This document shows positions 1-64,000 of a stretch of DNA of 64,000 nucleotides, piece by piece. The notes below the pieces were generated by a model. That model was given only the letters and a program-made list of their open reading frames with translations, was not told the origin of the DNA and searched no databases. Source of the stretch: Oscillospiraceae bacterium (lineage in GTDB: Bacteria; Bacillota; Clostridia; Oscillospirales; Ruminococcaceae); contig JALEOL010000057.1 of NCBI GenBank assembly GCA_022766785.1, positions 1 through 64,000 of the forward strand, given 5' to 3'. The translations under genes were made by a program, and so were the position numbers. Positions within the stretch are counted from its first letter, which is position 1. Every line of letters begins with the position of its first letter.

Positions 1-1
1 G

Positions 2-418
2 AACGAGATAGCTCTCCAACTGGAACGGCTCAAAATCAAGCGGAATAACATCATAAACGCTGTCGCTGACGGTATGATAGAAGATGACTTCCGGGATATT
101 CTCGCCAGAATAAAGGCTGATGAAAATTCCTGTCTGGAACGCCAGAAATCCCTCACCATGAGGGACACGGATATAAATATATCCGAAGAAAAGCTATATG
201 AAGCTATCTCTGTACTGTCTGAATACGTCTATGAGCGTGATATTCCCGAATGCAAGAAATTCATAGCGCAATATGTCAAGTCGGTGACTGTGTACGATAC
301 AAAGGTGGAAGTGACGGTCACGATACCCTCTGAGCTGCTGTGCGGCTGTGAATACTGCATTACCAAAAGTCTGGGAAGGACATTCCTACCCTCTCCCAAA
401 GAGAAAAGATTGCTCTGA
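2..418 (+). CDS. Serine site-specific recombinase, C-terminal part (5' end outside window)
   Basis: Frame is open from base 2 to the stop at 418. Coiled-coil [21 protein letters not shown]...ILARIKADE and C-terminal [18 protein letters not shown] resemble large serine recombinase C-termini. Confidence 0.65.
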
Positions 419-451
419 AATTGACACTCAATCTGCTGTAAGATACAAACG

Positions 452-483
452 AAAACGCCTGCTAGAAACAATTCCAGCAGGCG
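452..483 (-). terminator. Rho-independent terminator of tRNA-Pro
   Basis: CGCCTGCT / AGCAGGCG perfect 8-bp stem followed on the - strand by TTTTCGTTT. Confidence 0.7.
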
Positions 484-520
484 TCACTTATTGCTCTCAA
501 CCTATGGGTAGAGAGCTTGA

Positions 521-597
521 TGGTCGAGATGACAGGATTCGAACCTGCGACCTCTGCGTCCCGAACGCAGCGCTCTACCAAACTGAGCCACATCTCG
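521..597 (-). tRNA. tRNA-Pro (anticodon CGG), CCA encoded
   Basis: Reverse complement CGAGATGTGGCTCAGTTTGGTAGAGCGCTGCGTTCGGGACGCAGAGGTCGCAGGTTCGAATCCTGTCATCTCGACCA: 7-bp acceptor stem, anticodon loop TTCGGGA, GGTTCGAATCC T-arm. Confidence 0.95.
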
Positions 598-627
598 ATA
601 TTGCTATAGTCCTTAATCGACTTATAT

Positions 628-656
628 ATTATATCATAGCGGCATAAATTTGTCAA
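628..656 (-). promoter_or_regulatory. sigmaA-type promoter of tRNA-Pro
   Basis: On the - strand: TTGACA, 17 nt, TATAAT. Confidence 0.8.
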
Positions 657-893
657 GTGGTTTTTAAAAAATATTTTGACAGCAAGTGTAGTGCTGCAAT
701 AGATATTGGACACAGGACGAAAAAATGGTTGAGGGATAGAGCCAAAAGCGATAAAAAGTCATCACAACAAAAACTCATCGAAAGGAAGCCCTACCTCTCA
801 TGAATAGTTTAACACATGAAATTGAGTTTCGTCAATCCCTAATGTAATATTGCGAGAAATACTGAGTACATGAGCAAGCCGGAAATATAGCAA

Positions 894-1251
894 ATGCAGG
901 TCGTACCTATAGTTTTGGAAAGCAAGGTGGGACTGTACAAAGGTTCGGAGTTTTCAACCCGCTTTATTCAAGGATCAAAGGACAAACCCACTTTGTTCCG
1001 GACCGCTGTTTCCGCTCTTGGTATTCGTTACAAGCTCATTCGTCTGTATACTCCTCGCCACAATGGCAGGGTCGAACGCAGCCACCGCGAAGACTACAAT
1101 AAGATTATTCCTGCTACAGCTTTTATTTCTGCAATGACCTTGATCAGCAGTTAAAAGATCATCTCCGGCGCTCCAATGACCGTCCTATGCGCCCTTTGGC
1201 TGGTTATCTCCCGTTGAATTTCTTTACTGACTATCGTGTACAAAATCATTG
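894..1251 (+). pseudogene. Degenerate DDE transposase remnant (IS3/IS481-type integrase core)
   Basis: LYTPRHNGRVERSHREDYNKI integrase-core motif. The sequence continues in another frame as CNDLDQQLKDHLRRSNDRPMRPLAGYLPLNFFTDYRVQNH*, so it is frameshifted. Confidence 0.75.
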
Positions 1252-1272
1252 AAAAACCTACACGTCGGAAAA

Positions 1273-1488
1273 TCACCATTGTTTTGTTTTATCATTGGTG
1301 AGTCCCAGGAGATAATCAGTTGAAACATCAAAATACTGTGCCAGAGTGATTATGTGTCGGCAGGGTATCTCCTGGATATTGTTTTCGTATTTGCTGATCT
1401 GCTGCTGTGTTGTGTTGAGCAGGTCGGCGATCTGCTGCTGGCTTGCTTTGCCCTCGCGGGCTTCTTTTAGGCGCATTCCGATGTCCAT
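1273..1488 (-). CDS. XRE-family HTH regulator
   Basis: MDIGMRLKEAREGKASQQQIADLLNTTQQQISKYENNIQEIPCRHIITLAQYFDVSTDYLLGLT is a typical HTH_3 fold. ORF is open to 1512; the start at 1488 has a GGAGAT RBS. Confidence 0.9.
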   Translation of the reverse strand: MDIGMRLKEAREGKASQQQIADLLNTTQQQISKYENNIQEIPCRHIITLAQYFDVSTDYLLGLTNDKTKQW

Positions 1489-1571
1489 TAAATCATCTCC
1501 GATAAGTGTCAATTTTGGTTAATTATTTTTGGTGAGTTTACACAAATTTATTATACATCACGAAAAATAGC

Positions 1572-1623
1572 TTGACAAACACCTGAAAAGGTGTATAATA
1601 AAGGTGCACACCTTATTAGGTGT
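1572..1623 (+). promoter_or_regulatory. Promoter with two identical 16-bp operator-like palindromes ACACCT-N4-AGGTGT
   Basis: TTGACA(1572-1577)-16 nt-TATAAT(1594-1599). Palindromes at 1579-1594 (ACACCTGAAAAGGTGT) and 1608-1623 (ACACCTTATTAGGTGT). Confidence 0.85.
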
Positions 1624-1647
1624 ATCAAAGGTATGGAGGATAATATA

Positions 1648-3138
1648 ATGCAAACAAAAAGGATAATAGCTTATGCTGCGGCATTTGCTACATCGGTCTC
1701 GATGTTTTCGGTCTCAGCATCGGCGGCTTCGTCAAAGCTGAAACTTCTGACTGCGCCGGTAACGGATATCAACAATGAGGCATTTGATGTCAGCGCAATG
1801 TATGACGATGATCTCTATTGCACAGTAAGCGAAGGATTCGTAAAGAGCTTCTTCACGGTGGATACGGCGGCGTGGAGAAAGTCCGGCGAGTTATCTTTCT
1901 CTGACGTAAATGTAGACGGCGAAGTGGATTACGACAAGCTGGGGTATATGAACGACGAACAAATGCTGTACAATGAGTCAGAAGGCGGAATCGACAGAAG
2001 GTATGCATACGACTTCAATGGCAGTGACACCATGGCGATAACATATCAGTCCGAGGATTGGTTCTTCTGCTCTGATGATGGATATATCATTGTCTCCGAG
2101 TGGGGCGATGGATATGCGACAGTGAGTGTGATTTCGCCTGACGGAACAACCACAGAGCTTAGAGAAGATAATTTATACAGCATAGGAGGCATAAATGACA
2201 GTGACAAATATGTGGCGGCACTCTTTGTTGTCGGCAACAGCAGACAGAGCAAGGTGTCTGACGATCTCATGGAGCATGATCTGGAAGTCGCTCTCATAAC
2301 AAAGGATGGAGAGCGAGAGTCCATATATAAGGAAACAATGAATTACTTTGGCGGTGTAAGTGCTTATGATGGATATGTGGGTTTTTACACTCAGTCCTCT
2401 CCGTATGCAGCACAGCCACATCTTTTTGATCTTGAAGCTCAGATGATGTATAGCTTTCCAAGTGATGGTGAATTTGGTTATGATCCTAAATTAACTCGTG
2501 TGACTGACGATGTATTCGTTAATTACCATGGCGTATATGGGTCTGAAGACTATGTATATACTCTCGTGAAAGTAGATACGAAAAAAGATGATACAAAGTG
2601 CAGTTTTTCGATTTTGGGCGACAACTACAAATTCATAGATAACAATGGCAGCGTCATTCTTGTACAGACTGCCGATGACAAGTGGGGCTATATTAACACC
2701 GATGGCGAGCTTCTTGCAACATTTGACGATGCTAGCGAATTTAAGGGTAAATATGCACCGGTGGTAAAGGATGGAAAGGCATTCCTTATTAATAAGGACA
2801 TGAAGAGAGTGTCCGAAAAGATAGACGCGGACGGCGTATACACCCTTGATAAGGATCTTTTCAGTGTGCTTGTGGATGATGAGGTCTTTTTAATGACCTA
2901 TGCCGTAGAGGGTAAAACCGCTGAAAGCGATGACACTGCTTCCTCCGATGATGAACAGGCAGGTCTTGTGACCGAAGAGCCTGCTGATGTTCCTGAGAAG
3001 ACTGGCGAAACTACCACTGATACAGCCAAGGACGACAGCAAGGCTAACCCCGACACCGGCGCGGCTTCTGCTGCTGTGGTGATCGGTCTGATGACTGTCG
3101 CAGGCGGTATACTTCTCCTGAGCAGAAAGCGCAGATAA
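1648..3138 (+). CDS. Secreted WG-repeat-like protein with sortase-type C-terminus (NPDTG)
   Basis: Signal peptide MQTKRIIAYAAAFATSVSMFSVSASAA. KWGYINTDGELLATFDDASEFKGKYAPVVKDGKAFLINKDMK resembles WG repeats. C-terminus NPDTG-hydrophobic segment-LSRKRR. Confidence 0.7.
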   Translation: MQTKRIIAYAAAFATSVSMFSVSASAASSKLKLLTAPVTDINNEAFDVSAMYDDDLYCTVSEGFVKSFFTVDTAAWRKSGELSFSDVNVDGEVDYDKLGYMNDEQMLYNESEGGIDRRYAYDFNGSDTMAITYQSEDWFFCSDDGYIIVSEWGDGYATVSVISPDGTTTELREDNLYSIGGINDSDKYVAALFVVGNSRQSKVSDDLMEHDLEVALITKDGERESIYKETMNYFGGVSAYDGYVGFYTQSSPYAAQPHLFDLEAQMMYSFPSDGEFGYDPKLTRVTDDVFVNYHGVYGSEDYVYTLVKVDTKKDDTKCSFSILGDNYKFIDNNGSVILVQTADDKWGYINTDGELLATFDDASEFKGKYAPVVKDGKAFLINKDMKRVSEKIDADGVYTLDKDLFSVLVDDEVFLMTYAVEGKTAESDDTASSDDEQAGLVTEEPADVPEKTGETTTDTAKDDSKANPDTGAASAAVVIGLMTVAGGILLLSRKRR

Positions 3139-3173
3139 TACTCGTTTGAGCAGATAAGATCCTCTTAACTTCC

Positions 3174-3211
3174 CGCGCTCCGCAGAAAAATCACTGCGGA
3201 GCGCGATTTTT
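3174..3211 (+). terminator. Rho-independent terminator
   Basis: CGCGCTCCGCAG-N8-CTGCGGAGCGCG followed by ATTTTT. Confidence 0.9.
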
Positions 3212-3234
3212 ACGCAGATTTTTAAAAAAACCTA

Positions 3235-3263
3235 TTGATTTTCTGAAAAGAACGTGGTATAAT
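3235..3263 (+). promoter_or_regulatory. Promoter of the rimP-nusA-infB operon
   Basis: TTGATT-17 nt-TATAAT upstream of rimP. Confidence 0.75.
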
Positions 3264-3361
3264 ACAGTAAGATAGATTAGACTGAAGACTGGGGTTCCGC
3301 TCCAGTCTTTAAGTTTTGATTGGGAGGATTTTTCTCCACAGAACAGAAAGGAGCTGTCTGA

Positions 3362-3868
3362 ATGGCACTGGCAAAAGGTCTCAGCTCGATCGAGGCTGCT
3401 GCTGACGCGGCTGTTAGACCGATCGTAGAAGGGCACGGCTACACGCTGTGGGACGTTTGGTTCGTCAAGGAGGGCGCAAAGTGGTATCTGCGCATCTTCA
3501 TCGACCGTCCCGGCGGAGTTTCCATCGACGACTGCGAGTCTATCGACGGGCTGATAAATGCCGAGATCGACAAGCAGGATTTCATTGACAGGATTGACTA
3601 CCTGGAGATAGGCTCCGCAGGGCTGGAGCGCCCGGTGCGCCGTATCGCCCAGCTTGAGCCGTCCATAGGAAAAAAGATCATCGTCAAGACCTACAAGCTG
3701 TGCGAGGGCGCTCCCTCAAAGGCTTTCAGCTGTGTGCTGGCAGGCTTCGACGGCGAGAATATCACATTAACAGGAGATTTCGGCGAGTTGGCGCTTCCCA
3801 TCGCTGACGTCTCTGCAATAAATTACGACGATTTTGACGACCAGGATCTGCTCCGGGGCGGAGAATGA
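3362..3868 (+). CDS. rimP: Ribosome maturation factor RimP
   Basis: VEGHGYTLWDVWFVKEGAKWYLRIFIDRPGGVSIDDCE...DFIDRIDYLEIGSAGLERPV; immediately upstream of nusA. Confidence 0.95.
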   Translation: MALAKGLSSIEAAADAAVRPIVEGHGYTLWDVWFVKEGAKWYLRIFIDRPGGVSIDDCESIDGLINAEIDKQDFIDRIDYLEIGSAGLERPVRRIAQLEPSIGKKIIVKTYKLCEGAPSKAFSCVLAGFDGENITLTGDFGELALPIADVSAINYDDFDDQDLLRGGE

Positions 3869-3907
3869 CCGGTATGTCACAATATTTTTACGGAGGAATA
3901 ATGGAAA

Positions 3908-5125
3908 ATGGCTAAGAAAAAGGTACAGCCCAAGGACGATATGATGGATTTCTTCACCGCGCTGACTGAATACGCGCAGGAAAAGGGCATCGACAAGGAC
4001 GTTTTCGTGGCAAAGATCAAGAGCGCTATCGAAAAGAGTCTGAAAACCAACATGCACCTTGAGGACAAGGACAGCGAGGTCGTATTCGTCAACATCGACT
4101 TTGAGCGCCAGATCTTCAATGTTAGCGTACTTAAAGAAGTCATCGAGGTCGAGGACACACTGTACGAGCCGGAGATAGAGATAATCCTTGAGGACGCGCG
4201 GAAGATCGATCCCAACGTTCAGGTAGGCGATCATATCAGAGTTCCCGTGGATACCCACGAATTCAAGCGCATTGCCGCAAAGAACGCCAAGGATCTCATC
4301 AAGCAGGGCTTCCGCGATGTAGAGCGTCAGCAGCTCAGCGAGATGTGGGGCGAGTATGAGAACGAGGCTGTTTCCGCTGTCGTCACCAAGATCGAGCCAA
4401 AGACAGGTCATGCAACTATCGAGGTAAATCACAACGAGGTGCTGCTCATGCGCCAGGATCAGATACCCGGAGAGGTGCTGCATGTCGGCGATGTTATAAA
4501 GGTATATATCACCGGCGTTTCCAAAGAATATAAAGAAGGTGCAAAGCGCCAGTCCCTGCGTATCACCCGTACCGACAAGGGGCTTATCAAGCGACTGTTC
4601 GAGCTGGAATGCCCCGAGATATACGACGGCACAGTGGAGATAAAGTCCACCAGCCGCGCACCCGGTTCGCGCTCCAAGATCGCCGTTATCAGCAACGATC
4701 CCAACGTTGACGCCGTGGGCGCGTGCATCGGTACGCAGAAGTCCCGTATCAACGCGGTCACAAAGGAACTCAAGGGCGAGAAGGTCGATGTGGTGCTTTA
4801 CAGCGAGGATCCCGAGGAGTTCATCAAGCAGGCGCTCAAACCTGCCGAGGTGCTCCGCGTGGTCATCAACGATCCCCATGTAAGAGCCTGCAAGGCGATA
4901 GTTCCCGACAATCAGCTGTCGCTGGCTATCGGCAACAAGGGGCAGAACGCGCTGCTCGCCGCAAAGCTCACTGGCTTCAAGATCGACATCAAGGCGGAGA
5001 GCAAGGTAACTCCCGAGGATCTCGAGGTCATCGAGTATCCCCCCGAGCCTGAGACCGAGGAGCTTCCCGATGAAGCTGCAGCTTCTGAGGACGAGGCTTC
5101 TGCAGCAGCGTCGGTGGAGGAATAA
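3908..5125 (+). CDS. nusA: Transcription termination/antitermination protein NusA
   Basis: S1/KH architecture; EIYDGTVEIKSTSRAPGSRSKIAV...DPVGACIG-like and NQLSLAIGNKGQNALLAAKLTGFKIDIK. Confidence 0.97.
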   Translation: MAKKKVQPKDDMMDFFTALTEYAQEKGIDKDVFVAKIKSAIEKSLKTNMHLEDKDSEVVFVNIDFERQIFNVSVLKEVIEVEDTLYEPEIEIILEDARKIDPNVQVGDHIRVPVDTHEFKRIAAKNAKDLIKQGFRDVERQQLSEMWGEYENEAVSAVVTKIEPKTGHATIEVNHNEVLLMRQDQIPGEVLHVGDVIKVYITGVSKEYKEGAKRQSLRITRTDKGLIKRLFELECPEIYDGTVEIKSTSRAPGSRSKIAVISNDPNVDAVGACIGTQKSRINAVTKELKGEKVDVVLYSEDPEEFIKQALKPAEVLRVVINDPHVRACKAIVPDNQLSLAIGNKGQNALLAAKLTGFKIDIKAESKVTPEDLEVIEYPPEPETEELPDEAAASEDEASAAASVEE

Positions 5126-5135
5126 GGAGCGTCAT

Positions 5136-5405
5136 ATGCAGGAAAAGCACATTCCGCTGCGCAAATGCATAGGCTGCGGCGAGATGATAGGCAAAAAGGG
5201 CGCTGTGAGGATAGTCCGCAGCAAGGAAGGCGAGCTTTCCGTGGATCTCACAGGAAAAAAATCCGGACGTGGCGCGTATATCTGCCGCAGCAGGGACTGC
5301 CTGGAGCTTGCGAAAAAGGGCAGAAAGCTGGAGCGCGGTCTGAAATGCGCCATACCCGATGAAATATATGAAATTCTTGAAAAGGAGCTGAGTTCGGATA
5401 AATAA
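5136..5405 (+). CDS. ylxR: YlxR family (DUF448) RNA-binding protein
   Basis: MQEKHIPLRKCIGCGEMIGKKGAVRIVR...GRGAYICRSRDCLELAKK; located between nusA and infB. Confidence 0.93.
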   Translation: MQEKHIPLRKCIGCGEMIGKKGAVRIVRSKEGELSVDLTGKKSGRGAYICRSRDCLELAKKGRKLERGLKCAIPDEIYEILEKELSSDK

Positions 5406-5712
5406 GGAACTTTCGACGATCTGCCTTTGCCGCCGCGCCGGAAAGCTCGTGATGGGCTTCGATGCGGCTGTGCAGGAGATGACTGCGCCTAAGTCAAAGG
5501 CGGCAGGTATCATTCTGGCGGCGGACGTGTCGCCCAAGACGGAAAAGGAGATCTGCTTTCACGCAGAGAAGTGCGGCACGCCGGTCGTTCACGGGGATTT
5601 CACCATGGACGACGCGAAGGACGCTGTCGGAAAGCGCGTGGGTATCTTTCTGGTGCTCGACGCGGGACTATACGGCTCTATCACAAAACATATATCAGAG
5701 TCCCGGGGCTGA
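5398..5712 (+). CDS. ylxQ: L7Ae/YlxQ family ribosomal-associated protein (probable ATA start)
   Basis: In-frame ATA-AAT-AAG-GAA-CTT gives (M)NKELSTICLCRRAGKLVMGFDAAVQEM. The ORF track starts at 5449 and loses the conserved RRAGKL motif. Confidence 0.8.
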   Translation: MNKELSTICLCRRAGKLVMGFDAAVQEMTAPKSKAAGIILAADVSPKTEKEICFHAEKCGTPVVHGDFTMDDAKDAVGKRVGIFLVLDAGLYGSITKHISESRG

Positions 5713-5770
5713 CGTCTCCCGAGGGGAGAAAGTTTACCGGGGATCATAAGTAGTATGGAGGAAAGTTACA

Positions 5771-8764
5771 TTGCCAAACAAAAAGTATCGTGTACAGGAT
5801 ATTGCGGCTGACATGGGTGTTGACCGCAGTGAGATAATACAGCTGCTGGACGGGGCTTTTGAAGGCTCCAAGAAGGCTCAGACTTCTCTTACCGATCGGG
5901 AGATAAGCTATGTGCTGGAGAATTATTCCAAGAAGCATGAGGTAAAGAGTTTTGACGATTATTTCAAGGCTACTGCCGGGATCAAGACCGAAAAGCCCAA
6001 GGTAGAGGAAAAGAAGCCTGCTGCCAGAAAAAAGACCGCCGCAAAGAAGGAAGAAGCTGCGGCTGAGCCTGCTGAAAAGCCCGAGGTAAAAGCAGAGCCG
6101 AAGCCCGAGGTAAAAGCAGAGCCGAAGCCCGAGGTAAAAGCAGTGCCGAAGCCCGAGGTCAAGCCGGAGCCGAAGCCCGAGGTCAAGGCAGAGCCGAAGC
6201 CCGAGGTCAAGACAGAACCGAAGCCCGAGGTCAAGGCAGAACCGAAGCCCGAGGTCAAGCCGGAGCCGAAACCCGAGGTCAAGGCAGAGCCCAAGCCCGA
6301 AGCAAAGAACGACCGCCCAGCTGCTCCCAGACAGGGAGATCGTCCGGCGAACCGCGACAACAACGCGCGTCCCGCTAACCGCGACAACAGACCCTCCGAC
6401 CGCCCGTTCAACCGCGACAATAACGCGAGACCCGGCGCAAACGGGGATCGCCCGGCAAACCGCGATAACAACGCCAGACCCTCCGACCGTCCGTTCAACC
6501 GGGATAACAACGCGCGAACCGGCGATCGTCCGCAGTTCGGCAATAACAGATCCGGCGACCGTCCTTTTAACCGCGACAACAACGCGCGTCCCGGAGATCG
6601 TCCGCAGTTCAGCCGCGATAACAGGGGCGGCGACCGTCAGTTCAACCGTGACGCACGCAAGGATCAGGTAAATCCGCTGGCGGACAGCTCCAAGCAGAGC
6701 ATTAAGAAGCCGGCTATCGACTCTTCAAAGATCAAGGTGAACACTCCCCCCACACAGAAGCAGAAGGGCGAGGCTGTGCAGCGCGGCGAGCAGGTCACCA
6801 AAATGGTGGATACAAGGGGCAGCTATGTTGAGCTGGATAAGTACAACGAGCGCTACGAGACCATTGCGCCTGCCGGAAGAATGTCAAACGACAGCTTCCA
6901 GCGCAAGCAGAAGATCCAGCAGAAGTCCCAGAACAAGGGCAAGCCGTACAGTTCCAAGCGCGAGACCGAGGCACAGAAGCTGAAGCGTCTTGAGCTGGAG
7001 CGTGCGAGAAAGCAGCAGCTCAAGGTGCAGATCCCGGACGAGATCGTGGTTTCCGAGCTTGCTTCCCGTCTGAAGGTGACGGCTACCGAGGTAATAAAGA
7101 AGCTGTTCAACCTGGGTGTTATGGCTAACCTGAACGAGACTATCGACTTCGATACCGCGTCCCTGGTCGCAGAGGAGCTGGGCGCAAAGGTCGAAAAGGA
7201 AGTCGTTGTCACCATTGAGGAGCGTCTGTTCGAGGATACTCCGGACGATCCCGAGAGCCTTCAGCCGCGCGACCCCGTCGTTGTGGTAATGGGACACGTT
7301 GACCACGGCAAGACCTCTCTGCTGGACTATATCAGGCATTCAAGCGTCACCTCCACCGAGGCAGGCGGCATAACCCAGCACATCGGCGCATACAGAGTGC
7401 ACATAAACGACCGCGACATCACATTCCTGGATACTCCGGGACATGAGGCGTTTACCTCTATGAGAGCGCGCGGCGCAAGCATTACGGATATTGCAATACT
7501 GGTAGTCGCTGCGGACGACGGCATCATGCCCCAGACCGTTGAGGCGATAAACCATGCAAAGGCTGCCGGCGTTTCCATTATCGTTGCTATCAACAAGATG
7601 GATAAGGAAGGCGCAAATCCCGACAAGATCAAGGAAGAGCTCACCAAGTACGACCTGGTTTGCGAGGAGTGGGGCGGCGACGTTATCTGTGTTCCCGTTT
7701 CCGCAAAGACAGGCGAGAATATCGACACGCTGCTCGAGATGGTATGCCTTACCGCAGACGTGCTTGAACTTAAAGCCAACCCCAACAGGCTTGCCACCGG
7801 CGCTGTCATCGAGGCAAAGCTGGATAAGGGCAGAGGCCCTGTGGCTACCGTGCTGGTACAGAACGGTACGCTGCATTCCGGAGATGTGCTCATTGCAGGC
7901 ATGTCAGTAGGCAGAGTGCGTGTAATGCGCGACGACAAGGGCAGGACTGTAAAGGAAGCAGGCCCGTCCGTTCCTGTTGAGATCATGGGTCTTGCGGACG
8001 TTCCCTCCGCAGGCGACACCTTTGCCGCTGTTGAGGACGAGAAGCTCGCCCGTGAGCTTGTTGAGAAGCGCCGCCAGGAAGCTAAGGAGGCGCAGTTCAA
8101 GGCTTACCACCAGGTAACTCTCGACAACCTGTTCTCTTCTATCGAGGAGGGCACCGTCAAGGAGCTGCCTGTCATCGTAAAGGCAGACGTACAGGGCTCT
8201 GTCGAGGCTGTCAAGCAGTCCCTTGAAAAGCTCTCCAACGAGGAAGTGCGCGTTCGCGTTATCCACGGAGCAGTCGGCGCGGTAAGCGAGAGCGATGTAA
8301 TGCTCGCCGCGGCTTCCGGGGCTATCATCGTGGGCTTCAACGTAAGACCTCACCCGTCAGCTCAGGACAACGCAAAGCGCGACGGTATCGAGATAAGACT
8401 GTATCGCGTGATCTACGACGCTATCGAGGATATCACCTCTGCAATGAAGGGCATGCTTGCTCCCAAGTTCAGAGAGGTCGAGCTCGGCAGAGTCGAGGTA
8501 CGCCAGGTCTACAAGATCACCAATGTCGGCATGGTCGCCGGTTCCTATGTGCTTGACGGCAAGGTTGCAAGAAACGGTCAGGTGCGCATAGTCCGCGACG
8601 GCATAATCGTCGGCGACGACAAGATCGCAGGTCTTCAGCGCTTCAAGGATTCCGTCAAGGAGGTAGCTGCCGGCTACGAGTGCGGTATCAGCCTGGAGAA
8701 GTTCACCGACTTTAAGGTAGGGGACATTCTGGAGGCTTATGTGATGGAGGAATACAGGGAATAA
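5771..8764 (+). CDS. infB: Translation initiation factor IF-2 (TTG start)
   Basis: [37 protein letters not shown] motifs; repetitive basic/acidic N-terminus. Confidence 0.98.
6076..6303 (+). repeat. In-frame 24-bp tandem repeats in infB encoding (E/V)PKPEVKA
   Basis: Repeated gcagagccgaagcccgaggtaaaa and variants. Confidence 0.9.
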
Positions 8765-8767
8765 GGG

Positions 8768-8990
<223 letters not shown>

Positions 8991-9004
8991 ATTTGGAGGG
9001 TTTT

Positions 9005-9397
9005 ATGGCTAATTTCAATCTTAAAAGACTTTCCGAGGATATAAAGAGGGAAATTTCCGCTGCGGTAAGCGGCGTGAAGGATCCCAGGGTCTCCAGGAAC
9101 TTCGTTACGGTGACTCATGTTGAGCTTACAAGCGACCTGTCCTACTGCAAGGTGTACATTGCGTGCCTGGGCGGCGAGGGCAGGACTTCAAAGGCGGTCG
9201 AGGGCATGACCGCCGCCTCCGGTTATTTCAAGAAAGCTATCGCCGCGAGGGTTAGAATGAGAAAGATGCCCGAGCTGATATTCCTGCCGGATAATTCTCT
9301 GGAGTACAGCGCGCATATCGAGGAGATCTTATCCAAGCTGCCAAAGCCTGCACAGCAGGAAGACGAAGAAGCGGAGGAGCCTGATGAGGAGAATTGA
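9005..9397 (+). CDS. rbfA: Ribosome-binding factor A
   Basis: MANFNLKRLSEDIKREISAAVSGVKDPRVS...VTHVELTSDLSYCKVYI; ggaggg RBS. Confidence 0.95.
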   Translation: MANFNLKRLSEDIKREISAAVSGVKDPRVSRNFVTVTHVELTSDLSYCKVYIACLGGEGRTSKAVEGMTAASGYFKKAIAARVRMRKMPELIFLPDNSLEYSAHIEEILSKLPKPAQQEDEEAEEPDEEN

Positions 9398-10346
9398 CCT
9401 TAACGAAACGGCGGAATTCCTGAGGAGCAGCGACTGCTTCCTTATCCTCATGCACGGAAGCCCGGACGGGGACACCCTCGGCTGCGGCTACGCGCTGTGC
9501 GGAGCGTTGCAGCAGCTCGGGAAAAAGGCAAAGGCGGTCTGCCCCGACCCTATCCCGAAGAAATTCAGCTATATGTTCCGGGAGATAGAGCAGCAGGAGT
9601 TTGAGCCGCAGACTATCGTCACCGTTGACGTTGCGGATACCAAGCTGCTTTACGGCATGGCGGAGCTGGGCGCAAAGGCGGCGCTGTGCATCGATCATCA
9701 TGTCAGCAATACCGAGTATGCCGAGCGGCTTCTTCTCGCTCCGGAATATGCGGCGGCGGCGGAGCTTATGTTCGAGCTGTTCAACTCTATGCCCGAGGTA
9801 AATATCACAAGCTGTATCGCGGACTGCCTCTACACCGGCATCGCCACGGACAGCGGCTGCTTCAAGTACAGCAACACCTCGCCGCAGACCCACGTCTACG
9901 CCGCGGAGCTGATGAAGCTGGGCGCGGACATCGTGCCGATAAATTACGCTATGTTCGATATGAAAAGCCAGGGCAGGCTGAAATTAGAGCAGCTGGCACT
10001 GAGCAATATCCGCTATTACGCCGGCGGCAGGATCGCTGTCATCGACGTTATGCAGTCGCTGATAGATTCCATTGAGGGCATCGACAGCGAGGATATCGGC
10101 TCGCTTTCCGCCATTCCGCGTCAGATCGAGGGCGTGGATATCGGCATTTGCATAAAGGAGAAAAAGCCCGGATTCTACAAGGTGTCGCTCCGTTCCAGCG
10201 AGAATGCGGACGTTTCCGCGATCGCGCACCAGTTCGGGGGCGGCGGTCATGCAAGGGCGGCGGGCTGCGCGTTCGAGACCTCGCTTGAGGACGCCGAAAA
10301 GAAGATCGTCTGGGCGTGTGCAAAGGCGCTGGGTAACGCAGTATGA
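9384..10346 (+). CDS. nrnA: DHH/DHHA1 phosphoesterase (NrnA-like oligoribonuclease/pAp phosphatase)
   Basis: HGSPDGDTLGCGYAL, IDHHVSN, FGGGGHARAAGC. Confidence 0.92.
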   Translation: MRRIDLNETAEFLRSSDCFLILMHGSPDGDTLGCGYALCGALQQLGKKAKAVCPDPIPKKFSYMFREIEQQEFEPQTIVTVDVADTKLLYGMAELGAKAALCIDHHVSNTEYAERLLLAPEYAAAAELMFELFNSMPEVNITSCIADCLYTGIATDSGCFKYSNTSPQTHVYAAELMKLGADIVPINYAMFDMKSQGRLKLEQLALSNIRYYAGGRIAVIDVMQSLIDSIEGIDSEDIGSLSAIPRQIEGVDIGICIKEKKPGFYKVSLRSSENADVSAIAHQFGGGGHARAAGCAFETSLEDAEKKIVWACAKALGNAV

Positions 10347-11227
10347 CGGGTATCATCTGTGTGAACAAGCCGCAGGAATTCACCTCGTTCGATGTGGTTG
10401 CTTCTATGCGGCGGTGCTTCGGCACCAAGAAGATGGGTCACGGCGGCACTCTCGACCCTATGGCTACCGGGGTTCTGCCGGTGTTTGTCGGTGGGGCTAC
10501 AAAAGCGGTTGACCTCGTTCCGGACGACAGCAAAAGCTACCGCGCAGGCTTCCGGCTGGGGCTGGTCTCCGACACCCAGGATATCTGGGGGAAGCTGAGA
10601 TCGCGCTGCGAAAACGGTATTTCCGAGGCGGAGATTCAGTTCGCCCTGGAGGATTTCCGGGGAGAGATAATGCAGATACCGCCGATGTATTCCGCGCTGA
10701 AGGTCAACGGGCAGAAGCTCTGCGACCTGGCGCGCAGGGGTATCGAGGTGGAGCGCAAGCCACGTCCCGTGACCATATCCCGGCTGGAGCTTGCAAGCTT
10801 TGACGGTACAGACGGCGTGCTGGAGGTGGACTGCTCCGGCGGCACATATATCCGCACGCTGATAAACGACATCGGCGAAGCCCTCGGCACCGGCGCAATA
10901 ATGACCAGTCTGTGCAGGACAAAAAGCTGCGGTTTCACGCTGGAAAGCTGCCACGGGCTGGAGGAGATTCGCGGCGCGGACAGGGAACAGCTGGAACGCT
11001 GGCTTATCCCGGTGGAGGCGGTTTTCGCAGAACTGCCGGAGATACCGCTGGACGAGGTTCAGCGGAGAATGTACCTCAACGGCGTGCGGCTGGACGCCGA
11101 CAGGCTCATGAAGCGTTCCGGGACGGGCATTCTCAGCCGCGTCACCTTTGGCGGAGAGTTCCTCGGGGTGGGGCGTATCAATACAGACGGAGAGCTTGTT
11201 CCGGTGAAGCAGTTCCGGAGCGAGTGA
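10343..11227 (+). CDS. truB: tRNA pseudouridine(55) synthase
   Basis: GTKKMGHGGTLDPMATGVLPV; GGTYIRTLINDIG. Confidence 0.96.
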   Translation: MTGIICVNKPQEFTSFDVVASMRRCFGTKKMGHGGTLDPMATGVLPVFVGGATKAVDLVPDDSKSYRAGFRLGLVSDTQDIWGKLRSRCENGISEAEIQFALEDFRGEIMQIPPMYSALKVNGQKLCDLARRGIEVERKPRPVTISRLELASFDGTDGVLEVDCSGGTYIRTLINDIGEALGTGAIMTSLCRTKSCGFTLESCHGLEEIRGADREQLERWLIPVEAVFAELPEIPLDEVQRRMYLNGVRLDADRLMKRSGTGILSRVTFGGEFLGVGRINTDGELVPVKQFRSE

Positions 11228-11262
11228 CGATGCCGGTTTTTCCGGCGAAGATGGTGAAATAA

Positions 11263-12159
11263 TTGATAGACATAACAAACAGCGGCAGGGCGGCGGAAAA
11301 GACCGCCGTTGCGCTGGGATATTTTGACGGACTGCATCTCGGGCATGTCGGCGTTATCAGCGCCGCGCTGTCTCAGCAGGGGTTAAAGCCTGCGGTGTTC
11401 ACGTTCAACTGCGACACCACGCTGCCTAAGTTCCGCGGCCCGGAGGATATAATCTCGTTCGAGAACAAGTGCGAGCTTATGGAAAGGCTGGGCGTACAGT
11501 ACATCTACGCTCCGGATTTCGCGGAGGTGTGCACTCTCACGGACGAGGAGTTCGTGAAGAATATTCTGATCGACAGGCTGAATGCAGGATACGCATGCTG
11601 CGGAAGAAACTTCCGGTTCGGTAAGGGCGGAAGCGGAACGCCGGAGCGCCTGGCAGAGATAGGGGCAGAATACGGAATGCGCGCCGGGGTCGTCCCGGAC
11701 GTATGCCTTGACGGGCAGATCATCAGTTCTACCCGTATCCGCGAGCATATCCGCCGCGGCGAGATCGAGCAGGCGAACAGGCTGCTGGGCTATGAGCTGT
11801 GGTACAGGCTGCCCGTGGTCAGGGGGAACGAGATCGGCAGGACGATAAACTTCCCGACGATAAACCAGATAATACCGGATACCAACATAATCCCCCGCCA
11901 CGGCGTATACAAGAGCTATGTTGAGGTAGACGGGAAGCAGTATCACGGCGTTACCAACATCGGCATAAAGCCCACTGTGGTGCGCCACGACGGCACCGGT
12001 ACGGTCATGGAAACGCACATTATCGGCTACAGCGGCGACCTTTACGGGCAGAATATCGCGGTGGCTCTGGTGAGGTTCATCAGACCCGAGGTGAAGTTCC
12101 CTGGGCTGGAGGAGCTGAAACAGCAGATCGCCAGGGACAAGGAAAACGCTATGCACTGA
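11263..12159 (+). CDS. ribF: Bifunctional riboflavin kinase/FAD synthetase (TTG start)
   Basis: ALGYFDGLHLGHVGVI; SSTRIREHIRRGEIEQANRLLGY; RTINFPTINQ; GVTNIGIKPTV. Confidence 0.95.
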   Translation: MIDITNSGRAAEKTAVALGYFDGLHLGHVGVISAALSQQGLKPAVFTFNCDTTLPKFRGPEDIISFENKCELMERLGVQYIYAPDFAEVCTLTDEEFVKNILIDRLNAGYACCGRNFRFGKGGSGTPERLAEIGAEYGMRAGVVPDVCLDGQIISSTRIREHIRRGEIEQANRLLGYELWYRLPVVRGNEIGRTINFPTINQIIPDTNIIPRHGVYKSYVEVDGKQYHGVTNIGIKPTVVRHDGTGTVMETHIIGYSGDLYGQNIAVALVRFIRPEVKFPGLEELKQQIARDKENAMH

Positions 12160-12164
12160 GCAGT

Positions 12165-12296
12165 TATAGTGAACTTCAAAAAAATTTTGACGTTCACTAT
12201 AAAAACTTATTAAAATTGCCTCGCACATTCGTTCGCTGCGCTCACTTCGTGAGTATAGGCAAATATCAAACGTAAAAGGAATCTGGCGTTTGATAT
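12165..12296. repeat. Three consecutive perfect inverted repeats upstream of gltX
   Basis: TATAGTGAAC/GTTCACTATA (12165-12201), TTGCCT/AGGCAA (12216-12262), ATATCAAACG/CGTTTGATAT (12263-12296). Confidence 0.8.
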
Positions 12297-12351
12297 AATT
12301 AGCATGATATCGCTTTTCAGGGCGTAAAAATACACGAAAGGACAATGACAA

Positions 12352-13800
12352 ATGGAAGTCAGGACAAGATTTGCACCCAGTCCCACTGGGTACATGCATA
12401 TAGGAAATCTGCGCACCGCGCTGTATACCTATCTTATCGCAAGGAAGAACAACGGCAAGTTTATCCTGCGTATCGAGGATACCGACCAGGGGCGCTATGT
12501 CGAGGGCGCGACCGACGTTATATACAGGACGCTTCGCACCTGCGGACTGAACTGGGACGAAGGTCCGGATATCGGAGGTCCCTGCGGTCCGTATATCCAG
12601 AGCGAGAGGATGGGCATGTTCAGGGAATACGCCGAGAAGCTGGTGGAAACAGGACATGCGTACTACTGCTTCTGCGGCAAGAACGAAGCAGCCGGCGAGG
12701 ATACCGCGAACGGGCTTGCTTCCGCACAGCGCTGCCCCTGCCGTGATCTGCCCGTTGATGAGGCCAGGAAGCGTCATGACGCCGGTGAAAGCTGCGTTAT
12801 CCGCCAGAAGATCCCCAACGAGGGTACTACTACGTTCCATGATGAGATCTACGGCGATATCACCGTTGAGAACATTGACCTTGACGACCAGGTGCTGCTG
12901 AAATCCGATGGAATGCCGACATACAACTTTGCAAATGTCGTTGACGACCATACAATGGGTATAACCCACGTCGTAAGAGGAAACGAGTATCTGTCCTCCG
13001 CACCGAAGTACAATCTTCTGTACGAGGCTTTCGGGTGGACGCCTCCGCTGTATATCCACGTTGAGCACATCATGCGCGACGCCACACACAAGCTCTCCAA
13101 GCGCGACGGCGACGCTTCCTTCGAGGATTTCCGTGCAAAGGGATATCTCACCGAGGCTATACTGAACTACATTCTGCTGCTGGGCTGGGCGCCCAAGGGT
13201 GAGCAGGAGATATTTACGCTGGACGAGATGATAGAGGCGTTCGATCTGAGCGGAATTTCCAAGTCCCCGGCGATATTCGACCCGTTAAAGCTGACTGCGA
13301 TAAACGCTGTCTATATCCGTGCGCTTCCGCTGGAGAAGTTCGTGGAGCTTGCCGAGCCGTGGATAAGAAAGACCTGCACACGCACCGACATCGACCTGCC
13401 GTTGCTCTGCCAGGGTCTTCAGCCGCGCACCGAGGTGTTCAGCGATATACCCGAGCGCGTGGATTTCATCGACCAGATGCCGGAATATTCCATTGACATG
13501 TATGTCAGCAAGAAGATGAAGACTACACCCGAGACCTCCCTCGAAGCGCTGAAGAAGCTCATTCCGGTCATCGAGGGCGTTGAGGACTTCACCGCCGGGA
13601 ATATTCACGACGCGCTCTTTAAGCAGATTGAAGCGGACGGCGTGAAGAACGGTCTGTATCTCTATCCGCTGCGTGTTGCGCTGTCCGGCAAGGCGGTCAC
13701 TCCCGGCGGCGGCGTGGAGCTTGCGAAGATACTCGGCAAGGAGGATACCATCGCACGCATGAAGAAGGCGGTGGAGAAGCTTACCGCTGAACTTGGCTGA
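12352..13800 (+). CDS. gltX: Glutamyl-tRNA synthetase
   Basis: VRTRFAPSPTGYMHIGNLRTALYTYLIARK...FILRIEDTDQGR; KLSKRDGD. Confidence 0.97.
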   Translation: MEVRTRFAPSPTGYMHIGNLRTALYTYLIARKNNGKFILRIEDTDQGRYVEGATDVIYRTLRTCGLNWDEGPDIGGPCGPYIQSERMGMFREYAEKLVETGHAYYCFCGKNEAAGEDTANGLASAQRCPCRDLPVDEARKRHDAGESCVIRQKIPNEGTTTFHDEIYGDITVENIDLDDQVLLKSDGMPTYNFANVVDDHTMGITHVVRGNEYLSSAPKYNLLYEAFGWTPPLYIHVEHIMRDATHKLSKRDGDASFEDFRAKGYLTEAILNYILLLGWAPKGEQEIFTLDEMIEAFDLSGISKSPAIFDPLKLTAINAVYIRALPLEKFVELAEPWIRKTCTRTDIDLPLLCQGLQPRTEVFSDIPERVDFIDQMPEYSIDMYVSKKMKTTPETSLEALKKLIPVIEGVEDFTAGNIHDALFKQIEADGVKNGLYLYPLRVALSGKAVTPGGGVELAKILGKEDTIARMKKAVEKLTAELG

Positions 13801-13947
13801 ATTTTACGTCTTATTCATTGTTAATTCACGCTATCGTCACTTTAGTGTGTTAATCTGAATATATATCGGTGTATATCGCGGTCATGCTCCGCGGAATAAA
13901 CCGCAGGAATATTGACGGGCAGACCCAGCCCGAAAAAGGACATATCT

Positions 13948-14916
13948 ATGATCGAAGTAAAAAATCTGAGCAAAAGCTACGGCAGCAAGCTCGCAGTGGA
14001 CGGTATCAGCTTCACCGCAGGGGAGAGCGAGATACTCGGCTTCCTGGGGCCTAACGGCGCCGGAAAATCCACCACGATGAATATGCTGACCGGTTATCTG
14101 TCATCGTCCGGAGGACAGGCGCTCATCAACGGCGTCGATATCCTGGAAGATCCGGTTCGCGCGAAGAAGGACATAGGCTACCTTCCCGAGCAGCCGCCGC
14201 TGTATCTCGACATGACGGTGATGGAGTACCTGAATTTCGTTTACAGCCTGAAAAAGTGCAGGCTGCCCAAGGCTTCGCACCTGGCGGAAATATGCAGCCT
14301 GGTGAAGATAACCGACGTGTCGAAGCGCGTTATCCGCAACCTGTCAAAGGGCTACAAGCAGCGCGTGGGACTTGCCCAGGCGCTTGTGGGCAACCCCCGG
14401 GTGCTTATCCTGGACGAGCCGACTGTAGGTCTTGACCCGAAGCAGATAATCGAGATACGCACGCTGATAAAGAAGCTTGGCAGGAACCACACGGTAATAC
14501 TGTCCTCGCATATCCTGTCCGAGGTGCAGGCGGTGTGCGATAAGATCGTTGTCATAGACAAGGGCAGGCTGGTTGCTAACGACACCACCGAGCACCTTTC
14601 CCAGAGTCTGTCGGCGGATCACAAGCTCACCGTGCAGATCGAAGGCCCCACCAAGGAGGTCAAGGCGCTGCTGGAGCAGATTCCGGACATGGAGGAGGTT
14701 CACCTCAACCGCACTGTCGACAAGACGATCGGCGAGTTTGAGCTGAACGCCAGGGAGGGCTGCGATATCCGCCGCGAGGTGTTCAAGCGCATGGCGGCGA
14801 GAAACTACCCCATTCTGCTGATGAGAAGCAGCGAGCTGACGCTGGAGGAGATCTTCCTCAAGCTCACCACCGGTGATTTCTACGGCAATACTGACAACGG
14901 AGGTGCGCGCAAATGA
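13948..14916 (+). CDS. ABC transporter ATP-binding protein (GldA-like)
   Basis: GPNGAGKSTTMNMLTGYL, LSKGYKQRVGLAQALVGNPRVLILDEPT. Confidence 0.93.
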   Translation: MIEVKNLSKSYGSKLAVDGISFTAGESEILGFLGPNGAGKSTTMNMLTGYLSSSGGQALINGVDILEDPVRAKKDIGYLPEQPPLYLDMTVMEYLNFVYSLKKCRLPKASHLAEICSLVKITDVSKRVIRNLSKGYKQRVGLAQALVGNPRVLILDEPTVGLDPKQIIEIRTLIKKLGRNHTVILSSHILSEVQAVCDKIVVIDKGRLVANDTTEHLSQSLSADHKLTVQIEGPTKEVKALLEQIPDMEEVHLNRTVDKTIGEFELNAREGCDIRREVFKRMAARNYPILLMRSSELTLEEIFLKLTTGDFYGNTDNGGARK

Positions 14917-15638
14917 CAGCTATAATGAAGCGTGAGTTCGCTTCCTATTTCACATCTCCGCTGGGCTATGTTTACCTTGCGGTGTTCTACGGGTTTTCCG
15001 GGCTGTTCCTGTGGATGAGCTGCCTTACGGCTTCCTCCGCAGATATGTCTGTGGTGTTCCTGTGGATGTTCTTTATTATGGTTATCCTCATTCCGATACT
15101 TACCATGAGGACAATGGCGGACGACAAGCGCCAGAAAACCGACCAGCTGACCCTCACCTCTCCGGTGAGCCTGTTCGGACTGGTCGCAGGAAAGTTCCTC
15201 GCGGCGTTCTTCATCTTCCTCATCGGCGCTGCGATAATGCTGGTTTACGCGGTGGGTCTTTCGGCTGCCGTGGCTAATTCCGGCACCGGCGCTGTGTTCA
15301 ACTGGGCGGGATTTTTCGGTAATTTCGTGGGAATTATCCTGATGGGCAGCGTGTTCATCTCGGCAGGTATTTTCATCTCCAGCCTTACTGAAAACCAGAT
15401 GATCGCCGCTATCGGCAGTATCGGCGTGAATATTCTGATCTGCCTGTTCGATATTATTTCGAATTTCGTGTCAGCGCCATTCCTCAAGAATATCATCAAT
15501 GCGCTTTCGGTGCTGTATAAGTACCAGGAATTCACATACGGCATATTCAGCCTGAAGAATATCCTGTTCTTCCTTAGCCTGATCGCAATATTCAACTTCC
15601 TGACGATGCGCGTTATCGAACGCCGCCGCTGGAGCTGA
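14913..15638 (+). CDS. ABC-2 type permease (GldF-like)
   Basis: Multi-TM protein; TMRTMADDKRQKTDQLTLTSPVS; overlaps the ATPase stop. Confidence 0.88.
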   Translation: MTAIMKREFASYFTSPLGYVYLAVFYGFSGLFLWMSCLTASSADMSVVFLWMFFIMVILIPILTMRTMADDKRQKTDQLTLTSPVSLFGLVAGKFLAAFFIFLIGAAIMLVYAVGLSAAVANSGTGAVFNWAGFFGNFVGIILMGSVFISAGIFISSLTENQMIAAIGSIGVNILICLFDIISNFVSAPFLKNIINALSVLYKYQEFTYGIFSLKNILFFLSLIAIFNFLTMRVIERRRWS

Positions 15639-15654
15639 GAAAGGAGGAGCAGAT

Positions 15655-17442
15655 ATGAGCGATTTAAACGAAGAAAAGAACAAGGAGCTTGACGCCGCCG
15701 GGGATACCAGCGCTGAGGATACCGCGGCTGTGCAGCCGGACTCCGATGATAATAACGCGGAGCCTGAAACCGCCGCAGCGCAGGAGGTCTCCGAAGAAAA
15801 GACCGAGCCTGCGGAAAAGCCCGCAAAGCTGAAAAAGCCCGGAAAGCAGCCCGAGGAGATACGCAACGGCAATCCCGCGGCGCGAAAGCTGATGCTCAAC
15901 AAGAGAAACTTCAAGCACGGTACGCTTGCGGTGGTGTTCACTGTGATCTTCATTGCGGCGGTGGTGGTGCTGAACATTATCGTCAGCATGATCTCCGACC
16001 GTATCGACACCACGGCGGATCTTTCCGATACCGGCATTTACACCCTTGACGATGAGACTATAGCCTACCTTGACGATCTGACGATGGACGTTACCGTTTC
16101 CGTCATGAATTCCGAGACGGATTTCGAGGGCGGCGGCACTTATTACAAGAGCGTCAACGAGCTGCTGAAGAAAATGGAGATGCAAAACGGGCATTTCAAG
16201 GTGCAGTATCTGAAGATAGACCAGAACCCGACTTTCACTTCCAAGTTCACCGGCGAGACCCTTAATACCAACTACATCGTGGTTGAAGCGGAAGAAACCG
16301 GCAGACACCGTATTATCACACCGGGAAGCTATTTCACCTGCAACGCGCTGAGAGATCAGTTCTCGCAGTACGGCTATCCTGAAGCGTATATCGACCAGTA
16401 TGTTGAGCAGTACGTCAACAGCTCCTATGCGTCCCAGGTGATCGACGGCAGCAATATCGAGCAGGCGGCAATTTCCGCTATGCTCTATGTCACCAATACC
16501 GACCCTGTTCGCGTGGCGTTCACCGAGGGCTTCGGCGAGAGCGACAGCAGCACCCTTTCCAATCTGCTGAGTAAGAACGGATACGATGTTGAGACGATCA
16601 ACCTCCAGTCCGTGTCTGAGATAGACAGCGGCATCGACTATATCGTTATGTTTGCGCCGTCTATTGACTACGATAACGAGAACCTTGACAAGCTGGCAAG
16701 GTTCCTTGACAATGACGGCGCTTTCGGCAAGAACCTCGTTTATTTCTCCAATGGTCAGGCATACTACAACAAGACCACCGAGGACAGCGCAGCGCTTGTC
16801 AACCTGTCTGCATTCCTTGCGGAATGGGGTATTCAGATCGGCGACAGCTATATCATGCAGACAAATCCCGAATACACCTACGGCAACATGGCGATCGCAC
16901 AGGTGCTGGATATCCAGGATACGGATTATGCCGGCGATGTATACGGAAATTCGCTGTTCACCTATGACGGGTATGTGCGCCCTGTTATCCGTATCTGGGG
17001 CGAGGATAAGTCCAAGAGCGGTATTGAGCAGAAGGTGCTGATAAAGACCTACGACGGGGCTTATCTCCGTCCGATGAGCACGCTGTCTGACACCGATTTC
17101 GATATCAGCTCCGCCGAGTCCGGTGTGTTCAACGACGCGGTTTGCGCTTACAAGATCCACAGTACGACGCAGGTTGTATCCAGGGTGGTGGCGTTCGGTT
17201 CCGAGCTGTTCCCTGATGTAAGCTATTCCAACTCAAACAACCAGGACTTCCTGGTGAATATGTTCAACTATATCTCCGGCAAGACCGAGGGCGTCACTAT
17301 CACATCAAAGGCATTCTCAAACGTCGGATTCGATATGAATCAGGGCAGCGCGAATGTCCTTGCTGTGATACTCTGCGTCGTTGTTCCGGTCGTTGTGATA
17401 GTCCTGGGTATAGTTATCTGGGTGCGCAGGAGGCACAGATAA
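15655..17442 (+). CDS. GldG-family ABC auxiliary protein
   Basis: N- and C-terminal TM segments; ADLSDTGIYTLDDETIAYLDDLTMDVTVSVM; follows a GldF-like permease. Confidence 0.8.
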   Translation: MSDLNEEKNKELDAAGDTSAEDTAAVQPDSDDNNAEPETAAAQEVSEEKTEPAEKPAKLKKPGKQPEEIRNGNPAARKLMLNKRNFKHGTLAVVFTVIFIAAVVVLNIIVSMISDRIDTTADLSDTGIYTLDDETIAYLDDLTMDVTVSVMNSETDFEGGGTYYKSVNELLKKMEMQNGHFKVQYLKIDQNPTFTSKFTGETLNTNYIVVEAEETGRHRIITPGSYFTCNALRDQFSQYGYPEAYIDQYVEQYVNSSYASQVIDGSNIEQAAISAMLYVTNTDPVRVAFTEGFGESDSSTLSNLLSKNGYDVETINLQSVSEIDSGIDYIVMFAPSIDYDNENLDKLARFLDNDGAFGKNLVYFSNGQAYYNKTTEDSAALVNLSAFLAEWGIQIGDSYIMQTNPEYTYGNMAIAQVLDIQDTDYAGDVYGNSLFTYDGYVRPVIRIWGEDKSKSGIEQKVLIKTYDGAYLRPMSTLSDTDFDISSAESGVFNDAVCAYKIHSTTQVVSRVVAFGSELFPDVSYSNSNNQDFLVNMFNYISGKTEGVTITSKAFSNVGFDMNQGSANVLAVILCVVVPVVVIVLGIVIWVRRRHR

Positions 17443-19041
17443 ATGGCAAAGCTTTCTAAAACAACCAGAACGGTCATCATTGCGGCGGCGGTGCTGCTGG
17501 TGCTGGGAGCGGTGCTCCTGGTGCTGATGATGACCGGCTCTGACAAAAAAGAGGAGACCTCCAGCGGCACTTCGGAGTCCGTTTCCACCGGGGAGGACAG
17601 TTCTTCCTCCGACAACGGCACTTCGTCTGACAGCGAAAAGACCGCGATCACCGATAAGGAGCAGGAGAACGTGCTGAAGCTGGAGGTCGTGAATGAGACC
17701 GGCAGCTTCTCCTTCAGCAGACAGCAGCGCGAGGTCTCCACAACGGACGACGATGGCAATGTCAGCACCTCCACCGAGTACTATTGGGTAAGCCCCGAGC
17801 TTGAGGGTGTGGATCACAACGACTCCACGATCGGCTCGTTCGTCCGCTGCATGGCAGGGCTGTCCGCTTCTTCCGTAGTGGAGGAGGACGCGCAGGACCT
17901 TGAAAAGTACGGTCTTGCGACCCCTGCTTCCGAGGTGAAGATCTCCTTTGACGATGGAACTTCAGCGGATATCTGCTTCGGTATCCGCAATCCTGCCGCG
18001 AACAATTACGTTTACTGCCTGACAAAAGGCAGCAATGACGTTATGCAGGTGAGCTACTACAGCGCCGGCAGCGCGTTTTATGACATCAAGAGCTTTGTGA
18101 ACCTGGTGCTGACGGAAGCTTATAACGCCAACAACGCAAACGAGCTGGACTATCTCACCATCGAGCGCAAGGATCTTGATGATCCTATACAGATCGAGTA
18201 TATGTATGATATCGCGGAGGAGTCGGAAAAAGAGGACTCTGTTATCACGACATTCAATACCCACCGCATAACTTCTCCGATAACAGTCGAGCTGGATACC
18301 ACCAGCGGTCAGTCGGTGTGCTACGGGCTGTATTCGCTGAGCGCGGCTTCCTGCGAGTATATCCGTCCGACGGAGCAGGAGATCGCAGACGCAGGTCTTG
18401 ACGACCCGTTCTGCAAGGTAAGTTTCAAGTACGGCGGAAAGGCGCGGGTGCTTCTTCTCGGAAACGAGATCCGCACAACCAGCGGAGAGGACGAGAACGC
18501 TGTATCCTCTGTTACAGCATATTATGCGATGTTCGAGGGCGGCGATATAGTTTATTCTATAAGCACCAGCAATGCGCCGTGGTATACGTTACAGGTGCAG
18601 GACATTATGTCGCGCAGACCTATCTCGCCGTATATCTACACCATAGACACGCTGACTGTCACCACGCCTGACGGGGAGTATGTGTTCACGGTGAGCGGCG
18701 ACTCCGACGACCACAGCTTCACCTGCGGCGATACCGTGCTGAACGACAGCAGCTTCAAGAGCTTCTATCAGCACCTTATCACAACAGTGGGAGAGGAGCT
18801 GTACTTCTCCGATGAGAAGCCGGAGCCGTATATCACGCTGCTGTTCAAGTACCGCGAGGAGTATTATGACACCTATGGCAGGAGCGAGGACGAGATAGTA
18901 TTCTACCAGTCCGACGACCGCAAGAACATCGTCAGCGTGAACGGCGATATTCTCTACAAAGTACGCCAGATCTACACACAGCGCCTGCTGGAGAATCTTG
19001 ACGCACTGTTCAACGGCGGAGAGATCAAGCTGGACTGGTAA
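17443..19041 (+). CDS. DUF4340-type membrane-anchored protein
   Basis: N-terminal TM anchor, position directly after GldG-like gene, repeated ASEVKISFDDGTSADICFGI pattern. Confidence 0.7.
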   Translation: MAKLSKTTRTVIIAAAVLLVLGAVLLVLMMTGSDKKEETSSGTSESVSTGEDSSSSDNGTSSDSEKTAITDKEQENVLKLEVVNETGSFSFSRQQREVSTTDDDGNVSTSTEYYWVSPELEGVDHNDSTIGSFVRCMAGLSASSVVEEDAQDLEKYGLATPASEVKISFDDGTSADICFGIRNPAANNYVYCLTKGSNDVMQVSYYSAGSAFYDIKSFVNLVLTEAYNANNANELDYLTIERKDLDDPIQIEYMYDIAEESEKEDSVITTFNTHRITSPITVELDTTSGQSVCYGLYSLSAASCEYIRPTEQEIADAGLDDPFCKVSFKYGGKARVLLLGNEIRTTSGEDENAVSSVTAYYAMFEGGDIVYSISTSNAPWYTLQVQDIMSRRPISPYIYTIDTLTVTTPDGEYVFTVSGDSDDHSFTCGDTVLNDSSFKSFYQHLITTVGEELYFSDEKPEPYITLLFKYREEYYDTYGRSEDEIVFYQSDDRKNIVSVNGDILYKVRQIYTQRLLENLDALFNGGEIKLDW

Positions 19042-19083
19042 CTATACAGAAATAGTCAAAATTCAATATGGAGGTAAATGACA

Positions 19084-19365
19084 ATGGCTGAGGGCAATTT
19101 TTTCTACTACCGCGGATTTCCTATGGTGAGAAGCGGAAACGAGATATATTACGGAAGCATGGGCGATAAGTTTGTCACAAAGCTCACCATTCGTGAGAGC
19201 GAGACTTTCAAGGACAGCGAAATGCCCACAAAGGTAATGGTGCAGATGGTGCCGACCAAGATGGAGCCTGACCTCCTTGCAAAGGCAAAGAAGGGCGAAA
19301 TGTCCAGCCTTTACGAAGCGCTGGACACCGCATATGTATGGCTTTCAAAGGAGCTGTTCGACTAA
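19084..19365 (+). CDS. Conserved hypothetical protein
   Basis: 93-aa ORF with RBS (ggaggtaaatgaca). Confidence 0.65.
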   Translation: MAEGNFFYYRGFPMVRSGNEIYYGSMGDKFVTKLTIRESETFKDSEMPTKVMVQMVPTKMEPDLLAKAKKGEMSSLYEALDTAYVWLSKELFD

Positions 19366-19372
19366 AAAATCA

Positions 19373-19440
19373 GGGGAAGTTCATCGCTTCCCCTTTTTTA
19401 TAAAACAACAGGGGTAAGCTGAAATACTTACCCCTTTTTA
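19373..19440. terminator. Two tandem terminator hairpins between convergent genes
   Basis: GGGGAAG-N7-CTTCCCC TTTTTT (19373-19399) and GGGGTAAG-N8-CTTACCCC TTTTTA. Confidence 0.85.
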
Positions 19441-19457
19441 TATATTCCGGATCAGAT

Positions 19458-19736
19458 TTACGCTTCCGGCTGGATCTCCTCGTCCTCGGGCGTGGTGGAA
19501 ACAGACGTGCGCTTAACTCTGTTGCGGTAGGTGTATTCGAATTCGTTATCGTTGTACGCTGCGATCTCGTTGAGCCAGTAGCTGACGCGATAGCTGCCAA
19601 CGTCGATAACCGCGAAGTTCGCTGTGGTATTCACGAATAATACTACTCCCTGCACCAGAGGTCTTACGCTTCCCTCGCCGCTGAAATACTCCTTGAGTCT
19701 TACAACGACCTTATCTCCAACATGAATGTCCCCCAT
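19458..19736 (-). CDS. Conserved hypothetical protein
   Basis: MGDIHVGDKVVVRLKEYFSGEGSVRPLVQGVVLFVNTTANFAVIDVG; RBS aaggagg on the - strand. Confidence 0.7.
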   Translation of the reverse strand: MGDIHVGDKVVVRLKEYFSGEGSVRPLVQGVVLFVNTTANFAVIDVGSYRVSYWLNEIAAYNDNEFEYTYRNRVKRTSVSTTPEDEEIQPEA

Positions 19737-20033
19737 TTTATTGTCCTCCTTGGCAATGATATCTGTGAAAATACGACAGAATTTACATCAGTAATTGTAA
19801 CACATATTACACGGGCTGTCAAGCAATTTTCTGAAAAAACCTCCGAAATGCCGAAAATGTGCTGCAACTTCTGTGTTTTAGTAAATCAGTAACAAATAAT
19901 TTATGCGAAATCTGTGCAAAGTGACGGGATACTTCAAATCTGCAATTCGCGATCGATTTGTGACAATTTGCTGAAACATCTCGGATCGGGGCAAAAATAT
20001 ACGCTGATCGTTCAATATTTTGTGAAAATCGGT

Positions 20034-20062
20034 TTGACAAATACGCCGTATAGTGGTATAAT
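20034..20062 (+). promoter_or_regulatory. sigmaA-type promoter
   Basis: TTGACA-17 nt-TATAAT, upstream of the radical SAM gene. Confidence 0.85.
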
Positions 20063-20096
20063 AAAATGAATATTTATGTTCAAGAGGTGTATTTTG

Positions 20097-20714
20097 ATGA
20101 CAATATTTTACAGGTTCGACGGTCAGATGTATATCAATATAACAAACGGCTGTCCCTGCGACTGCGTGTTCTGTCTGCGGAAAAATTCCGACAGCGTTAA
20201 GGATAACGACAGCCTGTGGCTTGAACATGAGCCGTCCTTCGAGGAGATAACAGCGGCTTTTGACAGGTTTGACAAGACCGGCTGCACCAACGCGGTTTTC
20301 TGCGGCTACGGCGAGCCTACCGTCCGGGCGGACATGCTGATAAAGACCGCAGAGTATATCCGGCAGAACAGCAGCATGAAAATCAGGCTGAACACAAACG
20401 GACTTGTCCGGCTCATTCACCCGGAGTTTGATGTGGAGCGGTTCCGTGGGCTTATCGATATCGCTTCAATAAGCCTCAACGCACCGGACGCAAAGCGCTA
20501 CAACGAGGTAACAAGACCGCATTTCGGCGAGCCGGCGTTCCGGGCTATGCTGGATTTTGCGAGGGATATGAAAAATATGGGCGTTGAGACAAAGTTCACC
20601 GTTGTTGATGTGATAAGCGAGGACGAGATCGCGCGCTGCCGGGAGCTTGCGGACAGCATGGGTATTCCGCTGAGAGTACGTGAATACATCTCCGACAACG
20701 AAAGCTACACATGA
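20097..20714 (+). CDS. Radical SAM protein (TatD-linked type)
   Basis: NGCPCDCVFCLRKNSD (CxxxCxxC), CGYGEPTVR, LNTNG. Confidence 0.85.
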   Translation: MTIFYRFDGQMYINITNGCPCDCVFCLRKNSDSVKDNDSLWLEHEPSFEEITAAFDRFDKTGCTNAVFCGYGEPTVRADMLIKTAEYIRQNSSMKIRLNTNGLVRLIHPEFDVERFRGLIDIASISLNAPDAKRYNEVTRPHFGEPAFRAMLDFARDMKNMGVETKFTVVDVISEDEIARCRELADSMGIPLRVREYISDNESYT

Positions 20715-21262
20715 GGATCATCGGAATTGACCCCGGCTATGCTATCGTGGGCTACGGCGTGCTGGATCTAGTGAAATCGCAGTTTTCAGTGGTGAATTAC
20801 GGGGCGGTAACTACCGCAGCCGGGACGAGCTTTGACCAGCGGCTGATGGAGATATACAACGATATGTGCACGGTACTTGATATGTTCAAGCCGGACTGCC
20901 TGTCGATAGAAAAGCTGTATTTCACCAACAACAAGACCACCGGCATTGATGTCGCCCAGGCGCGGGGGGTTATCATGCTTGCCGCTGTGCAGAGGGATAT
21001 CGAGATATTCGAGTACACGCCAATGCAGGTGAAGCAGGCGGTGGTGGGCTACGGCAAGGCGGAAAAGCACCAGGTGCAGGAGATGGTGAAGAATATCCTG
21101 CGCCTGAAAGAGATCCCGAAGCCGGACGACACCGCGGACGCCGTGGCTCTTGCGATATGCCATGGACATTCCAGCGGCTCGCAGCTGTCAAGGCTCATCG
21201 CAAAGGCGAATGCGAACGACGGCGCGATGGGAAAGATACTACACAAGACTTACGGAGAGTGA
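20711..21262 (+). CDS. ruvC: Crossover junction endodeoxyribonuclease RuvC
   Basis: MRIIGIDPGYAIVGYGVLD; SIEKLYFTNNKTTGIDVAQARGV; DDTADAVALAICH. Confidence 0.97.
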   Translation: MRIIGIDPGYAIVGYGVLDLVKSQFSVVNYGAVTTAAGTSFDQRLMEIYNDMCTVLDMFKPDCLSIEKLYFTNNKTTGIDVAQARGVIMLAAVQRDIEIFEYTPMQVKQAVVGYGKAEKHQVQEMVKNILRLKEIPKPDDTADAVALAICHGHSSGSQLSRLIAKANANDGAMGKILHKTYGE

Positions 21263-21266
21263 CGAA

Positions 21267-21875
21267 ATGATATACAGCCTTCACGGGGAACTGATACACA
21301 CCGAGCCAAACCTTGCGGTGGTGGAATGCGGCGGAGTAGGGTATGCCTGCCGCACCAGCATGAATACGCTGAAAAAGGTCGGCGGAGCGAACGGCGAGAA
21401 GAAAGAAGTGCGGCTGTTCACCCAGCTTAATGTAAGAGAGGACGCGGTGGAGCTGTTCGGCTTCGCGGACGCGGCGGAGCTGGCGGCGTTTAAACAGTTG
21501 ACATCAATATCGGGCGTTGGACCAAAAGCGGCGCTGTCCATTCTGTCAGACCTCACCCCCTCAAAGCTGGCGCTGTGCATTACCACCGGGGACAGCAAGA
21601 CCCTGACCCGTTCTCCGGGCATAGGTGCGAAAATAGCCCAGCGTATAGTCATGGAGCTGAAGGACAAGGTGGCGAAGGAGCAGCACATATCGGCTTCGGA
21701 CTACGTTTCCGAGCCGGTTGCTGCGGCGGCAGGAGGAAACGCGGCGGCGGAAGCCTTGACGGCGCTGTGCGTTCTGGGATTTGCGATGCCGCAGGCGCAG
21801 GCGGCTCTTGTGGGAGCAAGCCCGGACAGCACTGTGGAGGAGCTTATAAAGTACGCGCTGAAGCGGCTCGGGTGA
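21267..21875 (+). CDS. ruvA: Holliday junction DNA helicase RuvA
   Basis: MIYSLHGELIHTEPNLAVVECGGVGYACRTS; TSISGVGPKAALSILS. Confidence 0.96.
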   Translation: MIYSLHGELIHTEPNLAVVECGGVGYACRTSMNTLKKVGGANGEKKEVRLFTQLNVREDAVELFGFADAAELAAFKQLTSISGVGPKAALSILSDLTPSKLALCITTGDSKTLTRSPGIGAKIAQRIVMELKDKVAKEQHISASDYVSEPVAAAAGGNAAAEALTALCVLGFAMPQAQAALVGASPDSTVEELIKYALKRLG

Positions 21876-21898
21876 GAAACATCTATTTCTGAACAGAG

Positions 21899-22840
21899 GT
21901 GAATGTGTTGTCTAAAAGCGCAGACAAGAACAGTGCTGGTAATAAGCTGATGCCATATTTCCTGGCTCTGGCGATAGTTGAGGGATTATTCTTTATCATC
22001 TACCTTTTCTTCGCCGGTGATGAAAGTGACAGATCCGGCTGCATTATAGGAATAGGCTGTGCGCTGACAGTAGCATTAGCCACTGCTGTCATTTTCCTTT
22101 TCCGTATGATAAATGAGCGTATCGCACTGCGCCGGGCGGCTCTGAAAGCGCTTGGAAAACACGGGATAAGAAAGATACGCAGCGACGAGGCGGCAAAATA
22201 CGCCTACAGGGGCATAGTGAAGCTGTTTCAGGGGAAATACCCGGACGCGGACGATCTGCTGCAGAGGGCGCTGAGCATTTCCAGTGTGCGGCAGAACCAG
22301 ATGTTCTGCGTCGAGTGGCTCATCAAGCTGTACGAAGCCACCGAGAACGAGCCGAGAATGCTGTGGTGCTTCCGCAAGGCGGCGGAGTTCGCCCCGGACG
22401 ACCCGGAGGTGCAGTCGAGGCTGGGACATGCGTATTTCGCTGACGGCAAGCTGTCCAATGCGGAATACTGCTTTGAACAGGCGCTGAAATACGATCCGAA
22501 CCAGGGCTATTCCTACTACAGCCTTGCGAAGATATACATGGTTCGCGGCGAGGAGGAAAGGGCGCTTGAAACGCTGAACAAGCTGACAAAGATCCAGGAG
22601 AACCACCCTCTGGTATACGCGGAGCTGGCGACATTCTATGCAATGCGTAATGATGAGGAAAAGTGCAGGGAGAATTACGAGAAGGCTATATTGTGCGGAT
22701 ACAAGGAGCCGGAGCTGCTTTCGGCAAGACTTACGGCGATAAAGCAGTTCAATAATGCAGAAAATGCCACCGGGGAGGATCTGCCCCATGAGTATTACAG
22801 ACGGATAGAAAAGGAAGATACAGATGCTGGAAATGTCTGA
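21899..22840 (+). CDS. Membrane-anchored TPR protein (GTG start)
   Basis: Two N-terminal TM segments; repeats [58 protein letters not shown]. Confidence 0.75.
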
Positions 22841-23876
22841 ATTCGGGGGAAATCCCGAACGCAGTAACCGAATAGTCGAGCCGGAATATAATGATGCAGA
22901 TACCGATATTGAGTATTCACTAAGACCCAGGGTGCTGTCCGAGTACATCGGGCAGGAAAAGGTCAAGGAGAATATGCAGGTCTACATCGAGGCGGCGAAG
23001 AAGCGCGGCGAGTGCCTTGACCATGTGCTGCTTTATGGCCCTCCGGGACTCGGAAAGACCACGCTTTCGTGTATTATCGCGAATGAAATGGGCGTGAATA
23101 TCCGCGTGACCTCCGGCCCTGCGATCGAAAAAGCCGGTGACCTTGCGGCGCTGCTCACGAATTTACAGCCGAACGACGTGCTGTTCATCGACGAGATCCA
23201 CCGGCTTTCCCGGCAGGTGGAGGAGGTGCTGTATCCGGCGATGGAGGACTATGTGCTGGATATAATCATGGGTAACGGTCCGTCTGCGCGGTCTATACGA
23301 ATTGACCTGCCGAAGTTCACGCTTATCGGCGCTACGACTCGCTCCGGGCAGCTTTCCGCACCGCTTCGGGACCGGTTCGGCGTGATACAGCGGCTGGAAT
23401 TGTATACCCCGGAGGAGCTTTGCAGCATAGTTCAGCGCTCGGCGATAATCCTTGCGATACCCTGTACAAAGGACGGCGCAATGGAGATAGCGAAGCGGTC
23501 GCGCGGTACTCCGAGAATTGCAAACCGGCTGTTAAAGCGCGTCCGCGACTATGCGGAGGTGCTGGGCGACGGTAAGATCACCCGGGAGATCGCGGACATC
23601 GCGCTGGGTCGCGAGGACATAGACAGGCTGGGTCTTGACCGGCTCGACCGGCGGTTCCTGGAGATGATTATCAAGGGGTACAACGGCGGTCCGGTGGGAC
23701 TTGAAACGCTTGCATCGGCGCTGGGGGAGGAGTCCGTCACGCTGGAGGAGGTCTGCGAGCCGTTCCTTATGCAGCTCGGGTTTATTGCGAGGACTCCCCG
23801 GGGAAGAACCGCGACCGCGCTTGCTTACAAGCACCTTGGAATTCTGAAAGACGGGCAGCAGACAATGGAGTTTTAA
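22824..23876 (+). CDS. ruvB: Holliday junction branch migration helicase RuvB
   Basis: [50 protein letters not shown]. Confidence 0.98.
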
Positions 23877-23877
23877 A

Positions 23878-24050
23878 TAATGCGGAATTCGGAATTGAAT
23901 GTGTCCGCTATGCGGACGGATCAAAATGGTACAAAGTCATAATGTGGAAACAAGCCGTTTTCCTGTGACTGTGGATTACAAGAAAACAAGATCTTGCTAA
24001 TTTAAATAACCGCGAAGCGGCACCATAATTCCGAATTCCGCATTAGAATT
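23878..24050. repeat. MITE-like element, copy 2
   Basis: aatgcggaattcggaatt...gtgtccgctatgcggacgg...ataaccgcgaagcggcaccataattccgaattccgcatt. Confidence 0.85.
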
Positions 24051-24118
24051 ACCAAATTTCGTTTTTGATTTTTCACTTCAAACTAATTAAAAACTACAAT
24101 AATACTGGGGGAGATATT

Positions 24119-25480
24119 ATGGGAAGATTATTCGGCACAGACGGCGCCAGGGGAGTTGCGGTAACGGAGCTTACCTGCGAGAGAGCCATGGAGATAGGCA
24201 GGGCGGCGGCTTATGTCCTGACAAAGGAGAGCGGAAAGGCGCACCCGAACATACTTGTCGGCATGGACACGAGAATATCTTCAAAGATACTTGAAGCGGC
24301 GCTGTCCGCCGGTCTTGCTTCGGTGGGGGCGAATGCGCTCCAGCTGGGCGTTGTTCCTACCCCGGCGGTGGCGTATCTCGTCAAGGCTTACAACGCAGAC
24401 GCCGGAGTTATGATCTCAGCTTCTCACAACACAGTGGAATACAACGGCATAAAGCTGTTTTCTTCCGAGGGCTTCAAGCTGCCGGACAGCGTTGAGGAGG
24501 AGATAGAGTCGCTTATCCTTGACAGGACTGCCGAGATACCGCTGCGAAACGGTACTGACGTCGGCAGGATCACACGGCTCAGCAACGGCACGAATGACTA
24601 CATACAGCATATCCGCGACTGCGCCGGGGCAGGTCACTATGCCGGGGACAGCAGGCGGTTCTGCTTCGACTGCGCCAACGGAAGCTCCGCGGCGACTGCG
24701 CGCAGGCTGTTTGCATATCTCGGGGAGGGCTGCGAGTTCATCGCTGACGAACCGGACGGCACTAACATTAACGACAACTGCGGTTCCACCCACATCGACC
24801 AGCTGTGCGAGTATGTGAAAAACGGCGGCATGGCGGCTGGCTTCGCGTTCGACGGGGACGCGGACAGGTGTCTTGCGGTGGACGAAAACGGCAATGTCAT
24901 CGACGGAGACCGCATTATCGCAGTCCTTGCAAAATACATGAAGCAAAAGGGCTTGCTCAGAGGGAACGCCGCTGTTGTGACGGTCATGAGCAACCTCGGC
25001 TTCCATGATTTCATGAAGGACAACGGCATGAATACCGTCTGTGCAAAGGTCGGCGACAGGTATGTGCTGGAGGAAATGCTTAAAAATGGCTATAATATAG
25101 GCGGAGAGCAGTCCGGGCATATTATCCTTCTCGACCACGCGACCACCGGCGACGGTCAGCTTACTGCGGCGATGCTGATAAAGGTCATGCAGGAGACCGG
25201 AAAGACGCTGGCGCAGCTGTGTGAGGATATCGTGGATTACCCACAGCTGCTGGTGAACGTCAGGATAACCGAAAGCGGTAAGGGCAGGTGGAACACAGTC
25301 CCGGCGATAACCGACAGCATTGCCGCGGCGGAAAAGGAGCTTTCCGGCAGCGGACGCGTTCTCGTCCGGGAGAGCGGCACTGAGCCTCTGGTGCGCGTTA
25401 TGATAGAGGGCAAGGATATGGACATGGTAAAGCGGCTGGCGGAGTCCATTGCGGAGGAAGTCAGACGGAGCCTTACCTGA
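24119..25480 (+). CDS. glmM: Phosphoglucosamine mutase
   Basis: MGRLFGTDGARGVA; VMISASHNTVEYNGIKLF; GFAFDGDADRCLAVDE. Confidence 0.97.
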   Translation: MGRLFGTDGARGVAVTELTCERAMEIGRAAAYVLTKESGKAHPNILVGMDTRISSKILEAALSAGLASVGANALQLGVVPTPAVAYLVKAYNADAGVMISASHNTVEYNGIKLFSSEGFKLPDSVEEEIESLILDRTAEIPLRNGTDVGRITRLSNGTNDYIQHIRDCAGAGHYAGDSRRFCFDCANGSSAATARRLFAYLGEGCEFIADEPDGTNINDNCGSTHIDQLCEYVKNGGMAAGFAFDGDADRCLAVDENGNVIDGDRIIAVLAKYMKQKGLLRGNAAVVTVMSNLGFHDFMKDNGMNTVCAKVGDRYVLEEMLKNGYNIGGEQSGHIILLDHATTGDGQLTAAMLIKVMQETGKTLAQLCEDIVDYPQLLVNVRITESGKGRWNTVPAITDSIAAAEKELSGSGRVLVRESGTEPLVRVMIEGKDMDMVKRLAESIAEEVRRSLT

Positions 25481-25490
25481 CGGAGGAAAT

Positions 25491-25850
25491 ATGCTGGTAT
25501 GTGCAAACAACGGGAATTTCCCGGCAGAAGATACAGAGCAGCTGAAAACCGCCCTGAATGCGGCATGCGGCGAGATCTGGCTCGGAGAGGGAACGGACAG
25601 TTACCCCTGCATCGCAGTGCTGTGCTGCGAGGAGGGCGCTTCGCTGAACTACTTTGAGAGCGAGGGCGGCACGGCTTACGTTTCGGTGGGGGACAGAAAA
25701 AAGCACGGGACGATCACAGTCAACATCGACGGCGAGGTCTATCAGCTGGAGCGCGGACAGATCGTTCCGCAGGAGAAGATACTTGATATCGCGGCAGAGT
25801 TCATGAATACGATGAAGCTGCCACAGTGCATCGAGTGGGAAAAGCTGTAG
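25491..25850 (+). CDS. Hypothetical protein
   Basis: 119-aa ORF between glmM and a methyltransferase; RBS ggaggaaat. Confidence 0.6.
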   Translation: MLVCANNGNFPAEDTEQLKTALNAACGEIWLGEGTDSYPCIAVLCCEEGASLNYFESEGGTAYVSVGDRKKHGTITVNIDGEVYQLERGQIVPQEKILDIAAEFMNTMKLPQCIEWEKL

Positions 25851-25871
25851 AATAAACAGAGGACAGAAGAA

Positions 25872-26747
25872 ATGAGATTATCTGACAAATGGCAGGACTA
25901 CTGCCTTATCGACACATCAGACGGCGAGCGGCTGGAGCGCTGGGGCGATGTCACCCTTATCCGCCCCGATCCTCAGATCATCTGGAAGAGCGACGATCTA
26001 GCTCCGGAATGGCGCACGGCTCATGCGAAATACAACCGTTCATCGTCAGGCGGCGGATCCTGGGATTACCGCAGGAAGCTGCCGGAAAGCTGGCAGATAA
26101 AGTACGGCGAACTAACCTTTATGGTGAAACCAACCGGGTTCAAGCACACCGGGCTGTTCCCGGAGCAGGCGGTGAACTGGGACTACTGCATGAACGCTAT
26201 ACGGGGCGCAGGACGTCCGGTGAACGTGCTCAATCTGTTCGCGTACACCGGGGGAGCGACCCTTGCGTGTGCGGCGGCGGGCGCTTCGGTGTGCCATGTG
26301 GACGCGGTAAAGGGAATGGTGGACTGGGCGAGAACGAACGCCAAGCTCTCCGGGCTGTCGGATAAGCCAATACGCTGGATAGTGGACGACGCACAGAAGT
26401 TTATCAACCGCGAGATACGCCGTGGAACGCGCTATGACGGGATAATCCTCGACCCCCCCAGCTACGGCAGAGGCACAAACGGCGAGATGTGGAAGCTGGA
26501 GGACTGTATTTACGACCTCATGGAGAGCTGCACGCAGCTGCTTTCGGATAAGCCTTTGTTCGTACTGCTGAACAGCTACACCACCGGGCTTTCCGCAAGC
26601 GTCATGAGTTATCTGCTGCAAATGACGGTGGGCAAACGGTTCGATATCTCTGTGAATTCGCAGGAGATAGGGCTTCCGGTGAAGCAGACGGGAATGGCGC
26701 TCCCGGCAGGAAGCACGGCAATAGTGTCGTTTAATTCGGAATCATGA
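25872..26747 (+). CDS. Class I SAM-dependent methyltransferase (RlmI/K-like)
   Basis: VLNLFAYTGGATLACAAAGASVCHVDAVKGMVDWARTNAKLSGL; IILDPPSYGRG. Confidence 0.9.
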   Translation: MRLSDKWQDYCLIDTSDGERLERWGDVTLIRPDPQIIWKSDDLAPEWRTAHAKYNRSSSGGGSWDYRRKLPESWQIKYGELTFMVKPTGFKHTGLFPEQAVNWDYCMNAIRGAGRPVNVLNLFAYTGGATLACAAAGASVCHVDAVKGMVDWARTNAKLSGLSDKPIRWIVDDAQKFINREIRRGTRYDGIILDPPSYGRGTNGEMWKLEDCIYDLMESCTQLLSDKPLFVLLNSYTTGLSASVMSYLLQMTVGKRFDISVNSQEIGLPVKQTGMALPAGSTAIVSFNSES

Positions 26748-26975
26748 ATTCGGAATGCGGTTAATAGAATGCGGAATTCGGAATGCGGAATTCGGAATTA
26801 TGGTGCCGCTTCGCGGTTATTTTAATAAGCGCAATTTAGAAACACTCGTTTTCTTGTAAGCTACAGTCACAGGATAACAACCTGTTTCCACATTATGACT
26901 TTGTACCATTTCGATCCGTCCGCATAGCGGACACATTCAATTCCGCATTCCGAATTCCGAATTCCGAATTTAGAA
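26731..26975. repeat. MITE-like element, copy 3 (opposite orientation to copy 2)
   Basis: ataatt..ggtgccgcttcgcggttattt...cattatgactttgtaccatttcgatccgtccgcatagcggacacattcaattccgcatt is the reverse complement of copy 2 with scattered differences. Confidence 0.85.
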
Positions 26976-27003
26976 TGTACTCTATCATTAAGGAGAATAC
27001 AAT

Positions 27004-28779
27004 TTGTCAAATAATATAATAGAGGTCGAAAACGTCAGCTTTGACTATATCAGCCGTGACGAGGACGGCAAGGAGCTGAGCCGAAGTCAGGTGCTGAAGG
27101 ATATCAGTCTTTCCGTGCCGGAGGGGCAGTTTCTTGCGGTTCTGGGACATAACGGCTGCGGCAAATCAACGCTGGCGAAGCATTTCAATGCGATACTGAG
27201 ACCCACCGCCGGCAGGGTGACTGTGGCAGGAATGGATACCTCTGACGAGGACAGGCTGTACGATATCCGGCAGACGGTGGGAATGGTTTTCCAGAACCCG
27301 GATAACCAGCTTGTGGCAACTATCGTCGAGGAGGACGTGGCATTCGCGCCGGAGAACATGGGCGTTCCCCAGCCGGAGATCCGCCGGAGGGTGGACGACG
27401 CACTGAAGCAGGTGGATATGTACGAATACCGCGAGCACGCTCCGCATCAGCTTTCCGGCGGACAGAAGCAGCGCGTTGCCATCGCCGGAGTGATCGCCAT
27501 GCAGCCACGGTGCATCGTCATGGACGAGCCTACCGCGATGCTCGACCCAAAGGGCAGGCGCGAGGTCATGAACACTATCCGCACGCTCAACCGGGAAAAG
27601 GGGATCACCGTGGTGCTCATCACCCACTACATGGACGAGGCGGCGCAGGCTGACCGCGTTGTGGTAATGGACGGCGGAAAGATCATCATGGATGATGTTC
27701 CGAAAAAGATCTTTTCCCAGGTGAAGAAGCTGCGCTCGGTGGGGCTGGACGTTCCTCAGGTGACGGAGCTTTGCGAGGAATTGCGCGAAAACGGCGTACC
27801 TATTTCCACGGAAATAATCCACGAGCAGGAATGCGCCGAGGCTCTGTACGCTCTCACCCGGGGCAGGAGCGCGGTGGTTGCCAAAAAGCCGGAGCAGGAC
27901 GCCGGGGACAGCCGACCCGTGGTATTAAAGGGCGACAAGGTGACATACAAATACAGCGTGGGCACTCCGTTTGAAAAGACCGCGGTGGACAACGTTGACA
28001 TCGAGATACGCCAGGGTGAGTTCGTTGGAATAATCGGGCACACCGGCAGCGGCAAATCCACGCTTATACAGCATTTCGACGGTCTGGTGAAGCCCACCTC
28101 CGGGCATATCCTGGTGGACGGCGCGGATATCTGGGGAAAGGGCGTGAATATCCGGGATATCCGTTTCAAGGTGGGACTTGTGTTCCAGTATTCCGAGCAC
28201 CAGCTGTTCGAGGAGACCGTGGCAAAGGATATAGCATATGGTCCCAAGAACATGGGGCTTTCCGAGGAGGACATCAAAAAGCGCGTATTCAGCGCCGCTG
28301 AGAGCATGGATATCGTGAAGCTGCTGAACAAATCCCCGTTTGAGCTTTCCGGCGGACAGCAGCGCAGGGTGGCGCTCGCGGGAGTTCTCGCGATGGATCC
28401 CGAGGTGCTGATACTCGACGAGCCAGCCGCAGGTCTCGACCCCAAAGGCAGGGACAAGATACTCGGGCAGATAAAGCAGTACCACGAGAAGTACGGCAAG
28501 ACCATTCTGCTGGTCTCCCACTCGATGGAGGATATCGTGAAGTACGCCGGAAAGGTTCTTGTGATGAACAAGAGCCGCCTGTTCTGCTATGACACGGTGG
28601 ACAGGGTGTTCGCGCGTACTGAGGAGCTTGCGAAGATCGGTCTTGACGTCCCCCAGATCACAAGAATGAGCCATATCCTGAAGTCCCTCGGGACAGATAT
28701 CGGGAATGACATCTATACCACAGAAAGGGCGGCGGAGCGTCTGCTGCCGCTTATAAGTAAGGATCAGAACAAAAGATGA
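27004..28779 (+). CDS. Fused energy-coupling factor ATPase, EcfA1-EcfA2 in one polypeptide (TTG start)
   Basis: Two Walker A ([18 protein letters not shown]), two signature motifs ([28 protein letters not shown]), two Walker B. Confidence 0.95.
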
Positions 28780-29588
28780 TAAAGGATATTACTATCGGGC
28801 AGTATTTTCCGGGCAAATCGGTCATACACAGGCTGGACAGCCGCGTAAAACTGGTGCTGGATCTGCTCTACCTTGTTATACTATTCACGGCGCAGAGCTA
28901 TACCGGGCTGCTGCTTGGTATGCTGTTCATGGTGCTTTGCTATATGCTCGCCAGGATAAAGCTCATTATGATACTGAAAAGCGTGAAGCCTATCCTGCCG
29001 CTGATGATATTCACCGGCGCGCTCAACCTGTTTTTCATCAAGGGTGAAACGCCGCTGTTCCAGTGGGGCATAATTTCGATCTACCCCGAGGGCGTGGATA
29101 CGGCGCTGTTCATGCTGATCAGGGTGCTGACCCTCATCATCGGCATGTCGCTGCTGACCTACACCACTTCGCCTATCATGCTGACGGACGCTATCGAGCG
29201 GCTGCTTTCACCGCTAAAAAAGATACACGTCCCGGTGCACGAGCTTTCCATGATGATGACCATTGCGCTGAGATTCATACCGACGCTGGTGGAGGAAACG
29301 GACAAGATAATGTCCGCGCAGAAGGCAAGGGGAGCGGAGATGGACACCGGCGGACTTATCAAAAAGGCGAAGTCGCTGATTCCGGTGCTGATACCGCTGT
29401 TCGTTTCGGCGTTCAAGCGCGCCAACGAGCTTGCCACCGCCATGGAATGCCGCTGCTATCACGGCGGAGAGGGACGCACACGCCTGAAGGTGATGCATAC
29501 CGCGCCGAGGGACTATGCTGCGATAGTTATCATGCTGGCGCTGTTTGCCGGGGTCATAGTCATAAACTGCTTCCCGGTGCTGCCCTGA
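28776..29588 (+). CDS. ecfT: ECF transporter transmembrane protein EcfT
   Basis: [68 protein letters not shown]. Confidence 0.95.
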
Positions 29589-29600
29589 CGAGGTGAGATA

Positions 29601-30344
29601 TTGCGTAACTTAAAGGTCTTTATCGCGTACAACGGCGCGGAATACCACGGTTTTCAGCGGCAGGGCAACGCCGTCACCGTGCAGGAGGTAGTTGAGAGCT
29701 GTATCGGAAAGCTGCTCAAAATACCTGCGCCGGTGATATACGGCTGCTCCAGGACGGATACCGGGGTGCACGCGCGGCAGTTCTGCTTCAATGTGCATAT
29801 CGACAGCAGTATCCCCTGCGAGGGCTTCATGAAAGGCATGAACACGCTGCTGCCGCCGGATATAGCGGTGCTTTCCTGCGAGGACGCGCCGGAGGATTTC
29901 CACGCGAGATACTGCACAAAGGGAAAGGAATATGTGTACCTTATCGCGAATACGCCGCAGAGGGACGTGTTTTTGCAGAAGCTGGCGTATCACTACCCGT
30001 ATGAGCTTGATCTGGAAAAGATGAACCGGGCGGCTCAGCTGCTGGTGGGGGAACATGATTTCGCGGCGTTCTGCCGGGCGGAGGGAAAACAGCGCATGAA
30101 AACCACTGTGCGCGAGATATACAGCTTCCGGGCGGAGAGGAACGGTACGAACGTTGAGCTTCGGATAAGCGGCAGCGGATTTCTGTACAACATGGTCAGG
30201 ATCTGCGCCGGAACGCTCATCTACGTCAGCGAGGGCAGGCTTTCCCTTGACGATGTGAAACGTGCGCTGGAGACCGGCGACCGGAATTTCGCCGGGAAAA
30301 CGCTTCCGCCTGAGGGTCTGTATCTGAGCCGGGTGGACTATTGA
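29601..30344 (+). CDS. truA: tRNA pseudouridine(38-40) synthase (TTG start)
   Basis: YNGAEYHGFQRQGNAVTVQ; CSRTDTGVHARQFCFN; RISGSGFLYNMVRICAGTL. Confidence 0.96.
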   Translation: MRNLKVFIAYNGAEYHGFQRQGNAVTVQEVVESCIGKLLKIPAPVIYGCSRTDTGVHARQFCFNVHIDSSIPCEGFMKGMNTLLPPDIAVLSCEDAPEDFHARYCTKGKEYVYLIANTPQRDVFLQKLAYHYPYELDLEKMNRAAQLLVGEHDFAAFCRAEGKQRMKTTVREIYSFRAERNGTNVELRISGSGFLYNMVRICAGTLIYVSEGRLSLDDVKRALETGDRNFAGKTLPPEGLYLSRVDY

Positions 30345-30369
30345 CGAAAAAGCTACAAAGTTGTATAAT
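30341..30369 (+). promoter_or_regulatory. Promoter overlapping the truA stop codon
   Basis: TTGACG-17 nt-TATAAT. Confidence 0.7.
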
Positions 30370-30417
30370 GGTTTGGGGAAGAAAAGCTGTTGAGACGGCA
30401 GAAAGCAGGGATCTCTG

Positions 30418-31608
30418 ATGGAAAAAAACAATGCCGCAAAGGGAAAACGAAATCCTGCGGACGAGGCAGGCGGCTCTAAAAAGAATGATCGGAACAACAT
30501 AAACAAATTCAGGAAAAAACGCGCCGCGCGGAAGCTGTGGCTCAATCTTGGCATTCTGACGCTTATCGTTCTGGTCATCGTGCTGGTGGTGGTGAACTGG
30601 AGCAGGATCATCGCTCCGCTGAAGGACGCCGCGCTTGATGTGGGAAAGGGCGGTTTTCCGGTGGCTCTGCCGGGAAGCACCGATTATGTACTGGACGGGC
30701 TGGGGGATAACTTCTGCCTGCTGACCGACACCTATTTCTACACATATAATTCCGACGGCGCTATGATAGCGAATGTCCAGCACGGAATGCAGAACCCGGA
30801 GCTTTGCACAAATTCCCGGCGTGCGCTGATATACGACCGCAAGGGAAAGGAGCTTCAGCTGTATTCGCGCACCGGCGAGGTGTTCAGCACCTCCGTGGAG
30901 GATACGATAGATTTCGCCGAGATAGGCAACAATGAGCGCTGCGCCGTGGTGACGAAATCCGTGAAATACTCCAACTGCCTGTATGTGTTCAACGGCGAGG
31001 GGAAGCAGATATTCCGCTGGGCTTCGCCGGTCTACCTTATCGACCGGGTGGAATTCTCGGACGACGACAACAGCATTTATGCGGCGGTATGCGGTTCAAA
31101 GGACGGCGCGCTGGAGTATTATGTAATGCGCTTCGACCTGGACAACGCCGAGGGAAGCATATGGCAGACCTATGTGGGCGAGCACATGGTGTTCTCTCTG
31201 GAATACTCGGACAGTGGGATATTTGCCGTGAACGCCGTCGGCGCCGGGCTGCTTGACGTAAAGACCGGCGAGCTTACCGCGGAGACGACTTTCATCAGGA
31301 ATGTCGCGCAGATACCCGGCGGAAATATCAGGGCGCTTCTGCTTGAGGACAGCAGCGGAAGCAATGTGCTGACCGTATATGACGACGCCCTGGAGGCTGC
31401 TGCGGCGGTATCGCTTGAGGACGTCACAAGGGTGCGCGAGGATAAGGACAGCATTTATGTGCTGACCGACAGAGAGCTGACGCGCTATGACAGACAGCTC
31501 AATGTCACGGGAAGCTACGAGCTGGACGATGTTTATTCTGATCTTACTATCATAGGCGGCAGCGCTTATATGCTATGCTACAATACGGTTCAGAGGCTGA
31601 CGCTCTGA
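30418..31608 (+). CDS. Membrane-anchored beta-propeller-like protein (DUF5711-like)
   Basis: Basic N-terminus then TM LWLNLGILTLIVLVIVLVVVNW and repeated Y-D-x-K/G strand patterns. Confidence 0.6.
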   Translation: MEKNNAAKGKRNPADEAGGSKKNDRNNINKFRKKRAARKLWLNLGILTLIVLVIVLVVVNWSRIIAPLKDAALDVGKGGFPVALPGSTDYVLDGLGDNFCLLTDTYFYTYNSDGAMIANVQHGMQNPELCTNSRRALIYDRKGKELQLYSRTGEVFSTSVEDTIDFAEIGNNERCAVVTKSVKYSNCLYVFNGEGKQIFRWASPVYLIDRVEFSDDDNSIYAAVCGSKDGALEYYVMRFDLDNAEGSIWQTYVGEHMVFSLEYSDSGIFAVNAVGAGLLDVKTGELTAETTFIRNVAQIPGGNIRALLLEDSSGSNVLTVYDDALEAAAAVSLEDVTRVREDKDSIYVLTDRELTRYDRQLNVTGSYELDDVYSDLTIIGGSAYMLCYNTVQRLTL

Positions 31609-31624
31609 CCGCCGGGAGGGAAAG

Positions 31625-32659
31625 ATGGGTTCTCAGTTTTCTATAATTTATGATATTATCATCGTGGCGGTGCTTGCCGCGGCGGTGTTCAGCGGAGTGA
31701 GAAAGGGCTTCGTCAGCAAGGTCGCGGGACTTGCCGCCGGACTGGTGGGCTTTATCTGCGCTATCTCGCTGAGCAGCCCGGTGGGCGAATGGGCGTACAG
31801 CTCTTTCGTGGAGCAGCCGCTGGAGAAAGCGGTAAGCTCTACCCTGGACGAGAGCATGGGCAGCATATCGCTTATCAGCCTTTCAGATATGGATTTTGAC
31901 AAGGTAAAGGTTTCCGGTACTCAGGTGACTGAGATAGTCCCCGAATACTCCGGCACTGACAAGGCAGTGTTCGACCTGTCCTCGGTGGATCTTTCAGAGA
32001 CAGGCTTCGACCCGTCGGAGCTTGGGAGCTTCGGCTTTTCCGGGACGGAGGATATTTCTTCCCTCAACGGAAAGGCGGCTGAATTCACACGCGGCGATAT
32101 CAGCGGCAGCGGTCTGGGCAGGCTGGTAACGGCGCAGGTCATTTCGGTCAGAATGCTGGATACGCCGCTGTTCAGCCAGATATCGGGATATGTCAGGGTG
32201 ATCGGCGATACTGTTCCGGCGGTGTTCGGGCAGTCTGCGGACAGCATAAGCGGCGGCGACGTCACTGCGCTGCGTTCTCTGGTGCTCACTATGATAAACA
32301 CCTCCGAGTCGGTGAGAGGCTCGATAATGGATCACATGATCCGCCCGTTGTTCACCATTGCAGTGCAGACGGTGGCGTTCATTGTGATATTTGCGGTGGT
32401 GTCCGCGGTCATTGCAATACTTGCCGGAGTGCTAAAAATAGTTAACAAGATCCCGGTGGTTGGCACCGTGAACAGGCTCCTGGGTCTTCTGGCAGGAGCG
32501 ATAAGCGGTCTGCTTTCAGTCGCGGTGATCTGTATCGTGGTGAGATTTCTGGTGAGCCTGACCGATGGCAGCGTGATATTCCTCAATGACTCGACTATCG
32601 GGCAGACGATGCTGTTCAGGTATTTCTATGACATGGATATCCTGAATTTCCTGACATGA
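31625..32659 (+). CDS. CvpA-family-like membrane protein
   Basis: IIYDIIIVAVLAAAVFSGVRKGFVSKVAGLAAGLVGFI; C-terminal TM block KIVNKIPVVGTVNRLLGLLAGAISGLL. Confidence 0.7.
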   Translation: MGSQFSIIYDIIIVAVLAAAVFSGVRKGFVSKVAGLAAGLVGFICAISLSSPVGEWAYSSFVEQPLEKAVSSTLDESMGSISLISLSDMDFDKVKVSGTQVTEIVPEYSGTDKAVFDLSSVDLSETGFDPSELGSFGFSGTEDISSLNGKAAEFTRGDISGSGLGRLVTAQVISVRMLDTPLFSQISGYVRVIGDTVPAVFGQSADSISGGDVTALRSLVLTMINTSESVRGSIMDHMIRPLFTIAVQTVAFIVIFAVVSAVIAILAGVLKIVNKIPVVGTVNRLLGLLAGAISGLLSVAVICIVVRFLVSLTDGSVIFLNDSTIGQTMLFRYFYDMDILNFLT

Positions 32660-32660
32660 C

Positions 32661-33053
32661 ATATGGCAATACCGCACAATTACCGGCTAACGCTTTTGCC
32701 ATACGCTTGCTTGCATTTTTCCGTCAGCAGTTTCCCACTTGAATACGCTTCGCTTCCGTGGGAAACGCCAAGTCGCACAAATTTCGCTTGACAGGCGTGG
32801 TCTCCCCCTGGTGGGGGAGGTGTCACTCAGTGACAGAGGGGTCAGTTTGGCGCAAAATATCTCATAATTGCTAAAAAGATATGTTGCATGTTGCGCCAAA
32901 CTAACGACAGAACAGCCTGCCTGTGCTCAATTTGTACAATCTGCAGGTTTGGCGCAACACGAAACATCATATTAAAGCACTATGTGATATTTTGCGCCAA
33001 ACTAGAAATCTGCTACGCAATCGCACGGCAATAATTATGAGGTATTGCCATAG
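32661..33053. repeat. Composite intergenic element with outer TIR and two internal TTTGGCGCAA hairpins
   Basis: Outer ATGGCAATACC...GGTATTGCCAT; inner AGTTTGGCGCAA...TTGCGCCAAACT twice; CTCCCCCTGGTGGGGGAG and GTGTCACTCAGTGACA palindromes. Confidence 0.8.
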
Positions 33054-33108
33054 TGAAACGATCCTCCGGCTTTTCCGGAGCATTTCAGTATAAAGGTGGT
33101 TCAAACTT

Positions 33109-35481
33109 ATGATGATGTGTTCAAGATGCAAGAAGCGCCCGGCGGTGGTGTTCATCTCCACTTTGCAGGGGAACGAACGGCGCAACGAGGGCATATGCCT
33201 GAAGTGTGCCAAGGAACTGGGGCTTCCGCAGGTGAATGATTACCTCAAGCAGATGGGTATTTCTGAGGAAGATTTTGAGAATGCTTACGACGCTATGTTC
33301 GACGAGAACGGAAATCCCGATCCCTCCCTGCTGGGACAGATGGGATTTCAGGATATAACCAACGGCTTTGACCCCGAGGAGAACAGCGAAAGCCCTGATG
33401 ATGACGACAACGGGGAAGAACTGTTTCAGAAAGGCGGAGCAGGCACAATGCCGGATTTCTTCCGGAAGCTGTTCGGCAGCGCCGGCGGAGAAAAGAACGC
33501 CGAGAAGTCCGCAGACGACGCTTCTCCTGACAAAAAGGAGAAGAAAAAGGAAAAGACCGACAAAAAGCGCAGAAATCTCGAGACCTACTGCACCAACCTC
33601 ACCCGGCGTGCAAAGGAGGGCAAGATCGACCGCATAATCGGCCGTGACAAGGAGATAAGCAGAGTTATCCAGATACTGTCAAGGCGTACGAAGAACAATC
33701 CCTGCCTTATCGGTGAGCCGGGGGTCGGCAAGACCGCTATCGCAGAGGGTATCGCACTCAGACTGGCGGGCGGCGATGTTCCGTTCAGGCTTCAGGGCAA
33801 GGAGCTGTATCTGCTCGACCTCACTGCGCTGGTAGCCGGGACGCAGTTCCGCGGTCAGTTCGAGAGCCGCGTGAAGTCCCTCATCGACGAGATAAAGACG
33901 GCAGGGAACGTCATGCTGTTCATCGACGAGGTTCACAACCTGGTGGGAACCGGCGGCGACTCCGAGGGCACGATGAACGCCGCGAACATGTTCAAGCCGG
34001 CGCTTTCCCGTGGGGAATTACAGGTGATCGGCGCGACAACGTTCGATGAATACCGCAAGTACATCGAAAAGGACAGCGCACTGGAGCGGCGGTTCCAGCC
34101 GGTGACGGTCAACGAGCCGACTATCGAGGACACGGTGAAGCTGCTGGAGGGCATCAAGGAGTACTACGAGGAGCACCACAAGGTCAGCGTTTCCCCGGAG
34201 ATCACCCGTATGTGCGCCGTTCTGTCTGAAAGATACATCAATGACAGGTTCCTGCCGGATAAGGCTATAGACCTGCTGGACGAAGCCTGCGCCTGTGCAA
34301 GTCTTGGCAGCCCGGATATCACGGAGTATGAAAAGCTGAAGTCCAGAATGGCGCAGCTGCGCGCGGACGAAAGCAGGATCGCTGCCGAAAGCCCGGATAT
34401 AGATTACGAGAAGCTCGCCGACGTCAAGATGCAGATAGCGCAGACCAACGACGGCATCGACAAGGTAAAGGACAAGGCGGAGCATGTGAAGGTCACTATC
34501 GACGATATCTCCAAGGTCATTGAGATGTGGACGGGTATCCCTGCAAACAAGATCAAGGAGACTGAATACAAGCGCATCGGCAGCCTGGAGCAGCACCTTA
34601 AAGAGCATGTCATCGGTCAGGACGAGGCATGCAGCCTGGTCGCAAAAGCGATAAAGCGCACCAGGGTGCAGCTCACCGACAGGCGCAGACCGGCTTCTTT
34701 CATTTTCGTAGGACCTACCGGAGTGGGAAAGACGGAGCTTGTTAAAGTGCTGGCAAAGGAAATGTTCGACACCGTTGAGCCGCTTATCAGGCTTGATATG
34801 TCTGAATACATGGAAAAGCACAGCGTGTCAAAGATCATAGGCTCGCCCCCCGGCTATGTCGGCTACGACGAGGCAGGTCAGCTTACCGAGAGGGTGCGCC
34901 GCAGGCCGTATTCCGTCATTCTGTTCGACGAGATCGAGAAAGCTCACCCGGACGTTATGAATATCCTGCTCCAGATACTGGACGAGGGCAAGATAAACGA
35001 CGCCCACGGCAGGTCGGTGAGCTTTGAGAATACCATAATCTGCATGACATCTAACGCCGGTTCGTCAACAGGAAGCAACAGCGTGGGCTTCACAAAGACC
35101 GAGGGCGATGTCAGCAGAGAGCGCGCGATGAAGGGTCTGCGCGAGTTCCTGAGACCGGAATTCATCGGACGCATCGACGAGGTGATCGTGTTCAAGCCGC
35201 TCAGCGTTGAGAACTACGCGGATATCGCAAAGCTGATGGTGGGTGAGCTTGTAACGCCGCTTGCCGAAAAGAAGATCACGTTGAATATTGGTGAGGGTGT
35301 TTACATGGCGATCGCAAAGAAGTCCCACGGCGGCAAGTACGGCGGCAGAGATATCCGCAGGGTCATCCGCAGCGATATCGAGGATCCTATCGCCGAGATT
35401 ATCATCGACCACGCCGAGCAGCAGCTGTCCGAGATAAACATCAGCACCGACGGCGACGCGATAAAGGTGGACTGCAAGTGA
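33109..35481 (+). CDS. ClpC/ClpE-type AAA+ ATPase with N-terminal zinc finger
   Basis: [28 protein letters not shown]; two AAA modules ([28 protein letters not shown]). Confidence 0.93.
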
Positions 35482-36185
35482 GCGTGATCCTTGTTACCGG
35501 CGGCACCGGCGCTATTGGCAGCGCGATCGCCGCTGAGTTCGCAAAGACAGACGATGTTATAATCACATACAATTCCCGGGAGGAGCAGGCAAAGCGGCTC
35601 TGCACGGAGCTTCACTGCTCGGCTGTGCAGGCGGACGTGTCGGACTATGCTTCGGCACAGAATGCCGTGGAAAAAGTGCTCCGGGATCACGGCAGGATAG
35701 ACGTGCTGGTGAATAACGCCGGGATATCCCAGATAAAGCTGTTCACGGATATCACCCCGGAGGACTGGCAGAATGTCATGAATGTTGATCTGAACGGGGT
35801 GTATAATATGACGCACGCTGCGGTTCGCTCCATGATAAACCGCAAAAGCGGCGCGATCGTCAATATTTCGTCAGTGTGGGGAGTGTACGGCGGATCCTGC
35901 GAGAGCGCTTATTCAGCGGCAAAGGCAGGGGTCATCGGACTTACTAAGGCTCTGGCACGGGAACTTGGAGCCTCGGGCATAACCGTGAACTGCGTAGCCC
36001 CCGGAGTGATCGACAGCCCGATGAACAGCTCGCACCTTACCCAGGAGGAGCTTTCGGAGCTTTCTGAGCAGACCCCGGTGTGCCGTCTGGGACAGCCCTC
36101 TGAGGTCGCAAAGGCAGTCAGGGCGCTGGCTGAGAACCGTTTTATCACCGGGCAGGTGCTGGGGGTTGACGGCGGATTCTGTTGA
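35478..36185 (+). CDS. SDR-family oxidoreductase (FabG-like)
   Basis: VTGGTGAIGSAIAAEFA; VNNAGIS; YSAAKAGVIGLTKALAREL; GVDGGFC. Confidence 0.9.
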   Translation: MSVILVTGGTGAIGSAIAAEFAKTDDVIITYNSREEQAKRLCTELHCSAVQADVSDYASAQNAVEKVLRDHGRIDVLVNNAGISQIKLFTDITPEDWQNVMNVDLNGVYNMTHAAVRSMINRKSGAIVNISSVWGVYGGSCESAYSAAKAGVIGLTKALARELGASGITVNCVAPGVIDSPMNSSHLTQEELSELSEQTPVCRLGQPSEVAKAVRALAENRFITGQVLGVDGGFC

Positions 36186-36282
36186 ATTCAGATAAATGCG
36201 ACACTAGTTCCGTTAAACAATATGACTAAAAATTCAGACGGTTTTTGTATTTGTTTTGTCAAAAAAAACACAAACTTTTTGG

Positions 36283-36311
36283 TTGAATTTTTGGTGAAAA
36301 TATAGTATAAT
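36283..36311 (+). promoter_or_regulatory. Promoter of oadG-oadB
   Basis: TTGAAT-17 nt-TATAAT. Confidence 0.75.
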
Positions 36312-36363
36312 AAATTTGATTTAAAATTCCGAAAGGCGATTTCGGCAAAAAAGGAGACTTAAT

Positions 36364-36939
36364 ATGAACATCGCTTATTCCATTCTGTCGGCTGCGGCTA
36401 GTGTAGAAGCGACTGCAACAGAGGAAGCGTACTCCGGCCCCTGGAAGAATGTCATTGAGGCTTTTCACTCCACCGCTGAGGCGGGAAGTGATCAGACGGC
36501 AGGCGTTGTTGACAGGATCCAGGCGCTGCCTGACGCTCATACACAGCTCACTGACCCTGATTACTGGGGTTCGGTCGGTATCATAACGCTCACCGGTATA
36601 CTGGTTGTATTCTTTATCCTGGCGATCCTTATCTTCCTGTTCTGGCTGATGGGCACTATCTTCAAGAATATCGACAAGAGCAAGAAGGCAAAGGCTGAGG
36701 CTGCAAAGGCGGCTGCTGTCAAGACTGCTCCAGCTCCTGCGCCGGCTCCCGTTGAGCAGGTCGTTCCGGAAGCGGTCGATGACGACGATGAGATAATGGC
36801 TGTCATCAGCGCGGCGATCGCTGCTTACGCCGAGGATGAGGGCACCGCCTACACCATCAGGGATGTAAAGCGCCGTGACAACAGGTCGCGCTCGGCATGG
36901 AGCCTTGCTGGTATCGGTGAGAATACGCGCCCGTTCTGA
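36364..36939 (+). CDS. Sodium-pump decarboxylase gamma subunit (OadG family)
   Basis: Single TM then Ala/Pro-rich linker then MAVISAAIAAYAEDEGTAYTIRDVKRRDNRSRSAWSLAGIGENTRPF. Confidence 0.85.
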   Translation: MNIAYSILSAAASVEATATEEAYSGPWKNVIEAFHSTAEAGSDQTAGVVDRIQALPDAHTQLTDPDYWGSVGIITLTGILVVFFILAILIFLFWLMGTIFKNIDKSKKAKAEAAKAAAVKTAPAPAPAPVEQVVPEAVDDDDEIMAVISAAIAAYAEDEGTAYTIRDVKRRDNRSRSAWSLAGIGENTRPF

Positions 36940-36965
36940 GAACAGACAGAAAGGAATATTGAAGC

Positions 36966-38240
36966 ATGGAAATATTTGTTGATACCATAAAATCGCTCGC
37001 CACTGGCTCCGGCTTCGCAGGCTTCGGAGTGGAGAACGGCTGGCAGAGCATCATTATGATACTGCTTTCCTTCGTCCTGTTCTATCTGGCGATAAAGAAG
37101 CAGTACGAGCCGCTGCTGATGCTGCCTATTGCATTCGGTATGCTGCTCACCAACCTCCCCGGCAGCGGACTTTATCACGCTGAACTGTGGAACCCGGCGA
37201 CAAACCCGTATTTCGCCCCCGAATATCTCCAGGAGGGCGCAAATCTCACAATAACCTATGTCAAGGAAGTCAGCCTGGATTACGGCAGAGTGCTTCACGA
37301 GGGCGGTCTGCTGGATATGCTGTACCTCGGCGTTAAGCTCGGTATCTATCCGCCTATCATCTTCCTCGGCATCGGCGCTATGACTGACTTCGGCCCGCTG
37401 ATCGCAAACCCGAAGAGCTTCCTGCTCGGCGCGGCTGCACAGGGCGGTATCTTCTTTACATTCCTCGGTGCGTGCCTTATCAATGCCACCGGTATCGGCG
37501 ACGGCTTCAGCCTGAAGCAGGCGGCTTCTATCGCTATCATCGGCGGTGCGGACGGCCCTACGGCTATCTTCCTTACATCAAAGCTCGCTCCTGAGCTGCT
37601 CGGCTCTATCGCGGTGGCGGCTTACTCCTACATGGCGCTTGTGCCGGTTATTCAGCCGCCTATCATGAAGCTGCTCACCACAAAGAAAGAGCGCGAGGTC
37701 AAGATGGGTCAGCTCCGTCAGGTCTCCAAGCTGGAGAAGGTCGTATTCCCGATCGCAGTTACCGTTATCGTAGTTCTTATCGTTCCGGACGCGGCTTCAC
37801 TTGTCGGAATGCTCATGCTTGGTAATCTCATGAAGGAGTCCGGCGTTTGCGAACGTCTGGTAAAGACCGCTACAAACGAACTGATGAACATTATCACAAT
37901 TTTCCTTGGTGTTACGGTGGGTGCGACAGCGGTTGCACAGAACTTCCTCAAGGTCGATACGCTGCTCATCATCGCACTGGGTCTTATCGCATTCTGCATT
38001 GGTACTGCATGCGGCGTACTGCTCGGCAAGCTGATGTATCTGCTTTCCGGTGGAAAGATAAATCCGCTGATCGGCTCCGCCGGCGTTTCGGCGGTTCCAA
38101 TGGCGGCTCGTGTTTCACAGAAGGTCGGTCAGGAGACCAATCCTTCCAACTTCCTGCTGATGCACGCTATGGGTCCGAACGTTGCAGGCGTTATCGGTTC
38201 AGCCGTTGCGGCAGGCGTACTGCTCAGTGTGCTTGGTTAA
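36966..38240 (+). CDS. Sodium-ion-translocating decarboxylase beta subunit (OadB family)
   Basis: FLGIGAMTDFGPLIANPKSFLLGAAAQGGIFFTFLGA; IIGGADGPTAIFLTSKLAPELLGSIAVAAYSYMALVPVIQPPIMK. Confidence 0.95.
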   Translation: MEIFVDTIKSLATGSGFAGFGVENGWQSIIMILLSFVLFYLAIKKQYEPLLMLPIAFGMLLTNLPGSGLYHAELWNPATNPYFAPEYLQEGANLTITYVKEVSLDYGRVLHEGGLLDMLYLGVKLGIYPPIIFLGIGAMTDFGPLIANPKSFLLGAAAQGGIFFTFLGACLINATGIGDGFSLKQAASIAIIGGADGPTAIFLTSKLAPELLGSIAVAAYSYMALVPVIQPPIMKLLTTKKEREVKMGQLRQVSKLEKVVFPIAVTVIVVLIVPDAASLVGMLMLGNLMKESGVCERLVKTATNELMNIITIFLGVTVGATAVAQNFLKVDTLLIIALGLIAFCIGTACGVLLGKLMYLLSGGKINPLIGSAGVSAVPMAARVSQKVGQETNPSNFLLMHAMGPNVAGVIGSAVAAGVLLSVLG

Positions 38241-38250
38241 ACTGAATATC

Positions 38251-38282
38251 AAAGGCGGTCGGTGTTTCCGGTCGCCTTTTTT
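38251..38282 (+). terminator. Rho-independent terminator
   Basis: AAAGGCGGTCGG-tgtt-TCCGGTCGCCTTTTTT. Confidence 0.85.
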
Positions 38283-38302
38283 CACGAGTTTTATAAAATC
38301 TA

Positions 38303-38331
38303 TTGAAAAATCAAGCAAATTTTGATATAAT
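38303..38331 (+). promoter_or_regulatory. Promoter of pyrB
   Basis: TTGAAA-17 nt-TATAAT. Confidence 0.7.
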
Positions 38332-38361
38332 ATAAAGAAAAACACAGGAAAGGTGATCTGC

Positions 38362-39444
38362 TTGAACCAGAAATTCAATAACCTGATCGATATGGACGAT
38401 TACAGCGTTTCCCAGTGGAACGCCATGGTAAGGCTTGCCGAGGATATCATGCGCCGACCGGAAAGCTATGCCGACAAATGCCGGGGAAAGATCATGGCAA
38501 CGCTTTTTTATGAGCCTTCCACGCGCACCCAGATGAGCTTCCAGGCGGCTATGATACGGCTCGGCGGCAGCGTTATCGGCTTTGACAATCCCGGAAATTC
38601 CTCCGTGTCAAAGGGAGAGAACTTAAAGGATACGATAAAGATCGTCAGCAGCTATTCCGATATACTGGTAATGCGGCACAATCAGGAAGGCTCCGCGAGG
38701 GCGGCGGCGCTTTCGGCGGAGTGCCCTGTCATCAACGCCGGTGACGGCGGACATCTCCACCCGACCCAGACCCTCACCGACCTGCTTACCCTGAAAACTG
38801 AATTGGGCAGGCTTGACGATCTCACTGTGGGGCTGTGCGGCGACCTCAAGTACGGCAGGACTGTCCACTCGATACTAAAGGCGCTTTCCTGCTACAAGAA
38901 CAACAGATTTATCCTGATATCCACCCCTGCGCTGGGGCTGCCGGAATACATCAAGGACGTGCTCAGGGCGCGCGGCTGCGAGTTCCGGGAGGTCAACACC
39001 ATTGAGGAGGCTCTGCCGGAGCTTGACATGCTGTACATGACCAGGATCCAGCAGGAGCGATTCCCGTCAACGGAGGAGTACGAGAAGCAGAAGGGCGTTT
39101 ATATCCTCACCCGGGAAAAAATGCAGCTTGCACGAAAAGATATGATCGTAATGCACCCCCTGCCCAGGGTGAACGAGATAGAGGTCAGCATTGACGACGA
39201 CCCCCGTGCCGCGTACTTCCGCCAGGCAAAATGCGGAATGTATGTCCGCATGGCGCTGATACTCACGACGCTCAACAACGAACTGAAAGCAAATCCCCTG
39301 CTGGTGGGGACTATCCACAATGAATGTCAGTGCACAAATCCCAAGTGCATCACCCAGACGGAGAAATACCTTCCGCACAGCTTCAGGAAGTACGGAGATA
39401 TGCTGATCTGCGAGTACTGCGATGAACGAGTGCTGATGAAATGA
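38362..39444 (+). CDS. pyrB: Aspartate carbamoyltransferase catalytic chain with C-terminal PyrI-type zinc ribbon
   Basis: FYEPSTRTQMSFQAAM, GDGGHLHPTQTLTDLLT, MHPLPRVNEI; C-terminus CTNPKCITQTEKYLPHSFRKYGDMLICEYC (Cx4C...Cx2C). TTG start at 38362 or GTG at 38353. Confidence 0.93.
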   Translation: MNQKFNNLIDMDDYSVSQWNAMVRLAEDIMRRPESYADKCRGKIMATLFYEPSTRTQMSFQAAMIRLGGSVIGFDNPGNSSVSKGENLKDTIKIVSSYSDILVMRHNQEGSARAAALSAECPVINAGDGGHLHPTQTLTDLLTLKTELGRLDDLTVGLCGDLKYGRTVHSILKALSCYKNNRFILISTPALGLPEYIKDVLRARGCEFREVNTIEEALPELDMLYMTRIQQERFPSTEEYEKQKGVYILTREKMQLARKDMIVMHPLPRVNEIEVSIDDDPRAAYFRQAKCGMYVRMALILTTLNNELKANPLLVGTIHNECQCTNPKCITQTEKYLPHSFRKYGDMLICEYCDERVLMK

Positions 39445-39514
39445 TCTTTGCCGCTTCTGACTGGTTCAGGGGCGGTTGGTTTTAGCAGGTCTGTTTTTGC
39501 GGAAGAGTGATATT

Positions 39515-39970
39515 ATGAAAAGTGCATTATATCTGATCTGGCAGTGTACATGGGGCGTTTTGCAGTCGCTGACAGGCGCGGTGATCTTCCTGCTGCATAT
39601 CCGTGACAGACACTGCTGCTTTCACGGCGCGGTCGTCACTGAATGGAAATACGGTTCGAGCGTTTCACTGGGAATGTTCGTCTTTATCACACACGACCCG
39701 TATTATTCCGGGCTGAAAGACGGGTGCACAAAGGCTGAGCATTCACAGAAACTCCTCGCACATGAGTACGGGCACACTGTCCAGTCGCTTATTTTAGGGC
39801 CGCTATATCTGTTTGTGATCGGCATTCCGTCAATTTTGTGGGCAGGGCTTCCGCCGTGCAGAAGAAAACGCAGGGAGCAGGGGATATCGTATTATTCTTT
39901 TTATACAGAGAAGTGGGCGGACTTTCTGGGAGAAAAAGTGACAAAACTGTCAATGGAGGAACTATGGTAA
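39515..39970 (+). CDS. Membrane protein with HExxH motif
   Basis: LLAHEYGHTVQSLILGPLYLFVIGIPSILWAG. Confidence 0.65.
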   Translation: MKSALYLIWQCTWGVLQSLTGAVIFLLHIRDRHCCFHGAVVTEWKYGSSVSLGMFVFITHDPYYSGLKDGCTKAEHSQKLLAHEYGHTVQSLILGPLYLFVIGIPSILWAGLPPCRRKRREQGISYYSFYTEKWADFLGEKVTKLSMEELW

Positions 39971-41052
39971 ACGAACGCACCATTTTTGAGAAATATCGCA
40001 GTGAGAGAAGCAATGAGCTAGCCCTTGCGTGCTGTATCACAAGGCATACGGTTAGCGCTGTGCTTTATGATATTGCTTTGAAAAGACGATATGCAAGGTG
40101 CGTGCAATTCGGGGTGACAGTCAGTGCGGATAATGCTATCACCTGTATCGGAAATGCTGCGCTGAGGCTCATGCGTGAAAGCGGAACCGCCGGGAATGTG
40201 GTCAGAAAGTTGGGATTTGCTGCCCCGGCAGATGTTACTATGATCATCGAGGAAATGCTTTCCCCGACCGATCTGTTTTTGTCCCCGGAAACAGAGTTCG
40301 TGATACTGCCGATCATTTCGGCATCGCTTGGCGGGGATTTCACTGCGGTTATTGCGGCAGCATTACAGCATGGAGGAAATGTACTTGAGGTTGATATGAC
40401 CGGTGGATTTCGAGCGGCGTCCTGCGTTGATGGTCAGCTGAAAACGGCGTGTCTCCCTATGAAAGGCGGTCTGGATTACAGCGGTATTGAAAGCGGTATG
40501 CCCCTTGAATTCGGCGCTATCGACCAGCTCAGCCGGGAACCTGACGGGACATTGTGTTACAGCGTTATCGGGGACGGAGACGGTCTCGGCGTATCCGCTT
40601 CAGCGGCGGCGCAGGCGGTGCGTATCATGCTTGACATCGGCGCACTGGACAGCGACGGCATTATGACCGACCGTGATCTGTTTTACATAGGGGAGGATCA
40701 CTTCATCTCACAGAATGACGTTCGGGCGGTGCAGTCGGACAAGGCGGCGTGCCGTGCGGCTCTTGAAAGGCTCGGAGAGCTTACCGGAACTCATGACCGT
40801 GTAATAATTTCCGGCGAGGCTTTCGGCAATGAACAGGGTGCGGCTGCGATGGCTCAGCTTGGCGCTGTTCCCAGGGGGCTTGGCGAGAAGTACGGCTGGA
40901 GCAGATCCCCGGCTGAGCAGGGACTTATAAACTGCCTGACTGACCCGGAGCTGCTCGGTAAGTTAACGGAGCTTTGCGGCTCTGCCGAGGATATTTCACC
41001 ATTGATGAATGACGGCTTTGACGAACTATACATAAAAAATCTCGTATTTTAG
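39964..41052 (+). CDS. RACo/DUF4445-like ASKHA-domain protein lacking the N-terminal [2Fe-2S] domain
   Basis: SASLGGDFTAVIAAALQHGG; FISQNDVRAVQSDKAACRAALERLGEL; GEAFGNEQGAAAMAQLGAVP resemble RACo C-terminal motifs. Confidence 0.6.
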   Translation: MVNERTIFEKYRSERSNELALACCITRHTVSAVLYDIALKRRYARCVQFGVTVSADNAITCIGNAALRLMRESGTAGNVVRKLGFAAPADVTMIIEEMLSPTDLFLSPETEFVILPIISASLGGDFTAVIAAALQHGGNVLEVDMTGGFRAASCVDGQLKTACLPMKGGLDYSGIESGMPLEFGAIDQLSREPDGTLCYSVIGDGDGLGVSASAAAQAVRIMLDIGALDSDGIMTDRDLFYIGEDHFISQNDVRAVQSDKAACRAALERLGELTGTHDRVIISGEAFGNEQGAAAMAQLGAVPRGLGEKYGWSRSPAEQGLINCLTDPELLGKLTELCGSAEDISPLMNDGFDELYIKNLVF

Positions 41053-41084
41053 GCAATTTTGTATGAAAAATCAGTGAAAAGCAC

Positions 41085-41113
41085 TTGATTTTTTCCTTGA
41101 AAGATGATATAAT
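41085..41113 (+). promoter_or_regulatory. Promoter of rplS
   Basis: TTGATT-17 nt-TATAAT. Confidence 0.75.
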
Positions 41114-41283
41114 ATTAAAGCATTTAGTATCCGTTAGTCTGCTTTCGGCAGGTTAATGTGTGTTAATGCGCGGCAATAAGCCAAACATTAAAAACGGATA
41201 GTCCGCTGTTATGGGGAAGTCCCCGGTGCATTGCACCCGAGTAAGTCGATCTCAAGAATATCCGAAAAATCAGGAGGAAAATT

Positions 41284-41625
41284 ATGGACGCATTAAAACT
41301 CATTGAGCAGGGCAGCATGAAGGCTGAGGCTCCCGTTGTCGAGATCGGTGACCTGGTAAAGGTTCACGTTAAGATCAAGGAAGGCGAGAAGTTCCGTATC
41401 CAGATCTTCGAGGGCACAGTTATCGCAAAGAAGCACGGCGGCATCAACGAGACTTTCACCGTAAGACGTGTGGCTCACGGTGTTGGCATCGAGAGAGTGT
41501 TCCCGCTCCACAGCCCGACTGTAGAGAAGGTTGAGCTGGTTAGAAACGGTAAGGTTCGCAGAGCTAAGCTGTACTACCTGCGCGACAGAGTTGGTAAGGC
41601 TGCTAAGGTCAAGTCCAAGGTTTGA
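41284..41625 (+). CDS. rplS: 50S ribosomal protein L19
   Basis: [67 protein letters not shown]. Confidence 0.98.
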
Positions 41626-41707
41626 TCTTTCAAACCGGATCCCTCATTCATGCAATGCTCCGCTTCGGCGGGGCTTAGCGTGGATATGCTGAGAAAGAGT
41701 ATGTGCA

Positions 41708-42460
41708 ATGTCTGAGAACGAGAGCCTGGAAGAAAAGTCCACCGCTGAAGCTGCGGAGACATCAGAGCAGAACACCGCCGTTCCTTCAAATGAAGGCGGC
41801 GTGCAGATAAACGCAGACGAGGGCAGCGAGCCGATCACCGAAGGAGCTGTAGTTTTACCGGACAAGGCTGACGGTGAAAAAACAGAGCCGCCGGCAAAAC
41901 CCTTTTCCAACGCCCTTGAGTGGGCAGGGAGCCTTGTTTACGCTGTTCTGGTCATGCTGCTTCTTAATCTGTTCGTGTTCCGTTCTATCACTGTCGATGG
42001 CAGCTCGATGAACAACACGCTTTCAGACAAGGACAGAGTTATCTCCACCAATTTCTTCTACACGCCGTCGAGGGGCGATATCGTTGTGCTCCAGGCTGAC
42101 AGGATACCGAATTCCGTCACCGGGAAATACGGCGAGCCTATCATCAAGCGTGTTATTGCGCTGGCTGGAGATACTATCAAGTTCGATTTCGAAAACGGCG
42201 AGGTCTACCTGAAAAAAGCAGGTGAGAGCGAGTTCGAAAAGCTGGAAGAGGACTATATCGCCGCGCCGACAGTGAACAAGCTCGACCGTCATTCCGGCGA
42301 GGAGCACACCGTTCCGGAGCACTGCGTGTTTGTTATGGGCGACAACAGAAATCGTTCCCTTGACAGCCGCAGCCTTATGGTCGGAGACGTTGACACAGAC
42401 CTTATTATGGGCAGGGCGTTCGTGCGCCTGTTCCCGATAGATCAGTTCAAATGGCTATGA
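41708..42460 (+). CDS. lepB: Signal peptidase I
   Basis: DGSSMNNTLSDKDRVI; GEPIIKRVIALAGD; VFVMGDNRNRSLDSR. Confidence 0.96.
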   Translation: MSENESLEEKSTAEAAETSEQNTAVPSNEGGVQINADEGSEPITEGAVVLPDKADGEKTEPPAKPFSNALEWAGSLVYAVLVMLLLNLFVFRSITVDGSSMNNTLSDKDRVISTNFFYTPSRGDIVVLQADRIPNSVTGKYGEPIIKRVIALAGDTIKFDFENGEVYLKKAGESEFEKLEEDYIAAPTVNKLDRHSGEEHTVPEHCVFVMGDNRNRSLDSRSLMVGDVDTDLIMGRAFVRLFPIDQFKWL

Positions 42461-43332
42461 ATGATGTAGGAAATATCCAGTGGTTCCCCGGGCATATGAC
42501 CAAGACCAGGCGGCTTATTGAGGCTGACCTGAAAATGGTGGACGCCGTGGTGGAGATCACTGACGCGAGGATACCCGAAAGCAGCAGAAATCCGATACTG
42601 GACGAGCTGGTGAGGGATAAGCCGCGTATCATTCTGATGAACAAATGCGATTACGCCGACGAGGCTGCTACCCGTGCGTGGAAGCAGTTCTACGAAAAAA
42701 AGGGCATACGCGTGCTTACATGCGACTGCCGGAGCGGAAAGGGGCTGAACGCTTTCCTGCCGGAGGTGAAGCGGCTGCTGGCGGAGCTTATCGAGCGCAG
42801 AAAAAAGCGCGGAATGATAGGCAAGGCGCTGCGGCTGATGGTGGTGGGTATCCCCAATGTCGGCAAAAGCTCGTTCATCAACAGAATGGCGAAAACAAAG
42901 AAAACCAAGGTGGGCGACAAGCCCGGAGTTACACGCGGTAAGCAGTGGGTATCCATTGACAAGGACGTGGAGCTTCTGGACATGCCGGGCATTCTATGGC
43001 CGAAATTCGACGACCAGACGGCGGCTCAGCGGCTTGCTTTCACCGGGGCGATAAAAGATGATGTCATGGACACCGAGGCGCTGGCAAGGGCGCTGGGCGC
43101 GGTTCTGAAAGAGCAGTACCCGGAGCTTCTGAACGCGCGCTACAAGCTGACCGGAGAGGAGGATATCCTACGGGATATCGCGAGATCAAGGGGAATGCTG
43201 ATATCCGGCGGTGAACCGGATACTGAGCGGGCTGCTGCGGCGCTTCTTGACGAATACAGAGGTGGAAAAATTGGCAGGATCACCCTCGAAAGACCAGGCT
43301 CAGCTGACTCTGCTGGAAGAAGAAACGCCTGA
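42451..43332 (+). CDS. rbgA: Ribosome biogenesis GTPase YlqF/RbgA
   Basis: IQWFPGHMTKTRRLIEADLKMVDAVVEITDARIPESSRNP; GIPNVGKSSFINRM (circularly permuted GTPase). Confidence 0.96.
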   Translation: MAMNDVGNIQWFPGHMTKTRRLIEADLKMVDAVVEITDARIPESSRNPILDELVRDKPRIILMNKCDYADEAATRAWKQFYEKKGIRVLTCDCRSGKGLNAFLPEVKRLLAELIERRKKRGMIGKALRLMVVGIPNVGKSSFINRMAKTKKTKVGDKPGVTRGKQWVSIDKDVELLDMPGILWPKFDDQTAAQRLAFTGAIKDDVMDTEALARALGAVLKEQYPELLNARYKLTGEEDILRDIARSRGMLISGGEPDTERAAAALLDEYRGGKIGRITLERPGSADSAGRRNA

Positions 43333-43942
43333 CCTGTCCGGATTTGACAGCAGCTTCCGTGCGGAGTACGGAGTTGTGTGCGGCATTGACGAGGCAGGCA
43401 GAGGGCCGCTTGCAGGCGATGTTTTCGCGGCGGCGGTGGTGTTCGACGAGGGTACGGTCATCGAGGGCATCAACGACAGCAAGAAGCTCACCGAAAAGAG
43501 GCGCGAAGCCCTTTTTGATGAGATATGCGCAAAGGCAAGGGCTTACTGCATAGCAAGCGCCAGCGTTGACGAGATCGAACGGCTGAATATCCTCCGGGCG
43601 GACTTCCTGGCGATGCAGAGAGCCTACAAGGGGCTGGGAATTAAGGCTGGGATAGTTCTGGTGGACGGAAATCAGCTGCCGGAGCTGGATACGCAGATGA
43701 AGTACGTCATAAAGGGCGACGCAAGGTCTGCGAGCATCGCTGCGGCTTCCATTCTCGCAAAGGTGTCAAGGGACAGATATATGAAGCAGATGGCGGAGAA
43801 ATATCCGCAGTATGGCTTTGACAAGCACAAGGGCTACGGCACGAAGGCGCATTACGCCGCGGTGGACGAGTTCGGTTTGTGCGAAATACACAGAAGAACC
43901 TTCTTTAAGAAGTACTTTGAAAAGAACGCTGCTCATGGATAA
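43262..43942 (+). CDS. rnhB: Ribonuclease HII (GTG start likely; overlaps rbgA)
   Basis: VCGIDEAGRGPLAGDVFAAAVVF; INDSKKLTEKRRE; KHKGYGTKAHY. Confidence 0.93.
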   Translation: MEKLAGSPSKDQAQLTLLEEETPDLSGFDSSFRAEYGVVCGIDEAGRGPLAGDVFAAAVVFDEGTVIEGINDSKKLTEKRREALFDEICAKARAYCIASASVDEIERLNILRADFLAMQRAYKGLGIKAGIVLVDGNQLPELDTQMKYVIKGDARSASIAAASILAKVSRDRYMKQMAEKYPQYGFDKHKGYGTKAHYAAVDEFGLCEIHRRTFFKKYFEKNAAHG

Positions 43943-44318
43943 GCTGGAAAAGGGCAGGCTGGGCGAGGACGCCGTTTGCAGGCTGCTTTTGCAGAGAGGC
44001 CATGAGATAATTGCAAGAAACTACCACAGGCGCTGCGGTGAGATCGACATAATCTCGAAGTCCGGTGGATTTGTGGTTTTCACCGAGGTCAAGGCGAGAA
44101 AGCGCGGCAGTCTGGTTTCCGGACTGGAGGCGGTGGACTTCCGCAAGCAGGCGAAGATAGTCCGCACCGCTGATATGTGGCTTTCCGACAACGATACCGG
44201 GCTTCAGCCGAGGTATGATATCGCCGAGGTGACGCTGACCGGGGAGCCTCCGAGGGTGGTCTCTGTTGAGATCTACGAGGACGCTTTTTCCGCGGACGGC
44301 ATTTATACAGTAAACTGA
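43935..44318 (+). CDS. yraN: YraN family (UPF0102) endonuclease-like protein
   Basis: MDKLEKGRLGEDAVCRLLLQRGHEIIARNYHRRCGEIDIISKSGGFVVFTEVKARK. Confidence 0.94.
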   Translation: MDKLEKGRLGEDAVCRLLLQRGHEIIARNYHRRCGEIDIISKSGGFVVFTEVKARKRGSLVSGLEAVDFRKQAKIVRTADMWLSDNDTGLQPRYDIAEVTLTGEPPRVVSVEIYEDAFSADGIYTVN

Positions 44319-44355
44319 ATTCCATAAATCAGTCTTACGAAAGGACGAAACATAA

Positions 44356-45846
44356 ATGAATTACAGAAGCACGAGAAATTCTTCCCTGAAGGTGACAAGC
44401 GCGCACGCTATCACAAAGGGACTTTCCGACGAGGGCGGTCTGTATGTTCCTGAGAGCATTCCCGAGCTTTCCAGGGAGGATATCCTTGCGATGTGCGACA
44501 AGAGCTATGCTGACAGGGCATTCGAGGTTTTCAGCCGTCTGCTGACAGACTTCACGCCGGACGAGATCCGTCACTGCGTTGATTCTGCCTACAACGACAG
44601 GAACTTCGATTCCAACAGCATCGCCGAGCTTGCTAAGCTCATTCCCGGTACATATGTGCTGGAGCTTTGGCACGGTCCGACCTGCGCCTTCAAGGATATG
44701 GCTTTACAGATCCTGCCTTATCTGCTGACAACTTCCGCTAAGAAGACCGTTGACGGCAAGCACATCGCTATCCTGGTGGCTACCTCCGGAGATACCGGCA
44801 AGGCTGCTCTGGAAGGCTTTAAGGACGTTGACGGCACAAGCATCGCCGTGTTCTATCCCGAGGACGGCGTAAGCAAGATGCAGAAGCGCCAGATGACCAC
44901 CCAGGAGGGCAAGAACGTCAGTGTATGCGCCGTAAAGGGCAACTTCGACGACTGCCAGAACGGCGTGAAGGCGATCTTTACCGACAAGGCGATCGCAGAC
45001 AGGCTTGCAAAGAACAATATCCTGCTGTCCAGCGCAAACTCCATTAACTGGGGCAGACTTGCGCCTCAGATCGTTTACTACGTTTCCACCTACGCTGAGC
45101 TGCTCAAGAACAAGGAGATCGAGTTCGGCGAGAAGATCAACATCGTTGTTCCCACGGGCAACTTCGGCAATATCCTTGCGGCTTACTACGCAAAGCTCAT
45201 GGGTATCCCGGTGAACAAGCTGATCTGCGCTTCCAACAGCAACAACGTGCTGACCGACTTCATTAACACCGGCGTTTACGACAGGAACAGAAAGTTCTAC
45301 ACCACCGTTTCGCCGTCTATGGATATTCTCATCTCCTCTAACCTGGAGCGTCTGCTGTATCACCTCACCGGCGAGAACGACGCAGTCATCAACGACTGGT
45401 TTGGCAAGCTGAAGAGCGAGGGCAGGTACGAGGTCTCCGACGACGTCAAGGCTAAGATCGGCGAGCTTTTCTGGGCTGGCTGCTGCAACGACGACGAGAC
45501 CAAGGCTGAGATAAAGTCCACATTTGAGAATTACAACTACCTGCTGGATACCCACACCGCTGTTGCGGCTAAGGTTTACGAGGATTACAGGAAGGCTACC
45601 GGTGACAACACCAAGACCGTTATCGCTTCCACCGCAAATCCCTACAAGTTCAGCGGCGCTGTATACGAGGCTGTCGGCGGCACAGTATCCGACGACGAGT
45701 GGCAGAATATCGCAGAGCTGGAGGCTAAGACCGGCACCAAGATGCCTGCTCCCCTCGCTGCGACAAAGAACAAGGAGATCCGCTTCACCGGCTCTGTCGA
45801 GAAGCAGGAGATGCCCGAGGTCGTTTGCACATTCCTGAAGTCCTGA
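44356..45846 (+). CDS. thrC: Threonine synthase
   Basis: LWHGPTCAFKDMALQILPYLL; VATSGDTGKAALEGF; IVVPTGNFGNILAAYYAKLMG. Confidence 0.97.
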   Translation: MNYRSTRNSSLKVTSAHAITKGLSDEGGLYVPESIPELSREDILAMCDKSYADRAFEVFSRLLTDFTPDEIRHCVDSAYNDRNFDSNSIAELAKLIPGTYVLELWHGPTCAFKDMALQILPYLLTTSAKKTVDGKHIAILVATSGDTGKAALEGFKDVDGTSIAVFYPEDGVSKMQKRQMTTQEGKNVSVCAVKGNFDDCQNGVKAIFTDKAIADRLAKNNILLSSANSINWGRLAPQIVYYVSTYAELLKNKEIEFGEKINIVVPTGNFGNILAAYYAKLMGIPVNKLICASNSNNVLTDFINTGVYDRNRKFYTTVSPSMDILISSNLERLLYHLTGENDAVINDWFGKLKSEGRYEVSDDVKAKIGELFWAGCCNDDETKAEIKSTFENYNYLLDTHTAVAAKVYEDYRKATGDNTKTVIASTANPYKFSGAVYEAVGGTVSDDEWQNIAELEAKTGTKMPAPLAATKNKEIRFTGSVEKQEMPEVVCTFLKS

Positions 45847-45868
45847 TGTTATCAGGGGGAGGCTGACA

Positions 45869-46567
45869 TTGCTTTACACAATAGGCGACCTTCATCTATC
45901 ATTGAGCAGCGACAAGCCGATGGACATATTCCCGGGGTGGAGCAATCACCTTGAACGGCTGGAGTCCAACTGGAACAGCAAAATCACCGACAACGACACG
46001 GTGGTGCTTCTCGGCGACCACACATGGGCGCTGAAGCTGGAGGAAAGCTACAAGGATCTGGAGTTCATTCACACCCGTCTCAGAGGGCAGAAGATACTTG
46101 TTAAGGGCAACCACGACCTGTGGTGGTCTACAATGAACAAGGTCACGTCTTTTGTTGAGTCCAATGGGTTCAGCTCAATACGCTTCCTGTTCAACAATGC
46201 TTATCTGTGCGAGGGTATCTCGATTTGCGGCACCCGGGGCTGGATAAGCGAAAACGGAGAAGCGCCGGATATGAAGGTGCTGCTGCGAGAGGCAGGGCGG
46301 CTGGAGGCTTCTCTTAAAGAGGGCGTAAGGCTCGGCGGCGAACTTGTCGCTTTCATACACTATCCGCCGATATACCGCGCGGAGGAAAATGTCTACCTGA
46401 CCGACGTGCTCCAGCGATACGGAGTCAGGCGGTGCTACTACGCGCACCTCCACGGAGGGAGCATAAAGGGCGCGCTGAACGGCGTCAGGAACGGCATAGA
46501 ATACCGTCTGGTTTCAGCGGACGGCGTGGGCTTTGACCCGGTTCTTATCAACCGTTCATTTGAATGA
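45869..46567 (+). CDS. Metallophosphoesterase (TTG start)
   Basis: MLYTIGDLHLSLS; LLGDHTW; VKGNHDLWW; HYPPIY; YAHLHG. Confidence 0.9.
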   Translation: MLYTIGDLHLSLSSDKPMDIFPGWSNHLERLESNWNSKITDNDTVVLLGDHTWALKLEESYKDLEFIHTRLRGQKILVKGNHDLWWSTMNKVTSFVESNGFSSIRFLFNNAYLCEGISICGTRGWISENGEAPDMKVLLREAGRLEASLKEGVRLGGELVAFIHYPPIYRAEENVYLTDVLQRYGVRRCYYAHLHGGSIKGALNGVRNGIEYRLVSADGVGFDPVLINRSFE

Positions 46568-46621
46568 TGTACGGTTTCTGAAAATAATTCGTCCCCAGGG
46601 ACAAGGAAGGAAAACAATATC

Positions 46622-47905
46622 ATGGAGATCATTTCCCAGAACAGCACAGCTACTAATACCACAGCGATCGAGTTCGCGTTCAGCGCAGAGGAATTCGAGA
46701 CCGCTATTTCCGCAGCTTACAACAAGAGAAAGAAGAACATCACCGTTCCCGGCTTCCGCAAGGGCAAGGCACCGCGCAAGGTCATCGAGGCTCAGTACGG
46801 CGAGGGCGTTTTCTTTGAGGACGCTGTAAACAGCCTGTACAACCAGAACATCGCTGACGTTGTAGAAAAGACCGGTCTTGAGGTCGTTGACGTTGAGAAC
46901 ACCGAGGTCGTTGACGTAAACAAGGAGACTGGCGTAAAGTTCAAGGCTGATCTCATCACAAAGCCCGTTGTGGAAATTTCCGACTACAAGGGATTAGAAG
47001 TGAAGAAAACGACCAAGACTGTTGATGACGCTGCTGTAGACGCAGAGATCGAAAAGGTACGCAACAGAAATGCAAGAAGCATCACCGTTGAGGACAGGGC
47101 TGCACAGACCGGCGACACCGCTGTTATCGACTTCGAGGGCTTCCTGGACGGAGTTGCATTTGAGGGCGGCAAGGGCGAGAAGTTCCCGCTGGAGCTTGGT
47201 TCCGGTTCCTTTATCCCCGGCTTCGAGGATCAGATCGTTGGCAAGAACATCGGCGAGGAGTTCGACGTAAACGTTACATTCCCCGAGAACTATCAGGCTG
47301 AGAACCTTGCAGGCAAGCCCACTGTATTCAAGTGCAAGCTGCATGAGCTGAAGGGCAAGGAGCTTCCGGAGCTGGACGACGAGTTCGTTAAGGACGTAAG
47401 CGAGTTCGACACTCTGGACGAGTACAAGGCTGACATCAGAAGCAGGCTTGAGAAGGCAGCTGCTGACGAGGCTTCCACAAATCTCGACAACGCGCTTGTT
47501 GACGCTGTTATCTCCAAGATGACCGCCGAGGTTCCGCAGGTAATGTACCAGCGCCGCATCGACGACATCGTTCGCGAGTGGAGCAGCAGAAACCGTATCC
47601 GCGTTGAGGATTATCTCAAGTACACCGGCTCGACTATGGATCAGTTCAGGGCTAACTTCACCGAGGTTGCTAAGCGCCAGGTAGATCTCCGCCTTGCACT
47701 CGAGAAGATCGCTGAGCTTGAGAACATCGAGGTTTCTGATGAGGATCTCGAGAAGGAATATGCTACCATGGCTGAGCAGTACAAGATGGAGCTTGACAAG
47801 GTAAAGGCTGCCATTCCTGCCGAGGCTGTGAAGAACGACCTCAGGATCGAGAAGGCTCTTGACCTTGTACGCGACTCCGCAAAGGTTGAGGAAGTTACTG
47901 AATAA
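46622..47905 (+). CDS. tig: Trigger factor
   Basis: KKNITVPGFRKGKAPRKVIEAQYGEGVFFEDAVN; FKBP-like AQTGDTAVIDFEGFLDG. Confidence 0.96.
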   Translation: MEIISQNSTATNTTAIEFAFSAEEFETAISAAYNKRKKNITVPGFRKGKAPRKVIEAQYGEGVFFEDAVNSLYNQNIADVVEKTGLEVVDVENTEVVDVNKETGVKFKADLITKPVVEISDYKGLEVKKTTKTVDDAAVDAEIEKVRNRNARSITVEDRAAQTGDTAVIDFEGFLDGVAFEGGKGEKFPLELGSGSFIPGFEDQIVGKNIGEEFDVNVTFPENYQAENLAGKPTVFKCKLHELKGKELPELDDEFVKDVSEFDTLDEYKADIRSRLEKAAADEASTNLDNALVDAVISKMTAEVPQVMYQRRIDDIVREWSSRNRIRVEDYLKYTGSTMDQFRANFTEVAKRQVDLRLALEKIAELENIEVSDEDLEKEYATMAEQYKMELDKVKAAIPAEAVKNDLRIEKALDLVRDSAKVEEVTE

Positions 47906-48028
47906 GTTCATAATGCGGCTCCGGTGAACGCCGGGGCTGCAATGTACCTTTTGGACTTGCGGTCTGTGCGGCGTTATGGCAATTTCAGCGCCGGAGACGG
48001 CAGCCGCGTATGCGGAGAAGGGAGCAAT

Positions 48029-48631
48029 ATGGCTTATATTCCTTATGTAGTAGAACAGAGCAATCATGGCGAGCGTTCCTACGATATTTTTTCACGACTG
48101 CTCAATGACAGAATTATTCTTCTGCATGACCAGGTGAATTCCGCGACGGCAAGCGTTGTTGTCGCAGAGCTGCTCTATCTTGAAGGGCAGGATCCCGATA
48201 AGGATATCTATCTTTATATCAACAGCCCGGGCGGTTCTGTTTCCGACGGTATGGCGATATACGACACAATGCAGTACATCAAGTGCGATGTGTCCACTAT
48301 CTGCACCGGTATGGCAGCTTCTATGGGAGCATTCCTGCTTTCCTCCGGCGCAAAGGGCAAGAGGATCGCTCTGCCGAACAGCGAGATCATGATCCACCAG
48401 CCGCTCATTTCCGGAAACGGGCTTTCGGGTCAGGTAACGGATATCATGATCCACTCCAACTACCTGCAGCGCACCAAGGAGCGTCTGAACAAGATACTCA
48501 GCGCGAACACCGGCAAGCCCTACGAGGACATCTGCCGCGACACCGAGAGAGACAACTTCATGTCCGCGGAAGAAGCGCTGGAGTACGGTCTTATCGACAA
48601 GGTTTACAGCAGCAGGGCTGATATCAAGTAA
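48029..48631 (+). CDS. clpP: ATP-dependent Clp protease proteolytic subunit
   Basis: [64 protein letters not shown]. Confidence 0.97.
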
Positions 48632-48699
48632 CGATCATGTGAGCGCCGGAGAGCGTCTGCTTTCCGGTCGTTCGTTGTTTTTGAGAGGAACACATAATT

Positions 48700-49995
48700 A
48701 TGATGGTTTGCTCCTTTTGCGGAAAGAATGAGAACCAGGTAAGGCGCATTCTTTACGGAGGAAACGGCGAGAATTCCGTTATCTGCAACGAGTGTATTCT
48801 CGCTTCGTACAACATGCTGGTGGAGAGTGGAGACATAAAGCCCGGCAGAGTGGGGAAGCCCGCGACTGCGCCCAGGGAGTCCCGGTTCATATCCGACGGC
48901 AGCGAGCTGATGAAGCCGGAGGATATCAAGAAGTATCTCGATCAGTACATCATCGGGCAGGAGGAGGCTAAAAAGATCCTCAGCGTGTCCGTTTACAATC
49001 ACTACAAGCGCACATTCCTCAACGACGAGGAGGCTGACGACGAGGTCGAGCTTCAGAAGAGCAACGTGCTTCTGCTTGGCCCCACCGGCGTGGGAAAGAC
49101 CATGCTGGCGCAGTCCCTGGCAAAGCTGCTGAACGTGCCGTTCGCTATTGCGGACGCAACCACGCTGACCCAGGCAGGCTATGTCGGAGAGGACGTTGAG
49201 AATGTGCTGTTAAGGCTCATTCAGGCGGCGGATTACGATATCGAGGCTGCGGAGCGCGGTATAATCTACATCGACGAGATCGACAAGATCTCGCGCCGCA
49301 GCGAGAACACCTCTATCACCCGTGACGTAAGCGGCGAGGGCGTACAGCAGGCGCTGCTGAAGATCGTGGAGGGAACTATCTCCAACGTACCTCCCCAGGG
49401 CGGCAGAAAGCACCCCCACCAGGAATTTATCCAGATCAACACCAAGAATATCCTGTTCATCTGCGGCGGCGCTTTCGAGGGACTGGAGAAGATGATCGCT
49501 TCCCGTGTATCCAGCTCAGCAATGGGCTTCGGCGCAGATGTGGCTTCCAAAAAGGAAAAGGAGAGCTACAAGATACTGCACCAGGTGAGCCAGGAGGATC
49601 TTGTCAAGTTCGGCATAATCCCCGAGCTTATCGGACGTCTGCCAGTAGTCACCGTGCTTGACGCGCTTGACGAGGACGCCCTTGTGCGTATCCTTGACGA
49701 GCCGAAGAACGCGCTCATCAAGCAGTACAAGTACCTGTTCGACGCAGACGGGATCGACCTTGAGTTCCAGCCGGAGGCTCTGAGGGCTATCGCAAAGAAG
49801 TCCATTGAGCGAAAGACAGGAGCGAGAGGTCTGCGTTCCATTGTGGAGCAGACGCTGCGCGACATCATGTTCACCGCGCCCAGTGATGATACGATCAGCA
49901 GTATCACTATCACCGCTGACTGCGTGGAGGGCAAGGGCGAGCCGGTCATTGAGCACGACAGAAAAAAGAAGCCTGCGAAAAAAGCGGCAAAGTGA
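48700..49995 (+). CDS. clpX: ATP-dependent Clp protease ATP-binding subunit ClpX
   Basis: [19 protein letters not shown] zinc finger; [43 protein letters not shown]. Confidence 0.98.
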
Positions 49996-50000
49996 TAATT

Positions 50001-50030
50001 ACGGCAGGCATTTTTTGTCTGCCGTTTTTT
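50001..50030 (+). terminator. Rho-independent terminator after clpX
   Basis: ACGGCAG...CTGCCGT followed by TTTTT. Confidence 0.85.
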
Positions 50031-50046
50031 GTATTGCGGAGGAATT

Positions 50047-50364
50047 ATGGCTGAGAAAGCTGCATTTGAGCGAATTTACGATGTGGTGCGGAGGATACCC
50101 CGGGGAAAGGTAGCGACCTACGGGCAGATAGCAATGCTTGCAGGAAATCCGAAGTGGGCGAGGGCGGTGGGCTACGCTCTGCACGCCAACCCGGAGCCGG
50201 GGGCTATTCCCTGCCACAGGGTGCTGAACCGGTTCGGCAGGGTCGCTCCGGCGTTCGCATTTGGGGGCGCTGACAGACAGGCGGAGATGCTTCGGGCAGA
50301 GGGGGTCGAGGTTTCCGGAAATGGATTCGTTGACCTTGATAGGTATTTGTGGGACGGGCTTTGA
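50047..50364 (+). CDS. MGMT/alkyltransferase-like protein (retains PCHRV)
   Basis: [50 protein letters not shown]. Confidence 0.88.
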
Positions 50365-50488
50365 TTGGGGCTGCACCATAAATCAGAGGTTGCGGCGGTG
50401 CTCGACAAATCGGTATTTCTATTATTGATTTATCATATAGACAGCGGCTGTTTGGAGCTTTTTAGAAAAATATGTTTTCGCACAGGAA

Positions 50489-50623
50489 CTGAGGGGAAAC
50501 CCTTCGGGAGAAAGGGGGGAACCAATAAATCCGACAAAAATCGGCATTTCCCCCCTTTCCCCCTACGGTTTTCCCCTCAGACTCCCTTTCCCCTCTCCCC
50601 TTTTCCCCCTTTTGCCGATTTTT
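50489..50623. repeat. Nested G/C-tract palindromes with oligopyrimidine tract
   Basis: CTGAGGGGAAACC/GGTTTTCCCCTCAG; AAAGGGGGGAA/TTCCCCCCTTT; CCGA/TCGG; plus AAAAATCGGCA/TGCCGATTTTT. Confidence 0.85.
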
Positions 50624-50626
50624 AGC

Positions 50627-50745
50627 GGATACAAAGTATATGGTACTATTACCAGTGTAACGTTGCGCTGCCGACGGCATACAGACCCATTCTTATCGGG
50701 TAGGTTGTATGCCGAGCAATCAGGGCTTTTGTCAAGTACCTATCC
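50627..50745 (+). ncRNA. Candidate structured RNA (unidentified class)
   Basis: Nested pairings GGATA/TATCC, GGTACT/AGTACC, CGGCATACA/TGTATGCCG, ACCC/GGGT. Confidence 0.45.
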
Positions 50746-50857
50746 TTCGTGTGAAAACGATTGCAGGAATTGCTCATTCAGCCGAATTGCCCGTGGGGGC
50801 ACCCCCACAAATTCCCATTTATCTGTCAGATCTGATCAATAGAACGGGGGTGAGAAT

Positions 50858-50992
50858 ATGGCAAAGGCTATCATAAGACTTCTCGGCAGTGCGGCGCTGC
50901 TTGCGGCGGTGATTCTAGGCGCAAAGACCGCTGACAAGATCATAAAAGAGGTCAAGGGCGAGAAAGAGGACGAGGATATCATAGATATCTGA
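50858..50992 (+). CDS. Small single-TM protein (44 aa), absent from ORF track
   Basis: MAKAIIRLLGSAALLAAVILGAKTADKIIKEVKGEKEDEDIIDI; RBS gggggtga. Confidence 0.55.
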   Translation: MAKAIIRLLGSAALLAAVILGAKTADKIIKEVKGEKEDEDIIDI

Positions 50993-51067
50993 CGGCACTT
51001 TACAAATCTCTGTCAATATGCTATAATTGTAGCAAACAAAAGGGTCTGCGAGTTATCGGAGGGTGCT

Positions 51068-52792
51068 ATGAGCGAGAACGTCGATGTTCTGAACGGAAAG
51101 CTGTCGCGGCTGGAACAATGTCTGCTCGCCGACGGAGTGTTCGACAGGTGCGCGAATATTGCCGCAGACCGCTCAGCGGCGTTTGTTTCCGTGTGTGATA
51201 CAAACGAGCGTGCTTACGTTTTTCGGGCAGCGGTTGATACTCCGCTCGCTGCGTGGAAAAAGGTATGTGCGCAGGCGGCTGAATTTGTCGGCAGGTACGG
51301 TTTTCAGCCGTTTTGGGTCAAGGCAGATATCATGGCGAATGCGGAAAAGGTGGCTTTCTCTGAATTTCAGCAGATGATAGCTGTAAGCCGCAGCAGTTTT
51401 TTCCGCAGGGGAGTCGCGTTCGATGACGGGCTAGAGACCGCGCTCATTGAGGCGGAACTCAACGGCAGCCGTGTGATATCCTACAAAAAGCACATGATGG
51501 AGCTTGCCACGGTGAACGCCTACCTTGCTTCCTGCGAAACTCTGACGCTTCGGGAATTTCCCGAGCAGATAACCCTGTTTGACTGCGAGAGCCGTTTCTG
51601 CGATGAGAACGGAGAGGTGTTCCGTCTTTACGGCAGCGGAAACAACTGCGGCAGGCGTATCACGGGCGGGTTTGACGCAGACGCCGCCCTTGTCGTAATG
51701 GAGACCGCATGGCAGTATCTTGAAATGCAGGTGGGATTTGACGGGAAGTTTGAGTATGGCGTGTATCCGATAGATCATCGGGAGATTCCGGGCTACAATA
51801 TCCTGCGCCATGCTTCTGCTATCTGGAGCCTGCTGTGCTCCTACCGCATAAGCGGCGATAAATTCACACTGAACCAGATCATCAAGGCGGTAGGCTTTCT
51901 GGTGAGGAACACATATCGGTTATTCCCCGAGCGCGAGGGCAGGGAGAATACCGTGTTCCTTGCGGATAAGACCCACGGCGAGGTAAAGGTCGGCGGAAAT
52001 GCACTGGCGGTCATTGTGCTGACGGAATTCATGAGCGTCACCGGCAGCGACAAGTACGTTAAGCTGTGCAGGGAGCTTGGCAACGGTATACTGGAACTGT
52101 TCGACCAGAGCGACGGCAGCTTCTGGCATGTGCTGGAGTTCCCGGGGCTTGGGCGTAAGGAGAAGTTCCGCACGGTGTATTACGACGGCGAGGCGGTATT
52201 CGCACTGTGCAGGCTTTACGGGCTTTTCGGGGAGCAGAAATGGCTTGACGCCGCTGCTCTTGCCGCAGACAGGTTTATTCGTGAGGGCTACGAGAAATAC
52301 CGCGACCACTGGGTGGCGTATGCGATGAACGAGCTGACGAAGTATCTGCCCGAGGACAGGTATCTGGGTTTCGGGCTGAAAAACGCGAATGTAAATCTCC
52401 GCAGGATACGTGCGCAGGACACGACTTACCACACATATCTCGAGCTGCTGTGCGTCACCTTTGAGATGTACTCGCGGATAACAGAGCAGGGGCTGGAATG
52501 CTCCTATCTCCCGAAATTCAGGGCGGAGGAGCTAGTGGATACCATATTCTACCGGGCAGACTATATGCTCAACGGCTATTGCTATCCCGAATATGCGATG
52601 TATCTGAAATATCCGTCGGCGGTGCTGGGGGCGTTTTTCGTGCGGCATGACGGTTTCAGGATAAGGATAGACGATATACAGCATTTTTGCAGCGCCTATT
52701 ATTCATTCTACAGGAATTACGACAGGCTGGCGGCGATAAGAAAACAATTCGTTCAGGAACGAGAGGGCGGAGAAAATGGCAGTGGAACTTGA
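51068..52792 (+). CDS. (alpha/alpha)-barrel, glycosidase/epimerase-like protein associated with the CapA gene
   Basis: Helical repeats with aromatic/acidic motifs (HASAIWSLLCSYRISGD, VKVGGNALAVIVLTEF, YYDGEAVFALCRLYGLFGEQKWLDAAALAADRFI). Confidence 0.55.
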   Translation: MSENVDVLNGKLSRLEQCLLADGVFDRCANIAADRSAAFVSVCDTNERAYVFRAAVDTPLAAWKKVCAQAAEFVGRYGFQPFWVKADIMANAEKVAFSEFQQMIAVSRSSFFRRGVAFDDGLETALIEAELNGSRVISYKKHMMELATVNAYLASCETLTLREFPEQITLFDCESRFCDENGEVFRLYGSGNNCGRRITGGFDADAALVVMETAWQYLEMQVGFDGKFEYGVYPIDHREIPGYNILRHASAIWSLLCSYRISGDKFTLNQIIKAVGFLVRNTYRLFPEREGRENTVFLADKTHGEVKVGGNALAVIVLTEFMSVTGSDKYVKLCRELGNGILELFDQSDGSFWHVLEFPGLGRKEKFRTVYYDGEAVFALCRLYGLFGEQKWLDAAALAADRFIREGYEKYRDHWVAYAMNELTKYLPEDRYLGFGLKNANVNLRRIRAQDTTYHTYLELLCVTFEMYSRITEQGLECSYLPKFRAEELVDTIFYRADYMLNGYCYPEYAMYLKYPSAVLGAFFVRHDGFRIRIDDIQHFCSAYYSFYRNYDRLAAIRKQFVQEREGGENGSGT

Positions 52793-55700
52793 AGCACCAA
52801 AGGGTTTTGCGGCGGCAGGAAGAGACGGGGCAGTCGTACTGCGCTGGAAGCCGGTCAGCGGCGCTGAGGGCTACAGGGTGTTCTTTTATGCGGCGGACGA
52901 GCCGGGAAAGCTCATTAAGGCGAGGTATTCCAGGGACTGTGAGAAGGGAATTCTCGGTTTCTGCAACGGAAAGATGTACCTTGCCGAGGTGTGCGCATTC
53001 GCAATGGTGAACGGCAGGGAGGTGTGCGGCAGGAGGTCGGCAAGGCTTCCGTTTGTTCCAGTTTCGGAGAAGCTGCGCGCGCAGAACATCATCTGCCTGG
53101 AGCCTGGACAGACAGCCCGGATAAAATGGGAGGCGGATAACCAGGTGCCGTCGGCTCTGTTTTCGTCGGATAATGCCGCAATTGTTGCTGTGGACGGTTC
53201 AGGGAAGCTGTTCGCAAAGGCTCCCGGCAGCGCGAATATCACCATTACCTCCAGCGACAGGCAGAGGTTCGTGACCCGGGTCGAGGTGGGGCGCAGGCTT
53301 TACCGCGGCGAGAGCAGGGCGGTGCTGATGTTCGCCGGGGATATGATGTGCACCGTGGCTCAGCAGAAAGCGGTGGCGGAGCGTGGATACGACTTCTTTG
53401 ACCCGTTCAGACAGTTGAGGGGCATTCTGTCCCGGGCTGACTTTTCGGCGGCGGTGCTTGAGACCTGCTGCTGCGACGGAGCGGCTTTCGAGGGCGAGCA
53501 GCGCAGGAACCCTGACGGCTCGCCGAACGGCAATGCGCCTTCGACGTTTATCTCCGCGGCGGCATATGCCGGCTTTGACGGGCTGATAACAACGGCGAAC
53601 CGCAGCTGCACGGGGCGTATGCTCTCTGATACCGTATCGGAGATAAAGCGCAGCGGAATGCGGAATATAGGCACTTTCGGGGACTGTCCGGCGGTGTTTG
53701 ACGTGCGTGGCATCAGGGTCGCGGTGATCGCCTGCACGATGGTGACAAACAGCAATCAGGAGCAGCCTGACGGTGTTTACAGCCGGGAATATTTCACCAG
53801 CCGGGTGGAAGCGGCGCGCGGTATGGGCGCGGAATTCATCGCCGCATACATGCACTGGGGCGTTGTGAATTCCCATGCGGTGAGGACTTCGCAGGCGGAC
53901 GAGGCGCATTTCATGGCGGAGGCAGGTGCCGGACTTATCATCGGCTCTCACCCGCATATGGTACAGCGATTCACGACGATACACACCTCCGACGGAAGGG
54001 ATGTGCCGTGCGCGTACTCCCTGGGCGACCTCATTTCAACTATGTCCGAAATGGACGGCAACCGCGACGGTATTATACTCCGGGCGGAGCTTCACAGGAA
54101 AGAGGACGGAATTTCGTTGAAATGCTCCTGCATTCCGGTTATGACGGAGGACAGGGAATGGGGCGCAGAGGTGGTGCCGGTGTTCCCACCACACAGCGAG
54201 CTGAGCCGGGTTTCCCTGGAGCGCACTCAGGCGGCGGTGGGAAAGGGGCTTCAGTGCAGCCCGTACAAACCGAGGGTGCTGCTGTGCGGCTCTGAGCAGC
54301 TGGACAGGATATTTTCTGACGGGCAGGGCTTCCGGTGCAGCAGAGCGGCTATGCGGCTGTCCCAGCTTTCTCTTGGCTGCCGGAGGGCGGCAAGAGAGAT
54401 CGAAAGCAGCGCAGGCGACAAGCTGCGTCTGGATCTTAGCAAGGATATCGCCGGTGCGGTGCTTGCGATAAAGCCGGATCTTGTCGCAGTTGATCTTATG
54501 GCGGCGGCGCGCACTCCCTGCTGGACGCTCCCCGGAGAGCCGGGAGAGGAGCCACAGTTCTTCACGGACACAAAGGCGTTCCGTCAGTCGGAATTCTTCC
54601 GCAGGAATCGCGGCAGGCTGACGATGATAAAGCCACCGTTCGGGGAGAGCGTGTGGAAGCCGCTTCTCGGCAGATACTGCGAGCGGCTGACCGCTGCTGT
54701 CCCACCGGAAAGGATAATCCTGTTCAGAAACAGGTTTTCTAACCACAGCGCAAAGGACAACGAGCTGCGCGTCTGCCGCCCGAAAAAGAGCATGGTGCAG
54801 TTCCTGCGGGATATGGAGGAGCACTTCATAGCGAAGGTTAAGCCGCTTGTGGTGGATATTTCGGGGTATTACTTCACGGCAGGCGAGAACTCCGACGACC
54901 ACGAGCCTTTGTATTACCACGACGCATACCGGGCGGCGGTGGAGCTTTCCTGCGGCAGCGGACGCACCTGTGTTTCTCTTCCGGACGAAAGAGTGTGGTT
55001 CAGCAGGGTCATGAAGTATTACCAGAACATGACCGAGCGCTCATATTTCAGCTGGCTGCTGGATATGAACTGCGCCGCCGACCAGCTGATCGCCTATACC
55101 AGCGCAGAATTTGCCGCATCAAATGCCCAACGGCTGCTGCGGCTGAAACGCTCCGGGAACTGTGAGCTTTCCGCGGTGAAGGACTTTTTTGCAGAGGACA
55201 GCGGCTCCGGGGAGCTTATCCGGGCGGCTGACATAATTCACACGGTACTGGCAGGGCGGCTGGATCGTACATATGAGTTCTTCGAGCCGGCGTTCCGAGG
55301 GCATTACGGGATAATCCGCAAAATGATAAGGCTGCTTTCCACAGAGACGGGAGCCGCAGTCAACGAGGAGAACGCGGAGCTTGTATTTCTGCTCAGGGGT
55401 AAGCCGCAGCTGCGCAGATATCTTGCGTCCCTCAGCAGGAGGACGGTGGACATCTGGGGCAGCAGCGTTTCCCGGGAGTCGGCGAACTGCTGCCGGGAGG
55501 CGCACATCGGCACTTACATCTACAAGCAGCCGCCGATACTTGCGTTCGAGCCGCCGGTGGACGTGGAGCTTCCCGAGGGAGCGGAGGCGTTCAACGGCAG
55601 CAGGTGGCGCAGGAGAAATTTCCGTGACGCGCTGTTAAGAAGCGGCGACGCGGACATCAGCGGCAGCGAGTCCGGCTGGATCATCGTGGACTTCTGCGAC

Positions 55701-56237
55701 CTTATCAGCCGCATGACGGAGTACCGCGGGGCGCTGTTCGAAACGGACGATTTTATCCGCAGGACGGAGTTCTACAGGAGCATTCAGGAGGAATGCCGGG
55801 AATGCTGGCTGTTCGAAAGGCGTGACATGAAAACCTGCGCGGAACGGATAGCGCGCTTCGGCGAGCTGTTAAAGGCGAAGTACGGCGAGCATATTATCCT
55901 GATAAAAACCGAGCCGAAGGACAGGTACATAGACCTCGATCACCGTCTGAAGAAGATGGAAACAGACAATATGTTCATGATAAAAAAGCGGTTCATTTCG
56001 CTTTGCGAGGAACGCTTTGCGAGCGTCACCGGCTGCTGTGTCATCGATATATCGCGGAAGTTCTACGCTTCGGACAGCTTTCCGCTGGGGGGCGTTGATA
56101 TCGTGCATTACGAGGACGAATTCTACCGGCAGGCAGGGGCGTATATCAGCGAGATGATCAACGGCTCGGGCAGGCGCGTTTTCAATACCGTTGATGAGAA
56201 TTATTTACTGCTGAGGGATATGAGAGCGCAGAGATAA
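52776..56237 (+). CDS. Large multidomain protein: FN3-like + BIG2-like + CapA (poly-gamma-glutamate synthesis-like) + two DUF6270-like modules
   Basis: FN3-like VVLRWKPVSGAEGYRVFFYAA; BIG2-like ALFSSDNAAIVAVDGSGKLFAKAPGSANITITS; CapA-like MFAGDMMC..YMHWGVVNS..IIGSHPHMVQ..YSLGDLIS; C-terminal WGSSVSRESANCCREAHIGTYIYKQPP. Confidence 0.7.
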   Translation: MAVELEAPKGFAAAGRDGAVVLRWKPVSGAEGYRVFFYAADEPGKLIKARYSRDCEKGILGFCNGKMYLAEVCAFAMVNGREVCGRRSARLPFVPVSEKLRAQNIICLEPGQTARIKWEADNQVPSALFSSDNAAIVAVDGSGKLFAKAPGSANITITSSDRQRFVTRVEVGRRLYRGESRAVLMFAGDMMCTVAQQKAVAERGYDFFDPFRQLRGILSRADFSAAVLETCCCDGAAFEGEQRRNPDGSPNGNAPSTFISAAAYAGFDGLITTANRSCTGRMLSDTVSEIKRSGMRNIGTFGDCPAVFDVRGIRVAVIACTMVTNSNQEQPDGVYSREYFTSRVEAARGMGAEFIAAYMHWGVVNSHAVRTSQADEAHFMAEAGAGLIIGSHPHMVQRFTTIHTSDGRDVPCAYSLGDLISTMSEMDGNRDGIILRAELHRKEDGISLKCSCIPVMTEDREWGAEVVPVFPPHSELSRVSLERTQAAVGKGLQCSPYKPRVLLCGSEQLDRIFSDGQGFRCSRAAMRLSQLSLGCRRAAREIESSAGDKLRLDLSKDIAGAVLAIKPDLVAVDLMAAARTPCWTLPGEPGEEPQFFTDTKAFRQSEFFRRNRGRLTMIKPPFGESVWKPLLGRYCERLTAAVPPERIILFRNRFSNHSAKDNELRVCRPKKSMVQFLRDMEEHFIAKVKPLVVDISGYYFTAGENSDDHEPLYYHDAYRAAVELSCGSGRTCVSLPDERVWFSRVMKYYQNMTERSYFSWLLDMNCAADQLIAYTSAEFAASNAQRLLRLKRSGNCELSAVKDFFAEDSGSGELIRAADIIHTVLAGRLDRTYEFFEPAFRGHYGIIRKMIRLLSTETGAAVNEENAELVFLLRGKPQLRRYLASLSRRTVDIWGSSVSRESANCCREAHIGTYIYKQPPILAFEPPVDVELPEGAEAFNGSRWRRRNFRDALLRSGDADISGSESGWIIVDFCDLISRMTEYRGALFETDDFIRRTEFYRSIQEECRECWLFERRDMKTCAERIARFGELLKAKYGEHIILIKTEPKDRYIDLDHRLKKMETDNMFMIKKRFISLCEERFASVTGCCVIDISRKFYASDSFPLGGVDIVHYEDEFYRQAGAYISEMINGSGRRVFNTVDENYLLLRDMRAQR

Positions 56238-56285
56238 AGCTGCGGTCTGACAGATACTATTACAACGCGGACAGGGGGCGGTCGT

Positions 56286-57470
56286 CTGAAAAACAGAATA
56301 CTTTCAGCGGCGCTGTGCCTGCTGCTTCTGACCGGGTGTTCCGAAAAGGAGCAGCAGCCCGTTATGACCGCTTCGCAGACCGCAGGGCAGGTCGTGAGTG
56401 AGCCTTCTGATACCGCTGTTCCGGTGGTTTCGTCCGAGGAGGAAATACTCACGGAGGACAGCGTGGCTCCTACCGTGGAGCAGTCCGCTGATAATACCAC
56501 GGATACAGCGGAAGAAAGCCGCGAAGAACCCACGGAAAGCCCTCCGGAGAACACCGTAGAGCCGGAGAGTACAGCCCCGGCAACATCAGCTGCGGCAACT
56601 CAGACCACTACCGTACAGACCACCATACAGACCACAGCCCCGGAGCCTGCGGAGGTGGTGATACCGGAGGTGAGGGTGCCGCTCTCGCCGGGGAAGGACG
56701 TTGCAGAGAACGAAAAGGTACGGGTGGACTACAGCAATGCTCCCGAGGGCTACATATCGGTATGCTGGAACGAGACCGGGAAGGCGGTAAAGCTGCGGAT
56801 AGTATGCGGCGAAACCACCTGCGACCATGACGTGCCCACCGGGGGAACGACTGAGTACTACCCCCTGTCCTGCGGCAGCGGCAGCTACACGGTGCAGATA
56901 TACGAGCAGACCGAGGGGAGCCGCTACACCAAGGTGCTGGAACAGGAATTCACCGCAAAAATAACCAACGAGACATCGCCGTTCCTTTACCCGAACAGGT
57001 ATGTGAAGTTCAGCAGGAATTCCGCCTGCGTTGAAAAGGCGGCTCAGCTCTGTGCAGGAAAGAACGGCACGATCGAAAAGACCGCCGCGATATTCGGGTG
57101 GATCACCGAAAACGTCACCTATGACCGGGAGCTTGCGGCAACGGTAAAGAGCGGCTACGTCCCCGACCCGGACAGCGTGCTGGCAAAGAAGTCCGGGATA
57201 TGCTACGATTACGCGTCGCTTATGGCGGCTATGCTGCGCTCGCAGGATATCCCCACACGGCTTGTCGTGGGTTATGCAAAGGAAAACATCTTCCACGCGT
57301 GGAACGAGATATGGACTGAGCAGACCGGCTGGATAACCCCGGAGCTGCTGCTTTCAAAGCAGGGCTATAATCTCACTGACGCGACATTCTACGCCGGCGC
57401 GGCGGATAAGGACAAGATCGCCGGATATATTTCGGACAGCGGAAATTACTCGGCGCTGTACTACTATTGA
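56286..57470 (+). CDS. Transglutaminase-like lipoprotein (probable CTG start)
   Basis: In-frame upstream (M)KNRILSAALCLLLLTGCSEKEQQ with lipobox LTGC; KSGICYDYASLMAAMLRSQDIPTRLVVGYAKENIFHAWNEIW (transglutaminase C/H/D pattern). Confidence 0.85.
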   Translation: MKNRILSAALCLLLLTGCSEKEQQPVMTASQTAGQVVSEPSDTAVPVVSSEEEILTEDSVAPTVEQSADNTTDTAEESREEPTESPPENTVEPESTAPATSAAATQTTTVQTTIQTTAPEPAEVVIPEVRVPLSPGKDVAENEKVRVDYSNAPEGYISVCWNETGKAVKLRIVCGETTCDHDVPTGGTTEYYPLSCGSGSYTVQIYEQTEGSRYTKVLEQEFTAKITNETSPFLYPNRYVKFSRNSACVEKAAQLCAGKNGTIEKTAAIFGWITENVTYDRELAATVKSGYVPDPDSVLAKKSGICYDYASLMAAMLRSQDIPTRLVVGYAKENIFHAWNEIWTEQTGWITPELLLSKQGYNLTDATFYAGAADKDKIAGYISDSGNYSALYYY

Positions 57471-57485
57471 ACCGGAGGGATTTTT

Positions 57486-58535
57486 ATGAGAGTAAAGAAG
57501 CTGGATAATGCCCAGGTGGAGTATATCTGCGAGCAGCTTTCCATGATCATCGGCTCCGGTATCGGCGTCGCTGACGGAATGGAGCTGCTGTGCGGCGATA
57601 TCGCGGAGGGTACGCTGAAGTCCGCCTGCATGGAGATCGCAGAAGCAGTCGGAAAGGGCGAGGCTCTGTCCGCTGCGGTAAGGGGCACGGGCAGGTTCCC
57701 TGCATACGCCGCGGATATGATTGAAGTCGGCGAGATGAGCGGCAAGCTGGAGGAGGTGCTCCGGGGACTTGCGCAGTACTACGACGAGAGGGACGATATC
57801 CGCAGGGCGCTGCGCGCGGCGGTGCTTCACCCCATGGTATTGCTGCTGATGATGACGGTGGTGATGATCGTGCTGGTGGTAATGGTCATTCCGATGTTCG
57901 GGGATATCTTCTCGCAGTTCGACAGCTCGGTGAGCGGAACGGTGAAGAATACCGTGGAGCTTGCATATAATTCCGGTACGGCTATCATGATAGTTCTGCT
58001 GGCGCTGATCGCGGTCTCCGCCGTTATCGCGCTGGTCTCGAAGTTCTCAAAGTCCGGCGGCGTCCCGGGGCGTATCCTGTCGGCGCTGCCGGTTACGAGG
58101 GGGATTGCAGAGAAGCTCTCCCTGTGCGACCTGACAAAGGCGATAAGCATAAATGTAAGCGCAGGTATCTCCCCGGAGGATATGATAATGCGGTCGAATA
58201 TCCGCAGCTTTATCCGGGACAGGCGCGTCGCCGCAAGATACGACGACTGCGAGAAGCGCGTTATAAACGGCGAGAGCTTCCCGGACGCAGTGATAAACAG
58301 CAGGCTGCTGCCGCCGCTTTACGCAAAGTCGCTGAAGCTGGCTTACGCCTCCGGCAGCTTTGAGAGCGTGTGGAAGCGCGTAAGCTCCACCTATCACGAG
58401 GAAACTCAGCGCAGCCTTGTGAACCTCACCGCCGTTGTCGAGCCGGCGATGATAATCGTTCTGGGAGTGCTGATCGGCGCGATACTGCTTATGCTTATGA
58501 TCCCGCTCATGAATATAATGTCGGTGCTGGGGTGA
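57486..58535 (+). CDS. Type II secretion/type IV pilus inner membrane protein (PilC/GspF family)
   Basis: LSMIIGSGIGVADGMELL; PAYAADMIEVGEMSGKLEEVLRGLAQYY; VVEPAMIIVLGVLIGAILLMLMIPLMNIM. Confidence 0.92.
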   Translation: MRVKKLDNAQVEYICEQLSMIIGSGIGVADGMELLCGDIAEGTLKSACMEIAEAVGKGEALSAAVRGTGRFPAYAADMIEVGEMSGKLEEVLRGLAQYYDERDDIRRALRAAVLHPMVLLLMMTVVMIVLVVMVIPMFGDIFSQFDSSVSGTVKNTVELAYNSGTAIMIVLLALIAVSAVIALVSKFSKSGGVPGRILSALPVTRGIAEKLSLCDLTKAISINVSAGISPEDMIMRSNIRSFIRDRRVAARYDDCEKRVINGESFPDAVINSRLLPPLYAKSLKLAYASGSFESVWKRVSSTYHEETQRSLVNLTAVVEPAMIIVLGVLIGAILLMLMIPLMNIMSVLG

Positions 58536-58539
58536 GGTA

Positions 58540-58854
58540 ATGAAGAAGATGAGATTCAGGGCGGTCACGGTGATTCTGGGAGCGGTGCTGTTCGCTGTGA
58601 TGATACTGTGGCTGGTGCTGGCTCTGGGGAATGCTTCGAAGGCTTCCGAAAGCGAGAGGCTGGCTCAGGTGAAGCAGTCGGTGGAGAACGGCATAACCCT
58701 GTGCTACGCCACCGAGGGCGCTTACCCGGAGAGCCTGGAATATCTCACGCAGAGCTACGGCGTGGTGTATGACGAGAGCCGTTACCTGGTGCACTATGAG
58801 CGCTTCGCCGCAAATGTGCGCCCGACTGTGACGGTGATCCGGAGGGAGAGCTGA
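58540..58854 (+). CDS. Small single-TM pseudopilin-like protein
   Basis: N-terminal hydrophobic helix; EGAYPESLEYLTQSYGVVYDE resembles pseudopilin beta-region; between pilC and pilT. Confidence 0.65.
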   Translation: MKKMRFRAVTVILGAVLFAVMILWLVLALGNASKASESERLAQVKQSVENGITLCYATEGAYPESLEYLTQSYGVVYDESRYLVHYERFAANVRPTVTVIRRES

Positions 58855-58855
58855 T

Positions 58856-59302
58856 ATGAAATTTCGCAGTGAAAGGACGCTTGCCGATACTGCATCGGCG
58901 GTGAGCAGCATGCTGCTTTTCGTGCTGTTCGCGCTGTGTATGCTTATGGCTGTGGCGGTCGCGGCGGACACCTACGGCAGGATAGAAAAGGGCTATCAGC
59001 AGTCCTTCGGGTCGGCTTCGTCGATAAAGTATGTCGCCAACAAGCTGCGCTGTGCAGAGAATGTCACGCTGCTGGACAACGGCGGCGCGGCGGTGGAGAG
59101 CGACGGCATGGTGAGCGTGATATGGTGCTCCGGCGGAGAATTGTACGAGAAATACGCCCCTGCCGGCGGCGAAATTACGACACAGGGCGGCGACAGGATA
59201 TCCAGCGCCGATTCGCTGAGCATTACCGAAAACGGCGGCTTGTATGTGATAACGGTCACAGCCGGGGAAGAAACCTCCTCGGTCATGGTGCGGAGAGGGT
59301 GA
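58856..59302 (+). CDS. Single-TM protein of pilus locus (DUF4860-like)
   Basis: N-terminal TM helix, extended beta-rich C-terminal domain, locus position. Confidence 0.6.
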   Translation: MKFRSERTLADTASAVSSMLLFVLFALCMLMAVAVAADTYGRIEKGYQQSFGSASSIKYVANKLRCAENVTLLDNGGAAVESDGMVSVIWCSGGELYEKYAPAGGEITTQGGDRISSADSLSITENGGLYVITVTAGEETSSVMVRRG

Positions 59303-59736
59303 TCTTACTGAACAGAAAGAGCAATATCCTGCTGTTTGCAGAAATGACTATCGCACTGCTGTTCTTTGTTATCTCCTTTGCCGTGATGATCAGGGTGTTT
59401 GCGGCGGCGGACGGGCTGGAGCGCAGGGCGCAGCGGCGCGAAAAGGCGGTGCTGTGCGCGCAGTCGATAGCGGAGGCTTATTCCGTGAGCGGCGACACCG
59501 GGACGGCTCTGAGGCTGGTTTTCGGCGAGGATATCCCCCAGGAGGATATCACGCTTAACTCAGAGCTTGTGCCGGAGGATAACGGAGAAATAACGCTCAC
59601 GCTTTCCGAGGAGAAAGATGATACGGCAGCCGGGACTTATTCCACGCTGAGCATTCGGTTCGGGTATTCCGGGGAGGAGCTGTTTTCGCTGGACTGCGGA
59701 GCCTATATCCCACGGGGAGGTGCTGCGGTTGAATAA
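59299..59736 (+). CDS. Single-TM protein of pilus locus (GTG start)
   Basis: (M)ILLNRKSNILLFAEMTIALLFFVISFAVMIRVFAAADGLERRAQRREKAVLCAQSIAEAYS; overlaps the preceding stop. Confidence 0.65.
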   Translation: MILLNRKSNILLFAEMTIALLFFVISFAVMIRVFAAADGLERRAQRREKAVLCAQSIAEAYSVSGDTGTALRLVFGEDIPQEDITLNSELVPEDNGEITLTLSEEKDDTAAGTYSTLSIRFGYSGEELFSLDCGAYIPRGGAAVE

Positions 59737-60217
59737 GAAAAAGCGGTTTTTCGGCAGCACGGTGGGCGTTGGATATATTTCCATGATGCTGATATTTACG
59801 GTGATCTGCCTGACGATACTGGCGGTGCTGAGCTTCCAGGCGGTGTATTCCAACGACAGGGTGAGCAGCCGCAGCGAGAGGTTCACACAGGAATACTACG
59901 ACGCGGACATGGCGGCGAAAAGGACTCTGGCTCAGCTTGACGGCATAGCGCTGGAGTGTGCGGAGAGCTTTTCGTTTGAGGAGAACTTCATCAGCGGCGC
60001 GGAGGAGCTTCCGGGGATAACCGCGGCGAGGGTGCCCGGAGGGGTGAGGGCGGATTATTCCGCGAGAATAAACGACCGTCAGCGGCTGTATGTCAGCGTG
60101 GTGTTTTACGGCGATACTGCGGCAGGCAGGTACGAGGTGCTGCAATGGCGCAGCGTAACGGAGGATAATTCACCGGACAGCACGCCGGCGGTTTGGGACG
60201 GCAGCGATCTGGTGTAA
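59729..60217 (+). CDS. Single-TM protein of pilus locus (TTG start likely)
   Basis: NKKKRFFGSTVGVGYISMMLIFTVICLTILAVLSFQAVYSND; RBS gggaggtg. Confidence 0.6.
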   Translation: MNKKKRFFGSTVGVGYISMMLIFTVICLTILAVLSFQAVYSNDRVSSRSERFTQEYYDADMAAKRTLAQLDGIALECAESFSFEENFISGAEELPGITAARVPGGVRADYSARINDRQRLYVSVVFYGDTAAGRYEVLQWRSVTEDNSPDSTPAVWDGSDLV

Positions 60218-60390
60218 CACCGATCCCCATTAAAATTCAGGAAATCTTTGCAGAAATCCAGCGCCGCTATCTGCGTCAAGTTCCCTTGCAAGGCATACAG
60301 CCTGGCGGCGGTCACTTTTCTGGAGATCGGCACTGTCTTTCAGCAAATCTTTTCCTTCATTTTAATGAATATTAGTTTGAAAGGTGAACT

Positions 60391-61452
60391 ATGGACATTC
60401 TTGAAATTCTGAAAAAAGCGGCGGCGGATCACGCTGCGGATATTTTTATAGTTTCCGGCGCGGTGCTGAGTTACAAGGCGCAGGGAAAGATGTACCGTTT
60501 GGGTGACGAGCCGCTCTCTCCCGATGACACAAAGGCGCTGGTGGTGCAGATATTCAGGCTGGCGAAATTCGACATCAGCGAGGACAACATACCGGAGCGC
60601 GAGAAGGATTTTTCCCTGTCAGTACCCGGCGTGGGGCGCTTCCGTGCAAATATCTACAAGCAGAGAAGCTCATGGTCGGCGGTGCTGAGATATGTTCCGT
60701 TTGAGCTTCCCGACCCGGTGAAGCTGGGTATCCCGGAGCAGGTGATGCAGCTCAGCGAGAGCCGCAGCGGTATCGTGCTGATCACCGGCGTTGCGAGCAG
60801 CGGTAAATCCACCACGCTTTCCTGCATAATCGACAGGATCAACCAAACCAGGAACGGGCATATAATCACTATTGAGGATCCTATCGAATTTCTGCACCGG
60901 CACAATAAGTGCATTGTCAGCCAGCGCGAGATAAGCATCGACACCGACAGCTACATAGACGCGCTAAGGGCTGCGCTGCGCCAGTCGCCGGACGTAATTC
61001 TGCTGGGCGAAATGAGAGACCACGAGACCATAAGCGTTGCAATGACCGCCGCCGAGACCGGTCAGCTGGTTCTGTCCACCCTGCACACCCTGGGCGCTGC
61101 GAACACTATCGACCGTATAATCGACGTATTTCCCATAAATCAGCAGCACCAGATCAGGGTGCAGCTGTCAATGGTGCTGAATGCCGTTGTGTGTCAGCAG
61201 CTGCTGCCCTCGGTGGACGGGGGACTTATCCCGGCATTTGAGATAATGACGATGAACAACGCTGTGCGCACGCTTATCCGCGACCAGAAAACGCATCAGA
61301 TCGACACGATATTGCAGTCCTCCGACGGAATGCAGACCATGGACAGCTGCATAGCGGGGCTTTACAGAGACGGAAAGATAACCGCCCGGACTGCTGTGGA
61401 GCACGCATATAATCCCGAGATAATGGCAAAGCGTATTTCGGCAGCAAACTGA
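60391..61452 (+). CDS. pilT: PilT-type twitching/secretion ATPase
   Basis: GVASSGKSTTLSCIIDRIN; ITIEDPIEFLH; QSPDVILLGEMRDHETISVAMTAAETGQLVLSTLHT. Confidence 0.93.
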   Translation: MDILEILKKAAADHAADIFIVSGAVLSYKAQGKMYRLGDEPLSPDDTKALVVQIFRLAKFDISEDNIPEREKDFSLSVPGVGRFRANIYKQRSSWSAVLRYVPFELPDPVKLGIPEQVMQLSESRSGIVLITGVASSGKSTTLSCIIDRINQTRNGHIITIEDPIEFLHRHNKCIVSQREISIDTDSYIDALRAALRQSPDVILLGEMRDHETISVAMTAAETGQLVLSTLHTLGAANTIDRIIDVFPINQQHQIRVQLSMVLNAVVCQQLLPSVDGGLIPAFEIMTMNNAVRTLIRDQKTHQIDTILQSSDGMQTMDSCIAGLYRDGKITARTAVEHAYNPEIMAKRISAAN

Positions 61453-61598
61453 TGCCATTGACCGGCGTTTTGCGTCATTTATGTAAAGCTGTGATATCGG
61501 TATGTTTTTAGCGCATAGCTTGTGCTGACAGACTGCTTTCTATAGGGCTGCAATTATGCCTGAAGCGTGACTTATCTGCTAAAGTATTGGCAAATCTA

Positions 61599-61627
61599 TT
61601 GACAAAATGTCACAAGCGGTGTATAAT
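61599..61627 (+). promoter_or_regulatory. Consensus sigmaA promoter of the adhesin gene
   Basis: TTGACA-17 nt-TATAAT. Confidence 0.9.
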
Positions 61628-61724
61628 AAAATAAACTATATGGGAGTGTTGCGCCTTGCCGGGTCTGCAGTCCGTTTTGATACTGGTTTTTCCGAAAGCA
61701 GCAACTTCAAGGAGGTAATTTGTT

Positions 61725-64000
61725 ATGAGCGAGAAGAAGCGCATCTGGGGCAAAAAGTCCGCGGCGGTCATCGCTTTTGCCGCGTCGCTGCTTGCTACTA
61801 ATACCGCGTCTGTATTAGCGGCAGGCGAGGAGACCCCGGGGGATCTCCGGGATCACACACTAACTGATCTTGACCACACCGGAGATGATGTTGTATACTA
61901 TGAGCTTGCTGAAAACGTTTATAGGGTGGACAGCAAGTCGCAGGCGGTCAATAATTTCTACGGCGTTATGAATACGGTGAACGATTTCGGGCTTTATGCC
62001 AAGTCCACCACGATCAACCACCTCGAGTGCAACGCCGCAGTTGAAAGCATAAACGAGTTCAATCTGCAGTACTGCAATATCGTGAGGACCGGTTCTATCG
62101 GTACCGGCAGATATACCGTGTACCTCGGCGCTGCTCCCACGAATACCAACAGGCTTGACATGGCGAGCATTCCTGCTGACGCTGATGTTGAGGTAGTGCT
62201 GAATTTCGGCTTTGAGCGTGAAGATACCGATAACGGCAACAGGGCTGGTTTCAACGCCAACGGTACGCATTATGAGCTGCTGAATGTCAACACGTCCAGG
62301 CTGACTATACGCAACCCCTATGCAGACGAGACGCAGTATGATATCCAGGGGACGCTGGATACTATCGCTGACAGCGGTGATAAGCTTCTTAAAGACGTTG
62401 GGAAGGTAAAGGGAACCACCAGCTTCCGCGCCGCTCTTGAGAGTGCATATGAGAATATCGTGAGCGGAAAGGTAAAGCCCGGTCAGACGATGATCATTAC
62501 CGCCGACGCGAACGACATCGCTTACAATCAGAATTATGAGAGCGCTCTGGTAAAGCTGCTTACTGAGAATAACGGGGTCAGCGTGATCATCAACGTTGAT
62601 ACCTCTGATTTTGAGGGAGATCACTTTGATTTCGGCAATATCAACGGAACAGCATTCAATAAGGGCTGTGCATATGTTGTATGGAACTTCGGCAGCTATG
62701 AGAAGGCGCTGAGCGCACCCGCCGGAGGAATTATTGCTGCGCCTTATGCGACCGTTTCTACCGACAGGGGTCATGTGAACGGCGCGCTTATCTGCGATAC
62801 ATTCAACCAGAATAACGAGATACATCAGGTCACAAGACCCAAGTATACAGAGCCTGATGTTCCTGAGCCCGTTGAACCCGATGATCCTACGACCGAGGAG
62901 TCTTCTGAGGAGACCACCGAAGAGCCGGACGCACCTACTACAGACGAGCCGGACGTACCGACTACAGACGAACCGGACGTACCTACCACGGACGAGCCGG
63001 ACGTACCTACTACAGACGAGCCGGACGTACCGACTACAGACGAACCGGACGTACCTACCACAGACGAGCCGGACGTACCTACTACAGACGAACCGGACGT
63101 ACCTACTACAGACGAGCCGGACGTACCTACTACAGACGAGCCGGACGCACCTACTACAGACGAACCGAACGTACCTACCACAGACGAGCCGGATGTACCT
63201 ACTACGGACGAGCCGGACGTACCTACTACAGACGAGCCGGACGTACCTACCACAGACGAACCGGACGTACCTACCACAGACGAGCCGGATGTACCTACCA
63301 CGGACGAACCGGACGTACCGACTACAGACGAGCCGGACGTACCTACTACAGACGAACCGGACGTTCCAACCACAGATGAGCCTGATGTTCCGACCACAGA
63401 TGAAACCACCGAGGAAACTACAGAGGAAACCACTGAGGAGCCTGATAAGCCTGTTGATCCTAAGGATCCCGATGAACCAGACGATCCTGTGAAGCCGGAA
63501 GACCCGGACGATCCCGATGAACCTGACGATCCTGTGAAGCCGGAAGTCCCGGACGATCCTATCGTGCCGGATTCACCTGTAAATCCTCCCAGACCGCCGA
63601 GACCTTCACGTCCTGACGATCCTGTTGACCCGATCGATCCTGTAATTCCGTCCGATCCGGAAACGCCGGTGGATCCTGACGAGCCTGTTACACCTACCGA
63701 TCCGGAGGTTCCGGACGATCCCGAACAGCCGGAGGATCCCGAGCTGCCGGAGGATCCCGATGATCCAGACGAACCTACTGACGATGTTGAGCCGATCTAT
63801 GATGATTCTGAGGAAGCAGACACAGACAGCGACGTTGATGACGCTGATCCCGACGAGGTAGAGTTCCTGCCGGACGATGTACCGCTGGGTGAGACCCCGG
63901 TAGATCATGATCCTAACAATCCCATTTATGATGATATCATTATTGATGATATCGGAGTTCCAATGGGAGAAAACCCCGACATGGGCGTCGAAGGCCCTGT
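61725..64000 (+). CDS. Secreted choice-of-anchor-A-like adhesin with (TTDEPDVP)n repeats; 3' end outside window
   Basis: Continuous frame MSEKKRIWGKKSAAVIAFAASLLATNTASVLAAGEE...NNFYGVMNTVNDFGLY...AGGIIAAPYATVSTDRGHVNGALICDTFNQNNEIHQ; no stop before 64000, so not in the ORF track. Confidence 0.85.
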   Translation, partial: MSEKKRIWGKKSAAVIAFAASLLATNTASVLAAGEETPGDLRDHTLTDLDHTGDDVVYYELAENVYRVDSKSQAVNNFYGVMNTVNDFGLYAKSTTINHLECNAAVESINEFNLQYCNIVRTGSIGTGRYTVYLGAAPTNTNRLDMASIPADADVEVVLNFGFEREDTDNGNRAGFNANGTHYELLNVNTSRLTIRNPYADETQYDIQGTLDTIADSGDKLLKDVGKVKGTTSFRAALESAYENIVSGKVKPGQTMIITADANDIAYNQNYESALVKLLTENNGVSVIINVDTSDFEGDHFDFGNINGTAFNKGCAYVVWNFGSYEKALSAPAGGIIAAPYATVSTDRGHVNGALICDTFNQNNEIHQVTRPKYTEPDVPEPVEPDDPTTEESSEETTEEPDAPTTDEPDVPTTDEPDVPTTDEPDVPTTDEPDVPTTDEPDVPTTDEPDVPTTDEPDVPTTDEPDVPTTDEPDAPTTDEPNVPTTDEPDVPTTDEPDVPTTDEPDVPTTDEPDVPTTDEPDVPTTDEPDVPTTDEPDVPTTDEPDVPTTDEPDVPTTDETTEETTEETTEEPDKPVDPKDPDEPDDPVKPEDPDDPDEPDDPVKPEVPDDPIVPDSPVNPPRPPRPSRPDDPVDPIDPVIPSDPETPVDPDEPVTPTDPEVPDDPEQPEDPELPEDPDDPDEPTDDVEPIYDDSEEADTDSDVDDADPDEVEFLPDDVPLGETPVDHDPNNPIYDDIIIDDIGVPMGENPDMGVEGP
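62935..63415 (+). repeat. About twenty tandem 24-bp repeats encoding TTDEPDVP
   Basis: Iterated acctactacagacgagccggacgt with mainly synonymous variation. Confidence 0.95.

Follow-up and report, generated by a model that had tools for sequence, protein, structure and literature searches.

Here we report that P1 and P2, two overlapping genes within a 64,000-nt stretch of an Oscillospiraceae genome (contig JALEOL010000057.1; the window), combine a member of a toroid protein family that accompanies Asp-X-repeat adhesins across phyla with a partner of new domain architecture. The reading that we favor, with a probability of roughly one half, is that P1 and P2 tailor Asp-rich adhesin repeats in the cytoplasm, before the adhesin is exported. 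The analysis establishes the gene structure, the domains, the homology, the linkage, and the co-occurrence; an action of the two proteins on the repeats, its location in the cytoplasm, and a role of Asp in recognition or as a modified residue are inferred. The linkage to Asp-X tracts is the surprising part of the result. P2 is a new architecture attached to a family that is known through one staphylococcal study only and is misnamed in databases.

The P1-P2 locus and its conservation

Both genes are on the plus strand and encode proteins of 574 aa (P1) and 1153 aa (P2). ORF calling confirmed the arrangement described in the initial annotation, with the start of P2 overlapping the end of P1 by 17 nt. 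The region contains the following features, given in window coordinates:

51068..52792, + strand: P1, N-terminal alpha/beta region (about aa 1-190) and (alpha/alpha)-toroid (about aa 204-569); from the ORF, the model and homologue alignment
52776..56237, + strand: P2, whole 1153-aa protein; from the ORF and orthologs
52776..53300, + strand: P2 FN3-like and Big_2-like domains, aa 1-175; from Foldseek FN3 tandem matches, Big_2 at 20.4 bits and profile matches to Ig-like domains
53325..54041, + strand: P2 PGA_cap (CapA) domain, aa 184-422; from Pfam
54273..54995, + strand: first DUF6270-like domain of P2, about aa 500-740, with invariant S506; from the second Pfam stretch, BLAST of relatives and the model
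55452..56075, + strand: C-terminal DUF6270 domain of P2, aa 893-1100; from Pfam and the ortholog alignment
56364..57470 (called ORF), + strand: transglutaminase-core lipoprotein, always adjoining P2 in the genus; from Pfam
57486..61452, + strand: type IV pilus/T2SS-like genes (T2SSF protein, small single-span pseudopilin-like proteins, PilT-like ATPase), with a gene order shared by nearly all loci of the genus
61725..63998, + strand: secreted adhesin (pAdhesive_15) with Asp-rich (TTDEPDVP)n repeats, open at the window end; proposed substrate of P1/P2

The repeats of the adhesin form a near-perfect array of 8-residue units that runs to the window end, about 9 kb downstream of P1 and P2 and behind the pilus-like genes. 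For the transglutaminase protein, a lipobox (LLLLTGC) lies upstream of the first ATG (56241-56364), so that the true start must precede the one called at 56364.

Full-length P2 orthologs without internal stops are present in most of 25 genus members and in loci of 34 named MAGs from the gut, showing that P2 is conserved far beyond chance. In the genus, P2 is almost always followed by the transglutaminase lipoprotein, the type IV pilus/T2SS-like gene set, and a repeat protein that is secreted. Among the loci that could be judged, P1 immediately precedes P2 in about two thirds. In the sister genus g20, the P2 ortholog is solitary, and P1 directly precedes a P2 paralog of about 1220 aa (PGA_cap and DUF6270) in eight genomes. 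P1 thus genuinely pairs with a CapA/DUF6270 protein, and this pairing has been either kept or re-formed. The initially proposed genetic coupling is supported by the position of P1, when present, directly upstream of P2 or of its paralog; the opposite outcome, two genes that never co-occur elsewhere, did not arise. P2 is, however, kept in seven genus loci that lack both P1 and Asp-X tracts, and, because it persists without P1, it must have a further role.

Alternatively, P2 may work for its neighbors, either the transglutaminase lipoprotein or the type IV pilus/T2SS-like apparatus (pilin modification would be an example), with P1 as an occasional add-on. In support, the transglutaminase and pilus-like genes follow P2 in almost all loci of the genus, whether P1 is there or not. 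However, the more divergent P2 orthologs of other genera are solitary, lacking both P1 and this array, and we consider a dedicated function of this kind unlikely. The upstream genes for citrate synthase, a ZapA-like protein, and a U32 peptidase were rejected as pathway partners; they are housekeeping genes that precede P2 in many relatives and are missing from the window locus. A P1-P2 fusion was likewise rejected, the long "open frames" being unsupported by ORF calls.

Properties of the two proteins

P1 had no match in Pfam or NCBIfam, and a sequence search of the PDB yielded GH76 matches below threshold and nothing else. The AlphaFold model of P1 (pLDDT 81) resembles (alpha/alpha)-toroids, namely cellobiose/GlcNAc 2-epimerases, GH76, and GH88-like proteins (Foldseek E values of 1e-6 to 1e-4), bearing out the initial view of P1 as a helical toroid. 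Profile matches of P1 homologs to GH88, C5-epimerase, and GH76 were all sub-threshold. The barrel of P1 shares its fold with AGE, GH88, and GH76 proteins, but P1 stays below their family HMM cut-offs, lacks a Pfam assignment, and carries an extra N-terminal domain, and the catalytic residues of the three families are not recognizable in it. Altogether, 27 residues are invariant across 20 P1 homologs from Oscillospirales, Staphylococcus, Listeria, Enterococcus, Acinetobacter, Klebsiella, and Rhizobiales, including D87, R197, R247, H248, E305, H354, G374-E375, and H414-W415 as well as E508, R531, R533, D535, D536, and H539. Solitary P1 homologs lacking a P2 partner (L130-L134) carry an N-terminal hydrophobic anchor, unlike those paired with P2, and four of these five genomes have no Asp-X tracts.

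For P2, the domain searches upheld the initial assignment of CapA and DUF6270 rather than contradicting it. The PGA_cap domain (aa 184-422) was found with an E value of 2.5e-37 and 129.2 bits against a cut-off of 27, and DUF6270 (PF19786; aa 893-1100) with an E value of 5.8e-9 in two stretches, the C-terminal copy scoring 36.6 bits against a cut-off of 27.5. The predicted FN3/BIG2-like modules were recovered as tandem FN3/Ig-like domains at the start of the AlphaFold model (pLDDT 79), with FN3 matches in Foldseek, and as a Big_2 match (aa 126-163) of 20.4 bits, just below the cut-off of 22.8. The two DUF6270 regions, which had both been placed at the C-terminus, were recovered only in part: two DUF6270-like domains exist, but the second is located upstream, at about aa 500-740, where it scores weaker than the C-terminal copy and is recognized by a BLAST match between both domains of relatives (E 1.5e-4) and by the second Pfam stretch. 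Both motifs that had been quoted, the first being WGSSVSRES, belong to the one C-terminal domain, and the second was misread, the sequence being VIDISRKFY... and not VVDIS.... In the C-terminal domain, S896, D1091, and D1100 are invariant in the P2 orthologs; for an SGNH-type enzyme, S896 would be the conserved Ser, and the candidate His1111 is Asn in 4 of the 17 orthologs. DUF6270 was not found in any paper searched.

The CapA domain of the window copy retains D189, H360, H392, and H394, but its NHxxD motif is lost and reads NRSC-T, so that the PGA_cap active-site motif set (GD, NHxxD, HWG, HPH) is incomplete and CapA activity of P2 in the window species is doubtful. NHxxD is intact in 14 of the 17 P2 orthologs, and the HWG and HPH histidines are present in all. 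Two other orthologs have also lost NHxxD, and their adhesins lack a (DT)n tract in the sequenced part. A compensated frameshift was rejected as the cause of the loss, the other reading frames not restoring the motif.

Related architectures were encountered as well. A 966-aa CapA paralog in the same genome (L041:8334-11234, contig C58) unites an acyltransferase-3, a PGA_cap, and a classical GDSL/SGNH domain. It represents a membrane-bound form of the CapA/SGNH combination, of which the genus contains relatives (L043, L044), and was rejected as part of the same system owing to this other architecture (AT3-PGA_cap-SGNH membrane protein). P2 paralogs of 773-825 aa (L140:9486-11963 and L141:8844-11165) have kept the DUF6270-like half but have no CapA domain.

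An N-terminal hydrophobic stretch is absent from P1, from P2, and from all 17 P2 orthologs examined, confirming and extending the earlier observation that neither protein has a signal peptide or TM segment. Both proteins are Cys-rich (2.6% in P1 and 3.0% in P2; 2.0-3.0% in the P2 orthologs), and a high Cys content is commoner in cytoplasmic proteins. For both reasons, P1 and P2 look cytoplasmic. The initial annotation had considered a system that is "cytoplasmic or exported by another route"; the first option fits, whereas export by another route fits less well than cytoplasmic modification of a protein that is itself exported.

Co-occurrence of P1 with Asp-X tracts across genomes and phyla

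Within the genus, (DT)n or (DS)n tracts mark the adhesin that closes the array in 12 of 14 P1-bearing loci, whereas all seven P1-less loci lack them (p = 3e-4). We extended the analysis to the order by scanning 396 genomes for a codon pattern encoding eight Asp-[AST] dipeptides. The (Asp-[AST])8 pattern was observed in only 15 of the 396 genomes, comprising 9 of the 14 genomes with P1 and 6 of the 382 others (Fisher 1.6e-11, uncorrected for relatedness). All nine genomes with at least 17 overlapping pattern matches are P1-positive, and all five pattern-positive genomes of the genus carry P1. In g20, tracts are present in all eight genomes that have P1 together with the P2 paralog, but in neither of the two with P1 and no P2 paralog and in none of the three without P1; the tract gene is often distant from P1. 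P1 is rare across the class (5 of 392 genomes). The co-occurrence is partly phylogenetic, with independent instances in the genus itself, in g20, in family f16 (G241), and in the unrelated lineages described below. A strict Asp-X tract is absent from the genome of the window itself, whose adhesin has the (TTDEPDVP)n repeats instead, and the window species may represent a lineage in which the P1/P2 system has drifted.

A tblastn search of plasmid and phage records revealed P1 homologs, mostly over 80-95% of the P1 sequence, in Agrobacterium, Rhizobium, Sulfitobacter, Nitratireductor, Variovorax, Klebsiella, Acinetobacter, Listeria, Enterococcus, and Staphylococcus. Homologs outside the genus are 27-43% identical over at least 526 aligned positions, the N-terminal domain included, and this full-length homology together with the shared invariant residues places P1 in a family of GtfC-like toroids. 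Of 15 distinct loci, 12 have a run of 23-602 Asp-[AST] dipeptides within a few kb of the P1 homolog in the fetched stretch, and no Asp-X tract was found in the stretches fetched for Acinetobacter, Klebsiella, and Variovorax.

The partner of P1 differs between the lineages and can be a Mur ligase, an ATP-grasp protein, a GT4 glycosyltransferase, or CapA. In the rhizobia (Agrobacterium/Rhizobium/Nitratireductor), the homologs adjoin a BapA/LapF-type adhesin and a T1SS, with a Mur ligase fused to P1 or encoded after it, and further rhizobial homologs are fused to several ATP-grasp domains. Staphylococcal homologs occur with pls or an SdrD-like adhesin and a separate Mur ligase or, at the sdrF locus, with a convergent GT4. 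The homologs adjoin an LPXTG protein in Listeria and a pAdhesive_17 LPXTG protein in Enterococcus, and in Acinetobacter the order is T1SS adhesin, P1 homolog, PGA_cap. Family members in public records (L151-L153) are annotated as "poly(glycerol-phosphate) alpha-glucosyltransferase" despite a toroid fold and the absence of a recognizable GT domain. One record labelled Acinetobacter phage (L149; CAKLQH020000021.1) looks like a bacterial chromosome, containing carB, greA, an adhesin, a P1 homolog, and PGA_cap.

Under the favored reading of cytoplasmic tailoring, P1 and its partner would act on the repeat stalk of the adhesin ahead of export. P1, judging from its invariance, would be the common recognition or catalytic component, and P2 would here replace the ligase or glycosyltransferase partner, with the adhesin at 61725-63998 as the substrate in the window. 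The CapA domain of P2 may be phosphoesterase-like or may, as in the related MslH, act on the peptide backbone. Asp is the candidate for the recognized or modified residue because it is the only residue common to all tracts. The (Asp-Ala)n tracts offer no hydroxyl. The P1 homologs that go with them are linked to domains of the Mur ligase or ATP-grasp type, two carboxylate-amine ligases unrelated to each other; this combination suggests that the Asp carboxylates may be modified in (Asp-Ala)n tracts. More tentatively, one may think of a cross-phylum system in which the toroid and an exchangeable partner (Mur ligase, ATP-grasp, CapA/DUF6270, or GT) modify the alternating Asp-X tracts of giant adhesins, either on the side chains of Asp or on the backbone that contains it. 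If true, this would be a new post-translational modification of bacterial surface proteins, with (Asp-Ala)n targets that lack the Ser or Thr required for O-glycosylation. Our literature search found no paper joining a Mur ligase or ATP-grasp protein to Asp-repeat adhesins.

Asp-X tracts, such as SD of Sdr/Clf and DA of BapA and Listeria adhesins, are widespread stalks in biofilm formation and adhesion, and their chemistry is poorly understood; to our knowledge, Ser glycosylation alone is established. As a single genetic marker, the P1 family connects these tracts across phyla, and it points to Asp as an unexamined modification site. The link would also account for a family that is misnamed "poly(glycerol-phosphate) alpha-glucosyltransferase" or "Mur ligase" in databases.

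Surface polymers and comparison with known systems

The experimental anchor of the family is gtfC of S. aureus, which lies directly downstream of pls and encodes a 538-aa protein that is not recognized as a glycosyltransferase by CAZy (PMC5230774). Full glycosylation of the SD repeats of Pls, as detected by PAS, requires both GtfC and GtfD, and so does the biofilm effect (Bleiziffer 2017, PMC5230774). The S. haemolyticus P1 homolog is also located directly after pls and also has 538 aa, and therefore, judging from position, length, and annotation, staphylococcal GtfC very probably belongs to the P1 family.

The initial annotation had proposed synthesis or modification of a cell-surface polymer. 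The connection to the cell surface stands, but the locus contains no polymerase, no flippase, and no PgsB/CapC partner. Protein modification fits better than polymer synthesis because P1 homologs adjoin Asp-X-repeat adhesins across phyla and P1 tracks the tracts. That P1 and P2 make or trim a polyglutamate- or capsule-like surface polymer, the adhesin linkage being incidental, is thus rather improbable. The strong PGA_cap domain of P2 speaks for it, as do the P1 partners elsewhere, which include Mur ligase and CapA, both chemistries of poly-gamma-glutamate synthases. However, P2 has no signal or anchor, PgsB/CapC, a polymerase, or a flippase was found in no locus examined, and the published substrate of GtfC is a protein (PMC5230774). 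P2 shares the PGA_cap domain with CapA/PgsA of the poly-gamma-glutamate synthases, but it is a five-domain protein without membrane anchor and without PgsB/PgsC that has, in the window species, lost NHxxD. The features of PgsBCA systems (an adjacent Mur-ligase-like PgsB, a membrane PgsC, and an anchored CapA) were not found in the P2 neighborhoods examined.

MslH was the sole solved PGA_cap relative found. It is a Ca-dependent peptide epimerase of a RiPP pathway that produces a lasso peptide (PMC10406935; PDB 8gq9). MslH resembles P2 in its PGA_cap-family calcineurin-like fold, and it acts on a ribosomal peptide; P2 is far larger, and, of the MslH residue set D11, E44, N87, H88, D91, H259, H261, and H295, the equivalents of H88 and D91 are missing in the window copy. 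It is highly improbable that the CapA domain works, as MslH does, as a peptide C-alpha epimerase and produces D-residues in the repeats: the relationship to MslH, the NHxxD of most orthologs, and the universal HWG and HPH histidines would fit, but the same residues also serve phosphoesterases, the His and Asp of NHxxD that the window copy has lost are essential in MslH, and there is no evidence of D-residues.

The closest parallels to the proposed tailoring of adhesin repeats come from adhesin loci. BapA of Paracoccus denitrificans, with 891 Asp-Ala repeats, is encoded next to type I secretion genes, as are the adhesins beside many P1 homologs; no modification system has been described there (PMC5588039). 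The SD repeats of staphylococcal adhesins bear GlcNAc on Ser, and here, as proposed for P1/P2, Asp-X repeats are modified by enzymes encoded alongside, SdgA and SdgB (PMC3794999); these are glycosyltransferases, of which the window locus contains no homolog. The pls-gtfC-gtfD locus is similar to P1/P2 in that a toroid protein of about 540-575 aa without export signal is encoded with an Asp-dipeptide-repeat adhesin and acts with a partner. It differs in that the partner in the window is a CapA/DUF6270 fusion and not a GT4, the repeat is TTDEPDVP and not SD, and the adhesin is encoded about 9 kb downstream.

Follow-up and report, generated by a model that had tools for sequence, protein, structure and literature searches.

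A clostridial gene cassette that joins a PilT-family ATPase to pilin-derived proteins and occurs in genomes without PilB or prepilin peptidase

The processing of prepilins and a motor of PilB type count among the core elements of type IV filament (T4F) machines (PMC10191384, PMC6668835). How is one to read a locus that has a platform protein, small membrane proteins and a single ATPase of PilT type, with neither PilB nor the prepilin peptidase PilD in the block region itself? Such a locus lies near the end of the window, the stretch of 64,000 nucleotides from an Oscillospiraceae bacterium that was analysed here. A preliminary description had assigned it one GspF/PilC protein, four small transmembrane (TM) ORFs and a PilT ATPase; the genes lie at the positions given, and matches to Pfam and TIGR01420 bear out the platform and the ATPase.

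A conserved seven-gene cassette

The cassette consists of seven genes on the forward strand in the order TG-C-s1-s2-s3-s4-T: a lipoprotein with a transglutaminase domain (TG), a compact GspF/PilC protein (C), four pilin-derived single-TM proteins (s1 to s4) and a PilT-family ATPase (T). Conservation, which the preliminary description had proposed to check, was followed through related loci. The cassette is syntenic in 27 of the 81 sampled genera of the window organism's family. It occurs also here and there in further families of the phylum and in named Clostridia including Sedimentibacter, where the cultured S. acidaminivorans DSM 24004 carries it (locus L169). Of 80 loci, 70 have all six core genes in the same order. 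Purifying selection acts on the block, with dN/dS of 0.08-0.35 across all seven genes (about 0.2 for C). Carriers belong to dozens of genera, mostly uncultured Clostridia, many of them gut-derived. Most are metagenome-assembled genomes, although G004 (3 contigs, 100%) and G284, G053 and G012 (98-99%) are good.

TG (56,286 to 57,470, forward strand) is a predicted lipoprotein with a Transglut_core domain (Pfam PF01841, E 8.7e-24). Its ATG-started ORF covers 56,364 to 57,470, and in translation the frame extends 5' to a lipobox, LLTGC; the only candidate start seen, CTG at 56,286, is probably the translation start. Both catalytic-motif residues, Cys and His, are unchanged in 74 of 74 homologues. 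The lipoprotein had been described as a neighbour preceding the block; the position stands, but TG is a member of the cassette, as it immediately precedes C at 68 of the 80 loci. At the other end, the preliminary description correctly placed a large adhesin gene right after the block (61,725 to 64,000 in the window, forward strand). This putative cell-wall-anchored protein has a pAdhesive_15 domain (PF20597, 50.1 bits) and DEPDVPTT repeats; its ORF runs on to about 64,070, with a tail read by eye as NPxxG-TM-KRKK. The gene lies 121-363 bp 3' of T in 24 of the 26 loci of the window's clade, and is a clade-specific companion of the block. Between s4 and T, an inverted-repeat element with 17-nt terminal arms (60,228 to 60,367) is predicted to form a long hairpin (MFE -51.4 kcal/mol, z -5.3); it is absent from all other loci fetched, and among those is specific to the window genome.

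Platform and motor

C (57,486 to 58,535, forward strand, 349 aa) carries the T2SSF domain that marks the GspF/PilC platforms of the type IV filament superfamily (PF00482, E 2.7e-38). In the tree it belongs to a branch of its own, apart from canonical PilC; the block members nearest to canonical PilC are those of locus L124, a relative considered below, and then L120.

T (60,391 to 61,452, forward strand) is a secretion/traffic ATPase of the T2SSE fold (PF00437, E 3.5e-41) and the sole motor of the block. It scores 395.9 bits with the pilT_fam model TIGR01420 (cut-off 319.1) and matches PilT in the PDB (2gsz) at E 3.6e-97. The Walker A and B motifs, Asp box and His box are conserved, an AIRNLIRE-like motif is present, and the tetracysteine of PilB is absent; the original reading of the only ATPase as having PilT rather than PilB features is borne out. 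T proteins of the block form one PilT clade (69 rows, support 100/97), and the T of L124 sits on a long branch outside it.

Four subunits of pilin descent

The small TM proteins were first described as non-canonical pilin-like subunits. Profile comparison and the transitional locus L124 show that s1 to s4 are not foreign to pilins but descendants of canonical prepilins. s1 (58,540 to 58,854, forward strand) is ComGC/major-pilin-like by profile-profile comparison with canonical pilins (96.9%, E 1.8e-10) and has an invariant motif, CY..EG..P. s2 (58,856 to 59,302, forward strand) is a GspJ-like pseudopilin of the DUF4860 type; its match to PF16152 (E 9.8e-5) falls just under the cut-off, and homologues pass it (102 bits in L169, 54.4 in L124). 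Structure prediction, a further check that had been proposed, gives AF2 models of both with a pilin-like long helix and sheet: residues 3-59 plus two strands in s1 (pLDDT 86.6), residues 3-65 plus eight strands in s2 (pLDDT 86.7). Foldseek places type IV pilins at the top for s1 (TM-scores 0.32-0.36, none significant) and, for s2, matches GspJ/XcpW (3nje and 5bw0) with probability 0.97, TM-scores of 0.45-0.47 and non-significant E-values of 0.16-0.18. A PDB sequence search with the s1 and s2 profiles gave nothing relevant. s3 (59,299 to 59,736, forward strand) is GspI/ComGE-like and starts at a GTG within a GTGA overlap; s4 (59,720 to 60,217, forward strand) is GspK/PilX-like, and its start is likely the TTG at 59,729.

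The proteins had also been said to lack the G|FxxxE prepilin site. This holds in full for s1 and s2, which in the N-terminal alignment have neither the site nor Glu+5, and is refined for the other two: s3 keeps Glu+5 in 78 of 79 homologues (Gly at -1 in only 9 of 79), and s4, without Glu+5, keeps Gly at -1 in 75 of 76, aligned to NKG|AASVLVVF of L124. Wrong start codons masking prepilin sites were considered and set aside, as no start choice seen in the cross-genus N-terminal alignment restores a canonical site. The Gly of s3 shows no correlation with the presence of PilD; two genomes (G075, G014) keep it without the peptidase. Retention of Glu+5 in s3 and of Gly in s4 hints that some pilin-style packing or processing may persist.

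L124 has the same subunits with a GxGD PilD inside the operon. Canonical sites, G|YTLVEL and G|FTLVEV, are present on its s2 and s3, that of s3 (KG|FTLVEV) passing the cut-offs of PF07963 and TIGR02532; s4 reads G|AASVLVVF, and s1 matches the ComGC model weakly, at 19.8 bits, below the cut-off. A PilB-scale ATPase was not found in the L124 genome. The other carriers lost PilD and the sites, a transition for which L124 is the one genome.

PilB and PilD elsewhere in the carriers

The preliminary description argued from the absence of PilB and PilD, and named a complete operon elsewhere as the finding that would count against it. In the window genome the search returned just that: contig C19 carries a complete canonical operon with PilC, PilD, PilB, PilT and GFTIVEL pilins. 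The argument therefore fails for this genome, and cross-use between the two systems is possible in the window organism, as its genome also encodes a full canonical type IV pilus. PilB is present in about half of the carriers of the family.

The single-motor argument holds only because there are relatives without a canonical system. Eleven other near-complete genomes (at least 90%) have the block and its motor with no PilB-scale T2SSE match and no prepilin peptidase; the T2SSE matches that remain were identified in five of the 11 as SpoIIIAA and RecD2. PilD is detected in none of the 11 by Pfam, nor, at E<=10, by a PilD profile made for the family. The profile was built from 19 sequences and scores its positive controls (G000, G002, G021, G271) at 262-311 bits, including the PilD of G002, which lies under the Pfam cut-off and reaches 311 bits; a PilD hidden below the Pfam threshold is on this ground rejected for the 11 carriers, which gave no match. 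Since a PilB-type ATPase and a prepilin peptidase are both missing from the whole of these genomes, the block is autonomous in them. They are the support for what was first proposed, a minimal machine resembling a pilus and driven by one motor of PilT type. A profile made from the PilM-like protein of C19 found no PilM in block loci.

What the block might do

We favour, at a probability of roughly 0.6, an autonomous T4F-derived machine in which T and C would move a small complex of unprocessed pseudopilins, with no filament or a very short one. The T hexamer would drive the platform C; C would move a four-subunit complex in which s1 resembles major pilins, s2 GspJ, s3 GspI and s4 GspK. In most carriers no prepilin peptidase is expected to process the subunits, which, with the cytoplasmic leader retained, would probably stay anchored in the membrane. 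ATP-driven strokes would raise and lower the short or non-polymerising assembly toward the cell wall, where TG would act; in the window's clade the wall-anchored adhesin would probably be served as well. A stricter form of this proposal dispenses with the filament altogether: the PilT motor and PilC platform would have been retained to generate force on an uncleaved pseudopilin complex that stays fixed and passes the strokes to a surface enzyme or to the wall. We hold this form tentatively, at somewhat less than an even chance.

One alternative is a true short pilus or pseudopilus that T both extends and retracts, its subunits polymerising uncleaved or through an unrecognised peptidase. The residues kept in s3 and s4, and the kinship of s1 with major pilins, fit such a filament, and single-motor precedents exist: CpaF serves both extension and retraction in Tad (PMC11300603), and MSHA pili are extended with the help of PilT (PMC9815625). 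Against it stand the lack of a PilB-type motor, the absence of an A24 peptidase at E<=10 from the 11 near-complete carriers, and the state of s1 and s2, which have neither the site nor the Glu5 that pairs with the neighbouring subunit's processed N-terminal amine (PMC10191384). A pilus of this kind is unlikely, if by no means far-fetched. An accessory of a resident canonical pilus, with PilB and PilD supplied in trans and the block providing, for example, alternative minor pilins and a second retraction motor, would suit the window genome and the PilB-bearing half of the family's carriers. As a general explanation it is rejected by the 11 carriers without either protein; the block moreover brings a platform of its own, its T proteins form a separate PilT clade, and its subunits are without the site that PilD requires. 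An accessory role is improbable.

SpoIIIA components also resemble secretion systems, and several carriers have SpoIIIAA, which might suggest a sporulation-linked channel. In those genomes, however, SpoIIIAA is a separate gene, T is of the PilT and not the SpoIIIAA family, and the near-complete carrier G012 has no second T2SSE-type match at all; we regard this reading as very improbable. The missing sites, PilB and PilD, together with a relative (G370) that has lost even the ATPase, could be taken as signs of a decaying pilus operon. A pseudogene block is ruled out by the dN/dS values of all seven genes, and the intact ATPase boxes, the invariant Cys and His of TG and a gene order constant across many families leave the notion of a degenerate remnant scarcely credible.

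Comparison with known systems

The block recalls ComM/ComG of Bacillus and Streptococcus, also in monoderms, in its compact platform and in a single operon that includes a short run of genes for a major-like pilin and minor pilins; besides the weak ComGC match of L124 s1, C matches the ComGB model weakly (80.8 bits, cut-off 240). ComG has a PilB-type motor, ComGA, encoded upstream, and its pilins are processed by ComC. The block differs in its PilT-type motor (T scores 130.6 bits with the ComGA model, cut-off 300), in having no ComC, with no A24 peptidase in the 11 carriers, and in the lack of a prepilin site. The type II secretion pseudopilus (GspF-G-H-I-J-K) offers a like series, an F-like platform followed by major-, J-, I- and K-like subunits, and GspK and PilX are without Glu+5, as is s4; GspE, GspO, GspL/M and the secretin have no counterpart in the block, the motor is PilT-like, and the subunits would be unprocessed. 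With type IVa pili the block shares the families of T and C and the derivation of s1 from major pilins, but it has no PilB, PilD or PilM/N/O, and 11 carrier genomes have neither PilB nor PilD.

Loci without a peptidase have been described before. MSHA pilus loci have none, and MSH systems are systematically found in genomes with another, peptidase-bearing system (PMC6668835), whereas the present block is found also in the absence of any such system. Among the Tad-like loci of Gram-positive bacteria are operons without any prepilin-site protein (Imam et al. 2011, PMC3244431); those retain TadA, TadC and the TadV peptidase, and neither a PilT-type motor nor a transglutaminase is reported there (PMC3244431).

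Implications

No account of such a system came up in the literature searched on DUF4860, the s2 family, or on PilT in the absence of PilB, and the block is a variant of type IV filament systems undescribed in those papers. We know of no earlier machine of the T4F family without both prepilin peptidase and extension motor; if the reading without a filament is true, this would be the first to dispense with the two. A widespread lineage without the peptidase and the PilB motor, on which every pilus studied so far depends, and a relative that still has peptidase and sites, together make an experiment of nature. They open to study the part that Glu+5 plays where no processed N-terminus is available as its partner, the capacity of a PilT-family hexamer to serve as sole motor, and the smallest size at which such a machine still works. 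Many of the carriers are gut-derived Clostridia, and the findings suggest that the cassette has put the motor of a pilus to a simpler use.

A conserved cassette

On the plus strand of the window, positions 57486-61452 encode a compact GspF/PilC protein (C), four small proteins (s1-s4) each with one N-terminal transmembrane helix, and an ATPase of the PilT family (T), as the preliminary description had it; neighbouring s1-s4 genes almost touch or share a few bases. The gene for a transglutaminase-like, predicted lipoprotein (TG), whose frame reaches back to a lipobox, lies immediately 5' of C; 3' of T (61725-64000) is a putative large adhesin with DEPDVPTT repeats, a pAdhesive_15 domain and an NPxxG-TM-KRKK tail. 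Between s4 and T, an inverted repeat (60228-60367; 17-nt arms, 106 nt between) folds as a single long hairpin (MFE -51.4, z -5.3); it was not found in the relatives fetched, and has the look of a small insertion, either mobile or regulatory. Just 5' of TG, 52776-56237 encodes a 1153-aa protein with CapA-like (poly-gamma-glutamate) and Big2-like regions by eye. Beyond the window the same contig (C53; L045:12384-19621) carries, again by eye, portal-, capsid- and tail-like phage structural genes ~3-10 kb past the adhesin.

The block is a conserved cassette. A search with C of one genome per genus of the family (81 genera) found the compact ~350-aa form in 27 genomes, in the order TG-C-s1-s2-s3-s4-T; s1 matched strongly in 12 further genomes of a phylum-wide sample, and a scan of named genomes gave 38 more loci with a relative of C, including Oscillospiraceae, Lachnospiraceae and Sedimentibacter. 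Of 80 block loci, 70 have all six core genes complete and colinear and 68 have TG directly 5', many of the remaining loci being interrupted by contig ends. Against the three closest relatives, T has a dN/dS of 0.08-0.10; C and s1 stand at about 0.2, and s3 and s4 at up to 0.35. Across block loci the Walker A, Walker B, Asp and His boxes of T are conserved and the PilB tetracysteine is lacking; TG keeps Cys and His in 74/74, its third catalytic residue showing no clear conservation.

Genome G370 (L125/L196), 100% complete and from the same order, retains C and s1-s4, with no T2SSE-type ATPase or prepilin peptidase in the genome and no TG near the block: a motor-less derivative. At L119 (G212) no T adjoins the block, the nearest PilT-family gene on that contig being tens of kb off and outside the block T clade.

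Autonomy and ancestry

The preliminary description saw a machine without PilB or peptidase, a reading undercut, on the terms which that description itself set, in the window's own genome by a full pilB-pilD-pilin set on contig C19: PilC, a PilM-like protein, a GGFTLVEM pilin, PilD, PilB, PilT and two GFTIVEL pilins. A third PilT paralogue, an orphan on contig C83 (L007:7073-8128), groups with the C19 PilT. Because of the C19 system, a test beyond this genome was needed. Screening with T2SSE and Peptidase_A24 profiles found neither a PilB-scale ATPase nor an A24 peptidase in 11 carriers at least 90% complete, in the family (G004, G012, G014, G030, G041, G053, G058, G075) and outside it (G284, G388, G472). 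Further T2SSE matches were weak: in five genomes examined they are SpoIIIAA (G004, G053, G058, G075) or RecD2 (G030), and in G014, where a contig end interrupts T, a short second match may be the rest of that gene. A family-specific PilD profile, scoring 262-311 bits in positive controls, found nothing in the 11 up to E=10. Judged by gene content, the block appears autonomous in these carriers.

Its ancestry can be seen at L124 (genome G271), a transitional form ordered T-C-s1-s2-s3-s4-PilD-TG. There s2 (DUF4860, 54.4 bits) begins KG/YTLVEL, s3 begins KG/FTLVEV and passes the cut-off of the N_methyl and GFxxxE models, s4 reads NKG/AASVLVVF, and PilD has its MGGGD motif; s1 has already lost its prepilin site and matches ComGC weakly. 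None of the other T2SSE-type motors of G271 reaches PilB scale, the best being Tad-type. By profile comparison, s1 pairs with canonical pilins at 96.9% probability (E 1.8e-10). Canonical PilC, L124 and L120 join the C tree in succession with good support; block T forms one clade of 69 rows (100/97), L120 branching first and L124 lying outside on a long branch. The simplest history, its order taken from this single transitional genome, is that PilB went, then the s1 site, then PilD with the s2 and s3 sites.

In the block loci besides L124, s2 has lost both Gly -1 and Glu+5, s3 keeps Glu+5 in 78 of 79 sequences and Gly -1 in only 9, and s4 keeps Gly -1 in 75 of 76, lacking Glu+5 as GspK does. 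AlphaFold2 models of s1 and s2 (pLDDT 87) predict the layout of pilins, a 57-63-residue helix leading into strands. By Foldseek, the most probable match of s2 is the GspJ pseudopilin XcpW (0.97; TM 0.45-0.47), but with E 0.16-0.18; type IV pilins give s1 its best TM-scores, none significant. The models are consistent with a pilin reading without proving it.

A proposed machine without cleavage

In known machines the peptidase cuts off the leader to let the N-terminus enter the filament core, and Glu5 of one subunit pairs there with its neighbour's free amine (PMC10191384). Uncleaved subunits are unlikely to build a long filament; the favoured reading is therefore that T, through C, would move a membrane-held complex of s1-s4. 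The main rival has s1-s4 form a very short filament. One motor can drive both directions in Tad (PMC11300603), and extension can be aided by PilT (PMC9815625).

As the block shares ancestry and two core parts with the type IV filament superfamily, while two defining parts, tested for, are absent, it is placed as a variant of that superfamily. In superfamily surveys a system is identified by its ATPase, its platform and a major pilin that can be recognised, a missing peptidase being treated as borrowed (PMC6668835); ComGA and PilB were the starting point of one Gram-positive survey (PMC3244431). The block could escape both. DUF4860 is not mentioned in the literature searched.

In the window's clade (the window, and loci within L133-L161) the adhesin follows T at a distance of 121-363 bp in 24 of 26 cases, and may be a clade-specific client. 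Going by gene order, the leading candidates for the machine's clients would be TG and, within this clade, the adhesin.
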